Positions 1 to 64,000 of a stretch of DNA of 64,000 bases are shown here, in pieces. Source of the DNA: Dehalococcoidia bacterium. GTDB taxonomy: Bacteria > Chloroflexota > Dehalococcoidia > Lucifugimonadales > Lucifugimonadaceae. The notes under the pieces were generated by a model. The model did not search any database and was not told where the DNA came from. It worked only from the letters and a program-made list of their open reading frames with translations. The position numbers were made by a program, and so were the translations under genes. The stretch covers positions 1 to 64,000 of the forward strand of contig JANQQP010000019.1 of NCBI GenBank assembly GCA_028285005.1, given 5' to 3'. How positions within the stretch are numbered: position 1 is the stretch's first letter; each line of letters begins with the position of its first letter.

Positions 1-38
1 GGCGGCCGCTGTTGTTAGTTCGTCGTCGCAGCCAGTCG

Positions 39-2531
39 TCAGCCAGCAGGCTGCTCGGTCGGCTCCGGCTGGACCTCGGGCTCAGGCTCAATGACCTCAC
101 CCTTGATCTCGCCGAAAACCAGGCCATTCTCCCCGCCGTCGATCGTCACGGTGTCGCCACGACCGAGTTTCCCACCGAGGATTCTCTTTGAGAGCTCGTT
201 CTCAACGTGGCGCTGTATCGCACGTCGCAACGGCCTTGCACCGTACATGCGATCGAATCCCTCGTTCGCGAGCCATTCCCTGGCGCTATCGGTAACTTCG
301 ACGGTCACACCAAGCTCGCCGACCCTCTCCACCACTTCCCTCAGCAGCTTGCTGACGATCTTCAGCGTGTCATCCTGGGTCAGTGAATCGAAGATGATCA
401 CGTCGTCGATCCGGTTCAGGAACTCAGGCCTGAAAGCTCGCTTCAGCGCGTCTTCGACTTCCGCCCGCTTGTTCGCCGACTCAGCTGAATCACTGGATGA
501 GGTCTTAAAGCCGATCGCCTCCTGGGGTATGGCCGACGTTCCGAGGTTGCTGGTCATGATGATGACCGTGTTGCGGAAGTCCACCGTGCGACCCTGACCG
601 TCAGTCAAGCGTCCGTCGTCCAAGACCTGCAGGAGCGTGTTGAAGACCTCCGGGTGAGCCTTCTCGACCTCGTCGAAAAGGATCACGCTGAAGGGTCGTC
701 TGCGAACAGCTTCTGTTAACTGACCGGCATCGTCATAGCCGACGTACCCGGGAGGCGCACCGATCAGTCGCGAGACTGTGTGGCGCTCCTGGTACTCGGA
801 CATGTCGACGCGCACCATGTTCTCTTCGTCATCGAACATGTACTCGGCCAGAGCACGGCCCAGCTCTGTCTTCCCAACACCTGTCGGGCCGAGGAAGATG
901 AACGAGCCGATGGGACGACGCGGGTCTTTCAACCCTGCCCTTGCCCTGCGAACGGCGTCTGCCAGCACCGAAACCGCTGAGTCCTGTCCGATCACCCTTT
1001 GGTGCAATCGCTCTTCCAGGTGCAACAGGCGGTCAGACTCGCCTTCAACAAGCCGCGCCACCGGGATTCCGGTCCGCTCGGCTATAAGGCCGGCGATGTC
1101 CTCGGCCGTCACGCAGTCGCACCTGTCGTGAGTCTTCTCCCATTCGGCCTTTTGCTGGTCGTACTCCTGGGAGATTCGCAGGCGCTCCGACTTCTTCTCA
1201 GCCGCCAGCTCGTAGTTTCCCAACTCGGACGCAGCAGCTTCCTCCTCATCCAGCGTCTGGATGCTCATCTCCAGCTCGGTGAGGTCCGAAGGCAACGCGT
1301 CGTTGTGGATACGAATCTTGGCCGCTGCCTCATCGATCAGGTCCACAGCCTTGTCAGGCAGGAACCTGTCAGAGATGTAGCGCGCGCTCAGGCGCACGGC
1401 TGCCTCGATCGCATCTTCCTCGATCTTGATGCCGTGGTGGCTTTCGTAGCGTGGCCGCAGAGTCTTCAGCATCTCCACTGCGATCTCAGCGTCCGGCTCC
1501 TCGACCCACACGGGTGAGAAGCGACGCTCGAGTGCAGCGTCTTTCTCTATGTACTTGCGGTACTCAGCGGGAGTCGTAGCGCCGATCGTCTGCATCTCGC
1601 CACGAGCGAGCGCGGGCTTCATCATGTTGCTGGCATCCAGAGCGCCATCACCGGCGCCTGCGCCAACAACCGTGTGAATCTCATCGATGAAGAGCACGAT
1701 CTCCCCGGAGGCTTGACGGATCTCATCCATCACCGCCTTCAGTCGCTCCTCGAACTCACCGCGGAACTTGGCGCCAGCCAGAAGAGAACCCATCTCAAGC
1801 GCTATAACGCGCCGCCCGCGGAGACTCTCGGGAACGTCACCAGCGACGATCCTCTGGGCGAGGCCTTCGACCACTGCGGTCTTGCCAACGCCTGCGTCAC
1901 CTATAAGCACCGGGTTGTTCTTGGTCCGCCGTGTCAGCGTCTGCATTACGCGTCGGACTTCGATATCCCGACCAACAACCGGGTCGAGTCGACCGTCCTG
2001 TGCAAGCTCTGTCAGGTCGACGCTGTACTTGGACAACGCCTGGTACTTGCTCTCGGCACGCGGGTCAGTGACACGGGCCGAGCCGCGTACCTGCTGCAGC
2101 GCCTGGTAGATGCGCTCCTGCGTGATTCCGTGGTTCTTGAAGAGAGCACCGAGCTTGCCGGAGTCGTCCGAAACGAGACTGACCATCAGGTGGTCGGTCC
2201 CGATGAACTCATCCTTGAGCCGGTCAGCCTCTTTCCGCGCGCTGTCGATCGCTGACACCACGCGCGGTGTAGCGAAGATCTGAGTCGCCTGACCCTGGCC
2301 GGACACTTTCGGTGTCTCATCGAGAATGGCCGTGACTTCCCGCACGATCTCGGCCGGGTCAACAGTCAGCGCATTCAGCATCTGTGCCGGGAGACTGTTC
2401 TCAACCTGCAGAAGACCGAGCAAGAGGTGCTCAGCATCCCACTGGCTGTGTCTCATCTGCAGCACCATCTGCTGCGACGCGCCAAGCGCCTCTCTTGCCT
2501 GTTCAGTGAAGTCTTCCTGCTCAAGTACCAT
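39..2531 (-). CDS. clpC: ClpC-type AAA+ unfoldase (Clp ATPase)
   Basis: Hexameric cytoplasmic protein unfoldase of 830 residues. An N-terminal Clp repeat domain (about 1-150) is followed by AAA module 1 with Walker A GDAGVGKT (211-218) and Walker B LFIDEIH, a short middle domain, and AAA module 2 with GPTGVGKT and [11 protein letters not shown]. The middle domain is only about 55 residues and resembles a UVR segment, as in ClpC, not the long ClpB coiled coil. An IGF tripeptide after the second AAA core fits a ClpP-docking loop, so degradation with ClpP is more likely than ClpB-style disaggregation. The tail is Pro/Glu-rich. It is the last gene of a dnaJ-hspR-clpC run, starting 49 bases after hspR stops, which suggests HspR control. 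ClpB is the alternative name an automatic pipeline might give. Confidence 0.9.
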
Positions 2532-2580
2532 CTCATCTCCATTCGCTCGATCTGCAGATTCGGCCTGATCGAGAGTTCAG

Positions 2581-2958
2581 CTAGTTGTCCGTTCCTCGTA
2601 TTTCGTCTTCGCGGCTACCCGAGTTGTCTGCCGTTTCCGGCAGCTGATCGGGGCCTAGCCGCTCTTTCACTATCTGAAGTTTTAGATCGCGGACTTCGCT
2701 TTCCAGGTCCGAGATTCTTCTCAGCAACCTCGTCATCACCTCGACGCCGGCGCGGTTGATACCGAGCACGTCTATCCACTCGCGGATCTTCTCGATCTTC
2801 TCGATGTCACGAAGCGAGTAGTAGCGCGTGCCACCACCGGATCGGTTCGGTATAACCAGGCCCCATCGCTCGTAGTTACGCAGCGTTTGCTGATGAACTC
2901 CCACTCTGCGGGCCACGATGCCGATGGCGAAGATCGGTTCGTCACGTCCAAATGACAC
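2581..2958 (-). CDS. hspR: MerR-family heat-shock repressor HspR
   Basis: A 125-residue DNA-binding protein with an N-terminal MerR winged helix (about 9-77: IGIVARRVGVHQQTLRNYER, then GGGTRYYSLRDIE) and a C-terminal coiled coil rich in Leu, Glu and Arg. HspR proteins repress chaperone operons and in actinobacteria need DnaK as co-repressor. Here the gene lies between a DnaJ-type co-chaperone and clpC, the classic HspR context. The GTG start lies 3 bases after the dnaJ stop, with a ribosome site (AAGGGAG) inside the end of dnaJ, so the two genes are probably translationally coupled. Autoregulation of the operon is inferred from family behaviour. Confidence 0.88.
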   Translation of the reverse strand: MSFGRDEPIFAIGIVARRVGVHQQTLRNYERWGLVIPNRSGGGTRYYSLRDIEKIEKIREWIDVLGINRAGVEVMTRLLRRISDLESEVRDLKLQIVKERLGPDQLPETADNSGSREDEIRGTDN

Positions 2959-2961
2959 TGA

Positions 2962-3849
2962 CTAACTCCCTTCTGCCTTCGTACTGGCCGGTGCGTTTTC
3001 AAGTTCACGCAGCTGTTCAAACAGTCGCTTATGTTCGTCCGAGATGTGGTCAGGCATTCGCACCTTGATCCTGGCGATCAGGTCTCCGAAATCTTCGCTG
3101 TCTCTCTTGGGCATTCCTTTGCCAGGGACTCGGAACGACCTGCCGTTCTGGGTGCCCTCAGGAATAGTCAGAGCGATGCGACCTTCCATGGTCGGCACCT
3201 CTACTTCTCCTCCAAGCGCGGCGTCTACATAGCTCAGCGGCACCTCAGCGATCAGGTCATCACCCTTTCGAGTGAACTTGCTTGAACGCCGTACATTCAC
3301 TCGGAGCAGAACTTCGGTCTGCGGGTCAGGATTGATCCTTATTCGCCCGCCATCCCGGATACCTACAGGCACCGTGACTTCGATTGTTCGCGTGCCGGTC
3401 CGTCCGCTGATGCTCACCCGACGCGTGGTGCCGTGATATGCCTCGTCTAGAGAGACGTCCAGGCTTCCTTCCACGGTGGAGCGCATCTGTCCGCCGCCGA
3501 ATATGTCGAACGGATCGCTTCCGCCACGAACGCCATTCCCGAACAGGTCGAACATCGAACCGGCGCCGCCAAATGGGTTACCGCCACGAGAGAGACCGGA
3601 TGCGCCAGCCTTTCGCAGCTCATCCGCATGTTTCCAGTTGTCACCGAACTCGTCGTAGTCCTTGCGCTTCTTCGCGTCATTAAGAACGTCGTGGGCCTCG
3701 TTGACGCGCTTGAAGCGCTCGGCGGCTGAGTCATCGCCGGGATTCACGTCGGGATGAAGCTGCCGCGCCAGTTTCCTGTAGGCAGCCTTTATCTGTCTGT
3801 CGGTCGCATCTCGGGCCACGCCGAGAGTGCTGTAGAAGTCCTGTGCCAA
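2962..3849 (-). CDS. cbpA: DnaJ/CbpA-type co-chaperone (no zinc finger)
   Basis: J-domain protein of 295 residues that stimulates DnaK ATPase. The J domain spans about 4-70 with the essential HPD (LHPDVNPGDD). A Gly/Phe-rich linker follows (GGNPFGGAGSMFDLFGNG), then two C-terminal beta domains for substrate binding (about 125-285). The four CxxCxGxG zinc-finger repeats of type I DnaJ are absent, so this is a type II protein like CbpA. Translation starts at TTG with AAGGAA just upstream. It is the first gene of the leftward chaperone operon, divergent from hsp20 across an AT-rich 180-base spacer. No dnaK or grpE is in the window. Confidence 0.9.
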   Translation of the reverse strand: MAQDFYSTLGVARDATDRQIKAAYRKLARQLHPDVNPGDDSAAERFKRVNEAHDVLNDAKKRKDYDEFGDNWKHADELRKAGASGLSRGGNPFGGAGSMFDLFGNGVRGGSDPFDIFGGGQMRSTVEGSLDVSLDEAYHGTTRRVSISGRTGTRTIEVTVPVGIRDGGRIRINPDPQTEVLLRVNVRRSSKFTRKGDDLIAEVPLSYVDAALGGEVEVPTMEGRIALTIPEGTQNGRSFRVPGKGMPKRDSEDFGDLIARIKVRMPDHISDEHKRLFEQLRELENAPASTKAEGS

Positions 3850-3926
3850 CTGGTTTCCTTGTGCCGGAAGGTTCGTCTCACATCACATTAGATTCAATTT
3901 TACTACATGCGATGCTGGAATATCAT

Positions 3927-3956
3927 TTGACAATTAGCTTATCAGATTTCTATACT
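3927..3956 (+). promoter_or_regulatory. sigma-70-like promoter for hsp20
   Basis: A perfect TTGACA (3927-3932) and a TATACT (3951-3956) are separated by 18 bases in the AT-rich spacer between the leftward chaperone operon and hsp20. The -35 and spacer overlap an imperfect inverted repeat, TGACAA-N5-TTATCA (3928-3944), a possible repressor site. It is not the actinobacterial HAIR consensus. Confidence 0.65.
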
Positions 3957-4030
3957 ATGTGCATGGAGCAGGCTCTGCCGGACAGCGGCATCCTTCGGTA
4001 GTAACCAATATCAATTCAGGAGATGAGTAG

Positions 4031-4462
4031 ATGGCGATCGAACGATGGAGTCCCTTTTCGGACATTCGGCGCTTTGACGAGGTGTTCAACCGGCTGTGGC
4101 GAGGCGCCAACGGCCTGCAGGAGACTTCGGAGGCCTGGAGCATTCCACTGGATGTCACCCGCGCCGGTGATGAGGTGGTTGTGAAGGCTTCACTTCCGGG
4201 CGTGAAGAAAGAGGACGTCGATGTCACGATCGAGGACAACGTCCTGACGATTCGCGCCGAGTTGGCGAGCGAGGGAGAGAAGGAGGAAGCTGGCTACCTT
4301 CTGAGGGAGCGGAGAGCGGGTTCGTTCTACCGCGCGGTCAGACTTCCGGAGACGGTTGATTCCGAGAATGCCACCTCGTCCTACGGTGATGGTGTGCTTA
4401 CCATCAACCTTCCGAAGCTGGAGGAGAAGAAGGCCCGGAAGCTGGCGATCACGTCGGCGTAG
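4031..4462 (+). CDS. hsp20: Hsp20 / alpha-crystallin small heat-shock protein
   Basis: ATP-independent holdase of 143 residues that binds unfolding proteins in the cytoplasm. The alpha-crystallin domain runs from about 38 to 130, with family landmarks KASLPGVKKEDVDVTIEDN and a C-terminal YGDGVLTINLPK. A short hydrophobic N-terminal arm (WSPFSDIRRF) precedes it. AGGAGA lies 7 bases before the ATG. A promoter sits about 75 bases upstream and a strong hairpin terminator follows, so it is probably monocistronic. It is divergent from dnaJ-hspR-clpC, consistent with shared heat-shock control. Confidence 0.93.
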   Translation: MAIERWSPFSDIRRFDEVFNRLWRGANGLQETSEAWSIPLDVTRAGDEVVVKASLPGVKKEDVDVTIEDNVLTIRAELASEGEKEEAGYLLRERRAGSFYRAVRLPETVDSENATSSYGDGVLTINLPKLEEKKARKLAITSA

Positions 4463-4484
4463 ATCCGCGAAGCGCTAGCTAACG

Positions 4485-4524
4485 ATATGGCCGGTCGAGG
4501 AATTCGACCGGCCATATTCATTTT
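4485..4524 (+). terminator. rho-independent terminator after hsp20
   Basis: A perfect 14-bp stem (ATATGGCCGGTCGA, 4485-4498, paired with 4504-4517) with a 5-base loop is followed by a T-rich tail (TTCATTTTC). It lies 23 bases after the hsp20 stop. Confidence 0.85.
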
Positions 4525-4670
4525 CGGGTTCTCTTCGCCTCAGGTTCCTGATGAAGTATCGGCCGAAACTCGCCGCCAGACATCGGCACCGTGTTGGTAA
4601 GCTTCTTCGTCTCAACCGCTTTCGCCCGCACGGTGACACGGCCGCTTCGACAACGACAGGCAGCGCCAGT

Positions 4671-5732
4671 TTGAGCACAACCCGGAACGAAACAAGATCG
4701 ATCAGCCTTCCTGCGTTTTTCTCGCGCTATCAGCAGCCCATAGATGCAGCCCTGAAAGCGGAACTAGAAGGCCTCTCGCTGCCGCTGTACGAGACGCACA
4801 GCTACTACATGGGCTGGACCGATACCGATGGCACTCCTTCTTCCAACTCGGGAGGAAAGAGGTTGCGCCCCACTCTTTCACTACTTGCGGCCGAAGCGGC
4901 CGGTGGAGAGCCGGAGAGCGCGATGCCGGTCGCGGTATCTCTGGAGTATGTCCACAACTTCTCACTCATCCATGACGACCTCGAGGACCAGGACCGGATA
5001 AGACACCACCGGCCGACAGTCTGGGCTGTGTGGGGAGAAGCGACGGCGATCGTTTCCGGCAATGCCATGCTGAAGATCGCCGACAGGGCGATGGAACGCC
5101 TTTCAGAAAGCGGCGTCGATCCGGAAGTGGCGCTCGAGGCACAGCACTCTCTAACAGCGAATTACCTCCGGATGATGGAGGGACAGTACCTTGACATTCA
5201 GTTCGAATCGCTGGCGTCAGTGACGGTAGACCAGTACCTGGACATGATCGAGCGCAAGACCGGCGCTCTCATCGAAACAGCGGTGTTCCTGGGCTCGCTC
5301 GTCGGCAGGCCCGGCGGGCCAGACCGGCAATTCTCAGCTGGGCTACGATCAGTCGGCTACGAACTCGGGCGCATTTTCCAGATCAGGGACGACATTCTCG
5401 GTGTGTGGGGAGGCCAGGAGACAGGCAAACCGGTGGGCGCAGACATCCAGCGCAAGAAGAAGGCATTGCCGGCCGTCCACGCGCTCAACATGGCCGCAGG
5501 AGCTTCCAAGGAACGGATCACCGAAATATTCGCCAAGGACGAGTTGAGCGGGGCCGATGTCGAGGACGCTCTGCAGGTGATGGATGATCTGCAAACCCAG
5601 GATTACTGTCAATCACTGGCAGACAACCGGTGGATGCGGGCCCAGGGCGTGATAAAGTCTCTGGAACTTGCGGGCGACACAGCCAGGGACCTGGAAGACC
5701 TGGGCGAGTTCTTGCTAATCAGGACAAGCTAG
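4671..5732 (+). CDS. polyprenyl (farnesyl/geranylgeranyl-type) diphosphate synthase
   Basis: Trans-isoprenyl diphosphate synthase that condenses isopentenyl diphosphate with allylic diphosphates. The first Asp-rich motif is intact (IHDDLEDQDRIRHHRPT). The second region reads FQIRDDILGVWG, with the final Asp of DDxxD replaced by Gly, as in many actinobacterial-type synthases. GGKRLRP and KTGALIE are also present. The frame is open from an ATG at 4551, but that adds 40 Arg/Ser-rich residues unlike the family; the TTG at 4671 gives a usual N-terminus (353 residues) and is chosen, though its ribosome site is weak. Its position directly before the hopanoid genes suggests it supplies farnesyl diphosphate for squalene. 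Chain length cannot be read with certainty. Confidence 0.85.
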   Translation: MSTTRNETRSISLPAFFSRYQQPIDAALKAELEGLSLPLYETHSYYMGWTDTDGTPSSNSGGKRLRPTLSLLAAEAAGGEPESAMPVAVSLEYVHNFSLIHDDLEDQDRIRHHRPTVWAVWGEATAIVSGNAMLKIADRAMERLSESGVDPEVALEAQHSLTANYLRMMEGQYLDIQFESLASVTVDQYLDMIERKTGALIETAVFLGSLVGRPGGPDRQFSAGLRSVGYELGRIFQIRDDILGVWGGQETGKPVGADIQRKKKALPAVHALNMAAGASKERITEIFAKDELSGADVEDALQVMDDLQTQDYCQSLADNRWMRAQGVIKSLELAGDTARDLEDLGEFLLIRTS

Positions 5733-5826
5733 CGGCCTCGCCCCGAATCGGTAATTAGCTGGTAGCCGAGTCTTCTTTGGCCCATTCAGGGCAAACTTGC
5801 GGGGGACGCAAAAGGAGATCGCTGAG

Positions 5827-6867
5827 ATGGCCAGACCTAAAGAGCTTGCGTTCAAAGTCGGCTGGTATCTCTTCTACAACAAGTTCATCAAGCGCCGGAA
5901 GCGATTCCCGCTTGTGACGATGTTGGAGCCCCTGGAGGCCTGCAACCTTGCCTGTGAAGGTTGTGGTCGGATCCGAGAGTACGAATCGGTCATTCACCGC
6001 CAGCTAACGGTCGAAGAATGCCTGCAGGCGGTCGATGAGGCCGACACACCCGTTGTCTCGATCGCCGGTGGCGAGCCCACCATCTGGCCGCACTTGCCTG
6101 AACTCGTCGAAACACTCGTGGCGCGCAAGAAGTTCGTATACGTCTGCACCAATGGGCTGACGATGGGCAAGATGATGCGGGAGATACCGCCATCAAAGTA
6201 CTTCGCCTGGGTTGTGCACCTGGACGGCACCGGGGAGCGTCACGACGTTGCTGTGTCCAGGAAAGGCGTTTACCAGATAGCCATGAAGATGGCTGAGAAG
6301 GCGGTGCAGAGCGGATATCGAGTCTGCAGCAACACGACGCTTTTCTCAGGGTCAGATGCCGACGACTTGCATGAGCTCTGGGAGAAGACCACCGAGATGG
6401 GCTTCGAAGGAGCGATGGTCACGGCTGGCTATGACTACGAGACCGTGCCTAACCAGCAGCTGTTCCTGAAAAAGCAGCAGGCGATCGACATCTTCAAGGA
6501 CGTGCTTGACCCAGAGAAGACGAAGAAGATTCGCCTCTACAACAATCCTCTGTACCTGCAGTTCCTCCGGGGCGAACGCTCATACAAATCCTGCACTGCG
6601 TGGACGAATCCGACCTACACGATCATGGGATGGCGAAACCCCTGTTATCCACTGGCAGACGGCCACACCCAGGATCTCGGTGAGCTGATGTCCGACGATG
6701 TGTGGGACAAGTACGGAAGCCCGGAGAAGGACCCGCGCTGCGCGAACTGCATGATGCATTGCGGCTTTGAATCGACGACGATCTTCGAGGCTATGTCCAG
6801 CCCGCGAGCAGCGGCGAAGCTGGTCCGGTCTGGCGCGGTGGTGAAGAGCGGAATCACCGCCGGCTAA
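5827..6867 (+). CDS. hpnH: HpnH, radical SAM adenosylhopane synthase
   Basis: Radical S-adenosylmethionine enzyme of 346 residues that joins a 5'-deoxyadenosyl group to diploptene, making adenosylhopane, the first step to C35 hopanoids. The cluster motif is C39-x3-C43-x2-C46 (EACNLACEGCGR), followed by a TIM-barrel core with the GGE motif (SIAGGEPTIWP). A C-terminal Cys-rich region (WRNPCYPLADG, DPRCANCMMHCGFE) matches the HpnH extension. The ATG at 5827 has AAAGGAG 9 bases upstream and is preferred over a TTG 30 bases earlier. Followed by hpnG, whose product acts on the HpnH product. Confidence 0.95.
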   Translation: MARPKELAFKVGWYLFYNKFIKRRKRFPLVTMLEPLEACNLACEGCGRIREYESVIHRQLTVEECLQAVDEADTPVVSIAGGEPTIWPHLPELVETLVARKKFVYVCTNGLTMGKMMREIPPSKYFAWVVHLDGTGERHDVAVSRKGVYQIAMKMAEKAVQSGYRVCSNTTLFSGSDADDLHELWEKTTEMGFEGAMVTAGYDYETVPNQQLFLKKQQAIDIFKDVLDPEKTKKIRLYNNPLYLQFLRGERSYKSCTAWTNPTYTIMGWRNPCYPLADGHTQDLGELMSDDVWDKYGSPEKDPRCANCMMHCGFESTTIFEAMSSPRAAAKLVRSGAVVKSGITAG

Positions 6868-6915
6868 ATCCACCGTGTCCATCGGTCAGGGTCGGCGCAG
6901 CGACAAACACACAGC

Positions 6916-7743
6916 ATGCTACTTCTGATCGCCGCACTATCTGAAGAGGTCGGCGGCATCCTGCGGTCGGCCAATTTCGATTCGGTCGAGAGTCCCGATG
7001 AGCTGATCGCATACCGGTTATCTATCGAGCCCGATAGCCAGACCTTGGAAACGGCGATCGTACTGACCGGCACGGGCCGAGAGCGGGCGACATCAGCCGC
7101 TCGTTGGGCCATCGAAGAGTTCAAGCCGACGGCGATCATGTCCATGGGTTTTGGCGGGGGAACCATGGAGACGTTGCAGCCAGGCGATCTTGTGCTTGGG
7201 ACGCGCCTGTTTCGCCTTGATGGCTCTCCCTTCTACTGGGATTCCGACCAGCTTGGCGACCCTCTGGTTCCGAATCGAAACCTCCTCGGAGCAGCGAGAA
7301 ACGCTGTCGAGATAGCAGGGATCGACTTCGAGCAAGGGCCGATTGTCAATCTCCCAACCGTTGCGAAGACTGCTGGTATGAAGCGCTGGATTGGTGAAGA
7401 GCTGGGCGGCGCATGCGTCGATATGGAGAGCTTCGTGGTGTGCGAGGTTGCTGCTGATGCTGATGTGCCGTTTGTGGCTCTGAGAGCCATCGTCGATACG
7501 GCAGAAATGGACTTGCCCGATCTCGTCGGGCAGATAGACCAGGCACCGACCGGCGGACGAATCATCCCGGCTCTCAAGTACCTGAGTCGGAACCCGCTTG
7601 AGATCACTTCGTTAACAAGACTGGGTCGCGCCGCGGCGCGTGCGCGACGTTCGCTCACCGATTTCTTCGTGGAGTTTTCCGCAGAAGTGAACGCTGCAGG
7701 CCAGTTGCCAGTTGGTGATCAAATCAACGAGGTCGCCTCATGA
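6916..7743 (+). CDS. hpnG: HpnG, hopanoid nucleoside phosphorylase
   Basis: A 275-residue member of the purine nucleoside phosphorylase/MTA nucleosidase fold. HpnG removes adenine from adenosylhopane. Visible family features are the N-terminal strand LLLIAALSEEVGGI, the glycine-rich phosphate region (IVLTGTGRERA, SMGFGGGTMETLQPGDLVLG), and the nucleoside-site VDMESFVVCEVA near 175. It lies between hpnH and hpnA and overlaps hpnA by 4 bases (ATGA), indicating translational coupling. No other nucleosidase function is suggested by the context. Confidence 0.9.
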   Translation: MLLLIAALSEEVGGILRSANFDSVESPDELIAYRLSIEPDSQTLETAIVLTGTGRERATSAARWAIEEFKPTAIMSMGFGGGTMETLQPGDLVLGTRLFRLDGSPFYWDSDQLGDPLVPNRNLLGAARNAVEIAGIDFEQGPIVNLPTVAKTAGMKRWIGEELGGACVDMESFVVCEVAADADVPFVALRAIVDTAEMDLPDLVGQIDQAPTGGRIIPALKYLSRNPLEITSLTRLGRAAARARRSLTDFFVEFSAEVNAAGQLPVGDQINEVAS

Positions 7744-8786
7744 AGTTTCTCGTAACGGGTGCGAGCGGTTTCGTCGGCGGCGCCGTCGCGAAGAAACTGG
7801 CGTCCGCCGAGCACTCGGTGCGGGCCTTCGTCCGTTCCGACAGCAGATCTCGACTTCCGTCCGACTTCTCCGGCGACATCGCTGTCGGGGACGTCGAGGA
7901 TCGAGAAGCACTAAAGAAAGCTGTTTCAGGAGTCGACGGAGTTTTTCATGTAGCTGCGCGGTACTCATTCTGGCACCGTGATCCCTCCGAGACATATCGC
8001 ATCAACGTCGATGGCACCGAGAATGTTTTGCAGGCTGCTCGAAGCGCAGGTGTGAGCAGGGTCGTTGTGACCAGCACTGTCGCCACATTGAAATGGCCCG
8101 GCAAGGACAAACTTGCAGACGAGTCGTCGGTCGCATCGCTCGAAGACCTGCCTGGACACTACAAGCGTTCGAAGTTGATGGCAGAGCAGGCCTCTGAGGC
8201 CGCAAACGGGAATGGCTTCGAGGTTGTGATCGTCAACCCCACTGCACCATTCGGTCCCGGTGATGCCAAACCCACTCCGACCGGGCGAATTGTGCTGGAG
8301 TTTCTGAACCGCAGATTCCCCGGATATGTCGATAGCGGTCTGAATGTCTGCGATGTGGAGGACGTCGCTGAGGGACATCTCATGGCGTTTTTGAAGGGCC
8401 GGGCCGGCGAGCGCTACATCCTTGGCTCGGAGAACGTTTCACTGCGAGGAATCTACGATCGGCTTTCACGAGTTACTGGTCTCAGAAGATGGCCACTGCG
8501 TGTTCCGTTTGCGGTCGCGATGGCCGCCGGAGTCGCGGATTCATTCGTTGAGGGACGCATATTCGGGAGAGAGCCGTATATACCTGTAGAGGGGCTGCGC
8601 GTAGCGAAACATCCGATGTTCGTCGACTGCAGCAAGGCTGTGATAGAACTTGGGCTGCCGACAAGGCCAGCCATTCAGTCTCTGAGGCGATCAGTGGATT
8701 GGTTCGTAGAAAACGGCTACTCCGATGTTAGAGTGCGCGGCTCAGACTCCTTCGATAACGAAGATGAGGCCGGTGTCAGGGCATGA
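7740..8786 (+). CDS. hpnA: HpnA, hopanoid-associated NAD(P)-dependent epimerase
   Basis: Extended short-chain dehydrogenase/epimerase of 348 residues. The Rossmann motif TGASGFVG (about 6-13) and the catalytic YKRSK (near 141) are intact, with VVTSTVATL holding the active-site Ser/Thr strand. HpnA proteins occur in hopanoid clusters, with a role in side-chain modification that has not been firmly settled. It overlaps hpnG and the squalene-hopene cyclase by 4 bases on each side, so it is clearly an operon member. The substrate is not deducible from sequence. Confidence 0.88.
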   Translation: MKFLVTGASGFVGGAVAKKLASAEHSVRAFVRSDSRSRLPSDFSGDIAVGDVEDREALKKAVSGVDGVFHVAARYSFWHRDPSETYRINVDGTENVLQAARSAGVSRVVVTSTVATLKWPGKDKLADESSVASLEDLPGHYKRSKLMAEQASEAANGNGFEVVIVNPTAPFGPGDAKPTPTGRIVLEFLNRRFPGYVDSGLNVCDVEDVAEGHLMAFLKGRAGERYILGSENVSLRGIYDRLSRVTGLRRWPLRVPFAVAMAAGVADSFVEGRIFGREPYIPVEGLRVAKHPMFVDCSKAVIELGLPTRPAIQSLRRSVDWFVENGYSDVRVRGSDSFDNEDEAGVRA

Positions 8787-10876
8787 TCGAGACTCCAATC
8801 GAGACAACTGAGACGCTTGCTCCCCAGGTGAGCGAGGGCCGGTTCTCGGGTCCTGGCTCGCTCGCTGGAGCAGACTCGGTCGATGCAGCCATCGATCGCA
8901 CTCACGAACTCCTGCGAGACATTCAGCACGCCGACGGCTGGTGGTGGGGCGAGCTTGAGTCGAACCCCACGATGGAAGCCGAGTACGTCTTCCTGATGCA
9001 TATTCTGGGAACGACTGATCCTGATCGCAATCGCAAGATCGCGAACTACATCGAACGTCGGCAGGGTGAGGATGGTGGTTGGAGTCAGTATTACGGTGCT
9101 CCGGCGGACCTGAGCACGACTGTTGAATGCTACACGGCGTTGAAGATGGCGGGCCGAGATGTCGACTCTCCCGTGATGCGTAGTGCCCGCGAGATGATCC
9201 TTGCGCACGGCGGTGTGCCCGAGACAAGGGTGTTCACGAAGATCTGGCTGGCCATGATCGGCCAGTGGGACTGGGCAGGGACTCCCTACCTGCCTCCAGA
9301 GATCATCTTCTTGCCGAAATGGGCGCCGTTCAATATCTACTCCTTCGCCAGCTGGACCAGGGCGACCGTGGTGCCCATGACGATCATCCTGTCCGAAAAC
9401 CCGACGTTTCCTTTGCCGGCCGAGCAGGCGATCGATGAGCTTTATCCACTGGGACGAGCCGACACCGACTATTCCCTGCCCTCCCCCAGCGCTCTGAGCC
9501 CCGACTGGTTCATCTACGTTGCAGACCGACTGTTGCACTCTGGCGAGAAGTTTCCGATCAAGCCCTTGCGAAGCAGCGCGAAACGGCGCGTCGAAAACTG
9601 GATAGTCGAACACCAGGAACAGGACGGGAGCTGGGGAGGCATTCAGCCGCCGTGGGTCTATTCACTGATTGCTCTGAAAGTGCTCGGCTACCAGATCGAT
9701 CATCCGGTGATGGCGAAGGGACTGCAGGGATTCGAAACGTTTGCCATCGCCGAGTCCGATGACTCGTGGCGCGTGCAGGCGTGCGTGTCGCCTGTCTGGG
9801 ACACGGCTCTGACGTTGAACGCGCTGCTCGATTCCGGAGTCGAGCCCGACGATCCGACTCTCGTACGCGCGACGGACTGGCTACTGGACCGTCAGGTGCG
9901 AGCACCGGGAGACTGGCAGGTCAAGGTTCCTTCTGTCGAACCTGGTGGATGGGCGTTCGAGTTCGACAACAACGCGTATCCCGACACCGACGATGCCGCC
10001 GCTGTTCTTATGGCGATCAGCAGGTCGTGCGCAACGGACCCCGATCAGAAAGAGAAGGCGCTGAAAGACGGACTGCGTTGGCTCATGGCCATGCAGAGCG
10101 GCAATGGAGGCTGGGGTTCGTTCGACAAGGACAACACAAGTCGAATCACAACGAAATTGCCGTTCTTCGACTTCGGTGAGGTGATCGACCCTCCGAGCGT
10201 CGATGTGACGGCACACATCCTGGAAGCGATGGGTGAACTCGCTCAACCTATCGAGTCGCCCGAAGCAGAGAAGGCTCTTAACTACATCTGGAGCGAGCAG
10301 GAATCGGATGGACCTTGGTTTGGCAGGTGGGGGGTGAACTACATCTACGGAACGGGCGCTGTACTGCCGGGATTGGAGGCTATCGGCGTCGATATGTCCG
10401 ATAGTCGTGTTCAAATGGCGGCGGATTGGGTAGAATCCCGCCAGAATCGAGATGGAGGCTGGGGAGAGTCGTGCGCTTCATACGCTGATCCAGGCCTGCG
10501 AGGTAAGGGGGAAAGCACCGCTTCACAAACGGGCTGGGCGTTGTTGGCGCTCATAGCCGCCGGCAGGGCTTCCGGTAAGGCTGCAGAAGACGGTGTGAAT
10601 TATCTGCTGAGCACTCAGCGTGCGGATGGAGCATGGGACGAACCGCAGTATACTGCTACCGGTTTTCCTGGCTATGGCATAGGAGACAGGCGGTTTAAGG
10701 GCACGGAAACGGCAGAAGAAGACCGGCTCCCGGTTGGGCTGCCTGCTAGCTTCATGATCAAGTACCATATGTACCGCATTTACTGGCCGTTACTGGCCTT
10801 AGGCAGATACAGGGCCAGAATCGGTTCCGGAGCCACCGGAGAAGGACTCCGCACATCGATTGCAGGGGGTAAATGA
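8783..10876 (+). CDS. shc: squalene-hopene cyclase
   Basis: Class II triterpene cyclase of 697 residues, a monotopic membrane enzyme that cyclises squalene to hopene/hopanol. The catalytic acid motif is D401-T-D-D404 followed by AA, versus the usual DXDDTA. Several QW repeats are visible (QGEDGGW, QEQDGSWGG, QSGNGGWGSF, QNRDGGWGES, QRADGAW). The C-terminal YTATGFPG and FMIKYHMYR are typical. Overlaps hpnA and the YjbQ gene by 4 bases (ATGA) at both ends. The length is within the family's usual 630-720. It is the central gene of the hopanoid locus. Confidence 0.97.
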   Translation: MIETPIETTETLAPQVSEGRFSGPGSLAGADSVDAAIDRTHELLRDIQHADGWWWGELESNPTMEAEYVFLMHILGTTDPDRNRKIANYIERRQGEDGGWSQYYGAPADLSTTVECYTALKMAGRDVDSPVMRSAREMILAHGGVPETRVFTKIWLAMIGQWDWAGTPYLPPEIIFLPKWAPFNIYSFASWTRATVVPMTIILSENPTFPLPAEQAIDELYPLGRADTDYSLPSPSALSPDWFIYVADRLLHSGEKFPIKPLRSSAKRRVENWIVEHQEQDGSWGGIQPPWVYSLIALKVLGYQIDHPVMAKGLQGFETFAIAESDDSWRVQACVSPVWDTALTLNALLDSGVEPDDPTLVRATDWLLDRQVRAPGDWQVKVPSVEPGGWAFEFDNNAYPDTDDAAAVLMAISRSCATDPDQKEKALKDGLRWLMAMQSGNGGWGSFDKDNTSRITTKLPFFDFGEVIDPPSVDVTAHILEAMGELAQPIESPEAEKALNYIWSEQESDGPWFGRWGVNYIYGTGAVLPGLEAIGVDMSDSRVQMAADWVESRQNRDGGWGESCASYADPGLRGKGESTASQTGWALLALIAAGRASGKAAEDGVNYLLSTQRADGAWDEPQYTATGFPGYGIGDRRFKGTETAEEDRLPVGLPASFMIKYHMYRIYWPLLALGRYRARIGSGATGEGLRTSIAGGK

Positions 10877-11424
10877 GTTTGCAGAGGGCTAACCCGGCAT
10901 CAATGTCGGCTGTAGAAGCCGGCCGAATTAGCGTACTCAACGGCTCCACTCCAGGCGGCCTAGCAACGGGCACTGAGTGGAGAGTGTTCAGCAAGATCCT
11001 GTCCGTTGAGACCAAGGACGCACCGGATTTTGTCGATGTGACCGATCAGGTCACCGAACTCGTGACGGAATCCGGCGTCTCGAACGGCCAGGTGCTCATT
11101 CACAGCACGCACACCACCTGTTCGGTCATCATCAACGAAAACGAGCCTCTGCTCCTCACCGACATGGAGCATTTCCTTGACCGGACTGCTCCTAAGGACA
11201 TGTACTACGGGCACAACGATTTCGCTATCCGAACGGTTAGCGTCCGGCCGAACGAGTGCCCTAACGGCCACTCTCACTGTCAGCACATGATCCTCGGCAC
11301 CAACGAGACTGTGCCAGTGATCGACGGCAAGCCTCTGCTTGGCGAGTTCCAGCGCGTATTTGTTGTTGAACTCGACGAGCCGAAGCCCAGGAACATCGCA
11401 GTTCAGGTGTCCGGAGTGGCCTGA
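10873..11424 (+). CDS. yjbQ: YjbQ/UPF0047 family protein
   Basis: A 183-residue single-domain protein. Family hallmarks are IHSTHTTCSVIINENE (about 75-90), GHSHCQHMILG with clustered His residues likely to bind a ligand or metal, and GEFQRVFVVELDEPKPRN. YjbQ homologues show a side activity as thiamine phosphate synthase in vitro; the physiological role is unsettled. The first 20-40 residues extend beyond the usual family start, but the ATGA overlap with the cyclase supports this ATG (an internal ATG follows at residue 11). Its place between shc and hpnC is unusual and may mean only co-expression. Confidence 0.82.
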   Translation: MSLQRANPASMSAVEAGRISVLNGSTPGGLATGTEWRVFSKILSVETKDAPDFVDVTDQVTELVTESGVSNGQVLIHSTHTTCSVIINENEPLLLTDMEHFLDRTAPKDMYYGHNDFAIRTVSVRPNECPNGHSHCQHMILGTNETVPVIDGKPLLGEFQRVFVVELDEPKPRNIAVQVSGVA

Positions 11425-11478
11425 ACCTGGCCTTCCCTAGACCGCTAGAAGACTGTTGCTACCGGGAAGCTGAACCTG

Positions 11479-12435
11479 TTGCGGACCCCAGCGACCTCAC
11501 CCGCCAATCTCCCAGGCCCTATATTGTCCGCCGCCCCTGGAACCGCTGAAGCTATCGACGAGGCGTTCGGTCACTGTGAGAGGCTTGCGAAACGGCACTA
11601 CGAAAACTTTTCCGTCGGCACTCGCCTGATACCTCGCAAACTTCGGAAGCACTTCTATTCGATCTACGCATTTTCTCGTGGCGTCGACGACCTTGGCGAT
11701 GAGGCTGAAGGTGACAGGCTGGAGTTGCTGGATGAATGGCAGAACCAGCTCGATCTCTGCTACTCAGGAACTCCAACACACACCTACTTCATCGCGCTCA
11801 GGGAAACGATCAGGCAGTTCGACATCCCTCGCGAGCCGTTTCATCGCTTGATCGAAGCGAACAGGCGCGATCAGACCGTTCTGAAACATCCTGACTATGC
11901 AGAGTTACTGGACTATTGTGCGCACTCGGCGAACCCCGTCGGTCACCTCGTCCTGTACGTCTTCGGACACCGCGAGCCGGAGCTTCACTTGATCGCCGAC
12001 AGCACATGCACGGCGTTGCAACTTGCGAACTTCTGGCAAGACGTTGAGCGTGATTACAAGATCGGCCGCATATATCTTCCGACCGATGAGATGGCGGAGT
12101 TCGGCGTCACTGAGCAGATGATCCGCGACGGCAACGCGACGCCAGAGTTCCGGAAACTGATGCGATTCCAGGTCGATCGAACGAGAAGACTGTTCATCGA
12201 AGGCTACGAGCTGGTGCACAGGGTAAAAGGGCAGGCGAAGATCGATCTGGCGCTGTTCACCGGCGGAGGGCTGACAGTCCTGCGGGAGATCGAGAAGCTA
12301 GATTATGATGTCCTCACGAAACGACCAGAGGTTTCAAAGCTAACTAAGATGCGGCTCCTGGCATCGGCCTACGTGCGCACTCGATTGGGCTTCGAACCAT
12401 TGCCAGCGAAAATTTTCACGCCTGCGAACGACTGA
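11479..12435 (+). CDS. hpnC: HpnC, squalene synthase-like (hydroxysqualene synthase)
   Basis: Head-to-head prenyltransferase of the phytoene/squalene synthase fold, 318 residues. In the HpnCDE route, HpnD makes presqualene diphosphate and HpnC converts it to hydroxysqualene. The first Asp-rich motif is in YAFSRGVDDLGDE and the second in LANFWQDVERDYKIGRIYLP. The N-terminal CERLAKRHYENFSVG is characteristic of HpnC rather than HpnD. TTG is the start chosen; about 25 residues precede the conserved core. It is followed at 36 bases by hpnD. Confidence 0.92.
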   Translation: MRTPATSPANLPGPILSAAPGTAEAIDEAFGHCERLAKRHYENFSVGTRLIPRKLRKHFYSIYAFSRGVDDLGDEAEGDRLELLDEWQNQLDLCYSGTPTHTYFIALRETIRQFDIPREPFHRLIEANRRDQTVLKHPDYAELLDYCAHSANPVGHLVLYVFGHREPELHLIADSTCTALQLANFWQDVERDYKIGRIYLPTDEMAEFGVTEQMIRDGNATPEFRKLMRFQVDRTRRLFIEGYELVHRVKGQAKIDLALFTGGGLTVLREIEKLDYDVLTKRPEVSKLTKMRLLASAYVRTRLGFEPLPAKIFTPAND

Positions 12436-12471
12436 GGCAGTCTCACCTCTTCGCTGCGCCGGGAATGCGAA

Positions 12472-13377
12472 TTGACATCAACCCTCGAAAGAACTGATAG
12501 CGATCAGTCTCACTGGAGACTGGACGAGGCCTACGAGGCCTGCGCCCAGATGACGCGTGACGCATCAACCAATTTCTACTACGCGTTCCTGACTTTGCCC
12601 GAGGACAAGCGACGGGCGATCTACGCCACATACGCTTTCTGCAGGCTGTGCGACGACATAGTCGATGAGCCGGAGCGTCCGCAAGATCCGGCGACTGAAC
12701 TCAGGCAAGTGCGAGACCGACTTGCAGACGCCTACAGCGGATCGGAGACCGGCGCTATCTGGACGGCGCTCGCAGATTCACAAAGACGCTTCGGAATTGG
12801 CCAATCGCACTACGCAGCCGTGATTGAAGGTTGCGAGATGGATCTGACCCGATCTCGCTACGAGACCTTCGATGAGCTGGTTGACTACTGCAAGAAGGTT
12901 GCGAGCGCTGTCGGCCTTGTTTGCATCGAGGTGTGCGGCTACGAAGACGAAATCGCCGTGCAACATGCGATCGATCTCGGGATCGCTATGCAGCTCACCA
13001 ACGTGATTCGTGATGTAGCCGAAGACGCATCAAACGGACGCATCTACTTGCCGATGGACGAGATTGCGCAGTTTGGATACTCAGAACAGGAGTTGCTCGA
13101 CGGAGTAGTGAATGACAACTTCCGTCGCCTGATGCAGTTCCAGGTGAAGCGAGCCAGAGAGTACTTCGAACGCGGCAACCAGCTATTTCCCTTGCTCGAC
13201 CGCAGGTCGCGCGCTTGCCCGCAGGCCATGGCCGAGGTCTACATGAGCATTCTCGACAAGGTCGAAGATGCAGACTTCGACGTGATGTCGTCCAGGGTCA
13301 GCCTGAGCAAGCGAAGCAAGCTAGCGCTAGCCGCCCGGCTATGGGTCAGAAGCCGCCTGCACTTCCTGCCGTTCTAG
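12472..13377 (+). CDS. hpnD: HpnD, presqualene diphosphate synthase
   Basis: A 301-residue prenyltransferase of the phytoene/squalene synthase family, condensing two farnesyl diphosphates to presqualene diphosphate. Asp-rich motifs: FCRLCDDIVDEPE (near 60-72) and LTNVIRDVAEDASNGRIYLP (near 175-195). YYAFLTLPEDKRRAIYATYAF is the standard N-terminal signature. It starts at TTG. It sits between hpnC and hpnE as in many proteobacterial and acidobacterial hopanoid clusters, and completes the squalene-forming trio. Confidence 0.93.
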   Translation: MTSTLERTDSDQSHWRLDEAYEACAQMTRDASTNFYYAFLTLPEDKRRAIYATYAFCRLCDDIVDEPERPQDPATELRQVRDRLADAYSGSETGAIWTALADSQRRFGIGQSHYAAVIEGCEMDLTRSRYETFDELVDYCKKVASAVGLVCIEVCGYEDEIAVQHAIDLGIAMQLTNVIRDVAEDASNGRIYLPMDEIAQFGYSEQELLDGVVNDNFRRLMQFQVKRAREYFERGNQLFPLLDRRSRACPQAMAEVYMSILDKVEDADFDVMSSRVSLSKRSKLALAARLWVRSRLHFLPF

Positions 13378-13409
13378 CTTCTGGCAGTGCTCAGGTAGGA
13401 TTCACAGCC

Positions 13410-14789
13410 ATGACTGAGCAGGGGTCCAAACGCGTCGTCATAATCGGAGGCGGTCTCAGCGGGCTCGCCGCAGGCGTTTCGCTTTCTGAGCGCGGGCACA
13501 AAGTAATCGTGCTTGAAAAGCGGCCGTTCCTGGGAGGCCGAGCGTTCTCTTTCACAGACCCCGAAACCGGAGTAGAGGTAGACAACGGCCAGCATGTATT
13601 TGTAGGTGCCTGCTCGAGCTACATGCAGTTCCTGCACGAGATTGGCGCGTGGCAGAACGTCAGGATGCCGAAACGACTGGCAGCAAGGGTAATCCGCAAC
13701 GGGTGTTACGCATGGCTCCAGGCATCGTCCTGGATCCCGGGCTCAGCTGCGAACCTGCCCGCGTTGCTGCGATACGGTCATGTCTCGCTGACCGGCAGGT
13801 TGCGACTTCTCTACGGCATGATGAGAATTCGCTTTGCTCGGCGCAGACCAGGCGGACCTCTCGAAGACGAAACGTTCGACAGTTGGCTGCGTCGGCATGG
13901 TCAGAACGACGAGACGATATCCCGATTCTGGAACCTGATCGTTCTGCCTGCCCTCAATGATGACATCACGGTAGTCAGTGCCGATGCCGGGCTGATGCTG
14001 TTCCAGACTGCTCTGCTCGGAGCGCCGTCCAAGGCGGCGATTGGCTACCCGGTTGTTGGCCTTTCGCGGCTGGCCGGAGACGCCGCAGCGACGTTCATCT
14101 CGAACCGCGGAGGCGAAGTCAGGTTGTCGACGGACGTGGCGAAGCTCATTGTTAAGAACGGCAAAGCTTGCGGTGTTGAGCTAGAGACCGGTGAGCGTAT
14201 TGAGGCTGATGCGGTAGTGGTCGCGTTGCCTGCGCAGGCGATGCGCTCCGTGATTCCTGATGGAGTCTCCGAATCTAGTTTCTTTGACCCGGCCGAAGGG
14301 ATAGAGACGGCACCCATTGTCGGTGTTCACATCTGGTACGACAGGGAGGTTATCGACGACCTCTTCGTCGCCGTTCTCGACAGTCCGTTGCAGTGGGTTT
14401 TCAACGTCACCAGGATGCACGAGCGGGAATCGCAAGATTCCGAAGCTGGTCAGCACGTGGCCATATCTCTTAGCGGTGCATGGCAGTGGAAAGATAAGGG
14501 CAAGGCCGAGCTGCGTGAAACGTTCGTGGACGAAATGGCTCGTGTCTTCCCATCTGCCGCTACGGCTAACGTAACCCGCTTCCTCACTGTGAAGATGCTG
14601 GACGCGACATTCCGAGTCATTCCTGGCACTGAGCGCCACAGGCTGCCACAGGAAACTCCGGTGCAGGGGCTGTTCCTTGCCGGCGATTGGACACAGACAG
14701 GATGGCCTTCGACCATGGAGAGCGCAGTGCGAAGTGGCAATCTTGCTGCTGATGCGGTTGCGAGGCACCTGTCTGTCAGGTCATCTTAG
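13410..14789 (+). CDS. hpnE: HpnE, hydroxysqualene dehydroxylase (FAD amine-oxidase fold)
   Basis: Flavin oxidoreductase of 459 residues that reductively removes the hydroxyl from hydroxysqualene to give squalene. The N-terminal dinucleotide motif is VVIIGGGLSGLAAG, then LEKRPFLGGRAFSF, and a C-terminal FAD-contact segment GLFLAGDWTQTGWPSTMESAVRSG. The frame is open from 13215 inside hpnD, but the ATG at 13410, just before the Rossmann motif and after the hpnD stop, is the believable start. The next gene begins 18 bases downstream, so transcription probably continues into the sugar cluster. Confidence 0.93.
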   Translation: MTEQGSKRVVIIGGGLSGLAAGVSLSERGHKVIVLEKRPFLGGRAFSFTDPETGVEVDNGQHVFVGACSSYMQFLHEIGAWQNVRMPKRLAARVIRNGCYAWLQASSWIPGSAANLPALLRYGHVSLTGRLRLLYGMMRIRFARRRPGGPLEDETFDSWLRRHGQNDETISRFWNLIVLPALNDDITVVSADAGLMLFQTALLGAPSKAAIGYPVVGLSRLAGDAAATFISNRGGEVRLSTDVAKLIVKNGKACGVELETGERIEADAVVVALPAQAMRSVIPDGVSESSFFDPAEGIETAPIVGVHIWYDREVIDDLFVAVLDSPLQWVFNVTRMHERESQDSEAGQHVAISLSGAWQWKDKGKAELRETFVDEMARVFPSAATANVTRFLTVKMLDATFRVIPGTERHRLPQETPVQGLFLAGDWTQTGWPSTMESAVRSGNLAADAVARHLSVRSS

Positions 14790-14807
14790 GGCGCATACTC
14801 TTCTGAC

Positions 14808-15815
14808 ATGCGCGCCCTGATCCTCGCCCCATTCACTCCGGAATCTTTGCTTGAACTCGAAGCGGCGGGTATTGGCGCGGTTCACGAAAGTTGGCTCGAG
14901 TCCGGTGAGTTGCAAGACCCCGAACAGTTAGGGCGCAGGCTCCTAAACGAAGGTTTCGACGCGGTCGTGGTCGAGGCCGACTTCCTGTTCGAGGAAACGT
15001 TTGATGCTGCCCCAAATCTCAAAGTCGCCGGTATCTGCAGGTCATCAACAAATCAGATCGACGTAGATGCAGCAACCGATCGCGGAGTGATAGTCATCAA
15101 CACCCCTGGTAGAAACGCGAACGCCGTTGCCGAGCTAGCGATTGCTCTCATGCTTGCCGCCAGCAGAAGGGTTGCTGAGGCAGACAGGTTCGTGAGAGGC
15201 CGGGAGTGGGAATCACCCACCGCTCCTTACAGCGATCTTCGTGGCGTAGAGCTCGAAGGCAGAATTGCCGGTGTAGTCGGGCTCGGGGCGATAGGCCGCA
15301 GGGTTTCCAGTCTTTGCAACGCATTCGGGATGAACGTAATTGGATATGATCCGTTCGTAACTCCCGCGCAGGCCAACGACTTCAACGTAACGTGGACCGA
15401 GCTCAACTTCCTGCTGGAAACAGCCGACGTCGTGACGCTTCATGCCCCTCCGGCTGAGGATGGAACGGAACTTCTGTCCGCCGAGCGGATTGGTCGCATG
15501 AAGCATGGCGCTATTCTGGTGAACACGGCGTCGGCAGAACTGATCGACGAATCCGCTCTTGTCGAGTCGCTGCGAAGCGGACGGCTATTCGCAGCAGGTA
15601 TCGACATATTTCCAAGCCATCCAGTTGATCCATCGAACCCGTTGCTTGATCTGACGAACGTCGTGCTGACACCGCACATCGGTGGGGCGACCGATGACAC
15701 CGTGAGCCGACACTCGGACGCGATCACCGCGGATCTGATCGCCTACTCACGGGGTGACAAACCGGTCAACCTCGTCAATCCAGAAGTCTGGGAGCGGCGA
15801 CGTGGCGCCTCGTAA
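14808..15815 (+). CDS. D-isomer-specific 2-hydroxyacid dehydrogenase
   Basis: NAD-dependent dehydrogenase of 335 residues, related to phosphoglycerate dehydrogenase but without an ACT domain. The nucleotide-binding motif is GVVGLGAIGRRV (near 157-168). Catalytic residues of the family are visible as CRSSTNQIDVDAA (substrate Arg/Asn region), TASAELIDE (usual NTARG degenerate) and HIGGATDDT with the catalytic His. The usual RG of NTARGG is replaced by SAE, so substrate contacts may differ. It lies 18 bases after hpnE and overlaps the kinase gene by 14 bases. The context suggests oxidation of a sugar acid, not serine biosynthesis. Confidence 0.85.
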   Translation: MRALILAPFTPESLLELEAAGIGAVHESWLESGELQDPEQLGRRLLNEGFDAVVVEADFLFEETFDAAPNLKVAGICRSSTNQIDVDAATDRGVIVINTPGRNANAVAELAIALMLAASRRVAEADRFVRGREWESPTAPYSDLRGVELEGRIAGVVGLGAIGRRVSSLCNAFGMNVIGYDPFVTPAQANDFNVTWTELNFLLETADVVTLHAPPAEDGTELLSAERIGRMKHGAILVNTASAELIDESALVESLRSGRLFAAGIDIFPSHPVDPSNPLLDLTNVVLTPHIGGATDDTVSRHSDAITADLIAYSRGDKPVNLVNPEVWERRRGAS

Positions 15816-17319
15816 ACCTCGCCCGCTCTACATGGCGATCGACTTCGGCACGAGCCACATCCGCGCAGCGGTGGGACACGCAACGGGTCGTCCGTTGTCG
15901 ATCGTGCGTCTGCCTGTCCGCCACTTCACGCCTGCGGAAGGCCCGGATACGGCTCTTGAGTTCGACCCTGAGGCCGCATGGAAGATCGTCTGCTCGGCAT
16001 CGAAGCGCGCCATCAACGAGTCTGGTGTCAAGTCAGACCAGATCCGCGGGATCGCGGTTACCAGTCAGCGGCTCGGACTGGTCATGTACGGACAGGACGG
16101 CAATGAGCTCTACGCGGGACCCAACCGCGATATGCGTGCAGTGTTCCAGGGCGGCCAGATCGACGCGGACGCCGGGAACATGCTCTGGCAGATGACTGGT
16201 CACGGACCAGGAATGCTCACCGCCTGGGCGCGAATGCTCTGGCTGAAGCAGGAACGGCCAGAGGTCTTCGAGAACTTGCGCACTGTGTCCGGTATCGCCG
16301 ACTGGCTCGGATATCGAATGACGGGCGTTCTGCTCATGGAGTCGTCGCTCGCCTGCGAATCCGGACTGGGACTCGTGGCGACGGGCGCACCCGCAACTGG
16401 CCTGTCCTCCTACGCAGACCTGGATGAGATCGATCTGCCACAGACCTGTCCTTCTGGCACGGTGCTCGGAAAGCTAGTGACTCCCGCAGCCCGGAGACTT
16501 GGCCTTGCCGTGGGCACGCCGGTGATTGCCGCTGGCCCAGATTCGCAGGTGGGTTTAATCGGTCTGGGCGTTTCGGAGCCTGAGACTTCGGGAGTGATCG
16601 CTGGTTGGAGCGCAGCGGTGATGCGTGTCACCAATCTCCCCACTTTCGATAGCACTCACGCCATGTGGACTGGCAAGCATGTGCTTCCGGAGACCTGGAC
16701 CATGGAGGCGAACGCCGGGGAGATGGGAGGGGTGTACGACTGGTTGGTCTCGATGATCGGACAGGGGGAAGAAGCTTCTGCCGCGATGACGAAGTATGAC
16801 CGCCAGGCTTCAAAGGTTGAGCCAGGCGCGAACGGTACAGCTGCCTATCTTGGTCCTTCATTCGTTCACATGTCCGATCTGACATTGCGCACGGGTGGCA
16901 TGCTGTTTCCGGTGCCGCTCTCCTTCGAACCGCCTGACCGAGCGACGCTGGTGCGGTCCATGTTTGAGAACTTTGCCTTCGCGATCCGTTACAACGCAGA
17001 CCGGCTAGCAATGCACGGCGGCCCGTCTAAGTGGTTTGCAGTCGGAGGGGGCCTGACGAAGTCGAAGACATTCCGAGACATCCTGACGGCCACGATAGGT
17101 GGAGCCACAGGGTTCTCACGGTCCGGGGAGACAACCATTCTTGGCGCTCTGTCAATAGCGGCGTCTGCGATGGGTGATTCGGATATCTCGACACTGGTAA
17201 AACGCCGACGCCACGAGTTGAAGGTGGACACGGCAGAGTCGAGCGCCAGTTCTGAGTACGACGACCTCTACCACGCATGGCGCGCCCGGGAACGCCAGGT
17301 GGGCGACATCGAGCTGTAG
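15802..17319 (+). CDS. FGGY-family carbohydrate kinase
   Basis: ATP-dependent sugar kinase of 505 residues (xylulokinase/glycerokinase superfamily). The N-terminal phosphate-binding strand is YMAIDFGTSHIRAAVG. An ISGIADWLGYRMTG-type segment lies near 170, and the C-terminal ATP motif is FAVGGGLTKSKTFRDILTATIGG. The frame opens at GTG 15754, but GTG 15802 with GGAG 8 bases upstream puts the ATPase strand at the correct distance from the N-terminus and is preferred. Neighbouring aldolase and dehydrogenase genes suggest phosphorylation of a ketose such as a fuculose-, ribulose- or xylulose-type sugar before aldol cleavage. The exact substrate is unknown. Confidence 0.88.
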   Translation: MAPRKPRPLYMAIDFGTSHIRAAVGHATGRPLSIVRLPVRHFTPAEGPDTALEFDPEAAWKIVCSASKRAINESGVKSDQIRGIAVTSQRLGLVMYGQDGNELYAGPNRDMRAVFQGGQIDADAGNMLWQMTGHGPGMLTAWARMLWLKQERPEVFENLRTVSGIADWLGYRMTGVLLMESSLACESGLGLVATGAPATGLSSYADLDEIDLPQTCPSGTVLGKLVTPAARRLGLAVGTPVIAAGPDSQVGLIGLGVSEPETSGVIAGWSAAVMRVTNLPTFDSTHAMWTGKHVLPETWTMEANAGEMGGVYDWLVSMIGQGEEASAAMTKYDRQASKVEPGANGTAAYLGPSFVHMSDLTLRTGGMLFPVPLSFEPPDRATLVRSMFENFAFAIRYNADRLAMHGGPSKWFAVGGGLTKSKTFRDILTATIGGATGFSRSGETTILGALSIAASAMGDSDISTLVKRRRHELKVDTAESSASSEYDDLYHAWRARERQVGDIEL

Positions 17320-17404
17320 GTAAGCAACTACCCTTACATGACCGGCCGTGCTACCTTTTCACGCCGGTTTCGATAGGTTTCCACTGAACGGACCGATAGA
17401 CCAG

Positions 17405-18079
17405 ATGCCAGCTCCCGACTATCTGCCTGAACGCGAGTCAGTAATCGCCGCAGTGCGCGACCTGGACCGAAAGGGTCTGGTGTCCGGATCAAGTGGGAAT
17501 GTGTCTATCAGGCTCCCGGTCGAAGGGGGCGAGGAGCGATACCTCATTACGCCGGCTGGAGTGGTCTACGACGAACTGGATGAGGCAGGGCTTGTCGTCG
17601 TCGACGAAGAGCTGGAGCCTGTCGGCGCCGAGCTGGTGCCCTCGACTGAATCTCTACTCCACCTGGCGATCTACAAGGCCCGACCAGACGTTGGCGCCGT
17701 CGTTCACACCCACTCCCTCTACGCCAGCATCGCGGCGGTTACCTCAACTCAGATCCCACCGGTGGTCGATGAAATGGTGGTGTATGTTGGCGGGCCGATC
17801 GAGGTCGCAGAGTACGGATTCCCAGGGACGGCAGAGCTGGCCAAAGCCGGAGTGGAATCACTGGGTGACCGGAGAGCCGTGTTGTTGAGAAGCCACGGTA
17901 TGTGCGCCGCCGCTCCGACGCTTCAGGAGGCGATGCGCGTTGCGGTGCTGGTAGAGCGGGTTGCGCAGATCTACGTGCAGGCGGAGATGATGGGCGGAGC
18001 GCTCGAACTGCCGGACTACGCTGTCGAAGCGGAGCGGCAAGTCTATCTCATGCGGTCAGGTCTCGCGGGAAGCGAATAG
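17405..18079 (+). CDS. class II aldolase/adducin family protein
   Basis: Zinc-dependent aldolase of 224 residues in the L-fuculose-phosphate aldolase/L-ribulose-phosphate epimerase fold. Zinc ligands are visible in AVVHTHSLYASI (HxH, near 100) and LLRSHGMCAAAPT (third His). SGNVSIRLP and LITPAGVVYDEL are the phosphate- and substrate-binding segments. A catalytic Glu lies in PSTESLLHLAIYKARPD. GTG 17348 would add 19 residues with no family support, so ATG 17405 is used. Together with the upstream kinase it would form a kinase-aldolase pair that splits a phosphorylated ketose into dihydroxyacetone phosphate and an aldehyde (inference). Confidence 0.85.
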   Translation: MPAPDYLPERESVIAAVRDLDRKGLVSGSSGNVSIRLPVEGGEERYLITPAGVVYDELDEAGLVVVDEELEPVGAELVPSTESLLHLAIYKARPDVGAVVHTHSLYASIAAVTSTQIPPVVDEMVVYVGGPIEVAEYGFPGTAELAKAGVESLGDRRAVLLRSHGMCAAAPTLQEAMRVAVLVERVAQIYVQAEMMGGALELPDYAVEAERQVYLMRSGLAGSE

Positions 18080-18112
18080 ACTGCTAGCGCCGATCAGGCG
18101 ATAGGAGCGAAG

Positions 18113-18484
18113 ATGCCAGGAGTCCCCGCATTCATACTCAGACGGCTCTACGTTAAGGGCAGTCTGCGTAATACCGATACAGGTTGGGGATTCACGCTCA
18201 AGAACTCTCTCGGTTCGGGCTACGCCAAAGGAATGCAACCCTTGAAGGTAGACGAGCAAGAGCTTCCGATGGAGATCGCCTCTTTCCACCAGGATGGAGA
18301 GGACATCACTTTCGATCGGGTGACAGAGCAGACCACTTTCGGACTCAAGATGAACAGATCGATCGATATCTCGATACAGGGCGATCAACTGACGCCCGGC
18401 GCTCACAAGGTGTGGATGGGGTTCATCGTGCCAGGCTTCGGCAGGATCGGCTTCGACTTCACGGATGAGGTGAATAGTGCCTGA
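18113..18484 (+). CDS. small beta-sandwich protein, DUF6379 / C-glycoside deglycosidase beta-subunit-like
   Basis: A 123-residue all-beta protein without signal peptide. The order of motifs resembles the small beta subunit of C-glycoside deglycosidases (DUF6379): an N-terminal FILRRLYVKGSLRNT, a PLKVDEQEL strand, a DGEDITFDRV strand, and LTPGAHKVWMGFIVPGFGR near the C-terminus. In characterised enzymes this subunit pairs with a TIM-barrel alpha subunit, which is not adjacent here (two TIM-barrel isomerases lie 41 kb away). The 3' end overlaps the epimerase gene by 8 bases. The family call is by eye and moderate. An accessory role in a sugar pathway is inferred from neighbours. Confidence 0.6.
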   Translation: MPGVPAFILRRLYVKGSLRNTDTGWGFTLKNSLGSGYAKGMQPLKVDEQELPMEIASFHQDGEDITFDRVTEQTTFGLKMNRSIDISIQGDQLTPGAHKVWMGFIVPGFGRIGFDFTDEVNSA

Positions 18485-19433
18485 GCCCGGCAGGCGCGTC
18501 CTCATTACCGGCTCTGCCGGGTTTCTTGGTGAAGCGACACTCGACTACCTGACAGCGTCCGACGATTCAGTGTTCGTTGTCGGCGTGGACCGTGTGCCTA
18601 CCAGGGGTCCACATGGTGACACTCGCAGGTTCGTCTCTGTCGTGCGTGATATCTCCGAACCTTTGCAGGACCTGATCGACGACTACTCGATCGACACGGT
18701 TATCCACCTCGCGTTCTTGCTGCAGCCTCAGCGAAATCCGGAAGAAGCTCGCAAGATCAATGTCGACGCTACCAAAAATCTGCTGGAGTCATGCGCGAAC
18801 ACAGGCGTATCCCAGTTCATCTACCTGAGCAGCGCCACCGTCTATGGCGCACATCCGGGATTCAGCCGGCCTTTTACCGAGGAAGACGCTGCGAACCCTG
18901 TCCAGGGGTTCACTTACTCGGAGCACAAGGCTGAAGCTGAGCAGCTGGTTCTGCAGCACGGCGAGGAGAGCGGTGATTGTGCAGTGTCTATTCTCCGCGG
19001 CTGCGTTGTAATGGGGCCGAATGCCCGAAACTTCATAACCGAATCGCTTGGGTTGCGGTTTCTGCCTGTTCCAGCGGGATCAAACCCCGAGATGCAATTC
19101 TTGCACGTTCAGGACTATTGCTCAGCAGTTGGCGCCGTGCTCACGCACCGCTCACGAGGCATATACAACATCGCCGGGAGCGGCACTATAAGCTGGCGCG
19201 AGATGATCAGGATCGCTGGCGGACGTCCGGTACCGGCTCCAACGTCACTGCTCAAGGCGCTCACCGACGTTACCTGGAAGCTGGGCCTTCAACAGCGATC
19301 GTCTGCCGTTGGACTGAACTTCATCCGATATCCGTGGCTGGTATCGATTGACAAGATTGCAAACGAACTGAGTTGGCAGCCGGAGCATAGCTCACAAGAA
19401 GCGGTAAGGGCATGGGCAGGGTCGCGTTCATAG
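18477..19433 (+). CDS. NAD-dependent epimerase/dehydratase (extended SDR)
   Basis: A 318-residue Rossmann protein. The dinucleotide motif is VLITGSAGFLGEA (about 9-21), the active-site Ser/Thr lies in YLSSATVYGAHP, and the catalytic pair is in TYSEHKAEAEQ (YxxxK). It starts at GTG overlapping the previous stop. It ends the long co-directional run that begins at the prenyl synthase; a 148-base gap with a possible promoter then separates the tetrapyrrole genes. Likely a nucleotide-sugar or sugar epimerase/dehydratase; substrate unknown. Confidence 0.85.
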   Translation: MPEPGRRVLITGSAGFLGEATLDYLTASDDSVFVVGVDRVPTRGPHGDTRRFVSVVRDISEPLQDLIDDYSIDTVIHLAFLLQPQRNPEEARKINVDATKNLLESCANTGVSQFIYLSSATVYGAHPGFSRPFTEEDAANPVQGFTYSEHKAEAEQLVLQHGEESGDCAVSILRGCVVMGPNARNFITESLGLRFLPVPAGSNPEMQFLHVQDYCSAVGAVLTHRSRGIYNIAGSGTISWREMIRIAGGRPVPAPTSLLKALTDVTWKLGLQQRSSAVGLNFIRYPWLVSIDKIANELSWQPEHSSQEAVRAWAGSRS

Positions 19434-19480
19434 CGAATCCGGGTCTGTGAGTGACGATCGCCCAGGATTGACCCTCTCAA

Positions 19481-19510
19481 TTCCAGTCTTGCGGCGGTTC
19501 AACGTATACA
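19481..19510 (+). promoter_or_regulatory. possible promoter before tetrapyrrole operon
   Basis: TATACA (19505-19510, within TATACAATTTAG) preceded at 18 bases by a weak TTCCAG (19481-19486), in the only AT-rich patch of the 148-base spacer before ahbAB. The -10 is good, the -35 poor. Confidence 0.3.
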
Positions 19511-19581
19511 ATTTAGAGGTTGGCTCACAACTCAAGGACTTCCTTCGGCCAAACTAAGAGTGAGAGGTTCCGGCGACGGCG

Positions 19582-20658
19582 ATGTCCCAATCTGACTTTG
19601 ATGCGGTGGATCGGAAAATTCTGAACCTGTTGCAGTCGGATTTCCCGCTGGTGAAAGAGCCCTGGAAGGCGATTGGGGCCACGGTGGGCGTGGAGGAAAG
19701 CGAAGTCCTCGAACGCGTAGGCGTCCTGAAAAAGAAGAATGTCGTCAGACAGGTAGGCGCCATCTTCGACACTCGCCGCCTCGGCTACAGCTCTACGCTC
19801 GTCGCAATGCGATTCCCGGCAGACAAGCTTGATGCCGCGGCCCAGCTGCTCAATCGTCATCCCGGCATCAGCCACAACTACGCGCGTGAAGGTCAATTCA
19901 ACCTCTGGTTCACCCTCGCTGTTCCGCCCGGCCACTCGGTCGCAGACGAAGTTGAGATATTAGGCAAGGCGACAGGAGCCGAGGCCACGAGATTGCTGCC
20001 GACAATCCGATTCTTCAAGATCGGCGTCAATTTCGACATGGAGAAAAAGGTCTCAGACGCTCGTACGTATTTCGTCCCAGACGAAGGTGACAAGCGATCG
20101 GCCAATGGATCGACTGATCCCGGTGAAGGATGGAACAGGGCTCAGGAGTTGTCTGACCTCGACACAGCGTTCATAAAGGAGCTGCAAGAGGACTTACCGC
20201 TTGAGAGTCGACCGTTCGACCCGATGGCAGCGCGCCTGGGCATGACGGTCGATCAGCTATTTGAGTACTGTCAGAACATGGTGGAGAGGCGGTTGATGCG
20301 CCGGTACAGCGCCGTGCTCTACCACCGGCGAGCCGGATTCAACGCCAACGCGATGATCGTTTGGAAGGTCCCCGAAGAACGGGCACAGGAAGTCGGCGAG
20401 ATCATGGCGACCTCTCCCGCTGTAACACACTGTTACCAGCGACCAACGTACGAGGACTGGCACTACTCACATTTCACGATGGTCCACGCCACCACGAAGG
20501 ATGAGTGTGAATCCATAGCGAGGGACATTGAAGAGAAGACCGGCCTAAGAGACCGCCTTCTCCTTTACAGCACACGCGAGTACAAAAAGACTCGGGTGCG
20601 TTACTTCGTTGAAGACGAGTTCAGCCTTGAAGAACTCGAGAAGGTTGAAGTCAGCTAG
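19582..20658 (+). CDS. ahbAB: AhbA-AhbB fusion, sirohaem decarboxylase (Lrp/AsnC type)
   Basis: A 358-residue protein made of two tandem AsnC/Lrp-like units (about 1-165 and 185-350), each with a helix-turn-helix-like N-part and a ferredoxin-like C-part. AhbA and AhbB decarboxylate the acetate chains of sirohaem to give didecarboxysirohaem in the alternative haem pathway; NirDL fusions do the same in haem d1 synthesis. Unit 1 carries NYAREGQFNLWFTLAVP and unit 2 carries HCYQRPTYEDWHYSHFTMVHA, the conserved family blocks. It starts a run with precorrin-2 dehydrogenase, hemC, cobA-hemD and hemB, which favours the haem role over transcription regulation. No AhbC or AhbD lies nearby. Confidence 0.88.
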   Translation: MSQSDFDAVDRKILNLLQSDFPLVKEPWKAIGATVGVEESEVLERVGVLKKKNVVRQVGAIFDTRRLGYSSTLVAMRFPADKLDAAAQLLNRHPGISHNYAREGQFNLWFTLAVPPGHSVADEVEILGKATGAEATRLLPTIRFFKIGVNFDMEKKVSDARTYFVPDEGDKRSANGSTDPGEGWNRAQELSDLDTAFIKELQEDLPLESRPFDPMAARLGMTVDQLFEYCQNMVERRLMRRYSAVLYHRRAGFNANAMIVWKVPEERAQEVGEIMATSPAVTHCYQRPTYEDWHYSHFTMVHATTKDECESIARDIEEKTGLRDRLLLYSTREYKKTRVRYFVEDEFSLEELEKVEVS

Positions 20659-20698
20659 CAGCCGTTAACTCCCTGGCTACGACTACGAGGAACCGAGA

Positions 20699-21406
20699 TT
20701 GCCACGCTACTACGGTGTTTTTCTTGATGTGCAAGACCGACTGGGACTCGTCTTTGGTGGCGATGCCCACGAAGGCCAACGAAAGGTTGAGTATCTGCTC
20801 GAGTGCGGGTCTGATGTGAAGCTTTTCAGTCCGGAGGCAGACACTTCCGAAAGACTGAAGGAGCTTGCCGCCTCGGGTGAGATTGAGTGGGTGAAACGCA
20901 CCTACGAACCAGGTGACCTCGAAGGTGCGTGGCTGGTCATCGTTGCGGACACATCGAGCCAGCAGATCAACGAAGCTATCTCCGCGGAGGCCAGGGAGCG
21001 TAACGTGCTCCTGAACGTGATGGACGTGACTCCGCTGTGCACGTTCATTGCGCCTGCGCTAATTCACCGCAATGAAGTGACGGTTGCCGTGAGCACAGCG
21101 GGCAGTTCGCCGGCACTTGCTCGCAGACTGCGTGAAGAAATGTCAGCCGACACATGCAGCTGCCTTCGCTGGGCAAACGTCGGGCCTATACTTGCTGATG
21201 CAAGGAAGGATGTGAGAGGCCGCGGTCTCGTCATGTGCCCTGAGAAGTGGCAGACGTTCATGACACCGACGTGGCTGGATGAGGCCGAGCACGGCGATTC
21301 GCGCAAAGCCCAGGATGAGCTGATAGAGGGACTGGAAAGCGTGGCCTGCGCTTCCTGCGCGCCGTACGGCTCTTGTCAGCGAATTGAGACCCCGGCGCCT
21401 CACTAG
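20699..21406 (+). CDS. divergent precorrin-2 dehydrogenase (Met8/CysG N-domain like)
   Basis: A 235-residue protein expected to oxidise precorrin-2 to sirohydrochlorin. The core LNVMDVTPLCTFIAPALIHRNEVTVAVSTAGSSPALARR matches the family's catalytic and dimerisation region (near 103-142; the Asp of VMDVT corresponds to the catalytic Asp). The NAD motif is degenerate: VFGGDAHEGQRK replaces the usual VGGGxVAxRK. The C-terminus carries an unusual Cys-rich tail (VACASCAPYGSCQR). It starts at TTG with GAGGAA upstream, 40 bases after ahbAB and 15 bases before hemC. The product supplies sirohydrochlorin for the downstream sirohaem route. Confidence 0.8.
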   Translation: MPRYYGVFLDVQDRLGLVFGGDAHEGQRKVEYLLECGSDVKLFSPEADTSERLKELAASGEIEWVKRTYEPGDLEGAWLVIVADTSSQQINEAISAEARERNVLLNVMDVTPLCTFIAPALIHRNEVTVAVSTAGSSPALARRLREEMSADTCSCLRWANVGPILADARKDVRGRGLVMCPEKWQTFMTPTWLDEAEHGDSRKAQDELIEGLESVACASCAPYGSCQRIETPAPH

Positions 21407-21421
21407 CCAGGGCAGATACAG

Positions 21422-22354
21422 ATGAGCGAGCCCATCAAGGTCGGCACCAGGGGCAGCAGACTGGCCCTGGTTCAGGCTGACCTGGTCATCGATGCCCTCA
21501 GACAGTCGAATCCCGGAGCGCAGTTCGAACGCGAGATCATTCGCACCGCCGGCGATCGGGATAAAACGACCGACATCGCGAACGTGGGATACGGCGTTTT
21601 CGTGTCTGAGCTGGAGAACGCTCTGCTGGACGGAAGAATAGGTATCGCCGTCCATAGCCTCAAGGACATGCCGTCTAAGCTCGGATCCGAATTCGCCATC
21701 GCTGCCGTTCCGTACCGTGAAGACCCGCGTGATGTGATCATCAGTCGCAACGGTGCTGGATTGATGGATCTTCCCACCGGAGCGACGGTCGGGACTGGAA
21801 GCGCGCGCAGGAAAACTCTGCTGCTGGAGAAACGACCCGATCTGAAGGTTGTCCCGATTCGAGGGAACGTTCCTACTCGCCTGGACAAATTAGACAGTGA
21901 GGATGGGCCAGACGCCATTGTGCTAGCCGCCGCCGGTCTCAATCGGCTAGGCCTCTCAGACAGAGTTAGCGAGTACCTGAAGTGCTGGGACTTCGTTGCA
22001 GCAGTCGGTCAGGGCGCGCTGGCGGTCGAAACGCGGGCCGAAGACGCCTCTAGCCAGAACATGGCGAAACTCCTTCAGCATCACGAGACTCGTATTGCGG
22101 TGGACGCTGAGCGCACATTCCTGGCTGCGATGGAGAGCGGCTGCTCCGCCCCAGTATCTGCCCACGCGAGGGTCCGTGGCAGCGAAGTCTCTATTCACTC
22201 ATTTGCCGGTTCAGTCGACGGCTCGAAAGTGCTCAGGGCGGAGCGAGCCGGTGAAGCTTCGAACGCCAATTCGCTGGCACTGGAGCTGGCTGAAGAACTT
22301 CTGGACGACGGTGCCGCGGAGCTCACCGGACATCAGCCAGCAGGTGCGGAGTGA
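21422..22354 (+). CDS. hemC: porphobilinogen deaminase (hydroxymethylbilane synthase)
   Basis: A 310-residue cytoplasmic enzyme polymerising four porphobilinogens to hydroxymethylbilane. It starts with the family signature IKVGTRGSRLALVQADLV. Conserved segments include VGYGVFVSELENALLDGRIGIAVHSLKDMPS, TGSARRK and VPIRGNVPTRLDKL. The dipyrromethane cofactor Cys is C241 (MESGCSAPV). A 4-base GTGA overlap joins it to cobA-hemD, whose HemD half acts on its product. Confidence 0.97.
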   Translation: MSEPIKVGTRGSRLALVQADLVIDALRQSNPGAQFEREIIRTAGDRDKTTDIANVGYGVFVSELENALLDGRIGIAVHSLKDMPSKLGSEFAIAAVPYREDPRDVIISRNGAGLMDLPTGATVGTGSARRKTLLLEKRPDLKVVPIRGNVPTRLDKLDSEDGPDAIVLAAAGLNRLGLSDRVSEYLKCWDFVAAVGQGALAVETRAEDASSQNMAKLLQHHETRIAVDAERTFLAAMESGCSAPVSAHARVRGSEVSIHSFAGSVDGSKVLRAERAGEASNANSLALELAEELLDDGAAELTGHQPAGAE

Positions 22355-23880
22355 GCACGCCGGGAACTGTGTATCTGGTCGGCGCCGGGCCCGGCGACCC
22401 CGGACTGCTTACCGTTCGAGGACTGGAGATACTGCGATCGGCGGACGCAGTCGTTTTCGACAGCCTTGCACCTCAAAAACTACTCTCTGAAGCACGAGCC
22501 GACGCGAAGATGATCGACGCTGGCAAACGTCGCGGAAACCACCGCATGAGCCAGGACGAGATCAATGCCGAGCTGATCAACCTGAGCAGGGCCGGCGAAT
22601 CTGTCTGCCGTTTGAAAGGCGGCGACCCTTTCGTGTTTGGCAGAGGCGGCGAAGAGGCATCGGCCTTGCGGGAAGCAGGCCTGCCCTGGGAGGTTGTGCC
22701 AGGTATCACGTCACCGATTGCTGCGCCCGCCTACGCAGGCATACCGATCACCCAGCGCGGCATGGCCTCATCTTTCACCGTTGTGACAGGTAGCGAGGAC
22801 CCGAACCAGCCCGACTCACTGATCGATTGGGAAGCGCTCGCCAAAGTTGGCGGGACCCTCGCGTTCGTAATGGCCTGGAAAAGCATGCCGAAAATCGTCG
22901 AGTCTTTGATCGCGAACGGCATCACACCCGAAACACCCGCCGCTCTGGTCCAGTGGGGTACAACTGCCGCTCAGAAGTCAGTCACGGGGCGTGTGGATGA
23001 GATAGTTGATCTAGGGATTGCGGCTGGAGTTGGTGCGCCAGTGATACTGATAGTTGGTGAAGTCTCCTCTTTGAGAGAACAGCTGTCCTGGTTCGATACG
23101 AGACCGCTGTTCGGCCGCAGGGTGTTGATCACCAGGGCGAGGTCGCAAGCAAGTCGACTGGCCGACAAGCTCGAAGCACACGGCGCCGAAACGGTGCAGG
23201 TCCCTGCCATAGAGGTACTTCCTGTCGAAGACTTCTCCGAGCTGGATAGCGTAGTCGGCAAGCTCGCAGAGTATGACTGGATCACTTTCACTTCATCGAA
23301 CGGAGTCCAGAAACTCTGGGACCGAATCGTGGCGGCAGGGCTTGATGCCCGTGCATTCGCCAGCGCGAAGATCGCAGCAGTTGGCCCGTCAACCGCACGG
23401 GCACTTGGCTCGGTCGGTCTGACTGCGGACCTCGTGCCCGACAATTTCGATGCGGAGTCGCTGATGGAGCGGTTCGCCGCGCTCGACGTGGCTCCGAAAC
23501 ATGTGCTGTTCCCGCGGTCGGAGATCGGACGTGAGTCATTGATCGAAGGACTTCGCGAGATGGGAGCGGATGTCGATCCCGTCACCGCGTATCGCACTGT
23601 GATCTCCGACGCCTCGGCTCAAGACGCTATTGAGGCCTACGCAGACGGGATAGATATCACCACGTTTACGAGTTCATCCTCCGTCGAAAACCTTGTGAAG
23701 CTACTGGATGGAGATGTCACACAGATCAACGAGTCACTTGTGGCATGCATCGGACCTATCACTGCTGAAACGGCGCAGGCGAACGGTATCGAAGTGAACG
23801 TGATGGCCGAAGAGCAGACGATCGATGGCTTAGTCGATGCCATCTTGAACTCGCTCAAAACGGGAGCCGCAGTTGAGTAA
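22351..23880 (+). CDS. cobA-hemD: CobA-HemD fusion: uroporphyrinogen-III methyltransferase / synthase
   Basis: A bifunctional 509-residue protein. Residues 1-245 are a SAM-dependent uroporphyrinogen-III C-methyltransferase (VYLVGAGPGDPGLLTVRG, LKGGDPFVFGRGGEEA, ITSPIAAPAYAGIPITQRG), giving precorrin-2. Residues 255-505 are uroporphyrinogen-III synthase (RRVLITRARSQASRLADKL, DWITFTSSNGVQKL). The fusion is common in Firmicutes and Chloroflexota-like lineages. It starts at GTG overlapping hemC and ends overlapping hemB by 8 bases. With the upstream genes it directs flux from hydroxymethylbilane to sirohaem. Confidence 0.96.
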   Translation: MSTPGTVYLVGAGPGDPGLLTVRGLEILRSADAVVFDSLAPQKLLSEARADAKMIDAGKRRGNHRMSQDEINAELINLSRAGESVCRLKGGDPFVFGRGGEEASALREAGLPWEVVPGITSPIAAPAYAGIPITQRGMASSFTVVTGSEDPNQPDSLIDWEALAKVGGTLAFVMAWKSMPKIVESLIANGITPETPAALVQWGTTAAQKSVTGRVDEIVDLGIAAGVGAPVILIVGEVSSLREQLSWFDTRPLFGRRVLITRARSQASRLADKLEAHGAETVQVPAIEVLPVEDFSELDSVVGKLAEYDWITFTSSNGVQKLWDRIVAAGLDARAFASAKIAAVGPSTARALGSVGLTADLVPDNFDAESLMERFAALDVAPKHVLFPRSEIGRESLIEGLREMGADVDPVTAYRTVISDASAQDAIEAYADGIDITTFTSSSSVENLVKLLDGDVTQINESLVACIGPITAETAQANGIEVNVMAEEQTIDGLVDAILNSLKTGAAVE

Positions 23881-24862
23881 TGAACTCCAGTTCACTCGAC
23901 TCAGACACCTGAGAGAGACCGACGAGGTAAGGCGTAAGAACGCCGAGACCGTTCTTGATGTGTCCGAACTCGTTTACCCTATCTTCGTGACCCTGGGTTC
24001 GGGCATCAAGCGGCCGATAGACGCGATGCCGGAGCAGTTCCAGATGTCGCCAGACGTCGCCCTCAAATTGCTCGAAGGCGTTCACTCGACTGGCATCGAC
24101 AAGGTTCTGCTATTCGGACTGCCAGAGCGAAAAGACTCGATCGGTAGCTCCGCCAGCGATGCGGATGAGGCCGTCCAGTCCACGGTCCGCCAGATCAAGC
24201 ATGCCTTGCCGGACATGACAGTGATCACCGATGTTTGCCTCTGCGAGTACACAGAGCACGGGCATTGCGGCGTATTGACGCCAGAGGGACAAGTAGACAA
24301 CGACGCTACCTTGTCACTGCTGGCGAATGCCGCGGTCTCGCATGCCGACGCCGGAGCCGACATCGTCGCGCCATCGGCAATGATGGACGGGCAGGTAGCC
24401 GCGATTCGCGCTGGACTGGAACAGTCCGGACACTCAGACACACAGATCATGGGTTACTCGGCGAAGTACGCCTCTAACTTCTACGGCCCGTTTCGCGAGG
24501 CTGCAGGGTCGACTCCACAGTTCGGCGATCGCCGCAGCTACCAGATGGCATTCACCCAGTCGGACGAGGCAATGCTTGAGATCGAGGCGGATATCGCGGA
24601 AGGCGCTGACTACATCATGGTCAAGCCTGCCCTCGCCTACCTCGACGTAATCCGCCGAGCTGCAGAGACCTTCGCTGGTAAACCGCTCGCCGCATACAAC
24701 GTCAGCGGCGAGTACTCGTCAATCAAGGCAGCAGCGGCGAACGGCTGGATTGACGAACGCGGAGCCGCGACTGAGGTTCTAACTGCGATCAAGAGGGCCG
24801 GGGCCGATCTGATCATCACCTACTTCGCGCCAGATGCAGCTCGCTGGCTGGCAGAGCAGTAG
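23873..24862 (+). CDS. hemB: delta-aminolevulinate dehydratase (porphobilinogen synthase)
   Basis: A 329-residue enzyme joining two 5-aminolevulinates to porphobilinogen. The zinc-type active site is clear: DVCLCEYTEHGHCG with C122, C124 and C132. Schiff-base lysines lie in MGYSAKYASNFYGPFR and YIMVKPALAYLD. It starts at TTG, overlapping the end of hemD. It is the last gene of the tetrapyrrole run; glutamyl-tRNA reductase (hemA) and hemL are not in the window. Confidence 0.97.
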   Translation: MSNELQFTRLRHLRETDEVRRKNAETVLDVSELVYPIFVTLGSGIKRPIDAMPEQFQMSPDVALKLLEGVHSTGIDKVLLFGLPERKDSIGSSASDADEAVQSTVRQIKHALPDMTVITDVCLCEYTEHGHCGVLTPEGQVDNDATLSLLANAAVSHADAGADIVAPSAMMDGQVAAIRAGLEQSGHSDTQIMGYSAKYASNFYGPFREAAGSTPQFGDRRSYQMAFTQSDEAMLEIEADIAEGADYIMVKPALAYLDVIRRAAETFAGKPLAAYNVSGEYSSIKAAAANGWIDERGAATEVLTAIKRAGADLIITYFAPDAARWLAEQ

Positions 24863-25001
24863 TAAAATGTGCGGTCGAATTATTGTTAAGCAGTGCCCTT
24901 AAGCATCTATCAAGGTGCACCGATCCCTGGGCAGCACGGCTTAACCACTCTGTGCCTTAGACGACCGTGTGTTCGACGGTGCGATTACCAGGAGTTGAGC
25001 G

Positions 25002-25733
25002 ATGAGTTACTTCACAGACCGCGACAACCTGCGCGCTACGCTCGCGGAATTCCTGGCGACGTTCCTGCTCGTGTTCATCGGCGTCGGGGCGATTGGCGCG
25101 TTCACTGATGTGAGTAACGTTGCCGGACCGCAGATCCTTCTGATTGGTGTCGCCCATGGTCTCGCCGTTGCTGTTGGCGTCATCGCAGTCGGTAGGGTTT
25201 CGGGCGCACACATCAACCCTGCCGTCACGGTCGCAGCTCTGATCTCGGGCCGTATCGGCCTGGTCAGATCCGGCATGTACATCGTCGCTCAGCTGGGTGG
25301 TGCGGCCGTTGCAATGGTGGCGCTCGACGGCTCAGCATTCCAGACGAACAACCTGGGACTGCATGCTCCGGGATTGAATGTGACCACAGGCAACGCCTTC
25401 GTCATCGAGGTGGTGCTGACGTTCTTCCTGGTGTTCGTAATCTTCGCTACCGCACTAGACAAGCGAAACACCACTGCCCTTGCTCCGCTGGCTATTGGCG
25501 GCATGATCGCTATGGGCCACTTCGTGGCTATTCCCCTCACCGGAGCATCCATGAACCCGGCACGGAGCTTCGGCCCTGCCCTGATACACGGAGAATGGGC
25601 CGATCACTGGATCTACTGGGCGGCCCCGATTGCCGGCGCGGTTATCGCTGCCATCGTCTACGTGACCATCTTTGGCACTGCCAACGACCGGGCACGGGCA
25701 GGTGCTATCTCGCTCGGTGAACCCGAATCGTGA
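25002..25733 (+). CDS. aquaporin (MIP family channel)
   Basis: A 243-residue inner-membrane channel with six transmembrane helices and two half-helices. Both pore motifs are intact: HINPAVTVAAL (first NPA) and SMNPARSFGPAL (second NPA). The residues after the second NPA (ARSFG) are of the water-channel type. AGGAG lies 5 bases before the ATG. It is followed by a second, more glycerol-facilitator-like MIP gene. A 139-base gap separates it from hemB and shows no clear terminator. Confidence 0.93.
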   Translation: MSYFTDRDNLRATLAEFLATFLLVFIGVGAIGAFTDVSNVAGPQILLIGVAHGLAVAVGVIAVGRVSGAHINPAVTVAALISGRIGLVRSGMYIVAQLGGAAVAMVALDGSAFQTNNLGLHAPGLNVTTGNAFVIEVVLTFFLVFVIFATALDKRNTTALAPLAIGGMIAMGHFVAIPLTGASMNPARSFGPALIHGEWADHWIYWAAPIAGAVIAAIVYVTIFGTANDRARAGAISLGEPES

Positions 25734-25751
25734 TTGATCACCGGTCGTTTG

Positions 25752-25768
25752 GTTAACGGACCGTTAAC
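25752..25768. promoter_or_regulatory. 17-bp perfect palindrome, candidate operator before aqpS-arsC
   Basis: GTTAACGG-A-CCGTTAAC is a perfect inverted repeat with 8-bp arms and one central base. It ends 14 bases before the GTG of the aquaglyceroporin gene, in a 49-base spacer with no good ribosome site. I did not notice the same palindrome elsewhere in the window. It is a plausible repressor site, but no regulator gene is next to it. Confidence 0.4.
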
Positions 25769-25782
25769 TGAACTCGATTAGC

Positions 25783-26706
25783 GTGTTTGAGCGCTCCGCA
25801 TCTCCGGTGAACGCGACACAATCCGATTCGGCTACAGACAGGGAAGACTTGACCGACACTCCCCTCCCAAGGGCTTGCACTGCTGAGATCGTAGGCACCT
25901 TTCTTCTCGTGCTATTCGGCACAGGATCCGTAGCAGCGGCCACGTTCACAGGCGCGCAGGTCGGGCTCTGGCAGGTTGCTGCTGTCTGGGGCTTCGGCGT
26001 GGCGATCGCTATCTACGTCACAGCCTCTGTGTCGGGAGCGCATCTGAACCCCGCTGTCAGCTTCGCATTCGCAGTGCTCCGCCCAGCCGAGTTCAGCCCT
26101 CGGCGGATGCTGGTGTACTGGAGCGGGCAGATGGTCGGTGCGGTGCTAGCGGGTGTGGTTGTGCTGCTGGCGTTCAATCCGTTCATCTCGGAGTTCGAAG
26201 ATCAGAACGGCCTTGACCGCGGCGAGCCCGGCAGCGAGCGCTCTGCGATGGCGTTCGGCGAGTACTTCCCGAATCCCACTCTGTTCGGCACCGACGAAGA
26301 GGCGGCAGACCTTGTCTCACCGCTGCACGCCGTGGCCGTTGAGGCGTTCGGCACTGCTGTGCTTGCGCTTGTCATCTTCGCCGTGATCGACCGCCGCAAC
26401 GTCTCGCTTCCGTCCAAAGGCATGGCGCCGTTCTTCATCGGCTTCACAGTCGCCATTCTGATCAGCCTGTTCGCTCCGATCACTCAGGCAGGTTGGAATC
26501 CCGCCCGGGACTTCGGGCCGCGGCTCGTCGCATTTGCCGCAGGCTGGGGAGATATAGCGATACCGGGTCCGCGCTCAGGTTTCTGGGTGTACATCGTTGG
26601 CCCTCTGATTGGAGCACCAATTGGCGCTGCAATCTGGGACTACGTCGTTCGGCCGGGTCTGAAGCGCACAAGCGAGGAGGACGCTGCCGATGTCGAAGTC
26701 GCCTGA
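25783..26706 (+). CDS. aqpS: aquaglyceroporin, AqpS-like (arsenite channel candidate)
   Basis: MIP-family channel of 307 residues with six predicted helices and a long loop (about 140-180) between helices 3 and 4. Pore motifs are AHLNPAVSFAFA and GWNPARDFGPRL; the Asp after the second NPAR is the glycerol-facilitator marker. It overlaps arsC by 17 bases. In Sinorhizobium meliloti, AqpS takes the place of ArsB: ArsC reduces arsenate and arsenite leaves through the channel. The same pairing here makes that role likely (inference). The GTG start has no good ribosome site and the first 30 residues are polar, so the true start may be further in. Confidence 0.82.
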   Translation: MFERSASPVNATQSDSATDREDLTDTPLPRACTAEIVGTFLLVLFGTGSVAAATFTGAQVGLWQVAAVWGFGVAIAIYVTASVSGAHLNPAVSFAFAVLRPAEFSPRRMLVYWSGQMVGAVLAGVVVLLAFNPFISEFEDQNGLDRGEPGSERSAMAFGEYFPNPTLFGTDEEAADLVSPLHAVAVEAFGTAVLALVIFAVIDRRNVSLPSKGMAPFFIGFTVAILISLFAPITQAGWNPARDFGPRLVAFAAGWGDIAIPGPRSGFWVYIVGPLIGAPIGAAIWDYVVRPGLKRTSEEDAADVEVA

Positions 26707-27121
26707 TGTGCTCTTCGTATGCGTTCACAACGCCGGCAGAAGCCAGATAGCGAAAGCGTTGTTCAACGCCAGAGCCATAGAGCGTGGCCTGGACATTTCT
26801 GCGGGCTCGGCGGGCACGATTCCGTCGGAGAGAGTGCATCCTGCGGTCGTAGAGGTGATGGCAGAGATCGGAATAGACCTGTCATCTGAGCACGGCAGAC
26901 TGCTTACTGACGAGATGCTTTCCGATGATCCTAGAGTGATCACTATGGGCTGCCAGGTAGACGCCGAGGCATGCCCGTCGCTCGTCATAGACCGGGTTGT
27001 CGATTGGGGACTACCCGATCCCAAGGACCGACCGATTGACGAAGTGAGGGCGATTCGAGATGAGATCGGGAACCGCGTCGACGCTCTCCTCTCCGAAATG
27101 ACAAGCGATTCGGTCAAGTAA
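26690..27121 (+). CDS. arsC: arsenate reductase, thioredoxin-coupled (LMW phosphatase fold)
   Basis: A 143-residue cytoplasmic enzyme reducing arsenate to arsenite. The P-loop is FVCVHNAGRSQ (C11-x5-R17), and the relay cysteines are C88 and C95 (MGCQVDAEACPS). The WGLPDPKD segment supplies the general-acid Asp. This set of three cysteines identifies the thioredoxin-dependent ArsC class rather than a protein tyrosine phosphatase. It overlaps the aquaglyceroporin gene by 17 bases, so the two are probably co-translated. It converges on sodX with only 3 bases between the stop codons. Confidence 0.92.
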   Translation: MSKSPDVLFVCVHNAGRSQIAKALFNARAIERGLDISAGSAGTIPSERVHPAVVEVMAEIGIDLSSEHGRLLTDEMLSDDPRVITMGCQVDAEACPSLVIDRVVDWGLPDPKDRPIDEVRAIRDEIGNRVDALLSEMTSDSVK

Positions 27122-27124
27122 AGA

Positions 27125-27562
27125 TCAGCGCAGTCGGCGGGTGACCTTGCCCGTGATCGCTCCGAGTGACACCGTTCCAAACTTCCGGCTGTCCGTCGAG
27201 GCGGCGCGATTGTCACCCAGCAACACATACTCGTTGGTGCAAGGCCACCACGAGTGATCGGACGTCGGGCTCTCTGAGTCGGGTACGTGAGGTTCCGGGA
27301 TCTCGGAACCGTTTATCTTGAGTTGGCCGTCTTCGAGGCTAACCTCTTCGTCAGGAAGCCCGACGACCCGCTTCAGAAACCAACGTCCCGGTGTCACCGG
27401 ATCCTCGAAGCGCACGACATCGAATCTCTGTGGTTTGTTCGGCCATCGGTAGGCGCGCCTGTTTACGACGACCCATGAACCGTCCGGAAACGCCGGGTCC
27501 ATGCTTGCGCCTCTCACCTGCACCAGCTTCGCGGTCGCAATATCGAGGATTCGTCCGATCAT
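27125..27562 (-). CDS. sodX: nickel-SOD maturation protease (S26 signal-peptidase family)
   Basis: A 145-residue S26 protease with catalytic Ser in VRGASMDPAF (S20) and Lys in WFLKRVVGLPDE (K64), plus the family box VLLGDNRAASTDSRKFG. It lacks the N-terminal membrane anchor of signal peptidase I, as expected for the soluble enzyme that trims the Ni-SOD propeptide. It is divergent from the Ni-SOD gene across 130 bases, which strongly supports that assignment. A general signal peptidase is less likely given its small size and context. Confidence 0.88.
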   Translation of the reverse strand: MIGRILDIATAKLVQVRGASMDPAFPDGSWVVVNRRAYRWPNKPQRFDVVRFEDPVTPGRWFLKRVVGLPDEEVSLEDGQLKINGSEIPEPHVPDSESPTSDHSWWPCTNEYVLLGDNRAASTDSRKFGTVSLGAITGKVTRRLR

Positions 27563-27692
27563 GGTTCACTAGCACTGATTGCGGCCTGGTTTCGTGATAG
27601 ATTTACCGGGCTCCAAACCGCTTTGGCCAACCGTCTTCATCTTGTCAGAGGAGCGGGCCAACACCAAGTACTACCAAGATAAGGAGTCCTGA

Positions 27693-28121
27693 ATGATTCT
27701 GGACATAAAGCGGCTCGCAGATCGAATCCTGCCGATTGGCACGGCTGAAGCCCACTGTGATATTCCCTGCGGAATCTATGACCCACGAGATGCGATCCAG
27801 GCAGCCCAGACGGTGATTCGCATGACTGAGCTGATCGGAGAGCTTGGCACTCCATCATCAGTCGAGGACCACAACTCCTTCGCCCGCTATGTGCTCGTCA
27901 AAGAGGAGCACGCGAAGAAGGCCAAGGACGACATCCTCGTTATCTGGACCGACTACTTCAAGCCTGAGCACTCAGCGAAGTGGCCCGACCTGCATGAAAA
28001 GGTCTGGAACGCCTGCAAGCTTGGCAGCTACGTGAAGCAGCACGTTGATATGGCGAAGGCTCAGGAGTTCAAGGCCGCTCTTGAAGAGATCGGTGAGCTT
28101 TTCGCAGAGTCGAAGAAGTAA
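27693..28121 (+). CDS. sodN: nickel-containing superoxide dismutase
   Basis: A 142-residue precursor. A 20-residue propeptide ends at A20; the mature protein would start with the nickel hook HCDIPCGIYDP, giving H21, C22 and C26 as ligands (His1, Cys2, Cys6 of the mature enzyme) and Tyr29 in the access channel. The rest is the four-helix bundle with EEHAKKAKDDI. It removes superoxide in the cytoplasm and needs a protease to expose the hook, encoded by the divergent sodX. AAGGAG lies 7 bases before the ATG. A strong terminator follows. Confidence 0.96.
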   Translation: MILDIKRLADRILPIGTAEAHCDIPCGIYDPRDAIQAAQTVIRMTELIGELGTPSSVEDHNSFARYVLVKEEHAKKAKDDILVIWTDYFKPEHSAKWPDLHEKVWNACKLGSYVKQHVDMAKAQEFKAALEEIGELFAESKK

Positions 28122-28141
28122 GCTCCTCCAATCGAAACGAA

Positions 28142-28177
28142 AAGCGCCCGGACAGTGATGTCCGGGCGCTTTTTCTT
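28142..28177 (+). terminator. rho-independent terminator after sodN
   Basis: A 14-bp stem (AAAGCGCCCGGACA, 28142-28155, paired with 28160-28173) with loop GTGA, running into TTTTTCTT. It lies 20 bases after the sodN stop and before the convergent cupin gene; on the other strand the stem is preceded by the A-run, so it could work in both directions. Confidence 0.9.
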
Positions 28178-28192
28178 GTCTGAGTCTTCTTT

Positions 28193-28555
28193 CTACTTCG
28201 AGAAGAATTTCACGTCGTCGCTAATGTATTCCTCCCGGATTGGCGACCAGATGTCCAGCGCCTGACATCCGTCCTCAGTCGCTTCCACCAGGTGTTCGAC
28301 GTCGCCCGGAATAACGTAGTGGTCTCCAGAGCTAAGCAGCTTCTTGTCGCCGCCCACGGTGAACCACGCAGCTCCACGGAGGACGCGGCCACACTGTTCA
28401 TGGGGATGGCTGTGAGCGGGAACCACGGCGTTTGGCTCGATGTCGATGATTCCCATCATGATCCTGGCACCCCAGATCAGGCGAGCTTCCACACCGGGGA
28501 CCAGCTTCCGGCGCTCAACCTCGTTCTCGTCATAGAAGTACATCTCAGCATCCAC
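28193..28555 (-). CDS. cupin-domain protein
   Basis: A 120-residue single cupin barrel. Motif 1 is AHSHPHEQCGRVLRG with likely metal-binding His residues, and motif 2 is GDHYVIPGDVEHLVEA. No signal peptide. Small cupins of this type bind a divalent metal and often act as sensors or small dioxygenases/isomerases; no substrate can be assigned. It lies downstream of the transketolase-like gene on the same strand, but a strong hairpin separates them, so it may be expressed on its own. Confidence 0.8.
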   Translation of the reverse strand: MDAEMYFYDENEVERRKLVPGVEARLIWGARIMMGIIDIEPNAVVPAHSHPHEQCGRVLRGAAWFTVGGDKKLLSSGDHYVIPGDVEHLVEATEDGCQALDIWSPIREEYISDDVKFFSK

Positions 28556-28586
28556 CTCTTTGGGTCAGCTTGTCGCTCATTAAGCA

Positions 28587-28614
28587 ACGAGGCGACGCCG
28601 ATGCGTCGCCTCGT
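28587..28614 (-). terminator. hairpin between transketolase-like gene and cupin
   Basis: A perfect 12-bp stem (ACGAGGCGACGC, 28587-28598, with 28603-28614) and a 4-base loop, 24 bases after the transketolase-like stop. The tail on the leftward strand (TTGCTTAAT) is only partly T-rich, so it may attenuate rather than fully terminate. Confidence 0.6.
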
Positions 28615-28637
28615 ATTTCAGTCGATTTTCTGTCTGC

Positions 28638-31196
28638 CTAGACTCCGGCGAGGTCGTCGCTCTGCCTCTTAAGTCGAGCGTCGCGTTCGTTCGCGAACCT
28701 GGTTATGCCAGCGACGATCGACTCCGGGTCGAGGTGGGCTTCTGCAATCACGTCCGCCTCGGTCCCACCACTCAACCACTGGTTATCCCAGTCAGAGAAG
28801 AGTGAGTACTCAGCAGTCAGTGGGCCAATGTTCGCCAGCGGCATGATCCGGTGTGTGCCGGTGCTGACAACCATCAAGTCGTTCTTAGAACCCGCCGGCA
28901 GAACTGAGTTTCGATACGATTCTGGCTGCCGATCAAACAGCTCCTCACTGATGCAGGCTATGACCTTGACGTTGATACCTGCCTCAGCAAGGCGCGGCAG
29001 CGAGTTGACGAGGTTAACCGTCGAACTTGAACCCTGTGTCAAGACATAGCCGTGCTTAGGCTTGTTCGGATCAAAGTCTTTGATCACGTAGAGTCCCTTT
29101 GCAGCAGCCTTGATGTCGGTATCGGCGAACTTCGAGCGGTCGGCGACCGCGAAGTCGGGTCTGGCCACTTCGAGAACGATGACACCGACTTTGGGATCTT
29201 TCGCCGCAATCTCGGCCGCAGCGAAGTAGCCAGGCGCCACGTCGTTGTAGTCCCAGAAGCTAAGCGTGATCGCCTGACCGCGCGGGAACAGCTTCCATAC
29301 CTGCGGAGCGAAGATGCCGAAGTGCGTGCGAGCGTCAGCGGCCGTCTCTGGTCCTGAGTGGCCGGCCAGGATGTGCAGCACGCCAACTCTGAACGGGCTG
29401 TCCTGGTTCTGCTGGCTCCAGACTCGAGCCGGGAGGTACATAAGAGGTGTAAACGCGCCGTATGTCCCGCTGACCGCCCAGACCCCGTTGTGAACGTCCG
29501 GGTCCAGAGACGCCGACTGACCGATTAGCCCGATAGCGGTTGAGGCGTTTCCGGCCTCCTGGATTCCGGCCTTGAGTATGCTGCCGGATGGGTTCGTGAT
29601 CGGATCAAAGTAGCCGAACAGCGAGCTGTGCTGGACATTGATCGATTCGGCAAGGTCAGCGGCTATGGCCACAAACCTGTTCTCAGTCACGTAGTTCGCC
29701 CACTTAAAGATCTCGGAGATCGCACGGCGAGTACCGCGAACGTTTCCTGCTTCCTCAAACAGTTTGATCGAAACGTCCGACGAGCTGCCGTCAGACGGAT
29801 TACTGACCGTAACCGACTGAGGCTCGACCGGCAGATTGGCGACCGCCAGGCGCGAGTCCTGGAAAGGATCTCCCTTTGTATTGACGCTTAGCGGCAGGTC
29901 ATCCTTTACTCCGTCGCCGATCTCCACCAATCGGTCTGCCAGCCAGTCGCCGAGGCCGTTCTTCTCAAGTATCGACATCGCGATGTCGATATTGGTCTTG
30001 AACTGGATCAGCCGCTCGCGATCGTCCGAGATCGGCCCATCATGGATGCCTTCGAACTCCACGTTGTATTGCTCTTCAAAGGTTCTTGCGAGTGCCTTGA
30101 AGTAGTCGCCGTTCTGCGGGAAGCCGTAAGGGTGCGACGCGTGATCGATGATCTGCTTGCCGTATCCCGGCAGCTCACCATCGATGGCGCCCGGCCACCA
30201 GCCCTTGACCGTCTTTCCAACGAGGATCATCGGTCGACGGTCAGATGGATCGCCGTCCTCCATAGCCTTGTAAGCGGCCGCTACCTGGTCGTAGTCATTC
30301 GCGTTGTCGATGCTGAACACATTCCAGCCGTAGGACGCCCATTGACTCGGGATGTCATAGGAGTCGAACTGCGGCGGAACGACGCTGCCGACAAGTTCGT
30401 CATCGATTCCTGCGTTGTTGTATGACAGAAGCACTCGCAGGCGTTTGCCGACCTGCTGAGCCACAGCCTGCGTCTTGAGCTCTTGCGAGTGTCCGGAAGT
30501 CATCGCGAATTCACCCTCGATCGCAACGATCTTGGGTGAATCGATCGGCGCGCCCATCATGTCCCAGAAGGCAGCCTTTCCGGCCGCGGTTGCGACACCT
30601 ACGCCCGATGGTCCGCCATTGACGTCGTTTGTGAGGTCGGTCGTCTCTGAGTGTCCAGAAAGAGCTCTGATACCGCGCAGCTTGGCCTGCTCAAACAGTG
30701 GATGGTCTTCGAGATCGCGTTCCTTTAGCAGCGTCGCCAACGCGCCTGCGCCACGGCGAAACCCGAGGGCGTCTATAGAGAGCATTGAAGACTGAGGGTC
30801 AGCGAGGTAGCGGTCATCACCGGTGCGGCCGTGCTTGCGGGCCAGCGCCTCGCCCAGGATCATCCACAGGGCGTAAGTGACGGGGGCATTGTGACCACCA
30901 GCCAGCATGAACCTGTCTGCATATGGATGCTTGGGTCGGCGGTAGTCATAGTTGAGACCTCCGGACTGAGGCCCGAGGAGGTGCGATGTCACGACCATGG
31001 GTGTGTAGGCGAGCGGGCCGCCGAAATGACCGGTCTGGGAGTAGTTGCCCAGAAGCGTCAGGGTCATTGCGGTCAGGAATCCGACGTCGCCGAAGCGAGT
31101 GCGATCGAAGTCGGGGACATTGATTTCGTCGCGCCTCGAACGGCGCTCGATGTCCAATCCATTGACGGTCACTGTCTGTGTTCGTTCTTGAAGCAC
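28638..31196 (-). CDS. transketolase-like thiamine diphosphate enzyme (divergent, long)
   Basis: An 852-residue protein, about 190 longer than ordinary transketolase. The N-terminal domain has recognisable blocks (TGHFGGPLAYTPM, YADRFMLAGGHNAPVTYAL, GHSETTDLTNDVNGGPSGVG). The metal motif is altered: AIEGEFAMTSGH replaces the usual GDG, while YNNAGID keeps the Asn. The Pyr domain keeps the catalytic Glu (LKAGIQEAGNASTAIG), followed by the distinctive HSGPETAADARTHFGIF. A C-terminal transketolase domain completes it. It starts at GTG with GGAG upstream. Next to it is an acetolactate-synthase-like gene on the same strand. Transketolase activity is possible but not assured; phosphoketolase motifs are not seen. 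Confidence 0.72.
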   Translation of the reverse strand: MLQERTQTVTVNGLDIERRSRRDEINVPDFDRTRFGDVGFLTAMTLTLLGNYSQTGHFGGPLAYTPMVVTSHLLGPQSGGLNYDYRRPKHPYADRFMLAGGHNAPVTYALWMILGEALARKHGRTGDDRYLADPQSSMLSIDALGFRRGAGALATLLKERDLEDHPLFEQAKLRGIRALSGHSETTDLTNDVNGGPSGVGVATAAGKAAFWDMMGAPIDSPKIVAIEGEFAMTSGHSQELKTQAVAQQVGKRLRVLLSYNNAGIDDELVGSVVPPQFDSYDIPSQWASYGWNVFSIDNANDYDQVAAAYKAMEDGDPSDRRPMILVGKTVKGWWPGAIDGELPGYGKQIIDHASHPYGFPQNGDYFKALARTFEEQYNVEFEGIHDGPISDDRERLIQFKTNIDIAMSILEKNGLGDWLADRLVEIGDGVKDDLPLSVNTKGDPFQDSRLAVANLPVEPQSVTVSNPSDGSSSDVSIKLFEEAGNVRGTRRAISEIFKWANYVTENRFVAIAADLAESINVQHSSLFGYFDPITNPSGSILKAGIQEAGNASTAIGLIGQSASLDPDVHNGVWAVSGTYGAFTPLMYLPARVWSQQNQDSPFRVGVLHILAGHSGPETAADARTHFGIFAPQVWKLFPRGQAITLSFWDYNDVAPGYFAAAEIAAKDPKVGVIVLEVARPDFAVADRSKFADTDIKAAAKGLYVIKDFDPNKPKHGYVLTQGSSSTVNLVNSLPRLAEAGINVKVIACISEELFDRQPESYRNSVLPAGSKNDLMVVSTGTHRIMPLANIGPLTAEYSLFSDWDNQWLSGGTEADVIAEAHLDPESIVAGITRFANERDARLKRQSDDLAGV

Positions 31197-31316
31197 CGGC
31201 GCTAATCTCCTGTGCGGATGTGTTTGGTGTCTCTATTTTTCAACCGGCACTTTACCAGCCCGGCCGACTGAAAGGCGTTGAAATGGTCTTAAAACTCTGG
31301 CTGTCAATCTCACCAG

Positions 31317-32996
31317 CTACCCGTGCGAGCCGAGTTTTCGGCTGATCGCTGCTTCGGCAACGGGACTGATGATCTGCGCGATCTCGACGTTCACCAGAGC
31401 CGGGCCGTTGTAGTCGAAAGCGCGTTTCATGGCCGGCTCGAGCTGCTCGAAGCTGGTCACATGCTCCGAGTGAGCACCAAGACCCTGTGCCACCTGGTCG
31501 TATCTCGTTGGCAACAGATCGGTCCAGACCGGTCGACCGTACAGACCTTTCTGGATCTGCCAGTCGATTCCCCAGATGGAGTTGTTGCCGACGATCATCT
31601 TGACCGGCAAGTTGTGGCGGACCATCGTGTCGATCTCCATCCCGTTGAAGCCGAACGACCCGTCTCCCACCGCAAGCACAACACGCTCGTCTGGGAGCGC
31701 AACCTGCGCGCCGAGCGCATACGGCAACCCGACACCGATCATTCCGAAGCTGGACACGTTGTGAAAGCGGAATGGCTTGTCCCGCTTGATCGATGCGCGC
31801 AGGAAGTGACAGTAGTCTCCTCCGTCGTAAGTGATGTGCGTGTCCGAGTCGATGAACTTCTGCAACGTCTCGCTGATGAACATGGGATGGATGGGATCGG
31901 CGGCTGACGCCAGTTCGTACAGTTCAGCCATCCACGAGTCGTGCTCAGCCCTTAGCGAGGCAAGCCAGTCGTCGCGACGTGTCCAGTCCAGTTTTTTCGC
32001 TGCGTCTGACATCTGACTAACGACAGGTCCGAGGTCGCCAAGGATGCCAACCTCAACTGTCCGGGCTCGACCGATCTCCGCTGGAGACGGATCGATAACT
32101 ATCACCTTCGCGTTCTGAGCAAACGGCGGGCTTCCGCCGAAGCCAAGCGTGTAGTCGAGCCGCTTGCCGAGCATCAGGACTACGTCGGCTTCGCCAACTT
32201 TCTGCGCAGCCCGGTTCAGTGGTAGATAGCCAAGCCCGATGCTGTATTCGTGTGAGTCCGGAATAAGCGCTCGGGCCGAGTCTTCGGAGACAAATGGAAT
32301 GTGAGTCTGCTCGACGAACTCTTGGACGGTTTCCGGGTCAGCCGTAGCTCCGGCCGACGAACCGGCCATGATCAGCGGCCGCTCCGCACGGTTGAGCAGT
32401 TGGAGAGCTCGTTCAACCTGCGTCGAATCACCGGCAACCTTCTGCGGGAGACTGTGCTCCCTCGGCGCGTATCTTGCGGCCGCGGCATCGTCTACCTCGG
32501 CGGCCTGGAAGTCGTGAGGAATGGTTAGATGTACCGGGCCTTGCCGACCCGAGAGAGCAGTACGGAATGCGAGAGCGACGTATTCGGGGATGCGTTCGGG
32601 TGATGGAACCTGCCAGGCGCCTTTCGTGACTGGTGCGGCGACTCCAACCTGGTCGAACTCCTGCATAGCGCCTCGACCGAGGTTCGGTGAATCAGCGGAA
32701 CCGGAGATGTTGATCACGGGAGCTTCGGAGTGGATCGCGTTCGCAAGAGCAGGCACGGCGTTCGCGTGGCCGGGCGTCGTGGAAAGCGTCACAGCCCCGC
32801 GTCTCAGGATCCGTGAGTACGAATCAGCTGCATGAACGGCGCCGGATTCGTGCCTGAAGTCGACCATCCTGAAGTCTTCATCATGCATCTTGTCCAGCAT
32901 GTCGAGGATGTGGTCGCCGGCGATGCCGAATACTGTGTCGACTCCTTCGGCCTTGAGCGCCTTTATCAGGAGATCGCTTCCAGTGACTTTGGCCAT
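31317..32996 (-). CDS. acetolactate synthase-like thiamine diphosphate enzyme
   Basis: A 559-residue ThDP-dependent decarboxylase/lyase of the AHAS-oxalyl-CoA decarboxylase superfamily. The N-terminal domain has the catalytic Glu (DFRHESGAVHAADSYSR). The central domain binds nucleotide or FAD. The C-terminal ThDP motif is VGDGSFGFNGMEIDTMVRHN through VGNNSIWG (GDG-x(24-27)-NN). No regulatory subunit gene is adjacent, so branched-chain amino acid synthesis is not the obvious role; 2-hydroxyacyl-CoA lyase, oxalyl-CoA decarboxylase or carboligase activity are alternatives. The transketolase-like gene follows 120 bases downstream. Confidence 0.8.
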   Translation of the reverse strand: MAKVTGSDLLIKALKAEGVDTVFGIAGDHILDMLDKMHDEDFRMVDFRHESGAVHAADSYSRILRRGAVTLSTTPGHANAVPALANAIHSEAPVINISGSADSPNLGRGAMQEFDQVGVAAPVTKGAWQVPSPERIPEYVALAFRTALSGRQGPVHLTIPHDFQAAEVDDAAAARYAPREHSLPQKVAGDSTQVERALQLLNRAERPLIMAGSSAGATADPETVQEFVEQTHIPFVSEDSARALIPDSHEYSIGLGYLPLNRAAQKVGEADVVLMLGKRLDYTLGFGGSPPFAQNAKVIVIDPSPAEIGRARTVEVGILGDLGPVVSQMSDAAKKLDWTRRDDWLASLRAEHDSWMAELYELASAADPIHPMFISETLQKFIDSDTHITYDGGDYCHFLRASIKRDKPFRFHNVSSFGMIGVGLPYALGAQVALPDERVVLAVGDGSFGFNGMEIDTMVRHNLPVKMIVGNNSIWGIDWQIQKGLYGRPVWTDLLPTRYDQVAQGLGAHSEHVTSFEQLEPAMKRAFDYNGPALVNVEIAQIISPVAEAAISRKLGSHG

Positions 32997-33135
32997 ACGT
33001 AATTCGCCCCTTCGCGAGCAAGTTGTAAGCAGCTCTGGCTATCTACACGGCCAGATACGTCTCGTTGTGCCAGCGGAAAAGGTTAGCACCAGCCGCAGAC
33101 CCGGTCAGTAGACCGCAGATGACAGAGAATTGCGA

Positions 33136-33357
33136 TTAGCTACGGGCGGGCGCTGGTTTGACGACCAGGGCGTCGAGCATGCGCTGAGATGCCCGAGCGA
33201 TCTGGTCGACGGCTTTATCGAATGCCTTCTCATTGGCCTGAGAAGGTTTCCGGAAGCCACTGATCTTCCGTACGTACTGCAGAGCTGCTGCCCTGATGTC
33301 GTCATCGGTTACACGGTCTTCGAATGGAGGTCGTAGCGTCTTGATGCTTCTGCACAC
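33136..33357 (-). CDS. DUF2277 family protein
   Basis: A 73-residue protein that matches DUF2277 from end to end: the invariant start MCRSIKTLRPPF, then AALQYVRKISGFRKPSQAN and a C-terminal helix RASQRMLDALV. No function is established for the family. It is helical with a basic centre. It is 139 bases upstream of the acetolactate-synthase-like gene on the same strand and divergent from a small membrane protein gene. Confidence 0.85.
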   Translation of the reverse strand: MCRSIKTLRPPFEDRVTDDDIRAAALQYVRKISGFRKPSQANEKAFDKAVDQIARASQRMLDALVVKPAPARS

Positions 33358-33382
33358 GGTGATCTCTCCAGATACGTTCGGG

Positions 33383-33405
33383 ACCAGATGCGAGGTCGAT
33401 CTGGT
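33383..33405. promoter_or_regulatory. inverted repeat in divergent spacer
   Basis: ACCAGAT (33383-33389) and ATCTGGT (33399-33405) form perfect 7-bp arms 9 bases apart, 26 bases upstream of the DUF2277 start in the 191-base spacer shared with the rightward gene at 33549. The size and symmetry suit a dimeric repressor. No clear -10/-35 pair was seen. Confidence 0.3.
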
Positions 33406-33548
33406 CTGGAATAGGCAGATTGCCGGATGATTATCGCCTGTAGTCTCATAGAATTGAGTTCTGGCAGCAAATCCGCTGGGGCGATTCTAACGTCGTAACT
33501 AAGTGGAATCGTGCACTGCGCAACGAACTTGCGTCAAACTAACCGATA

Positions 33549-33935
33549 GTGATCACACCGCAGATAAAACGCCGCACCCTGAGATGGGCCTTCTCCACGA
33601 CGCTGGCTATGCTGGCGTTTGTGGCGCTTCTGCTGCCAATCGTCACTCCGGGACTCAATCCGGGTCTCGTCGGGGTGCAGCCGTTCCATGGACACGTGAC
33701 GGTGAACGGTGTCGTAGAGGCGCACAGTCACGACCTCGACTCAACAGAGAACGACGGACTCGTTTTCACGAGCGACAACTCCGGTGCAGCCGCCGGTGGC
33801 CTGACCATCATGACACCTCCGGCTGAACGCACCACGCCCACGGGGACGACCACCCGGCAACTGGTACTCGTTGGCCCAGCGTTCGATCAGTGGACGCCCG
33901 ATTCTCCTGTCACTCCACCACGCCTTTCAGCCTGA
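33549..33935 (+). CDS. small membrane-anchored protein of unknown function
   Basis: A 128-residue protein starting at GTG. It has a basic N-terminus and one hydrophobic helix (about 13-33, WAFSTTLAMLAFVALLLPIV), so it is either anchored with its C-part outside or secreted. The outer part carries HGHVTVNGVVEAHSHDL, a His-rich patch that resembles the motif style of the next gene, then a Thr/Pro-rich tail. I do not recognise a family. The next gene, 78 bases downstream, encodes a His-rich lipoprotein, so a shared metal-related extracytoplasmic role is possible. Confidence 0.55.
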   Translation: MITPQIKRRTLRWAFSTTLAMLAFVALLLPIVTPGLNPGLVGVQPFHGHVTVNGVVEAHSHDLDSTENDGLVFTSDNSGAAAGGLTIMTPPAERTTPTGTTTRQLVLVGPAFDQWTPDSPVTPPRLSA

Positions 33936-34013
33936 CTTCAACTCAGTTCGTCGCGGCCCGAGTAATCGGTGTTTCGCGACCTTGTTGTGTTTCATCGCTG
34001 AAAGGAAAGATCT

Positions 34014-35030
34014 TTGCTATTACAGAGAAAATCGCGTGCGCTCTTATCCGTGGGAGTGATAAGCGCAGTGGCGGCAATCGCCGTCGCATGTGGCTCCGAT
34101 GAGCCAGCGGCAGTGCCGACCTCCACTCCTGTTCCCGAGCCGACGGCCACGCCATCGCCCCAGCCAACGGCGACTACAGAGCCGCACGACCACACGTCGC
34201 ATCACCATGGTCCCGTCGAATCTTCAGGGATGTCGGTCGACATCAACCTTGAAGTTGACGCGGCGTCGGGCGTGAACCTTGAGATCGTGCCGACAGGTTT
34301 CGAATTCACACCTCGAAACGTGAATCTCGATCACATCGACGGAGAGGGACACGCCCACGTCTACGTCAATGGAGTCAAGCTCGGCCGGGTCTACGACCGT
34401 TGGGTCCACATCGACGGGCTGGAGCCAGGCGACCACAACATCGCAGTGACTCTCAATGCCAACACGCACGCCGACTACACATCAGGTGGAGCGCCGGTGA
34501 TCGTGAGTAAGACTGTCACGGTCCCGGATCACAGCGACGCCAATGGTCACGGGCACGGACATTCAGGACATGCCGACGGAGTCGAAGCTGAAGGGCCGAT
34601 GAGTGTCCAGGTCTCGGCTGAGCCGGATGCAGCGTCCGGGGCGAATGTGTTCATCACCGTGGATGGCTTCAAGTTCACACCCGAAAACGTAAACGAAGAC
34701 CACGTCGATGGTGAAGGACATGCTCACATCTACGTCGACGGCAAGAAGGTCGGCAGACTCTACGGGTCTTCAGTGCACCTTGGCGATCTGTCGGAAGGCG
34801 AGCATGAGATTCGAGTGACGTTGAACTCGAATACGCATGCCGACTACACGGTTGATGGCCAGGTAGTTGAAGCGGTGACGACTGTGAACGTGGAAAAGGG
34901 CGGTGAGCCGAAGCAAGATTCGCACGGTCACGACCATCACGACGACGACCACGGGCACATGTCGGACGACAGTCACGGCGATGACGAGAAGATGCAGGAA
35001 TCACACGGCGGCGACGCGCATGGTAGTTAG
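34014..35030 (+). CDS. His-rich lipoprotein with duplicated GEGHAH domain
   Basis: A 338-residue exported protein. A lipobox signal (VAAIAVACG, Cys26) is followed by a Pro/Thr-rich linker and a His cluster (HDHTSHHHG). Two homologous beta domains come next (about 73-170 and 196-294), sharing GEGHAH(V/I)YV(N/D)G, K(L/V)GR(V/L)Y and VTLN(A/S)NTHADYT. His/Asp-rich stretches lie between them (HGHGHSGHAD) and at the C-terminus. Such composition suggests binding of copper or another transition metal at the outer membrane face, but no characterised homologue is claimed. It starts at TTG with AAAGGAAAG upstream. A terminator hairpin follows. Confidence 0.75.
   Translation: MLLQRKSRALLSVGVISAVAAIAVACGSDEPAAVPTSTPVPEPTATPSPQPTATTEPHDHTSHHHGPVESSGMSVDINLEVDAASGVNLEIVPTGFEFTPRNVNLDHIDGEGHAHVYVNGVKLGRVYDRWVHIDGLEPGDHNIAVTLNANTHADYTSGGAPVIVSKTVTVPDHSDANGHGHGHSGHADGVEAEGPMSVQVSAEPDAASGANVFITVDGFKFTPENVNEDHVDGEGHAHIYVDGKKVGRLYGSSVHLGDLSEGEHEIRVTLNSNTHADYTVDGQVVEAVTTVNVEKGGEPKQDSHGHDHHDDDHGHMSDDSHGDDEKMQESHGGDAHGS
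34230..34895 (+). repeat. tandem intragenic duplication in the His-rich lipoprotein
   Basis: Codons for residues 73-170 (34230-34523) and 196-294 (34599-34895) encode two copies of one domain, separated by a His/Gly-rich linker. Conservation is at protein level; the DNA copies have diverged, so the duplication is old. Confidence 0.8.
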
Positions 35031-35068
35031 CTTGACTTAGTCGCGCGATCGAACGACCGATTAATCAA

Positions 35069-35098
35069 CGGGGCCGGGTGAATTCTCACCCGGCCCCG
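35069..35098. terminator. hairpin between convergent genes
   Basis: A perfect 13-bp GC-rich stem (CGGGGCCGGGTGA, 35069-35081, with 35086-35098) and loop ATTC, placed between the lipoprotein stop and the convergent E1 beta stop. There is no long T-run on either side, but the position suggests bidirectional termination. Confidence 0.6.
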
Positions 35099-35122
35099 CT
35101 TCATGTTGCGTTCGTTGGCAGG

Positions 35123-36202
35123 TTAGCGCCCGAGCATGGTCATTACCGTACCTACAACGTCGTCTGGATTGGGCATGAACGCCTCTTCCAGTCCTTTGTT
35201 GTAGGGAACAGGAGTGTGGGGCGCTGTGACTCGCTTCACCGGTGCGTCGAGGTAGTCGAATGCTTTGTCCGCGATCACTGCGGCAAACTCTGAAGCCATG
35301 CTGGCCCGAGGAGTGTCCTCGTCGACCACGACTACTCGATTGGTCTTCTGCACAGACTCGATCAGGATCTCTTCGTCGAACGGTGACAGCGACATCATGT
35401 CGACAACCTCAGCGTCGATGCCGTGCTCTGCCAGCTTCTCAGCGGCCTCGTTGCACACCACCGAGGTGTAGGACATCCCGACAAGCGTGATATCGCTACC
35501 GCGCCTGAGATACCGGCCTTTGCCGATCTCGATCGTGAACGACTCGTCAGGGACGAAGCCAGACATGTTGATCAGCTTCTTGTCGTTCACAAGGAAAACC
35601 GGGTCATCGTCGCGGATTGCGGCGGCGAGCAAGCCGCGGCATGAGTAAGGGTCTGAAGGCACGACTACCTTGAGGCCCGGGATGTGCGCCAGCATCGAGT
35701 AGAAGCTCTCGGAGTGCTGCGCGGCGTGTCCTGTGCCCGCGCCTGAACGCGCGAAAAGGGTGAGCGGCACCTTGGTCTGCCCGGCGAACATGTAACGCGA
35801 TTTCGCTGCGTTCGAGAGAAGCTGGTCGTAGGCAACCGTCACGAAGTCGAAGTACATAAGGTCGACTACAGGCCTGAGCCCGGTCAGCGCGGCTCCGACC
35901 GCAGCTCCGACAAACCCGGCTTCTGAGATGGGGGCGTCCCGAATTCGCTCTGGTCCGAAGTCCTGAACGAGGCCTTTGGTAGCGGCAAATGGTCCACCCC
36001 AGGCGTCAAGGGGCTCCTTGGTCTCTTTGTCAAAACCGCCAGAAATGTCTTCGCCCATCAGGAACACGTCAGGATCGTGATTGAGTTCATCCCGTAGCGT
36101 CTTGTTAAAGGCGTCTCGGTACCGCATCTCCTGTCCCGGAACGTCGTATCCGGGTCCCAGTCCAACGGCTGAACTCTGCGGCGGGTTTTCGATGGTCGTC
36201 AT
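35123..36202 (-). CDS. 2-oxoacid/acetoin dehydrogenase E1 beta subunit
   Basis: A 359-residue beta subunit of a heterotetrameric ThDP dehydrogenase (pyruvate, branched-chain oxoacid or acetoin type). Blocks: MRYRDAFNKTLRDEL, FLMGEDISGGFD, RIRDAPISEAGFVGAAVGAAL with the conserved Glu, RSGAGTGHAAQHSESF, and the transketolase C-domain VVDEDTPRASMASEF. It pairs with the alpha subunit gene 44 bases upstream. GTGHAAQHS is close to AcoB/PdhB. No E2 or lipoamide dehydrogenase gene lies nearby. Confidence 0.9.
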   Translation of the reverse strand: MTTIENPPQSSAVGLGPGYDVPGQEMRYRDAFNKTLRDELNHDPDVFLMGEDISGGFDKETKEPLDAWGGPFAATKGLVQDFGPERIRDAPISEAGFVGAAVGAALTGLRPVVDLMYFDFVTVAYDQLLSNAAKSRYMFAGQTKVPLTLFARSGAGTGHAAQHSESFYSMLAHIPGLKVVVPSDPYSCRGLLAAAIRDDDPVFLVNDKKLINMSGFVPDESFTIEIGKGRYLRRGSDITLVGMSYTSVVCNEAAEKLAEHGIDAEVVDMMSLSPFDEEILIESVQKTNRVVVVDEDTPRASMASEFAAVIADKAFDYLDAPVKRVTAPHTPVPYNKGLEEAFMPNPDDVVGTVMTMLGR

Positions 36203-36246
36203 TTCTTACGTGGTCTCCACAAGTTCTAAAACAGATTCGTTCGTTG

Positions 36247-37248
36247 CTATCGAAGGCCGGCGACCGGGTTCGAGTAGTTCACATAGACGTCTGAGTACAG
36301 CTCTTCTTCTCCGGGCATCGGGCTTTCCAGCGCGAACTCCACCGCGTGCTCCATCTCTTTTTCGATCTCGTCGCGGATGCCGGATAGCTCCTTCGCAGTC
36401 ATCAGTTTCTGCTTGGTGACGCGGTCTTCGAACAGCTTCAGACAGTCGCGCTCCTTATAAGCGGCCTCTTCTTCGGGCTTGCGATATTTCTTGGGGTCAT
36501 CGGCATGGAAGTGGCCGTGGTATCGATAGGTCTTGAGATCCAGAAGTGTTGGCCCTTCTCCGTTCCTGGCCCGGGCAACAGCCTGCTCAGCCGCATCGTA
36601 GACGGCGAACACGTCCATCCCATCCACCGAAACGCCAGGGATTCCGTAACCCTCCGCACGTGCTGCGATGTCGTCTGTCGAAACTGCGTACCAGGCCGGG
36701 GTCGCCTCTGCATATCCGTTGTTCTCGCATGCGAAGATCACCGGAAGCTTCCAGATTGCGGCGAGGTTCATCGACTCGTGAACGACTCCCTGTGACGTGG
36801 CGCCGTCTCCAAAGAACGAGACACCTATCGATTCGTTCTCGTTGCCCCTGTATTTCGCAGTGAGTGCAGCACCGACGGCTAGCGGAACCGATGCGCCGAC
36901 GATCGCGTTTGCCCCGAGCATGCCCTTGGAGAAATCAGCGATGTGCATGGAACCGCCCTTGCCCTTGCACTGCCCCGTCGAGCGGCCCATGATCTCGGCC
37001 ATCATCCGGTCGGTCTCTAGACCTTTGGCGATGCAGTGGCCGTGTCCACGATGGGTGGAGCCAATCCAGTCTTTCTCAGTCAGGTGAGCACAGATGCCTG
37101 TCGGAACCGCCTCCTGACCATCTGAAGGGTGCGTGACACCCATCGAGTTGCCCTTGAAGGTCTGTTCGAGCATGGTCTCTTCAAAGCGCCGGATTCTGTA
37201 CATCGTGGTGTACAGCCAGGTCAGCTTCTCGTGGGATAGTTCGGCCAT
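36247..37248 (-). CDS. 2-oxoacid/acetoin dehydrogenase E1 alpha subunit
   Basis: A 333-residue alpha subunit carrying the ThDP motif FFGDGATSQGVVHESMNLAAIWKLPVIFACENN (GDG to NN). Other blocks are YRIRRFEETM, THRGHGHCIAKG, GKGGSMHIAD and the phosphorylation-loop-like YRYHGHFHADDPKKYR. The RGHGHCIAKG and GGSMH segments are typical of AcoA/PdhA. Same-strand beta subunit follows. The substrate (acetoin, pyruvate or a branched oxoacid) cannot be decided without E2; the acetoin type seems nearest by motif. Confidence 0.9.
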   Translation of the reverse strand: MAELSHEKLTWLYTTMYRIRRFEETMLEQTFKGNSMGVTHPSDGQEAVPTGICAHLTEKDWIGSTHRGHGHCIAKGLETDRMMAEIMGRSTGQCKGKGGSMHIADFSKGMLGANAIVGASVPLAVGAALTAKYRGNENESIGVSFFGDGATSQGVVHESMNLAAIWKLPVIFACENNGYAEATPAWYAVSTDDIAARAEGYGIPGVSVDGMDVFAVYDAAEQAVARARNGEGPTLLDLKTYRYHGHFHADDPKKYRKPEEEAAYKERDCLKLFEDRVTKQKLMTAKELSGIRDEIEKEMEHAVEFALESPMPGEEELYSDVYVNYSNPVAGLR

Positions 37249-37355
37249 TGTTTGCTCCGTTGGGACTCTTGAGGGCGTCTGAGGATTAGCTTCCGCAGAT
37301 TCGTTTGCGTGCTGGGAATCGTAGCACCGCCGAGGTGGGACAGCTGTGCTCGCTA

Positions 37356-38729
37356 CTACTCGCTTTGCTGTTGCTGCTGGATGATTGACAGCGATCTGCT
37401 GAGCCGAGACTCCTCCAGACGGCGGTTTTGCATGGTTCCTTCCAGCAGCGGATCATAGACCGACCGTTCCGTCTCAACGGATGGAGTGATCGAGAAGAGG
37501 ATCACAGCTTCTCGGGATTCTGACTTGCACCGCATCGCCTGTTCGATCACCTCTTTAACTGTGTACATCGACGATGGAGAGAGGATGATGCCCTGCGCTC
37601 GGGTGAAAATCAGCCCGGCGCTGTAGGCCTCAACCTGAGAGTGGGCAACGGCATCTATATGCCGCTCGCGGTACAGAGCTGACACCACGGGTGCGACTCC
37701 GTGATATCGCATGCTGCCGTTTAGCACCCCTGGCGGATCGTAGTCGCGCCCGACCGTGTACATCTGCACTGATGGCATCAGGCCTTCGGAATCGGCTGCG
37801 TCATATGCATAGACACCACGGGACAGACTGGGCGTGGAGGCCTCTTCGACCGCTGTCAGTCGCACATCATTACCGGCAACTCGCTCTTTCACGAAGGGTG
37901 CGATCAGGCCGGCGAAGTGTGAGCCTGCGCCGATCGCTCCGATTACATGGTCGGGTCCGGACTCGACCGCCGAAAGCTGTTTGGCCGCTTCCTGTCCAAT
38001 GACGCTCTGATGTAGCGCCGTGAAGTTGAGCAGCGTGGGCATTGCGAACTTCACTTCTTCGCGGAGCGTCGCTTCTTCGTAGGCTTCCGCCAGAGCTACT
38101 GCGATCGAACCTGCGTCAGGACCGGACGTCTGGAGTCGATGCCTTCCGACCCGCGTCTTCTCGCTGGGGCTGGCTTCGACATCGACATCCCATACCCGTG
38201 CGGCGGCTCCGCCCCATGCGTTACTTGTGCCGGGCTCGCGCACCGAGTAGACGCGCGCAGTCAGTCCGAAGCGGCTGGCGGCATCACCGATGGCTGACAC
38301 CCAGAGACCGCCTGCACCGCCGGTGACAATGGTTCGGGACGCTGTTTCAGCTACGTAGTGTGCCTGTGGGACCGCGGTGTTCGACTCATACGAGCCCGAT
38401 GGACTGCCGCCCTCGAACTTGAAGTAGAGACGGGCTGGCGTCTCAAGCGTCTCTTCCAATCTCCGAGCGCGAATCAGAGGTGTCGGCCGCCAGTCGAGAT
38501 AAGCGTCTTTGACGGGCTGTGGGATCGGAAAGTGCCGACGTCCGGTGCCGAGTTCCTGCTGGATCAACGGCTTCGGGAAGATCGGCTCAAGCTCCCGTTG
38601 CGTGACCGGATAGCCCGACCTGGACATCATCGGCGGCAGCTTCACAGGCAGGTCTGCGACTGGGTTTAGCCACCGACCGGGCAACTCCCTGCCCGTCAGC
38701 ATGATCCGGTTTCCAAGTACGGTAGGCAT
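37356..38729 (-). CDS. TrpB2-like fold-type II protein lacking the PLP lysine
   Basis: A 457-residue relative of tryptophan synthase beta-2. It retains the TrpB2 frame (DWRPTPLIRARRLEETLETPARLYFKFEGGSPSG in outline) but at the cofactor site reads S113-Y-E115-S-N117 where TrpB2 has SHKxN: the Schiff-base Lys is Glu115 and the preceding His is Tyr114. The catalytic-Glu block ETGAGQWG is VTGGAGGLW, and the phosphate loop GGGSN is GAGSH. The codon for Glu115 is GAG at 38385-38387 (read leftward), unambiguous in this sequence. The C-terminus ends with five Gln. It follows the same strand as the E1 genes, upstream. A PLP-dependent synthase activity is unlikely; a binding or new catalytic role is possible. 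Confidence 0.8.
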   Translation of the reverse strand: MPTVLGNRIMLTGRELPGRWLNPVADLPVKLPPMMSRSGYPVTQRELEPIFPKPLIQQELGTGRRHFPIPQPVKDAYLDWRPTPLIRARRLEETLETPARLYFKFEGGSPSGSYESNTAVPQAHYVAETASRTIVTGGAGGLWVSAIGDAASRFGLTARVYSVREPGTSNAWGGAAARVWDVDVEASPSEKTRVGRHRLQTSGPDAGSIAVALAEAYEEATLREEVKFAMPTLLNFTALHQSVIGQEAAKQLSAVESGPDHVIGAIGAGSHFAGLIAPFVKERVAGNDVRLTAVEEASTPSLSRGVYAYDAADSEGLMPSVQMYTVGRDYDPPGVLNGSMRYHGVAPVVSALYRERHIDAVAHSQVEAYSAGLIFTRAQGIILSPSSMYTVKEVIEQAMRCKSESREAVILFSITPSVETERSVYDPLLEGTMQNRRLEESRLSRSLSIIQQQQQSE

Positions 38730-38930
38730 GTGGCTTGCTCGATGGCCGTCGGCTAAAGCGGCTTGAAACTCGTCTGGTTGGATGTGGATCGCCGTCGCAG
38801 GGATTGTATCCTCCAGATCCGAGCCACTCTACGGACTGCCTGCCACGTCGCTCAGTGGGCCGGGCGATGGCACCGGATCGGGCACGTTGGCAAAGCTAGT
38901 CTGCAAGTCGAGCATGCACAGGAACGATTC

Positions 38931-39296
38931 ATGGCGCAGATCTGGATTGAGATAGAGGAAAACGACAACTGCGGATACTTTCCGATTCAGACTTTTGAGA
39001 CTCGCGGAGACCCGGAGTTCGGCCAGTCAGTGGACATCGACGAACTCCCAGGAGCGGACGGCACTCAACGAGTCGTCGGTTGGTGCTCTGAGGACGGCGG
39101 TTCGCCATGCGAGGTGACGGTCGTATTGATAGGAGACTCCGGCGCCGGTGAGTCGAGGTTGGTGCGAGGCGGCGACCAGGGCGTCCGGATCAGGGCAGCC
39201 AACATCGAAGGAGCCTGGTCGCTCGAGGCCGAAGCTGAACGGGGCGAGCCTTACCTGATCCTCGACTCACGCTCCAGCTATCGACTAAAGGTCTAG
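38931..39296 (+). CDS. hypothetical beta-rich protein
   Basis: A 121-residue acidic protein with no signal peptide and alternating beta-type segments (IWIEIEEND, VTVVLIGDSG, GVRIRAANIEGAWSLEAEAE, YRLKV). I do not recognise a family. The frame stays open back to a TTG at 38763, but the ATG at 38931 with AGGAA upstream is more likely, and the earlier stretch is Arg/Trp/His-rich, unlike a normal N-terminus. It is divergent from the TrpB2-like gene; a 290-base spacer with a strong promoter then leads into the respiratory cluster. Confidence 0.55.
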   Translation: MAQIWIEIEENDNCGYFPIQTFETRGDPEFGQSVDIDELPGADGTQRVVGWCSEDGGSPCEVTVVLIGDSGAGESRLVRGGDQGVRIRAANIEGAWSLEAEAERGEPYLILDSRSSYRLKV

Positions 39297-39467
39297 CGCA
39301 CACTCAGATCAAGTGCCCTTTCACCCAGTGACGCCATGACGCGTTTCGTATATCAACATCGATATGGCTCCGATTCCGTCCGCTATGGCGACGGAAGGGT
39401 CGAAAGCACTTTTTCAGACCCGGTTTCGGAACGCATCCGGCACGATTGAAACAAGTTCGAGATTACC

Positions 39468-39496
39468 TTGACACCGATTTTTCGTTCGTGATAGTT
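39468..39496 (+). promoter_or_regulatory. sigma-70-like promoter before the ACIII cluster
   Basis: TTGACA (39468-39473) and ATAGTT (39491-39496) are 17 bases apart with a T-rich spacer, about 90 bases before the first gene of the respiratory cluster. The rest of the 39297-39586 spacer shows no gene or repeat. Confidence 0.55.
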
Positions 39497-39586
39497 TTCA
39501 CTCGCCAAAACAAACGCGCGAAATGGGGCAGTATCTGTGGCGCGTTTCTCTTGCCGCGCCGACTGGGTTAGGACAGACTGCAGAAC

Positions 39587-39877
39587 ATGGACCCGACACC
39601 ACTGACGACCGACCAATGGGCACAGGTTGGGCTTGCTCTAAAGTTTCTCTGGGGCGCATTCGCAAGTTCACTCGTCGCCGGTAGCAGCCTCCTGACTGCG
39701 CACGCACTCATCCCCTCGGCGGTCGAGACCAATACGATCTCGGATCGGTGGCTCAGGCTCAGGCCGCTGTTCTATCTCGTTGGTATTGCTGGTGTAGTTG
39801 GCATCGGTCTTTTTCTTTTCCTGGCGGCCGGTGAGACCGACTGGATCCGCGAGTCATACCCGCGGTTCTGGCAGTAG
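39587..39877 (+). CDS. small two-helix membrane protein at head of ACIII cluster
   Basis: A 96-residue protein with two hydrophobic helices (about 18-43 and 59-81) and a charged loop between (PSAVETNTISDRWLRLRP). No Cys or obvious cofactor ligand; His40 is in the first helix. I do not recognise a family. It is 57 bases before actA on the same strand and directly behind the predicted promoter, so it could be an accessory subunit of alternative complex III or an assembly factor (inference only). Confidence 0.6.
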   Translation: MDPTPLTTDQWAQVGLALKFLWGAFASSLVAGSSLLTAHALIPSAVETNTISDRWLRLRPLFYLVGIAGVVGIGLFLFLAAGETDWIRESYPRFWQ

Positions 39878-39933
39878 ATCTTGAGTAGTCAAATCAATTA
39901 CGGCACGGCGAAGGTTTCGAGGACAGTATCGGC

Positions 39934-40674
39934 TTGGCGTCGCTAATTTCATCCATCAGAGAGCGCAACAAGACGACGCCCACCTGGTTGAAGGTCCTTA
40001 TACCTATCCTCGCGGTCGGAGGCCTTGGTGTTGTCGCTGTTCTTGCAGCGGTGGTCGCTTTCGTGGTGACTGCGTGGCTCGGCCAACCAGTCCCAGTCCT
40101 CGGCTTTGACCAGACCTTCGAGCAGCCAATTAGCTTCCCTCACACTGTGCATGCCGGTACTGGTCAACTCACGGACGCCTCTGGTGGGCTCCGAATGAAC
40201 CAGCACGGTGAGCCGCTGGAAGCACTCGGACTGGACTGTACTTTCTGTCACAGGACCGTCACGACGCAGGCCAGCGCTTACGTCCCGCCTGTTGCACAGT
40301 GTGCGTTCTGTCACCAGGCGATTGGGCCGGACAGCAGTGAACCATTGACGCAGTTGAGGGTGAACGCCGGAATCATTGGAGATGACCCATCGCCGATCAA
40401 CTGGCGTCGAGTACACCGCATGCCTGACCACGTCAGGTTCGTACATGAACCACACATTCGATATTTGACAGCTAACCCGTCTGCGATTGGCAACGCGGCA
40501 GACGGAGTGAACAGCGCTGCATCGGTTAAGCCTGCGCTCACATGCTCAACGTGCCACGGCGACGTGGCAGCTATGGAGCAAGTAGAACAGGTGGAGGCGT
40601 TGAAGATGGGCCAGTGTGTGGACTGCCACCGTGACAATGGCGCTCCAACCGATTGTGCGGCTTGCCACCACTAG
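39934..40674 (+). CDS. actA: ActA, pentahaem cytochrome c subunit of alternative complex III
   Basis: A 246-residue membrane-anchored multihaem cytochrome. One N-terminal helix (about 21-47) precedes five CxxCH motifs: C102TFCH, C123AFCH, C204STCH, C228VDCH and C241AACH. Extra His residues (FPHTVHAG, VRFVHEPHIRY) can be distal ligands. Five haems and one anchor match ActA of other ACIII complexes, which passes electrons from menaquinol oxidation towards periplasmic cytochrome c. It starts at TTG. The following genes encode the other ACIII subunits. Confidence 0.92.
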   Translation: MASLISSIRERNKTTPTWLKVLIPILAVGGLGVVAVLAAVVAFVVTAWLGQPVPVLGFDQTFEQPISFPHTVHAGTGQLTDASGGLRMNQHGEPLEALGLDCTFCHRTVTTQASAYVPPVAQCAFCHQAIGPDSSEPLTQLRVNAGIIGDDPSPINWRRVHRMPDHVRFVHEPHIRYLTANPSAIGNAADGVNSAASVKPALTCSTCHGDVAAMEQVEQVEALKMGQCVDCHRDNGAPTDCAACHH

Positions 40675-40721
40675 TAGTGAATGACCGGACAGATGTTTAG
40701 CGAATGGGGATCGACAGCTAG

Positions 40722-43091
40722 ATGAAGCTCACCAGACGAGAATTTCTGGCGCTGAGTGGAAAGGCCACCGCAGGAGCGGTGATCTTCGCCGCGTGTGGAA
40801 TTCCTGAGAGCGAACTGATTATCCAGAGCCCTGTCGAGCTGCCGGAAGACCTGGTGCGTGGAGAAGATGCGTGGTTCGCCACCATCAACCCGGACGGCCG
40901 AAATGGCGATGGACTGATCGTTCGAGTCATGCAGGGCCGTGCGAAGAAGATCGCTGGAAACGTCGATCACCCGGTCAACATGGGCGGGCACGGCCTGGGC
41001 GATGACGCTGAACTCCAGATGCTCTATCACCCGGACAGACTCGCTGGACCATTGTTCAGGCGAACGCACGGCGGCGTCCTGGCTCAGACGCCATGGGCGC
41101 AGGCGGAGAACTTGCTGGCGCAGGCAGTCGACACTTCGAGCATAACCGTCGTTACCAATCCTCTGCGCGGTCATCTGGGCTGGGTCGCAAGCAGGTTCGC
41201 CGAGGTTAAAGGTGGACGTTACCTGGCATTTGATCCAATGGAGCAGGGCGTACTGCACGGCGCGGTCAAGACGATATTTGACGCTGACGTTCTCCCTGAC
41301 TTCGACATCGCCAATGCCCACACCGTTCTGTCATTCGGCGCTGACTGGCTGGGCAGTTGGATTTCGCCTGTCAGGCACACCGTCCAGTACGGAAAACTTC
41401 GAGACGGTGACGAGCGCGGATACATGATTCACGGCGAGTCTCGGATGTCGATGACAGCGGCGGCCGCGGATTTGTGGCTGCCGACTCGACCGGGAACTGA
41501 AGGTGATGTTGCGCTTGCGATCGCACATGTGATCATCGACGAGGGTCTTGCTTCAGACAGCGAGATCAACGCGTTCACCTCTGTATTGCCGCCCGGAATC
41601 CTCAACGCGTACAGGCCAGAGGCCGTGGCAGCGAAGTCAGGCGTGCCCGAGGAGAAGATCATTAGGGCCGGTCGCCGCTTCGGTTCGAGTCGACCAAGCG
41701 TTGCCTTTGGCGGTGGCAGTGCGGGCGCCCACGTACACGGGACCTTCGCTCTCTCGGCGATTTACGCCCTGAACACACTTGTCAGCGCTGTGGGAAGCAC
41801 CGGGGGCGTGACTCTGAACCCGACCTCGCCGGTTGCCGGGCTTTCGGGCAGCTCGACCGGGGCAAGCTTCCAGGAATGGGAAGAGGAGCTGGCTCAGTGG
41901 CGCGCGGGCAACGTAGAGACTGTGGTCATCAGAGGCGTTGACCTCGTCCACGGTATGCCAGACTCCGTCGATATCGTCGGCGCACTCAGATCTGTTCCAA
42001 ACGTGGTCGTGTTCGGCACGGTCATGGACGACACGATGGCCGAAGCGACTCTTGCGCTTCCGGAAAAGAGCTTCCTGGAAGACTGGGGCACAGATATACC
42101 CGAGCCGGCGCCCGGATATCAGACCGTCGGGTTCCAGCAGCCAGTTGTTGGGCCAACGATTACGGCGAACGAGACCAGTTTGATCTCTGATGCCAGAGGC
42201 TTTGGCGATGAGCTACTGCGGCTCGCTGGCGCCGACATCGGCGCTGGATCTATGCGCGAGCTCGTGGAGCGAACGGCCAGGGAACTCTTCGACGAAGGTC
42301 GAGCGAGCGGATCAGTGGTCGCTCCGAATGAAAATCTATTCCGCACAGGAGCGTTACAGCGCGGCGGTTGGTGGGATACTTCAGCCACTGCGCCAAGCAC
42401 TTCCTTCAACTTCCCGAACTTCATTCGCGGCAAGACTGAAGCTGAGTTCTCAAGCACATCGAACCTGGGTGCAGGAATAGACCTAACTCTTGTCCCATTC
42501 GTGTCGAACAGCCTGGATACGGGGCGCCTGTCTCCAACACCCTGGGCGCAGCAAACGCCAGACCCGATGTCGAGCGCAACCTGGGCTCTGTGGGCGGAGC
42601 TAAATAAGGAAGATGCGAAGTCTATCGAGGTTGGTGAGGGTGACATAATCTTCATCAAATCTTCCGTTGGCGAGATCGAAGCGATCGCTTACCCGCATCC
42701 CGGTGTACCGCCTGGAACAGTCGGCGTGCCGGTCGGCTATGGAAAGACGGAAGGTGGCAGGTGGGCCGAGGGCCGCGGCGAAAACGTGCTTTCAATACTC
42801 GCCGATCACAAGGACGAAGAGACCGGGGCGTTGGCATGGGCCGCGACCTCAGTGCGAATTCAGAAAACTGGGCGAAGACTCAAGTTGCCCAAGTTCGAGG
42901 GAACTGTGGAAGCGTTCCCAATCGAGCCGGGTGTTCCGGTTCTGGTGGTCGCGCCTGGTGAAACAGCTCATGAGGCTGAAGAGGCGAACCACCACGAGTA
43001 TCAGAAGCTATTCGAGAGCGACGAAACAAGACGGGAAATTGGCCGAGACAGTAAAGGAGACCCAATCAGCGGGTCTGAGGCTCACGAGTAA
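40722..43091 (+). CDS. actB1: ActB1, molybdopterin-oxidoreductase-like subunit of ACIII (separate)
   Basis: A 789-residue protein with a twin-arginine signal (TRREFLALSG) ending in a lipobox-like FAACG, so it is probably a Tat-exported lipoprotein. The body has the fold signatures of molybdopterin oxidoreductases (GHGLGDDAELQMLYHPDRL, a late EVGEGDIIFIKS barrel). Cys25 of the lipobox is the only cysteine: no iron-sulphur or Mo-ligand Cys is present, as expected of the cofactor-free B1 half of ActB. In many ACIII operons B1 and B2 are fused; here the B1 stop is followed after 15 bases by a separate B2 gene. Confidence 0.9.
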   Translation: MKLTRREFLALSGKATAGAVIFAACGIPESELIIQSPVELPEDLVRGEDAWFATINPDGRNGDGLIVRVMQGRAKKIAGNVDHPVNMGGHGLGDDAELQMLYHPDRLAGPLFRRTHGGVLAQTPWAQAENLLAQAVDTSSITVVTNPLRGHLGWVASRFAEVKGGRYLAFDPMEQGVLHGAVKTIFDADVLPDFDIANAHTVLSFGADWLGSWISPVRHTVQYGKLRDGDERGYMIHGESRMSMTAAAADLWLPTRPGTEGDVALAIAHVIIDEGLASDSEINAFTSVLPPGILNAYRPEAVAAKSGVPEEKIIRAGRRFGSSRPSVAFGGGSAGAHVHGTFALSAIYALNTLVSAVGSTGGVTLNPTSPVAGLSGSSTGASFQEWEEELAQWRAGNVETVVIRGVDLVHGMPDSVDIVGALRSVPNVVVFGTVMDDTMAEATLALPEKSFLEDWGTDIPEPAPGYQTVGFQQPVVGPTITANETSLISDARGFGDELLRLAGADIGAGSMRELVERTARELFDEGRASGSVVAPNENLFRTGALQRGGWWDTSATAPSTSFNFPNFIRGKTEAEFSSTSNLGAGIDLTLVPFVSNSLDTGRLSPTPWAQQTPDPMSSATWALWAELNKEDAKSIEVGEGDIIFIKSSVGEIEAIAYPHPGVPPGTVGVPVGYGKTEGGRWAEGRGENVLSILADHKDEETGALAWAATSVRIQKTGRRLKLPKFEGTVEAFPIEPGVPVLVVAPGETAHEAEEANHHEYQKLFESDETRREIGRDSKGDPISGSEAHE

Positions 43092-43106
43092 GTTCAAGCA
43101 TTATCA

Positions 43107-43871
43107 ATGGTGACTCAAGCAGGGTTCGGAAATCATAAGTGGGCGATGGCGGTCGACGTGGACAAGTGCACGGGCTGTCAGGCCTGCGTGCTTGCCTGTC
43201 AGGTTGAGAACAACATCCCTCTCAACACCCAGGACAGGTTCGAGCGTAACCGGTCGATCGCCTGGATTCGTGTCGAACGTTACTGGGAGGGCGAGTTCCC
43301 GGACATCAAGGCACGCTTCATCCCGATAATGTGCCAGCACTGCGAGAACGCGCCCTGCGAACCGGTGTGTCCGGTGTTCGCCACCTATCACAACGCAGAA
43401 GGTATGAACATTCAGGTGTACAACCGTTGTGTTGGCACCAGGTACTGCGCAAACGGCTGCCCATACATCGTCCGGTTCTTCAACTACTGGGAACCGGTCT
43501 GGCCGGAGTCGCTCCGCAACCACCTGAACCCGGACGTCACTATCCGAAGCCGCGGAATCATGGAGAAGTGCAGCTTCTGCGTGCACCGAATTCGACGCGG
43601 CGTGAGGAAAGCTGACAGCGAAGGCCGGCCACTAAACGACGGAGAGATCACGACGGCCTGCCAGGACTCTTGTTCCACGGATGCGCTCGTATTCGGCGAC
43701 CTTAACGATCCGAACAGCAAGGTCTCAGAGATGAAGAAGAGCGACAGGTACTACACGCTGTTGCACCATCTCGGCACGAACCCGAACGTGTTCTATCTGG
43801 CAAAGATCGACGAAGACCGCGAAGTCGCGCACGCAAGCCATGAGAGCGAAGGTGGCGATGGCCACGAATAG
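43107..43871 (+). CDS. actB2: ActB2, iron-sulphur subunit of ACIII (DmsB/PsrB-like)
   Basis: A 254-residue protein with four Cys clusters of the DmsB/NrfC type: CTGCQACVLAC (24-34), CQHCENAPCEPVC, CVGTRYCANGCPY and CSFCVHRI paired with CQDSC. Variation at the third cluster fits one 3Fe-4S plus three 4Fe-4S centres, as seen in ACIII. It has no signal of its own and is presumably exported with ActB1 through Tat. It carries electrons from the NrfD-like quinol subunit. Its 3' end overlaps or abuts the next gene. Confidence 0.92.
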   Translation: MVTQAGFGNHKWAMAVDVDKCTGCQACVLACQVENNIPLNTQDRFERNRSIAWIRVERYWEGEFPDIKARFIPIMCQHCENAPCEPVCPVFATYHNAEGMNIQVYNRCVGTRYCANGCPYIVRFFNYWEPVWPESLRNHLNPDVTIRSRGIMEKCSFCVHRIRRGVRKADSEGRPLNDGEITTACQDSCSTDALVFGDLNDPNSKVSEMKKSDRYYTLLHHLGTNPNVFYLAKIDEDREVAHASHESEGGDGHE

Positions 43872-45294
43872 CGCCATAGCCGGAGATACGGCAGCCCCTG
43901 AGGACCACGGCAGCCACGGCGAGGAGATCGCCGGGCACGTTGTTCTTTTGCCTGCTCAGGTGAAGAACACCCTGGTTGATTCGACATCGGCCGGTTCTTC
44001 GAGGTTCATGCGCTGGGCGATCGCTCTGTCCGTGCTGTCTGTGATTGGAATTGTCGGTCTCGTCCTCAAATTTCTCGCGCACTCGGATGACCAGACGAAG
44101 TGGGGTTACACAGCTGCGGTAGCGGCGTTCCTTCTGACCGTGGGCGGCGGAGCGCCTCTAGTCGCCGTCGCGCCGGTGCTCGCCAAGGCGAACTGGGTGC
44201 GGCCGCTGACGAGAATAGCTTCAGCGTTCTCGCTAATCGGCGTCGTGACGATGATCGTGATGATCCCGCTGGTCGCCGTTCTGCCGCCTCTCGTCACCGA
44301 GGGAGCTCGACGCAGGTCGATCTGGTTCGAGTCGCCTGACTGGACGCCTCACACCTTCATCTTCCTGGCGATGTTCACGCTCCTGCTGGCAGGCCTCGGG
44401 CTTTTCTACACGACTGCTCTGCCAGACTTCGCAGCGATGCGCGACCACTCAAGCGGATGGCGCCAGAGAATGGGCAAGATGCTCGCACGCGGCTGGGTCG
44501 GTTCGACGGTCCAGTGGAGAACGCTGCGCATGCGCATTGGCATGTTCGGAACGTTCTACTTCCTGATCCTGATCTACGTGCACTTCCTGTTCACCAGCGA
44601 CTTTGCGATGGGAGTCGTTCCGGGCTGGCGTGACGCAATCTTCCCGATGTACCACGCCATGAGCTCGATCCAGGCTGGAGTTGCGATCACAATCCTTGCA
44701 GCGTGGGCAGGGCGTCGATACCTCGGTCTCCAGGATTATTTGAGGCTCGACCAGTTCTGGTCGCTGGGCAGGTTGCTGTTCGCTTCTTCGTTGCTGTGGA
44801 TCTACTTCTTCTTCTCAGCATTTATCGTTTTCTGGTACGGCCGCAGCCTCGCAGACATCGCGTGGGTAGACCTGTTCATCAGGGGGCCAATGATCTGGGC
44901 ATTCATCCCTGGGATGTTGATGTCATTCGTCGTTCCATGGTGGTGGCTGATCTGGAACCGAATCCGCACAAGTGTTGATGGCCCGGCGATTGGAGCGGTC
45001 ATTGTTCTATTCGGTCTGCTACTGGACCGGATGAGGATCTACGTCTCTTCCTGGTCCGTGCCGCCCGAAGAGATTCACGATCGATATCTCAAGCACATCC
45101 CTGAGACGGTCTGGCCGGACGCTTTCGACTACATGATCATCGTTGGGACGACCGCCGCCGCCGCACTAGTCGTGGCGTTGGCTTTCCGGCTGGTGCCCAT
45201 CGTTTCAATCTGGCAGACGCAGGAGTATCAGCTCCTATCCAAGCCGGTGAGGTACATCCGAGGACACGGCGTATTGGTGGCGAAGCCGGACTAG
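43858..45294 (+). CDS. NrfD-like membrane subunit of ACIII (ActF/ActC paralogue)
   Basis: A polytopic protein of 478 residues, about ten helices, in the NrfD/PsrC superfamily, with a polar N-terminal region rich in His/Glu (EDHGSHGEE). Conserved features include WVGSTVQWRTLRMRIGMF and MYHAMSSIQAGVAITILAAWAGRR. ATG 43858 has GAAGGTGG just upstream; an ATG at 43840 would add six residues. It sits between B2 and ActC, whereas ActF usually comes after ActE, so the order is rearranged. It may provide the second quinol or proton-handling membrane module. Confidence 0.82.
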   Translation: MATNSAIAGDTAAPEDHGSHGEEIAGHVVLLPAQVKNTLVDSTSAGSSRFMRWAIALSVLSVIGIVGLVLKFLAHSDDQTKWGYTAAVAAFLLTVGGGAPLVAVAPVLAKANWVRPLTRIASAFSLIGVVTMIVMIPLVAVLPPLVTEGARRRSIWFESPDWTPHTFIFLAMFTLLLAGLGLFYTTALPDFAAMRDHSSGWRQRMGKMLARGWVGSTVQWRTLRMRIGMFGTFYFLILIYVHFLFTSDFAMGVVPGWRDAIFPMYHAMSSIQAGVAITILAAWAGRRYLGLQDYLRLDQFWSLGRLLFASSLLWIYFFFSAFIVFWYGRSLADIAWVDLFIRGPMIWAFIPGMLMSFVVPWWWLIWNRIRTSVDGPAIGAVIVLFGLLLDRMRIYVSSWSVPPEEIHDRYLKHIPETVWPDAFDYMIIVGTTAAAALVVALAFRLVPIVSIWQTQEYQLLSKPVRYIRGHGVLVAKPD

Positions 45295-45396
45295 ACCGGA
45301 CGAGCAAGAAAGAGCCTTAAAGCAAACGGACGAGGAGATACGAGACCCACATAGCGGGTCTGGCCCACTCAAAGAGGGGCGGCGTTAAGAACAGAG

Positions 45397-46776
45397 ATGC
45401 AACAAAGACGCGTCATAGACCAGGTGGAGACGAACCGAGTTCTACTGAACGGTCAGTTGGACACGCCCAAGTGGTGGCTGCCGACCGTGATTGGACTCGG
45501 CATCGTCGTGATCATCGGATTCGTGATTATCGGGTTCATGGTCAACCGCGGCCTTGGCGTGACCGGTCTCTCTCGCCCCGTCTACTGGGGATTGTTCATC
45601 ACGACCTTCGTGTTCTGGGTCGGTATCAGTCACGCCGGAATCATGATTTCGGCAATCCTGCGCCTGACCCAGGCTGAATGGCGGCGGCCAGTCACTCGAG
45701 CCGCCGAGTTGCTTACAGTGTTCTCACTGTTGACAGCACTGATATTCCCGTTGATCCACGCCGGACGACCATGGCGCATCGCCTACTGGATTCTGCCCTA
45801 CGACTTCGCTCGAGGGATCTTCCCGAACATCCGGTCCCCGCTCATCATGGACCCGGTCGCAATCAGCACGTACCTGACAGGAAGCACGCTCTTCCTTTAC
45901 GTGGCGCTTTTGCCTGACCTTGGAAATCTTCGGGACCGCACGCAGGGTTGGCAGAAGGCCATGTACACGGTGCTTGCCCTGGGCTGGCGCGGTAATCCGC
46001 GACAGTGGAAGCTGCAGACCGTCGGAGGCATTCTGCTGTCTGCGTTGATGCTCCCGATCTTCGTTTCGGTGCACTCCATCGTTTCGTGGGACTTTGCGGT
46101 CACGCCGGCTGTTGAAGGCTGGCACTCCACGATTTTTGCGCCCTACTTCGTCATCGGCGCTGTTCACTCTGGAGTGTCGGCTGTTGTGACGATGATGGCG
46201 CTGATGAGGTGGCTCTGGAAGTGGGACGACTTCATTCGCCCCGAGCACTTCGACGCTCTCGCCAGGCTGCTCATCGTTGTTGCGACGGCATGGCTCGGAT
46301 TCACGTTCCTTGAACTGATCTTCGCCATGTACTCGCTGGATGCGCCTGAGATCGCACTACGTGAACTCCAGATCTTCTCGTGGCCCTGGAACATGATGTT
46401 CGTCGTGTTCTTGATGACGGGCTATGTGATCCCGGTGGGCATGTGGCTATTCAAGAGCGTCCGCAACAACATCGCTTTGATGTTCTGGACGTCTCTGTTC
46501 GTGAACATTGGCATGTGGCTGGAACGCTTCATGATCATCGTGCCAGGGCTCTCACGCCGCACTCCGTTCGTCTACACCTGGGACTCATACCGACCGAGTC
46601 TCGTGGAGTGGTCGATTCTCGTTTGGTCAGTCGCATGGGTCACGTTCCTCATGCTTCTTTTCTCAAGGTTCTTCCCGCTCGTGCCACTGTTCGAGCAAAA
46701 GGAGAGCCAGATATTTGTTGACAGGATCAAGATCGGAAGGGCGAGCGTGCCCGCGATTCTGAGGGAACAGGAGTAG
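45397..46776 (+). CDS. actC: ActC, NrfD-like quinol-oxidising membrane subunit of ACIII
   Basis: A 459-residue integral membrane protein with about ten helices. The signature SRPVYWGLFITTFVFWVG with SHAGIMISAILRLTQAEWRRP and FPLIHAGRPW is that of ActC, the menaquinol-binding NrfD subunit. It starts at ATG 103 bases after the preceding gene; that gap holds a small 6-bp hairpin (AGACCC/GGGTCT) and no gene. ActD follows after 5 bases. Electrons from quinol pass to ActB2 and then ActA. Confidence 0.92.
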   Translation: MQQRRVIDQVETNRVLLNGQLDTPKWWLPTVIGLGIVVIIGFVIIGFMVNRGLGVTGLSRPVYWGLFITTFVFWVGISHAGIMISAILRLTQAEWRRPVTRAAELLTVFSLLTALIFPLIHAGRPWRIAYWILPYDFARGIFPNIRSPLIMDPVAISTYLTGSTLFLYVALLPDLGNLRDRTQGWQKAMYTVLALGWRGNPRQWKLQTVGGILLSALMLPIFVSVHSIVSWDFAVTPAVEGWHSTIFAPYFVIGAVHSGVSAVVTMMALMRWLWKWDDFIRPEHFDALARLLIVVATAWLGFTFLELIFAMYSLDAPEIALRELQIFSWPWNMMFVVFLMTGYVIPVGMWLFKSVRNNIALMFWTSLFVNIGMWLERFMIIVPGLSRRTPFVYTWDSYRPSLVEWSILVWSVAWVTFLMLLFSRFFPLVPLFEQKESQIFVDRIKIGRASVPAILREQE

Positions 46777-46781
46777 CCGAG

Positions 46782-47291
46782 ATGGCTGACAGAAGCATTC
46801 TGGGGTTGTTCCAAGAGGCCGAACCAGCTGCTGATGCGATGGACGGGCTTGCCCGTGCCGGTTTCGAGCAGGGCACGTTCGATGTGCTTACGGGCACTCC
46901 TTACCCGGAGGGCGCGTTTGGTGAGCACGTGCCGCAGCACAGGCTTTTCCGGTTCCCCGCGTTCGGAGCGATCATTGGCTTCACGACCGCGATCCTGCTG
47001 ACGGCGGGAACACAGATCGCGTTCCCGTTAGTGACCGGTGGTAAGCCGATTCTCTCGCTGTTCGCAATGATCATCATCATGTACGAGATGACGATGCTTG
47101 CCGCCGTCATCGCGACGGTGATTGGAATCATCTTCGAGTCCAGGCTTCCGAACATGAACCCGGGAGCATACGACGAGCGCATCACCGAGGGATGGATCGG
47201 CGTTGTTGTCAGCGTGGAGAGCACGAGGGCGCAGGAAGCCGAGTCGGTGCTCAAGACCGCAGGTGCGTTGGAGATTAAGCACGCTTCATGA
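46782..47291 (+). CDS. actD: ActD, DUF3341 membrane subunit of ACIII
   Basis: A 169-residue protein with two transmembrane helices (about 62-82 and 93-115) joined by a short loop. The N-terminal alpha/beta part SILGLFQEAEPAADAMDGLARAGF and the sequence MTMLAAVIATVIGIIFE resemble DUF3341/ActD. The C-terminal part (EGWIGVVVSVESTRAQEAES) is soluble and ferredoxin-like. It overlaps actE by 4 bases (ATGA). Confidence 0.9.
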   Translation: MADRSILGLFQEAEPAADAMDGLARAGFEQGTFDVLTGTPYPEGAFGEHVPQHRLFRFPAFGAIIGFTTAILLTAGTQIAFPLVTGGKPILSLFAMIIIMYEMTMLAAVIATVIGIIFESRLPNMNPGAYDERITEGWIGVVVSVESTRAQEAESVLKTAGALEIKHAS

Positions 47292-47899
47292 TTTCACGAG
47301 TCGGGCTGAACATAGCTGCGCCCACTAAACGGCGTCGCACGGTCTTCGTAGGAATACTTGGCCTGTTCGCGCTTGTCGCTGCTGCCTGCAGTGTTCAGGA
47401 GACCAACGCGTATCCCGTCGACATCTTCACGGAGATGCACTACAACCAGTCAAACCGCAACCAGGAGCCTCCACGGCTTCAGCCGCCTGCGGAGTCGGTC
47501 GCATTTGAATCGGTCGGTGGTCCAGAGGTCGCGTATAACGTGCCTGAGTTCAGGCGAAGGCCATACGACCCGGTCGTGGCTGGTGAGCTGTACGCAATCA
47601 ACTGCGCTGTGTGCCACGGAGTCAACGGTGAAGGTAACGGGCCGGCCGCAGCGCACCTCACATCTGATCAGAGCTACTGGGCTACTGCGAGCGAACAGAA
47701 TCCGGCCCGAACCACGTATGCAGAGCCAGCGAACCTGCTCGCCACACGTGGAGCGCGGACAGAAGACATCTGGTTCGTGACCCTGCAGAACGGCGTGCAG
47801 GTCATGCCGGCCTTCGGAAAGCAACTAAGCGAAGAGGAAATCTGGGACATCATTGCGTACCTCTTCGACGAACAGACGGGGCTCGGAACGGCGCAGTAA
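47288..47899 (+). CDS. actE: ActE, monohaem cytochrome c lipoprotein of ACIII
   Basis: A 203-residue lipoprotein with a signal ending AAAC (Cys34). One haem site is C106AVCH110 with the distal Met in QVMPAFG. The block VDIFTEMHYNQSNRNQEPPRLQPPAESV before the haem domain is typical of ActE, given here only in outline. It would pass electrons to a soluble carrier or an oxidase; no oxidase genes are in the window. The cytochrome c maturation genes start directly downstream. Confidence 0.92.
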   Translation: MISRVGLNIAAPTKRRRTVFVGILGLFALVAAACSVQETNAYPVDIFTEMHYNQSNRNQEPPRLQPPAESVAFESVGGPEVAYNVPEFRRRPYDPVVAGELYAINCAVCHGVNGEGNGPAAAHLTSDQSYWATASEQNPARTTYAEPANLLATRGARTEDIWFVTLQNGVQVMPAFGKQLSEEEIWDIIAYLFDEQTGLGTAQ

Positions 47900-47948
47900 A
47901 CTAGATTCTGATCCACACGCACGGGGATCCAATGTCCACCTTCGTGCA

Positions 47949-48509
47949 ATGCCGATGAAAATCGTCCCAGACCGGTTCATCAGTCTCCGCGTCCCTGCCT
48001 GGCTCATGCTTGGCATTGTCGTGCTAGTCGCATTCGCGGCTTGCGTCCAGGAAGACGACCTAACACCAGATCAGCGCGCGTATACGCTGGACCGCGAGTT
48101 GATGTGCCCTGTGTGCGATGGCCAGACCATCGATCAATCTCACGCTCAGATAGCTGTCGATATGAAGCAGATCGTGCGGGAGAAGATCGCGGAGGGCGAG
48201 TCGAACGAAGAGATCCGAGACTACTTCGTCGCTCGCTACGGTGAGGTTGTTCTGGCTGCGCCTGAGGCGTCCGGGTTCAACCTGATCGTCTGGTTGATGC
48301 CGGCAGTTATCGCGGGCGGCGGCGGTCTCGCGGTTGTCTGGGTGCTGAAGAACATGCGCCGCAACTCAGAGCGGTACGCAGCGGCCACCAATGTGACGCT
48401 GGCCGACCGTCAACTCAAGAAGTACCTCGACAAGGTCGATTCAGACATCGGCCGTATGCAGTCTTCGGATGCGCAGGACGAAGTGGGGCGAGAGAGCAGG
48501 AACGAGTAG
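47949..48509 (+). CDS. ccmH: CcmH-like cytochrome c haem lyase subunit
   Basis: A 186-residue CcmH/CycL protein. The redox motif is in LMCPVCDGQTIDQSHAQIA (C53, C56), which reduces apocytochrome cysteines before haem attachment. A hydrophobic signal with a possible lipobox (VAFAAC) comes first and a second helix (about 112-132) anchors it. The frame is open from 47853, which would overlap actE; ATG 47949 is chosen because the signal peptide begins there. The ccmF ATG directly follows the stop codon. Confidence 0.88.
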   Translation: MPMKIVPDRFISLRVPAWLMLGIVVLVAFAACVQEDDLTPDQRAYTLDRELMCPVCDGQTIDQSHAQIAVDMKQIVREKIAEGESNEEIRDYFVARYGEVVLAAPEASGFNLIVWLMPAVIAGGGGLAVVWVLKNMRRNSERYAAATNVTLADRQLKKYLDKVDSDIGRMQSSDAQDEVGRESRNE

Positions 48510-50618
48510 ATGGCCGATCTAGGCGTCATATCCCTTCTGCTCGGTCTCGGTCTGTCAGCGTATGCAGCTATTGGCTCAGTCGTTGGTCAGACTCGTGGCG
48601 TACCGGCTCTGATCGTGAGCGCCCGACGTTCGATATACCTCTCCGGAGCTGCTTCTACCGCGGCTGCGCTAGCGTTGCTAACAGCGTTCATGCAGAACGA
48701 CTTCTCTATCGAGTATGTGCATGGTCACAGCAACACGGTGTTGGAGCGCGGGTTCACGCTGGTTGCGTTCTACTCGGGCAACGAGGGCTCACTGCTCTAC
48801 ATCCTGATGGCTCTGGCGCTTATGTCCGTAGCCGCGGTGATCTGGGCGCCAAAGCGGTTTGCGAGGAGCCTTCCCTACACAATCGCGGTTCTGGCCGGGA
48901 CTCAGGCGTTTTACTACGTCGTGCTCATCTTCTTTGCCAGTCCGTTCACGACCTTTCCGGGTGAAGCGCCTCTCGAAGGCCTCGGGCTAAACCCACTTCT
49001 AGAACATCCCGGCATGTACAGCCATCCGCCGATCATCATGGCGGGGCTCGTCGGCATCACTATTCCATTTGCATACGCGGCCGGTGCTCTCATATCCGGC
49101 AACTACGGCGACGACTGGGTAGATATCGCTCGCGTATCAGGAATCGTGATCTGGGGGATTCTCGGTCTCGGACTGCTGATCGGCGCGTGGTGGGCGTACA
49201 CGATCCTGGGCTGGGGCGGTTACTGGAGCTGGGACCCCATCGAGAACGTCGCTTTCATGCCCTGGCTCGTGATGACAGCGTTCATCCACTCGATCATGGT
49301 CCAGAAGCGTCGAGGCATGTTCCGCATGTGGAATGTCGCGCTCCTAAATATCGCGTTCGTGCTGGCGCAACTCGGCATGTTTATTAATCGCGGCGGCCCC
49401 GTGGTATCGGTGCACTCCTTCGCTTCATCTTCGCTCGGGGCGATATTCATCTCATTCATGATGGTCAGCCTGGTCTTCGCGTTTGGCATCTTCCTGTGGC
49501 GATACCCGCAGTTGAAGAGCGACCGCACTGTAGAGTCATTCTTGTCTCGTGAAGCGTCATTCCTGGTCAACAACTTCCTGCTACTCGCGGTGGTTGCGGT
49601 CACGCTCTGGGGCGTGGTCTTCCCGGTCTTCTCCGATCTCGCTCGAGACGTGAGCGTCAGCATCGCGGCGCCCTACTTCAACAGAGTGAACGGCCCGTTG
49701 CTACTTGCGGTGGTAGCCATCATGGGAGTGGGACCGCTTCTGCCTTGGCGTAGAACATCGGCAAGGTCCGTTCGCAGTTGGTTCGTGTGGCCGACGCTTG
49801 GAGGACTTGCGGTCATCGCTGGTCTCTTCGCGTCCGGGATCAACGAATGGGTTGCCGTGATCGCGTTCGGCGTCCTTGCTTTCGTCGCCTTAGCGATTGC
49901 CGAGGAGTGGTGGCGAGGCACTGCAGCACGACACCGTAGCGGAGACAGCTGGCCTGCGGCCTACTGGAACCTGATCAGCGGAAACAGGCCGCGGCACGGC
50001 GGCTACATCGTGCATTTGGCGGTGTTGGCGCTATCGATCGGGATCATAGGCACGCAGTTCTTCGACCAGCGTGTGGACGTCTCGTTGTTACCTAGCGAGA
50101 GCGCAATCATCGACAACTACCGGGTTGAGTTTGTTGAGATTACCGAAGGGGCTCGGGCCGACCGCATAACAACGAGCGCTCGACTGGATATCTATAAGAT
50201 CAATCGGTCGGAGTATGACCTGGATCAAAGCGGCTATTTCATCGATACGCATAAGTACGATCTGCGCGGAGGTTCGTATCCAGGAGATAGGGCGATCGGG
50301 AGCCTGGATCCATGGCAGGGCTTCTACCCCGCGTTCAACCAGGTCTCTGTACGATCTGGTATCCGCTCGACACCGGTTGAGGACCTGTACCTGATTCCGA
50401 GCAACTTCAACAGCGACGGCAGCGTTGCCCTTCGCATGAGCATCAACCCTCTGGCGATGTGGCTTTGGATATCAGGACCAATCTTCCTGCTTGGCACTGT
50501 AGTTGCGCTCTGGCCTGCTCCGGCGGTGGAACGCAGTATTGCCACAGCCAGAAATCGGAGGAGAGCGCCGGCTCCTTCGGGAGCGGCCGAGAAGACGATG
50601 TCCGGAGATCAAACCTAA
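48510..50618 (+). CDS. ccmF: CcmF, haem lyase membrane component
   Basis: A 702-residue protein with about 15 transmembrane helices. The haem-handling WWD domain is clear (LGWGGYWSWDPIENVAFMPW), as are conserved SHPPIIMAG and PVVSVHSFASS segments. It joins haem from CcmE to apocytochromes in the periplasm together with CcmH. A periplasmic domain (about 530-650) precedes the last helix and an Arg/Ala/Pro tail. CcmA, B, C and E are not in the window. Confidence 0.96.
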   Translation: MADLGVISLLLGLGLSAYAAIGSVVGQTRGVPALIVSARRSIYLSGAASTAAALALLTAFMQNDFSIEYVHGHSNTVLERGFTLVAFYSGNEGSLLYILMALALMSVAAVIWAPKRFARSLPYTIAVLAGTQAFYYVVLIFFASPFTTFPGEAPLEGLGLNPLLEHPGMYSHPPIIMAGLVGITIPFAYAAGALISGNYGDDWVDIARVSGIVIWGILGLGLLIGAWWAYTILGWGGYWSWDPIENVAFMPWLVMTAFIHSIMVQKRRGMFRMWNVALLNIAFVLAQLGMFINRGGPVVSVHSFASSSLGAIFISFMMVSLVFAFGIFLWRYPQLKSDRTVESFLSREASFLVNNFLLLAVVAVTLWGVVFPVFSDLARDVSVSIAAPYFNRVNGPLLLAVVAIMGVGPLLPWRRTSARSVRSWFVWPTLGGLAVIAGLFASGINEWVAVIAFGVLAFVALAIAEEWWRGTAARHRSGDSWPAAYWNLISGNRPRHGGYIVHLAVLALSIGIIGTQFFDQRVDVSLLPSESAIIDNYRVEFVEITEGARADRITTSARLDIYKINRSEYDLDQSGYFIDTHKYDLRGGSYPGDRAIGSLDPWQGFYPAFNQVSVRSGIRSTPVEDLYLIPSNFNSDGSVALRMSINPLAMWLWISGPIFLLGTVVALWPAPAVERSIATARNRRRAPAPSGAAEKTMSGDQT

Positions 50619-50630
50619 CTGAGTGACAGC

Positions 50631-50990
50631 ATGGGCACCTTATTGGGGACAACCCTCGTTCTGATATCGCTGGCGGTGCTGGTATACCCGTTCTTGAGCA
50701 AGCGCGGCTACGCGCTTGCGGGTGATCCTACTATTGAGCGTCTTCGCGTAGCGCGCAGGCGCGTGTACAGGCAGATTGCCGATCTAGAAGGTGACTATCA
50801 GGCGGGTGACCTGACCGAAGTGGACTACGAATTGCAGCTGACGGAGCTGCGCCTGAACGCTGCACGGATCATGCAGCGGGAAGAGCAGCTAGGCGCAATA
50901 GAGTCCGATGCTGAGGCGCTAGAACGAGAGATCGAAGCGGCTCGCAAGGGATTGGTCGGGCCTCCAGAAGGCGGAGATACCATCAAATGA
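50631..50990 (+). CDS. CcmI-like membrane-anchored coiled-coil protein
   Basis: A 119-residue protein with one N-terminal helix (about 4-22) and a charged coiled coil. The segment RRRVYRQIADLEGDYQAGDLTEVDYELQLTEL (outline) is the CcmI-type pattern: helix, Gly turn, acidic Tyr helix. CcmI binds apocytochromes as a chaperone; the TPR domain of full CcmI is absent here. It overlaps the next gene by 4 bases and lies 12 bases after ccmF, so it belongs to the maturation operon. Confidence 0.7.
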   Translation: MGTLLGTTLVLISLAVLVYPFLSKRGYALAGDPTIERLRVARRRVYRQIADLEGDYQAGDLTEVDYELQLTELRLNAARIMQREEQLGAIESDAEALEREIEAARKGLVGPPEGGDTIK

Positions 50991-52252
50991 TTCCCGGCGC
51001 CAGGAGTGTCAGGCGAGGGGCGCGGTTGCTGCTGGCATTTGCGTTCGTTGCCGCGGTTTTTCTTGCGATTGCGCTCGGCTCATCACCGAAGCCGGCATCT
51101 GCCCAGGACTTTCCCACCGAAATCAGTGGGCAGGTCGTGCAGGGAACGCCAGGAGCGACGGTTCCGGCCGGCTTGACTGTCGTTCTGCTGGTGGTCGACG
51201 AAGCGCGGCAGGAGATCATCTCCAACGAATCGACGATCATCGGCACAAACGGTCGATTCAGTTTCACGGAAGTTCTCAGCGGTCCGGGCCTAACCTACCG
51301 TGTCGCGGCGGACGATGGCGAATACACACCTTCGGTCGACATCCGGCCCGGCGAAGACTCATTCACTGATGTTGAACTGACGATTTACGACCGCACTCAA
51401 TCGTTGGACGATATTCGCGTCTCAACGTTTTCTATGCTTGTTACCGGCATAGAGAGCAGTGACCGTCTGATGGGAGTGCTCGGGGTCATCACACTGATCA
51501 ATTCCGGAGACCGGGTCTGGATCCCGGACATCAGTGACCCGGGCCTCACAGGACTCGACCTTCTCAGATTCAATCTCCCGGAAGGCTTCACCGAGCTGTC
51601 GGTAGAGACCACGCTGCCACCGGGCAACATTCTCGACATCTCCACCGGGTTCGCAATGACTAACCCGGTGCCGCCGGGCGAGCACGAGATTCTCGTCACC
51701 TACCTGGCCAACTACGATGGCGACTCACTTGAATACCCGCTTCGACTGCCGTACGGAGCGGACCAGGTGAGGATCATGTTGCCTGAGGGCGATGGTGACA
51801 TCACCGGCCTGGGATTCGGGCCAGCAGAGGGAGCCATTGTGGTCGAAGAGGCGTACAGTGTTGTGACTGGCGAGTCCTATCCACGAGATTCGCAGTTGGA
51901 CGTGGTGTTCAGTTCCCTGCCCACTCCGTCGTTGCTTCAGAACATACAGAGCTTCTTCGATGGCCGATCGTACATCATTCTTATCGGATGGGTTGCTGCT
52001 GCCGGTATGTTCGGGCTACTCGGCTACGCGTTCTTCTTTGCCAGGCGCCGAAGCCCGGCCCTCGAACTGGCGGTCGCCGGTGACTATCCTGAGTACGGTG
52101 ACCTGAACCGAACCGAGATTGTGGAGACCATCGCCAGGCTGGATGATGAGCGGGAAAGCGGTGGGATCGACGACGCGGAGTACAGCAGCCGCCGGGCCGC
52201 ATTGACGAAAGCTGCTCTATCAGCAGACAAGGACGAAGACGACGCCGCATGA
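50987..52252 (+). CDS. exported Ig-like membrane protein in ccm operon
   Basis: A 421-residue protein. A signal peptide (cleavage near PASAQ) is followed by a carboxypeptidase-regulatory/Ig-like beta domain (about 45-130: ISGQVVQGTPG, GRFSFTEVL), a second beta region with PPGEHEILVTY, one helix (about 330-350) and a cytosolic tail. The tail ends with an IARLDDERESGG-IDDAEYSSRR pattern that resembles the CcmI-like motif in the previous gene. I do not know a characterised homologue. Four-base overlaps on both sides place it between the CcmI-like and thioredoxin genes, so a role in cytochrome assembly is likely. Confidence 0.65.
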   Translation: MIPGARSVRRGARLLLAFAFVAAVFLAIALGSSPKPASAQDFPTEISGQVVQGTPGATVPAGLTVVLLVVDEARQEIISNESTIIGTNGRFSFTEVLSGPGLTYRVAADDGEYTPSVDIRPGEDSFTDVELTIYDRTQSLDDIRVSTFSMLVTGIESSDRLMGVLGVITLINSGDRVWIPDISDPGLTGLDLLRFNLPEGFTELSVETTLPPGNILDISTGFAMTNPVPPGEHEILVTYLANYDGDSLEYPLRLPYGADQVRIMLPEGDGDITGLGFGPAEGAIVVEEAYSVVTGESYPRDSQLDVVFSSLPTPSLLQNIQSFFDGRSYIILIGWVAAAGMFGLLGYAFFFARRRSPALELAVAGDYPEYGDLNRTEIVETIARLDDERESGGIDDAEYSSRRAALTKAALSADKDEDDAA

Positions 52253-52833
52253 CACAGCGCCGGGCAATCGCAGTCGGTATAGGGGTTCCCCTCGCTTTGC
52301 TGGCTGCGCTACTAGCCTGGGGTGTAGCTCAGACCGGTGGAACTCAGGGGCGACCTGGCGTCAATGACAGGTTTGGCGAAGTCTCTCTGAGCGTTAAGCC
52401 TGACGCCGACTTTCAGTTGACCACTCTAGAAGGCGACATCGTGAGCCTTGAAGACATGCGCGGCAAGGTGGTCGTCGTAGATTTCTGGTCATCCTGGTGT
52501 GGCCCGTGCAGAGCCGAAGGACCGATTCTTGCCGAGGCCTACCGCGAGTGGAGAGAGCGTGGCGTGGAGTTCGTCGGCATTGCGGTGTGGGACGAACCCG
52601 GCCCCGTGAACGACTTTATCGATCGCAATGGCATCGAGTATGTGAACGGCCTGGACAACGGTCGCATCCTGGTGGACTGGGGCGTGCGCGGAATCCCTGA
52701 GAAGTTCTTCGTGACTGCGGACGGCGAGGTCGTCAAAAAGATCGCCGGGCCAAACACCGAGGCGACGCTTTCCCGGATTCTCACTGAGCTTACAGATCAG
52801 GCCCTGGGCATAACGACCTCGGCCGCGAGGTAG
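52249..52833 (+). CDS. ccmG: CcmG/ResA/TlpA-type thioredoxin
   Basis: A 194-residue membrane-anchored thioredoxin. An N-terminal helix (about 7-27) precedes the active site W83-C84-G-P-C87 (DFWSSWCGPCRAEGP) and the cis-Pro loop RGIPEKFFV. It would keep the cysteines of apocytochromes or CcmH reduced in the periplasm. It overlaps the preceding gene by 4 bases and ends the cytochrome c maturation run; the next gene begins 46 bases later. Confidence 0.9.
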   Translation: MTQRRAIAVGIGVPLALLAALLAWGVAQTGGTQGRPGVNDRFGEVSLSVKPDADFQLTTLEGDIVSLEDMRGKVVVVDFWSSWCGPCRAEGPILAEAYREWRERGVEFVGIAVWDEPGPVNDFIDRNGIEYVNGLDNGRILVDWGVRGIPEKFFVTADGEVVKKIAGPNTEATLSRILTELTDQALGITTSAAR

Positions 52834-52879
52834 ACGTTCATCAGATCCGAGTGTTTGTCTCGGCGACGACCAAGAGGCT

Positions 52880-54097
52880 ATGCGTACGTCATTCAGAACC
52901 AGGCCTTACATCGCTGCCGGGGTGTCAACGCTACTTGCTGTGCTGCTCGCATGTAGTTCAGCAGAGGAGCCGACGCCTACCGAACTGCCCACAGCGACCG
53001 TAGCGCCCGCACCCACGGCCTCTCCTTCTGCTGTGGCAAGCGGTGCAGCCTCGCCAACATCGAGTACCGCAACTCCTACGCCGACCATCGCTCCGAGGCC
53101 TACAGCAACTGCATCTTCGACGCCGACGATCGATCCAACCGCAACACCGACGGCTACGCCATCGCCTACTGCCACGCCGACTGCTGATCCACGGTACGGA
53201 CTGATACTGACAAGTGACGCCGTGCGAGCTGCTGAGTTATTCGGAGCGCCTGACTATATCGACTATTCCTTCAATACCGAGAACGTCGCTCCCGGCGCAA
53301 GAAAAATTCTGTATCTGAACACGGTAAATCCGGTGCCCCTGGCCTCTATCCAGGCGGCGGCAGCCAATGCGCCGGGTTCCGTCTGGTACGTGCTGGGTGA
53401 GCCGAACGCCCACGGTGTTTCCGTCAGCGAGGTCCTGATCGGACTTCACGATACGTACGCTGCAATCAAGACCGCTGATCCGACCGCTCTGATAACCAGT
53501 CCATCAATCCTGAATTTCAGCTTCAACTGCATCAACTGCGGCGGCTATTTACATGGAGCGACCTGGATCACCAACTTCTGGTTCGACTACATAGAACTGT
53601 TCGGTGAGGAGCCACCGATAGACATCTGGGCGATTGATGTGTTCCCTATCGTGTGGCCGAGCGGCGGTGATTCATCAGACGCGTTTCCAACGGTGAGGGA
53701 CGACATTGTTGTGCGGCAGATCGCCGAGTTCAGAGAATGGGTCGACTCCAGGGAATCGACTCGCGGTGACCCGGTCTGGGTTACAGAGTTCGGCCTGCAC
53801 TGGGGCTTCGAGGACTGGCAGTTCGGCGTTGACGGGTGCGATGGACAGCCGACTCCGCTGGGCGAGTACCTGACCGATGAAGTCCGGGACTACCTGAAGC
53901 GCACTTACACCTGGCTTGAAGAGAACTCGGAGCAGCTAAATATCGAGCGCTGGTTCACTTTCACGTCGTACAGAGATATTCACCGGTGCCACGGCGACTC
54001 TGGAAACGGTCTAAGCCTGCTGGACAGCGGCGATGCCTCAGGAAATCTGTCGGAAATCGGCGCCTTCTACAACGACTGGGTCCGTGGCATCAGGTAG
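52880..54097 (+). CDS. glycosidase-like lipoprotein with Pro/Thr-rich linker
   Basis: A 405-residue lipoprotein: signal with LLACS (Cys25), a long low-complexity Pro/Thr/Ala linker (about 31-102), then a TIM-barrel-like domain. VWYVLGEPNAHG and VWVTEFGLHWG are placed like the acid/base and nucleophile Glu strands of clan GH-A glycosidases (GH39/GH5-like). Four Cys occur in the domain (NCINCGG, GCDGQ, HRCHGD). No carbohydrate-binding module. It is probably anchored to the membrane with the enzyme outside the cell. Catalysis and substrate are not proven; some such proteins are non-catalytic. Confidence 0.65.
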   Translation: MRTSFRTRPYIAAGVSTLLAVLLACSSAEEPTPTELPTATVAPAPTASPSAVASGAASPTSSTATPTPTIAPRPTATASSTPTIDPTATPTATPSPTATPTADPRYGLILTSDAVRAAELFGAPDYIDYSFNTENVAPGARKILYLNTVNPVPLASIQAAAANAPGSVWYVLGEPNAHGVSVSEVLIGLHDTYAAIKTADPTALITSPSILNFSFNCINCGGYLHGATWITNFWFDYIELFGEEPPIDIWAIDVFPIVWPSGGDSSDAFPTVRDDIVVRQIAEFREWVDSRESTRGDPVWVTEFGLHWGFEDWQFGVDGCDGQPTPLGEYLTDEVRDYLKRTYTWLEENSEQLNIERWFTFTSYRDIHRCHGDSGNGLSLLDSGDASGNLSEIGAFYNDWVRGIR

Positions 54098-54108
54098 CCG
54101 CAGGCCGA

Positions 54109-54924
54109 TCAGTTCATCATCGCCCCGCCGTCGACGTTCAGTGCCTGGCCGGTGATGCTGCTTGCCCTGTCAGAGCACAGGAACGCCACCGCATTTCCAA
54201 TATCCTCGGGAGTCTGCTCTCGCCCCAGTGGGACGTTGGATAGTCGCTGCTCAAAGTAGTCGCGTCCGGACGTTTCCCCGTCGCCAGTCATTCTCAGTCT
54301 GCGATCAGCAATGTCGTGCCAGAGGTCGGTCCAGAGCAACCCCGGGCACACAGAGTTCACGTTGATCTTGTGAGGAGCGAGCTGATACGCGAAGGCCTGT
54401 GTGACGTTGATTGCGGACGCCTTCGATGTTGAGTAGTGCGCGAAGCCGGGGGAGCCTCGCCTGCCGGCCGCAGATGCGACGTTCACGATCTTTCCGGAGC
54501 CGCGTTCGATCATGTGACCTGATACCGACTTCGAGGCGTGGACGATCCCGAGCACATTGACCTCGAACACCTTGTTCCAGTCTTCGATCGACCCTTCCTG
54601 ACGCTCCGCCCAGCCTTCCGCACCGCCGACCCCGGCGTTGTTGACGAGGATGTCTACCTTCCCAAGCTCGTCGATAGCGCTCGCCACCATTTGATCTGTG
54701 GACGATTGATCTGCAACGTCGACATAGCCTGCGCTCGAGCGACCACCACTTACGCGCAATTCGTCACTGACAGACTTCGCCGCATCTACGTCCAGATCGG
54801 CCACGTAGACATCGGCGCCTGCCCGCGCCAGGCGGATCGCGATGCCGCGTCCGATGCCGTTGCCGCCACCAGTCACGATGGCGGTCCTGCTACTGAGATC
54901 GATGTAGGTTCGTTCTGTAGTCAT
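54109..54924 (-). CDS. short-chain dehydrogenase/reductase (SDR)
   Basis: Classical SDR of 271 residues. NAD(P) motif TGGGNGIGRG (about 19-28), an Asp after strand 2 (VADLDVD) favouring NAD, NNAG at about 95, catalytic Ser in NVASAAGRR, and YSTSK with the Tyr/Lys pair. The C-terminal block EDIGNAVAFLCSDRASSITGQALNVDGG is standard. It follows the paralogue at 54964 on the same strand with a 39-base gap. Its alcohol/ketone substrate is unknown. Confidence 0.88.
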   Translation of the reverse strand: MTTERTYIDLSSRTAIVTGGGNGIGRGIAIRLARAGADVYVADLDVDAAKSVSDELRVSGGRSSAGYVDVADQSSTDQMVASAIDELGKVDILVNNAGVGGAEGWAERQEGSIEDWNKVFEVNVLGIVHASKSVSGHMIERGSGKIVNVASAAGRRGSPGFAHYSTSKASAINVTQAFAYQLAPHKINVNSVCPGLLWTDLWHDIADRRLRMTGDGETSGRDYFEQRLSNVPLGREQTPEDIGNAVAFLCSDRASSITGQALNVDGGAMMN

Positions 54925-54963
54925 CCGGGTTCCAATAACTGTCTTGTCATCACGCGGGCGGTT

Positions 54964-55767
54964 CTAGCGCATAAAGAAGCCACCATCGACGTTGAGTGCC
55001 TGGCCGGTGATGTTGGACGCTTCATCTGAGCACAGGAATATCGCGGCGTCACCGATGTCTTCCGGGGTCTGCTCAGTTCCGAAAGGAATCGTGGCGGCGA
55101 TCATCTTCTCGAACACAACGCGGGGCTCGAGGCCTGCATACTGCGGGTCGTTCATCGCGTAGCGCCCACCGACCTGCTCCCACATCGGTGTCCAGAGAAG
55201 GCCGGGGCAGATGGCGTTGACGTTGATATTGTCCGGTGCTAGTTCACCGGCCAGGGCTTGCGTGTAATTGACGACGGCTGACTTGCTGGATGAGTAGTGC
55301 GGGAGCGACGGGCGACCTTCCCGGCCGGCGATAGACGCAAGATTGAGCACTTTGCCGTACTGGGCCTTTCTCATGTGGGGCACGACGGCGTTAGCTGCAT
55401 TCACGCTTCCAACCACGTTGACCTGGTACGTGAACCGCCAGTCTTCTTCAGTCGAGGCGGAACGTTCGTACCAACCCGGCGCACCGGCTACTCCGGCGTT
55501 GTTCACCAGGATGTCGATCTTCCCAAACTGGTCGATGGCGCGTGAGGCCATGGCCTGCGTCGCCTTTGGATCGGTGACATTAGTGATTTGCACCGCTGCT
55601 TCGACGCCGAACGATGACAGGTGCGAAGCCGTTTCGTTTGCCGCGTCCTCGTTGATGTCGGATACCAGGATATTGGCGCCCTGCTCCGCCATCTTGATTG
55701 CGATGGCTCTGCCGATGCCGGTAGCGCCGCCCGTTACGATCGCTACCCTGTCGCGCAGTATCAACAC
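54964..55767 (-). CDS. short-chain dehydrogenase/reductase (SDR), paralogue
   Basis: Classical SDR of 267 residues with TGGATGIGRA, VSDINEDAA (Asp, NAD-type), NNAGVAG, catalytic Ser in NLASIAGREG and YSSSK. It shares with its downstream neighbour the LLWTPMW/LLWTDLW region after the active site and the ending GQALNVDGG, so the two arose by tandem duplication and may form a hetero-oligomer or act on related substrates. The spacer to the divergent small gene is 113 bases. Confidence 0.88.
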   Translation of the reverse strand: MLILRDRVAIVTGGATGIGRAIAIKMAEQGANILVSDINEDAANETASHLSSFGVEAAVQITNVTDPKATQAMASRAIDQFGKIDILVNNAGVAGAPGWYERSASTEEDWRFTYQVNVVGSVNAANAVVPHMRKAQYGKVLNLASIAGREGRPSLPHYSSSKSAVVNYTQALAGELAPDNINVNAICPGLLWTPMWEQVGGRYAMNDPQYAGLEPRVVFEKMIAATIPFGTEQTPEDIGDAAIFLCSDEASNITGQALNVDGGFFMR

Positions 55768-55880
55768 CTGTCTCCTTTTACATCGTCAGAATGAGTGGCT
55801 GTCGGCGAGGCGGATTATACTGCGCTCCGGTTTCTTCGATGGCCCAGCGGCAAATCGTTTAGCGGCACTGGAGGTCTGAA

Positions 55881-56255
55881 CTGGCTACCAGTCGAAAAAA
55901 GGCGCTTGAGTACGCGTACTCGCTCCTCGAAAGACCGCGTGCTCATCTTCGTGTCGAGCTGGCGCAGGTGTCCGACGGAGTGGTGCTCCGTCACAACGGC
56001 CGCGTGCTGACCAGGGTGTATCTCAACCGAAGCGGGATGAATGCGGCTGCTGCGATGGCAGAGGCTTTAGGCGTGCAGATTCCCCCGGCGGGCGAAACCG
56101 TCTCGACGCTGGCGTCGACGGGCCTTCTATATCGTGTTCTCGCCATCTCTCAGATCGATTTCCGGACTGACGCCGCGTTTGAACTGGCTTCGAACCTTGT
56201 CGAAGAGGCTATCGACATGCAGAGAGGCGGCTCGGCCGCGAACCAGGCTGAATAG
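55881..56255 (+). CDS. small hypothetical protein, probable CTG start
   Basis: Frame open with coding character from CTG 55881, 6 bases after a strong GGAGG (55870-55874); this would give 124 residues (LATSRKKALEYAYSLLERPR at the N-terminus). The first GTG in frame is at 55968, which has no ribosome site and would cut off the helical N-part. The protein is soluble and helix-rich at both ends (NLVEEAIDMQRGG). I do not recognise a family. It is 11 bases upstream of an SDR gene on the same strand, so the two are probably one transcript. Confidence 0.5.
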   Translation: MATSRKKALEYAYSLLERPRAHLRVELAQVSDGVVLRHNGRVLTRVYLNRSGMNAAAAMAEALGVQIPPAGETVSTLASTGLLYRVLAISQIDFRTDAAFELASNLVEEAIDMQRGGSAANQAE

Positions 56256-56266
56256 GGAGCGCTGCC

Positions 56267-57067
56267 ATGGACCTTCAACTTACTGGTCGTAAAGCTGTGA
56301 TCACAGGCGGCAGCAAAGGCATCGGAAAGGCGATTGCCCGCGCCCTGGCTTCAGAAGGAGTCGACGTCGCTCTGATCGCACGCTCAGTCGGGCCACTGGA
56401 GCAGACAGCGCAGGAGATCTCATCTGAGTTTGGAACTCGCGCTGTTCCCATCTCCGGCGACACTGGCGACGATTCGTCCGTGAAGCGCTTCATCAGTTCG
56501 GCCGCCGAGGATTTAGGCGGCATCGACATCTTGGTCAACAATGCGGCCAGACCCGGCGGACAGGGTCCAGTTCCTCGCCTGGCAGACATGACCGATGAGC
56601 TGTTCAACGAGGATATGAACGTAAAGGTCATGGGTTACCTGAGGTGTGCGAGGGAGGCGGCGCCTCACATGGTCTCAGCCGGTTGGGGGCGAATCATCAA
56701 CATATCCGGACTGGCGGCTCGTAGTTCAGGTACGACGATCGGCAGCATGCGGAACATTGCCGTGGCCGCAATGACGAAGAACCTTGCAGATGAGCTTGGA
56801 CCCAGCGGGATCAACGTCACCGTCGTTCACCCGGGCCTCACGAGGACCGAGGCGACGCCAGCGGTGATTAGCTCAAGGGCGGAGGCCGAGGGCCGGTCCG
56901 AAGAAGAGATCGAAGCTCAGATGGCGGAAGGCAACTCGGTGCGCAGGATTATCGATGCGTCCGACATCGCGAATATCGTCGCGTTCCTGGCTTCGCCACT
57001 CTCCGTCGCAATATCAGGGGATGCAATCGCAGCCGGAGGAGGAGTTGGTCGGGCGATCCATTATTAG
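56267..57067 (+). CDS. SDR-fold protein without catalytic Tyr/Lys
   Basis: A 266-residue SDR. The cofactor motif TGGSKGIGKA is intact, with ARS after strand 2, NNAARPG and the catalytic-strand NISGLAARSS. At the Tyr-x3-Lys site the sequence is GTTIGSMRNIAVAA, so both Tyr and Lys are missing. Related SDRs with this GSxRN pattern exist in other genomes, so the change is inherited rather than a sequencing fault. It may bind NAD(P) without classical catalysis or use other residues. It lies 11 bases after the small hypothetical gene, and AGGGAG is a fair ribosome site. Confidence 0.82.
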   Translation: MDLQLTGRKAVITGGSKGIGKAIARALASEGVDVALIARSVGPLEQTAQEISSEFGTRAVPISGDTGDDSSVKRFISSAAEDLGGIDILVNNAARPGGQGPVPRLADMTDELFNEDMNVKVMGYLRCAREAAPHMVSAGWGRIINISGLAARSSGTTIGSMRNIAVAAMTKNLADELGPSGINVTVVHPGLTRTEATPAVISSRAEAEGRSEEEIEAQMAEGNSVRRIIDASDIANIVAFLASPLSVAISGDAIAAGGGVGRAIHY

Positions 57068-57117
57068 GCGTTCCTAGGCTGCAGCGCTGGACCATCACTG
57101 CGTGGCACCTCACCCTT

Positions 57118-57708
57118 TCAGGCCGCAACGGGCACCTCTACGACGGAGTTCTTGCTGGCGACACGCCACTGTTCAAGCTGCTTGCGGACCGGGTAATCGA
57201 TCCAGCCAACGCCCTGCTGTGCCGTGACAACAGCAACTCCTAGCGGGTCGCCGTTGTCGGTCCTGCGGCGTGTGACGAAAGACCATGACGGTCCCATGCT
57301 CCAGGCGAGGTCTCTGAGTGACCGGCCATCGAGCGACACATCGAGCGCTGATGAGGTCAGGATCACCATGAAGTCAGGGTTCACGGCCTGGAGCTTGCTC
57401 ATCAAGTCGATCCCGCCCGATGCACGCTCGTGATCGATACTGGAGATCACGATTCGGGGCGCCATGTTCTTGACGGCCCAGATCGCGTGGTTCTCAGAGT
57501 TGGTGATGCCGATTCCGGCTGTCACGCCGAGACGACCCAGACGGGCGAGTGTGAATGAACAGTACTTGGGGCCGCCAACGATCAGGATTTCGCAGTGCTC
57601 GTCAGCCTTCAGGCCGAACGACTCGGGAGTCATCGGGACCGCGAATCCTTGCCTGCTGGCAGGCGAGATGGACTTGCTCTTCCGCCTAATGATGCGTCGC
57701 TTTGCCAT
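57118..57708 (-). CDS. receiver-like orphan protein
   Basis: A 196-residue protein starting at ATG 57708 with GGAG upstream; an earlier start at 57771 adds an unlikely Cys/Trp-rich stretch. The N-terminus is very basic (KRRIIRRKSKS). The middle has a response-regulator-like alternation (ILIVGGPKYCSFTLARLG, MAPRIVISSIDHERASGGIDLMSKLQAVNPDFMVILTSS in outline), with the Asp of SSIDHE at the position of a phospho-acceptor and TSS for the Thr/Ser switch. The other acidic residues are weak. No output domain is visible. It is convergent with the SDR at 56267. Function unknown. Confidence 0.5.
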   Translation of the reverse strand: MAKRRIIRRKSKSISPASRQGFAVPMTPESFGLKADEHCEILIVGGPKYCSFTLARLGRLGVTAGIGITNSENHAIWAVKNMAPRIVISSIDHERASGGIDLMSKLQAVNPDFMVILTSSALDVSLDGRSLRDLAWSMGPSWSFVTRRRTDNGDPLGVAVVTAQQGVGWIDYPVRKQLEQWRVASKNSVVEVPVAA

Positions 57709-57926
57709 ATTTGCTCCAGGTGTGCTCCAAGATTGGTTAGCGCACGTGATTGCTCTGCACATAAAGCTCACACGCTGGGAACCCTGCGTCAGTTTGAGCG
57801 CAGTTCAGGTGTATGGGAAGAAAGTCCTACTGTGAGCCTCTCAAGGTGTGCGCCTAGATTGGCTGCTAACCTTTCCACGACCGGCGGCAAACGCCACCAA
57901 CACCTTTCCACCACTCGGAGTCATGA

Positions 57927-59339
57927 ATGAGCGAGTCAATCGTATTCGAGGATGCAACTGTCCTCGCAGACCGTCTCCAGAGGCGAGAGATGTCTGCGGT
58001 TGAGGTGCTCGAAACTCATCTTGCCCAGATCGAGAGCGTGAATCCGACTGTGAACGCCATCTGCACTTTGGACGCAGATCGAGCGATGGAAACCGCCAGA
58101 AAGCTGGACAACGGCCCCGTAGCAGGACCGCTTCATGGCGTTCCGATCGGCGTAAAGGACCTTTCGCCGACCAAGGGGATCAGGACGACGTTCGGTTCGC
58201 CGATCTTCGCTGACTGGATTCCAGACTACGATGCTCTGCCCGTCGAGAGGCTGAAAAATGCCGGCGCAGTCGTTGTCGGCAAGACGAACACACCTGAGTT
58301 CGGAGCGGGTTCCCAGACGTTCAATCCCGTATTCGGACCGACCTTGAACGCCTACGACACCACGAAAACCTGCGGGGGCAGCAGCGGAGGATCTGCCGTG
58401 GCCCTAGCCTGCGGCATGGTTCCACTAGCTACCGGCTCAGATCACGGCGGCTCCCTGCGGAACCCCGCGGCATGGTCAAACATCGTTGGATTCCGAACTT
58501 CGATTGGTCGGGTACCGTCCTATCCAGGCTCTCTGGGATTCAACTCGCTGTCTGTGCAAGGGCCAATGGCCAGGACGGTGAACGATATCGCGTTGCAGCT
58601 GTCCGTACTGGCTGGGCCAGACCGACGCGTTCCGAACTCCTTGCCGGAGTCGGGAGATGTGTTCACTGGAGATCTCGATCGGTCATTCAAAGGTGTTCGA
58701 GTGGCGTGGAGTACCGACCTGGGCGGATATCCGGTCGATTCGGGGATTACCCGGGCACTGGAAAAGCAATTGCAGGTGTTCGAAGAACTCGGGTGCATCG
58801 TGGAAGAGGCTAGTCCCGATCTTAGTGACGCCGATGAGATCTTCATGGCTTTCAGGGCGTACAAGTTCGCTTCGGACTACAAGAAGCACCTGGAGGAACA
58901 TCCGGAGAAGCTCAAAGAGACGGTTAGGTGGAATATCAAGGAAGGCCTGAAGCTATCTGCAATGGACCTGGCTGACGCCGAGGTCAAGCGGACGGCTTTA
59001 CACGAGAGGGCGGCCGATTTCTTCGCTGAATACGAATTCCTTCTCTGCCCGGTGACCAGCGTGCCGCCGTTCTCCATCGAGCATGAGTATGTGACCGAGA
59101 TCAACGGACAGGAACTGGAGAACTACATCCAGTGGATGGCGACCTGCTACGCCATAACCGTCACAGGAAACCCGGCGATCTCGGTTCCTGCAGGCTTCAC
59201 AGAAGACGGGCTGCCGATCGGCCTGCAGATCGTAAGCGGGTATCACAAGGACTTCGCCGCTCTTCAGTTAGCTCGTGCCTATGAAGAAGCGACTCAATTC
59301 GGAAAAACTCGGCCATCGGCGGTCAAGGTCACGGCCTGA
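57927..59339 (+). CDS. amidase (amidase-signature family)
   Basis: A 470-residue hydrolase with the Ser-cisSer-Lys triad: Lys in PIGVKDLSP, and the Ser pair in CGGSSGGSAVALACG and TGSDHGGSLRNPAAW. C-terminal SVPAGFTEDGLPIGLQIV is standard. It has no signal peptide, so it works in the cytoplasm. It resembles generic AS amidases and GatA-like proteins, but no gatB or gatC is nearby, so hydrolysis of a small amide is more likely than a role in tRNA amidation. The 218-base gap before it holds no recognisable element. Confidence 0.9.
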   Translation: MSESIVFEDATVLADRLQRREMSAVEVLETHLAQIESVNPTVNAICTLDADRAMETARKLDNGPVAGPLHGVPIGVKDLSPTKGIRTTFGSPIFADWIPDYDALPVERLKNAGAVVVGKTNTPEFGAGSQTFNPVFGPTLNAYDTTKTCGGSSGGSAVALACGMVPLATGSDHGGSLRNPAAWSNIVGFRTSIGRVPSYPGSLGFNSLSVQGPMARTVNDIALQLSVLAGPDRRVPNSLPESGDVFTGDLDRSFKGVRVAWSTDLGGYPVDSGITRALEKQLQVFEELGCIVEEASPDLSDADEIFMAFRAYKFASDYKKHLEEHPEKLKETVRWNIKEGLKLSAMDLADAEVKRTALHERAADFFAEYEFLLCPVTSVPPFSIEHEYVTEINGQELENYIQWMATCYAITVTGNPAISVPAGFTEDGLPIGLQIVSGYHKDFAALQLARAYEEATQFGKTRPSAVKVTA

Positions 59340-59476
59340 CATTCTTCGGAGTCTGTTTAGCAGTCACATGCAGCGGAAAACGATAGTCGGCTAATCTAGG
59401 TTCTCGACACTACACCCATCCTCATAGACCGCCGGATGGGCCCGATCACAGAGGCCGTTAGAAGGGACACTCAAGA

Positions 59477-60262
59477 ATGCCCAAGCTCGCAGCGAACCTT
59501 TCGATGATGTTCAACGAGGTCGGTTTCATGGACCGCTTTGGAGTTGCGGCGAATGCCGGATTCGAGGGCGTTGAGTACCTGTTCCCTTACGACTTTCCTG
59601 CCGACCAGATCGCTGAGCAGCTTGATAAGCACAACCTGAAGCAGGTGCTGTTCGACTTTCCGGCCGGAGACTTCGAGGCAGGTGAAAGAGGGATAGCGAT
59701 TCAGTCTGCTCGCAAAGGCGAGTTCCAGGACGGTGTAGGGCAAGCTCTGGAGTACGCGCAGGCCCTGAACTGCAAGCGGCTGACGGTGCTTGCAGGGCTC
59801 GCTCCACAGAACACGTCGGGCGCGGAACTGCAGGAAGTGTTGGTAGAGAATCTGAAGTTCGCGGCCGGCGAAGCGGCACCTCACGGGATAAATGTGCTGC
59901 TCGAATCCCTGAACACGATCGATGCACCGGGATTCTTCCTGTTCCGCACGAACCACGCGCTCTCATTGATCGAAGCAGCGGGCTCGCCATCAAACCTGAA
60001 GCTTCAGTATGACGTCTACCACATGCAGATCATGGAAGGCGATCTCATACGGACGATCGATGCCAACCTCAGCAATATCGGGCACTTCCAGATAGCAGAC
60101 AACCCGGGGCGCAACGAACCCGGGACCGGCGAGATTAACTACACCAACCTGTTGCGACACCTCGACGAGATCGGATACGAAGGATGGGTGGGGTGCGAGT
60201 ACAAGCCGGCGGGGAATACCGTCACCGGGCTGTCGTGGGCCAGTGAGTACGTTTCGCCCTGA
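59477..60262 (+). CDS. hydroxypyruvate isomerase-like TIM-barrel protein (Hyi/OtnI), copy 1
   Basis: A 261-residue AP-endonuclease-2-type TIM barrel. Hyi blocks: PKLAANLSMMFNEVGFMDRF, NAGFEGVEYLFPYD, metal-site strands VLLESLN and LQYDVYHMQIMEGD, HFQIADNPGRNEPGTGEINY, and WVGCEYKPAG with a metal Glu. Family members isomerise hydroxypyruvate to tartronate semialdehyde or 2-oxo-tetronates. A paralogue lies 324 bases downstream. The 137-base spacer upstream holds an inverted repeat (CCATCC/GGATGG) of doubtful meaning. Confidence 0.87.
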   Translation: MPKLAANLSMMFNEVGFMDRFGVAANAGFEGVEYLFPYDFPADQIAEQLDKHNLKQVLFDFPAGDFEAGERGIAIQSARKGEFQDGVGQALEYAQALNCKRLTVLAGLAPQNTSGAELQEVLVENLKFAAGEAAPHGINVLLESLNTIDAPGFFLFRTNHALSLIEAAGSPSNLKLQYDVYHMQIMEGDLIRTIDANLSNIGHFQIADNPGRNEPGTGEINYTNLLRHLDEIGYEGWVGCEYKPAGNTVTGLSWASEYVSP

Positions 60263-60410
60263 CGATCGCTCGGCTCGAGCGCAGTGAGTCTGGCTACTAA
60301 ACTCCCTCGCATCTGGCTGAGCGAAACGGTATCCTTCTCTGGTCGCCGAGCGTCAACCGTAATTGCCAGAACACCCGGCGACTGTTTCTGAAGACAGCAA
60401 GGAGCCGCAG

Positions 60411-60491
60411 ATGGTCACCGCGATGGTGATTCTTTCGTTCATCATCTCTATCATCCTCGTACTGGTTGCCATCTCCCAGATCGAAGCATAG
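60411..60491 (+). CDS. 26-residue single-helix membrane microprotein
   Basis: ATG GTC ACC ... GCA TAG, 26 codons. AAGGAG lies 7 bases before the ATG. The peptide has Met-Val-Thr at the start, then an unbroken hydrophobic helix (VILSFIISIILVLVAIS) and a short polar end (QIEA). It is the only coding candidate in the 323-base gap between the two Hyi paralogues; the rest of the gap (60263-60410 and 60492-60585) shows nothing clear. The strong ribosome site plus a perfect transmembrane helix argue for a real gene; function is unknown. Confidence 0.5.
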   Translation: MVTAMVILSFIISIILVLVAISQIEA

Positions 60492-60585
60492 AGAAGCTCC
60501 TCTCGTTCCCAGCGCCTTGCCCGGTCGATGCCAGGTTCCCTGGCTGTTATTTCAATACCTTTGCTGACGGTGCGAGTCCACTCAG

Positions 60586-61365
60586 ATGCCAAGACTTGAA
60601 GCAAACCTCCAGTTCATGTTCAACGAGCTGGACGTGCTGGACCGCTACGACGCCGCAGCGAACGCCGGTTTCAAGGGCGTGGAACTGCAGAGCCCGTACT
60701 CAATACCCGTAGAACGGATAGTCGACCGCCTGGAGAAGAACGGGCTGCGGCATGTCATCATCAACATGCCGATGGATGATCCTGACACCGGGAAAGGCAA
60801 CGTTCCGCTACGCCCCGACCGGACCGATCTGTACAAGGAACGGATAGCGCAGGGTGTCGAGTACGCGAAGGCGTTGGGTTGCCTCGGGGTTAATGTCGGC
60901 GTCGGACCGCTGCCTGAGGACGTGGCTCCTGATGAAGCGATGGCGACTCTTGTCTCGAATCTCGGCTATGCCGCCGACGAGTTGGAGAAGGTTGGAGTGA
61001 AGGGCCTGATTGAGGCCATCAACACCCGGGACCAGCCTGGATTCTTCATCCACACGACAGAGCAGACTCGGCGTCTGATCGAAGACACGGGCCACAGTAA
61101 TCTATTCATCCAATACGACTTCTACCACATGCAGATCATGGAGGGCGATCTGGCGCCCACAGTCAAGGACAACCTTGATCTGATCGCTCACATGCAGCTG
61201 GCCGACACTCCCGGACGCCACGAACCAGGCACCGGCGAGATCAATTACAACTATCTGCTGCCATACCTTGACGAGATCGGCTACGCGGGATGGGTCGGAT
61301 GCGAATACTCTCCCGTTGGCGAAACTACAGCCGGGTTGGGCTGGGCAGACAGGTGGCTGAAGTGA
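60586..61365 (+). CDS. hydroxypyruvate isomerase-like TIM-barrel protein (Hyi/OtnI), copy 2
   Basis: A 259-residue paralogue of the copy at 59477, with PRLEANLQFMFNELDVLDRYD, NAGFKGVELQSPYS, FIQYDFYHMQIMEGD, HMQLADTPGRHEPGTGEINY and WVGCEYSPVGET. Metal and substrate residues are kept in both copies (Glu in LIEAIN, His/Gln/Asp in the last strands), so both are probably active. The strands around 60-75 differ (NMPMDDPDTG versus DFPAGDFEAG), suggesting different substrates. It is followed by a HAD phosphatase gene 28 bases later. Confidence 0.88.
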   Translation: MPRLEANLQFMFNELDVLDRYDAAANAGFKGVELQSPYSIPVERIVDRLEKNGLRHVIINMPMDDPDTGKGNVPLRPDRTDLYKERIAQGVEYAKALGCLGVNVGVGPLPEDVAPDEAMATLVSNLGYAADELEKVGVKGLIEAINTRDQPGFFIHTTEQTRRLIEDTGHSNLFIQYDFYHMQIMEGDLAPTVKDNLDLIAHMQLADTPGRHEPGTGEINYNYLLPYLDEIGYAGWVGCEYSPVGETTAGLGWADRWLK

Positions 61366-61393
61366 AGTCGATCAGTACGGCTTCAGCAGGCTG

Positions 61394-62137
61394 ATGTTCG
61401 CGGGCAGCCGTATTCGCGCAGTTGTATTCGACCTCGACGGTACTCTGGTCGAGACCGAACACCTCAAGGCGACAGCCTACGCTGAGCTCATCGGAGATCT
61501 GCTGGGCAGAGATTCGCCCCACCCCGAAGCTATCGAACTGTACCGCTCGCAGGTTGGCGCAACCGACATGGCGATCTGCGAAGCGATGATCGAACGCTTC
61601 TCACTTGAGTCACGCCTTGAAGTCGCACCTGACGAGACGCTGATCGAGGCGCTCCACAGGCAGCGAATGGAACTTTACCGGGAGCACCACGGCACCTCCG
61701 AGAACCTGGCGCGGAACGCCTATCCGCACAATATTGAGTTGGCACAGACAGCGACCGACGACGGTCTCGCAGTCGGTGTAGCCACGATGTCGTATGTGGA
61801 CGAGGCTCGGCGAGTAGTCGAAGCGATCGGGTTATCGTCTGTGGTGAAGACTGTTGTCGGTGTGGATGAAGTAGCTCACCCCAAGCCAGCGCCAGACGCC
61901 TTCCTGGTTGCAATGGAGCGGCTGAACGTGCGCCCGGACCAGACCCTGATTATTGAGGACTCAGCGAAAGGCGCCAGAGCTGCGGCTGCGTCGAACGCTT
62001 TGTGGCTTTGCGTCGCAACCGAGTTCTCGACGGGAGCGTTACGTCGGGACGATGCGATCAGTCGAGAGTGGATAGTGTGGGACCCGGCGGACCTGGCTGA
62101 AGCGGTATCAAACCGCATCTTCAGTCGAGACTGTTAA
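61394..62137 (+). CDS. HAD-superfamily phosphatase/phosphomutase
   Basis: A 247-residue subfamily IA HAD protein. Motif I is VVFDLDGTLVETE (nucleophile Asp and acid Asp), motif II Thr is in GVATMSYVDEA, the motif III Lys is in HPKPAPDAFL, and motif IV is LIIEDSAKGARAAAAS. A helical cap lies between residues 20 and 95. It is like beta-phosphoglucomutase and phosphoglycolate phosphatase; the substrate cannot be chosen. It lies between the isomerase paralogue and the pentose-phosphate genes. Confidence 0.88.
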   Translation: MFAGSRIRAVVFDLDGTLVETEHLKATAYAELIGDLLGRDSPHPEAIELYRSQVGATDMAICEAMIERFSLESRLEVAPDETLIEALHRQRMELYREHHGTSENLARNAYPHNIELAQTATDDGLAVGVATMSYVDEARRVVEAIGLSSVVKTVVGVDEVAHPKPAPDAFLVAMERLNVRPDQTLIIEDSAKGARAAAASNALWLCVATEFSTGALRRDDAISREWIVWDPADLAEAVSNRIFSRDC

Positions 62138-62237
62138 TCTCGACTCCACGGGCGTCAGAGATGCGCACCGAACATGGCGCTGTGCATCTAACCTGTGGCG
62201 GCTGACCGCGCGAAAACTAATCATCGGGAGAAGGCAG

Positions 62238-63149
62238 ATGCAGATTGGAATGGTCGGGCTGGGCCGCATGGGCGGCAACATGGCTAAGCGACTTCTCCAG
62301 GACGGCCATGACGTAGTCGTTTTCGACCCGAATCCTGACGCAGTCGCCGAACTTACTGGCGAAGGAGCATCCGGTGCCGACTCTCTCGAAGTCCTGGTCA
62401 ACCAACTTGATGTGCCAAGAAGTGTGTGGGTCATGGTGCCAGCAGGAGAGATCACTGAGAACACGATCGGTGCGCTGTCGGCGTTGCTCCAGAAGGGCGA
62501 CACGGTGATCGATGGAGGGAACTCCAACTACAAGGAGACGATCAGACGAGGCGAGATACTGGCCGAGAGTGGCATCGACTTTCTCGATTCGGGCACAAGC
62601 GGTGGCGTTTGGGGCCTGGAGAACGGCTACTGCCTGACGATCGGTGGAAACAAGGCAGCCTACGAACGTAACCGCCCCATCTTCAGGACTCTCGCTCCGC
62701 CTGAGAACGACGGCGGCCTGCACGTCGGCCCGTCCGGGTCCGGACACTACGTGAAGATGATCCACAACGGCATCGAGTACGGAATGATGCAGGCATACGC
62801 AGAAGGTTTCGAACTGCTGGCGGCGAAGGAGGAGTTCGGACTTGATCTGGGGCCGATCACTGAGAACTGGCGCTACGGTTCAGTGATCCGGTCGTGGCTT
62901 CTGGACCTCACGGCCGACGAGTTCGCGGAGGATCCGAAGCTAGAGAAGTTGAGCTCATACGTAGATGACTCCGGTGAGGGACGATGGACTGTCGACGCAT
63001 CAGTTGAGCTCGCTGTGCCGGCGCCGGTTATTGCGCTCGCTTTACAGATGAGGTTCAGGTCGCGTCAGGAGAATCCGCTCGGCGGGCGTGCACTGGCTGC
63101 CATGAGAAACGCTTTTGGCGGACATGCCGTCAGGAAAAGCGATGACTGA
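62238..63149 (+). CDS. gnd: 6-phosphogluconate dehydrogenase, short decarboxylating form
   Basis: A 303-residue NAD(P)-dependent enzyme oxidising 6-phosphogluconate to ribulose 5-phosphate. N-terminal MQIGMVGLGRMGGNMAKRLL, then VIDGGNSNYKET, DSGTSGGVWGLENGYC, and the catalytic block GSGHYVKMIHNGIEYG (Lys and the HN pair). The length is that of the short GntZ/YqeC class, not the 470-residue Gnd. It overlaps the glucose-6-phosphate dehydrogenase gene by 8 bases, so the two oxidative pentose-phosphate steps are co-translated. Confidence 0.94.
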   Translation: MQIGMVGLGRMGGNMAKRLLQDGHDVVVFDPNPDAVAELTGEGASGADSLEVLVNQLDVPRSVWVMVPAGEITENTIGALSALLQKGDTVIDGGNSNYKETIRRGEILAESGIDFLDSGTSGGVWGLENGYCLTIGGNKAAYERNRPIFRTLAPPENDGGLHVGPSGSGHYVKMIHNGIEYGMMQAYAEGFELLAAKEEFGLDLGPITENWRYGSVIRSWLLDLTADEFAEDPKLEKLSSYVDDSGEGRWTVDASVELAVPAPVIALALQMRFRSRQENPLGGRALAAMRNAFGGHAVRKSDD

Positions 63150-64000
63150 TTCCACCGAGAGAGATCGTCTGACGGTCGTCATCTTCGGCGCCTCCGGTGA
63201 CCTGACGCGTCGAAAGCTCGCACCAGCGCTGTACCACCTGTATCGGACGGGCGCGCTGCCGCAGATGTGCCACTTTGTCGGGGTGGCTCGATCGGAAATG
63301 AGTGACGATGCGTTCCGAGACGCGCTGATGTCTGGCGTGAAAGAGGTATCTGACGATGGACTCGACGGCTGGGACGAGTTCGCATCGAGGGTCACCTACG
63401 TCTCGGGTAGTTCCATAGACGACGACTCGTTAGCTGAGATCGACCGCGTCGTTTCCGAGTACTGCGCTGACGGCAGCAAGGATAACCGCCTGTACTACCT
63501 GGCCCTCGCGCCATCCCTGTACGCAGGCACGCTTGAAGCGCTCGGCCGTGGCGGCATGCTCGACGAAAGCTCAGGCTTCCGCAGGGTGGTGATAGAGAAG
63601 CCGTTCGGCACGGATCTCAAGTCGGCTCGCGAACTCAATGACGTCGTCCACTCCGTGCTGGGCGAGTCACAGGTGTTCCGCATCGACCACTACCTCGGTA
63701 AGGAGACTGTTCAGAACCTGATGGTGTTCAGGTTCGCGAACACGATCTTCGAACCTTTGTGGAATCGCAACTACGTAGACCACGTGCAGATCTCTGTGAT
63801 GGAGAGCCTGGACACCGAGGGCAGGGCTGGTTACTACGATAAGGCGGGCGTGCTGCGAGACATGATGCAGAGTCATCTGCTGCAGTTGCTTGCATTGGTG
63901 GCGATGGAGCCACCTGCGACATCAGGTGCTGACGCGCTGCGGAACGAGAAGGCGAAGGTCCTGCAGGCGGTTCGGAAGTATGAATCGGACGAGGCCGCTG
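63142..64000 (+). CDS. zwf: glucose-6-phosphate 1-dehydrogenase (3' truncated by window end)
   Basis: The first 286 codons of Zwf, starting at ATG 63142 inside the end of gnd, with AGGAAAAG upstream. The dinucleotide motif is VVIFGASGDLTRRKLAPALY, followed by VVIEKPFGTD and the substrate-binding RIDHYLGKETVQNLMVFRFAN, with its catalytic His in the later MQSHLLQLLALVAMEPP region. No stop occurs before base 64000, so the C-terminal 200 or so residues lie beyond the window. It makes 6-phosphogluconolactone and NADPH. Confidence 0.96.
   Translation, partial: MTDSTERDRLTVVIFGASGDLTRRKLAPALYHLYRTGALPQMCHFVGVARSEMSDDAFRDALMSGVKEVSDDGLDGWDEFASRVTYVSGSSIDDDSLAEIDRVVSEYCADGSKDNRLYYLALAPSLYAGTLEALGRGGMLDESSGFRRVVIEKPFGTDLKSARELNDVVHSVLGESQVFRIDHYLGKETVQNLMVFRFANTIFEPLWNRNYVDHVQISVMESLDTEGRAGYYDKAGVLRDMMQSHLLQLLALVAMEPPATSGADALRNEKAKVLQAVRKYESDEAA

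Follow-up and report, generated by a model that had tools for sequence, protein, structure and literature searches.

We propose that two adjacent genes of a Dehalococcoidia bacterium (contig JANQQP010000019.1, assembly GCA_028285005.1; the stretch analysed, 64,000 nt in length, is called the window below) form an extracytoplasmic copper-capture unit, a reading that we favour by a modest measure. The pair encodes a lipoprotein with two copies of a domain named here GEGHAH after its signature motif, and a small His-rich membrane-anchored protein. The metal interpretation of the lipoprotein is probably right, copper is the likely metal in the window, and the lipoprotein is likely an extracytoplasmic metal-capture or chaperone module common to cobalt and copper systems.

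The lipoprotein gene (34014..35030, + strand, as are all its parts given below) is an intact ORF of 338 aa with a TTG start. Its product reads, in order, as a signal peptide, a His/Pro/Thr-rich stretch, domain 1, a His-rich linker, domain 2, and a His/Asp-rich tail. In the signal peptide (34014..34091; helix at residues 3-22 in the model) the sequence AIAVAC26 behind a hydrophobic stretch is by eye a plausible lipobox, with AVA directly before Cys26, the predicted lipid-bearing residue; on this ground the protein is a predicted bacterial lipoprotein. Domain 1 (residues 71-171, 34224..34526) and domain 2 (residues 194-294, 34593..34895), both recognized by HMM match, are about 101 aa each and 56-58% identical to one another. 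Each carries its own version of the first motif (GEGHAHVYVNG or GEGHAHIYVDG), and NTHADYT is common to both copies; there is one Met per domain. The conserved His residues are H113, H115, and H152 in domain 1 and H236, H238, and H275 in domain 2, equivalent to H43, H45, and H82 in the domain-2 numbering used below (model columns 44, 46, and 83). The protein has 31 His in total: five in the N-terminal part, where the first cluster HDHTSHHHG (34185..34211) falls in a low-confidence part of the model, six in each domain, five in the linker (residues 173-186, 34530..34571; also of low model confidence), and nine in the C-terminal tail (34923..35027), which is predicted to be disordered. A sequence-only reading of this DNA had pointed to the two motif-bearing copies, to His clusters at three places, and to a lipobox at Cys26; the copies and the clusters were borne out, and the lipobox is plausible as described.

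The small-protein gene (33549..33935, + strand, 128 aa) is the first of the pair and ends 78 bp upstream of the lipoprotein gene on the same strand. As the sequence-only reading had it, HGHVTVNG and EAHSHDL lie behind a membrane helix, the protein having one hydrophobic stretch, and the residues H47, H49, H59, and H61 are invariant in an alignment of eight relatives. A terminator-like hairpin with a 13-pair stem follows the pair (35069..35098, + strand), although it is weak by count, being one site against a mean of 1.2 in shuffled sequences. Judged by eye, the flanking genes are acetolactate-synthase-like (31317-32996) and E1-beta-like (35123-36202), and both are on the strand opposite to the pair. 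The two closest loci (L031 and L032) keep the gene order of the window (acetolactate-synthase-like, small His-rich, GEGHAH, E1-beta-like); L031 is the best relative, with a domain 2 that is 82% identical and the same neighbors on both sides.

Of the 80 loci compared (those of the best 80 among 482 relatives), 11 carry a gene for a small-protein relative upstream of the GEGHAH gene, and the family is present in 20 of 197 genomes of the window's class. When its places were compared in these 20 genomes, the gene preceded CopC by 810-1777 bp, in the same orientation, in 13 (G023, G024, G043, G058, G095, G099, G105, G125, G144, G157, G165, G187, and G190), adjoining a GEGHAH gene in three (G000, the window's own genome, G064, and G121), and near neither in four (G089, G110, G111, and G176). 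An HEDREV-type protein adjoins the small-protein gene in eight of nine inspected loci, the window excluded. About 42 kb from the pair, on the minus strand of the window's contig, lies a sister pair (G000:C1:76921-78360, equal to L153:12921-14360) that consists of another small His-rich protein, which the small-protein model matches weakly (19.4 bits), and a protein termed P0003, which is itself of the HEDREV type with a middle part that is cupredoxin-like by eye.

The GEGHAH protein is not a chance reading frame: 482 relatives were confirmed among 84,980 species genomes scanned. A domain search had been suggested together with the first reading; an HMM search of 81 proteins gave 110 domain copies (two weak 30-residue matches dropped), with two copies in 29 of the 81. 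By record title the best 80 of the 482 relatives come from Chloroflexota, Alpha- and Gammaproteobacteria, Acidimicrobiia, Patescibacteria, and archaeal MAGs, while the window's own class holds distant relatives with a more divergent form of the domain. A search of viral contigs gave 28 pattern matches and 0 relatives. The domain goes unnamed in Pfam and NCBIfam, for the window protein as for its relatives (Pfam run on the 81 proteins), and in the literature searched (searches including the motif string and DUF4399); a PDB sequence search with the window protein gave chance-level matches only. As labels, DUF2846, PEGA, and TcaA were rejected, being subthreshold or marginal Pfam matches that each span only about 20-40 residues; PEGA (PF08308) scored 21.3 bits against a cut-off of 20.8 over profile positions 13-44 of 71 only, and reached E<=0.001 in two of the 81 members. 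The choice-of-anchor-M NCBIfam model matches one member of the relative set, and in one locus (L083:6963-9254) two GEGHAH domains sit inside a long protein that is by eye of the choice-of-anchor-M surface type.

The closest named family is DUF4399 (PF14347), of which we consider the GEGHAH domain a remote homolog by profile comparison, though by the curated cut-off it lies outside the family. The window protein has no DUF4399 match at E<=1 and thus stays below the 28-bit cut-off. Among eight distant relatives found with the GEGHAH domain, four (L013, L015, L018, and L019) match DUF4399 at 20.8-24.1 bits, below the cut-off, and the other four lack a match; the cut-off is exceeded only by L111 and L112, both found through the DUF4399 model. 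The homology rests on profile-profile comparison: hhalign aligned GEGHAH with seven Chloroflexota domain sequences that the DUF4399 model had retrieved at 98.1% probability (E 7.5e-14), and with 15 bridging and DUF4399 sequences, part of which had been found with the GEGHAH query, at 99.3% (E 4.9e-20). Both families share the GxGHxH strand and a later (N/D)xH, whereas the GEGHAH domain adds K52, R55, and Y47. Pfam gives DUF4399 as of unknown function, and the titles of the literature found for it do not concern its function. In a Loktanella MAG a GHHH-type protein, DUF4399 by eye, is encoded next to a GEGHAH gene (L050:2963-3469, minus strand).

AlphaFold2 predicted the domain with high confidence (pLDDT 96.9, pTM 0.88) from an alignment of 95 of the 110 domain sequences, the 15 omitted being near-duplicates and one with unknown bases. 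VIA-align matched the model to FnIII sandwiches (7jgt with Z 9.5 and rmsd 1.8 over 78 residues; the best, an FnIII array, with Z 9.7), and Foldseek alone gave no match at E<=0.001 for the domain model. On the predicted structure the domain is an FnIII-like sandwich. The full-length model (20 alignment rows; mean pLDDT 78.9) has two rigid domains above 90, and its His-rich segments, mostly below 50-70, are predicted to be disordered; these low-confidence segments hold 19 of the 31 His. Thus the His clusters are distinct from the ordered site: the structure prediction suggested as a check gave a confident fold, but the His clusters turned out to lie outside the ordered domains. In the strand order, H43 and H45 are on one strand face and H82 is in the loop after a later strand, and in an Ig/FnIII topology the three might come together at the same end of the fold.

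Of 146 distinct domain sequences, drawn from all loci in the set, 134 retain all three His. H82 is missing in six of the 10 sequences without H45 and in two of the 136 with it (Fisher p 4.6e-7, shared ancestry ignored); most double losers look like one clade, and the joint losses would count as one or two events. The second copies of L055, L062, L066, and L093 have lost H43 and H45 (GYG) and kept H82, with the first copy intact.

The neighborhoods of the relatives point to two metals. These counts concern the best 80 of the 482 relatives and lean to close relatives; neighbor HMMs (CbtA, CopCD, and the small protein) were trained on members drawn from these 80 loci, and neighbor genes were called by a simple ORF picker, which leaves start sites and some neighbors uncertain. 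In 25 of the 80 loci cbtA is directly upstream of the GEGHAH gene (<=100 bp, same strand), and CobW and CobN genes are downstream in nine of these (identities in L037 by Pfam). In seven of eight loci examined, all but L064, the cbt unit is preceded by a cobalamin riboswitch, and three annotated plasmid records list CbtB, CbtA, and then the GEGHAH gene as a ‘hypothetical protein’, with DUF1636 nearby. Genes under a cobalamin riboswitch are normally turned off while B12 is abundant, a behavior that in the cbt loci suits uptake better than detoxification. In 32 of the 80 loci there is no CbtA, CopCD, or small-protein neighbor within the flanks, and many of these have unrelated flanks by eye. Two Loktanella plasmids (L029 and L030) show a third context, a GEGHAH gene beside YHYH-protein and PEBP-family genes, with no clear metal.

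The Chloroflexota relatives accompany CopC-CopD and cupredoxin-like parts, not CbtA. In 16 of the best 80 loci, all Chloroflexota by record title, copC-copD follows the GEGHAH gene in the same orientation at a distance of 0-880 bp; ten of the 16 are very similar genomes with a near-identical layout. In these 16 the protein around the GEGHAH domains is similar to P0003 in its N- and C-terminal parts, whereas P0003 has a different middle. Fusions add to the copper signal: PCu(A)C is joined to GEGHAH in L109 (PCuAC 2.8e-17) and in a Sulfitobacter plasmid protein (L027, 1.5e-7), and plastocyanin-family domains score over the cut-off in the distant relatives L015 and L019. A ZIP domain is fused in L103. 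Among the 197 class genomes, CopC is found in 76 and the GEGHAH domain in 18, so that most CopC genomes are without the domain, and it is absent from all four searched genomes of the same family as the window genome; copper uptake therefore does not need it. We also observed a membrane protein of about 500 aa with the sequence AHGFGQRYDLP, recurring beside GEGHAH and CopCD genes (L036, L047, L051, L055, L059, L062, and L154); its L154 copy has no Pfam match.

For the window itself copper fits best, because the genome has copCD and two haem-copper oxidases and no detected CbtA, and because the small-protein family stands upstream of copC in 13 of its 20 class genomes. The two rigid domains joined by low-confidence His-rich linkers also agree with it. 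Against it stand the single CopC-CopD gene being on another contig than the pair, so that the pair is not beside copCD, the similarity of ten of the 16 copCD genomes, and the family-wide count, in which cobalt is the strongest neighbor signal (25 vs. 16 of the best 80 loci). The surface metal handling supposed by the sequence-only reading is well supported by the CbtA, CopC-CopD, PCu(A)C, plastocyanin, and ZIP associations, the riboswitches, and the three His, and its suggestion of copper stands as the best guess for this genome. Its further idea of service to respiratory copper or haem proteins fared less well: no result links the protein to haem, and respiratory delivery is only possible, the two COX1 genes being on other contigs than the pair. 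The genome's CopC-CopD gene (G000:C8:16677-18986, equal to L152:8678-10987) carries a C-terminal cytochrome c domain by Pfam. Elsewhere in the window (39934-50618) there are, by eye, alternative-complex-III-like genes followed by CcmH- and CcmF-like genes.

Three other readings were weighed against the copper-capture unit. The lipoprotein could bind cobalt (or cobalt/nickel) and supply Co(II) for cobalamin synthesis, as its CbtBA-linked relatives probably do. The cbtA, CobW, and CobN neighbors, the cobalamin riboswitches, and the plasmid loci all argue for this, but the window genome (87.7% complete) has no CbtA match, the window has no Rfam match, and the Chloroflexota relatives keep company with copper parts, so that we regard cobalt as unlikely here. 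About as doubtful, or slightly less so, is a broad His-rich sink for Cu, Zn, or Ni, whose task would be to buffer surplus metal on the outside and not to chaperone it in uptake. The share of His in low-confidence segments is what one would cite for it, along with one relative fused to a ZIP transporter and one to choice-of-anchor-M surface-protein domains; the ordered site, however, is far better conserved in the alignment than the linkers, and riboswitch control of the cbt loci suits uptake and not detoxification. The least probable of the three is an FnIII/PEGA-like surface module for adhesion or protein contact with no metal function, in which the conserved His, Lys, Arg, and Asn would be structural or serve another ligand. 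The FnIII-like fold and the marginal PEGA score agree with such a module, as do K52, R55, and N80, which are nearly invariant and as conserved as the three His, but it is at odds with the joint loss of H45 and H82 and with an association with metal transporters and copper chaperones that recurs across several phyla.

For the copper-capture unit we infer the following scheme. The lipoprotein would be tethered outside the membrane through Cys26, and its disordered His-rich segments would collect Cu(II). Each rigid FnIII-like domain may then hold one ion through three His, two from GxGHxH and one from the NxH loop. The small membrane protein would act with the lipoprotein at the membrane and help to hand over the metal; the CopC-CopD importer or copper enzymes such as cytochrome oxidase are the most likely receivers.

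To our knowledge, the route of cobalt and copper from outside to the bacterial inner-membrane importers is poorly known. We tentatively suggest, at somewhat less than even confidence, that GEGHAH/DUF4399 is an unrecognized general extracytoplasmic transition-metal receptor, a three-His FnIII site swapped between importers. In Roseobacter-type bacteria it would act, controlled by B12 riboswitches, as the outer receptor missing from the CbtAB cobalt uptake system; in Chloroflexota it would receive or chaperone copper next to CopC-CopD, partnered by a small His-rich membrane protein. The domain has no Pfam or NCBIfam name and tracks cobalt and copper modules, and its 482 loci are a ready gene set for testing; the site-lost second copies described above would be useful natural controls. 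A metal role, if true, would be the first functional handle on DUF4399, and a domain shared across cobalt and copper uptake contexts is the wider finding, of more interest than the single gene.

Among known systems, CbtAB shares its context with the family, GEGHAH genes being directly behind cbtA under cobalamin riboswitches. It differs in being a predicted or putative membrane cobalt transporter (PMC4771312, PMC2667541, PMC3621897, in the portions available), and the available portions of PMC2667541 and PMC4771312 name no extracytoplasmic partner. CopC-CopD is the downstream neighbor in the copper loci, yet the window protein itself differs from CopC, with no match to PF04234 at E<=1. PCu(A)C chaperones are similar in their periplasmic copper delivery, which is proposed for the window protein, and in a His-rich tail; in AccA the His/Met-rich tail binds Cu(II) (PMC13006917, in the excerpt available). 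The GEGHAH fusions L109 and L027 link the two further, with PCuAC as a fusion partner only: the window protein has no match to the PCuAC model, and the PCu(A)C motif HXnMX21/22HXM cannot form within a domain that has one Met. YcnI (DUF1775) of B. subtilis binds Cu(II) outside the cell and, according to the available part of PMC12362106, exchanges it with the CopC domain of YcnJ (CopC-CopD), the importer that it partners. The window protein has no Pfam DUF1775 match and thus belongs to a different sequence family, and it shows no N-terminal histidine brace, but YcnI is the closest working analog of the role proposed here for the lipoprotein.
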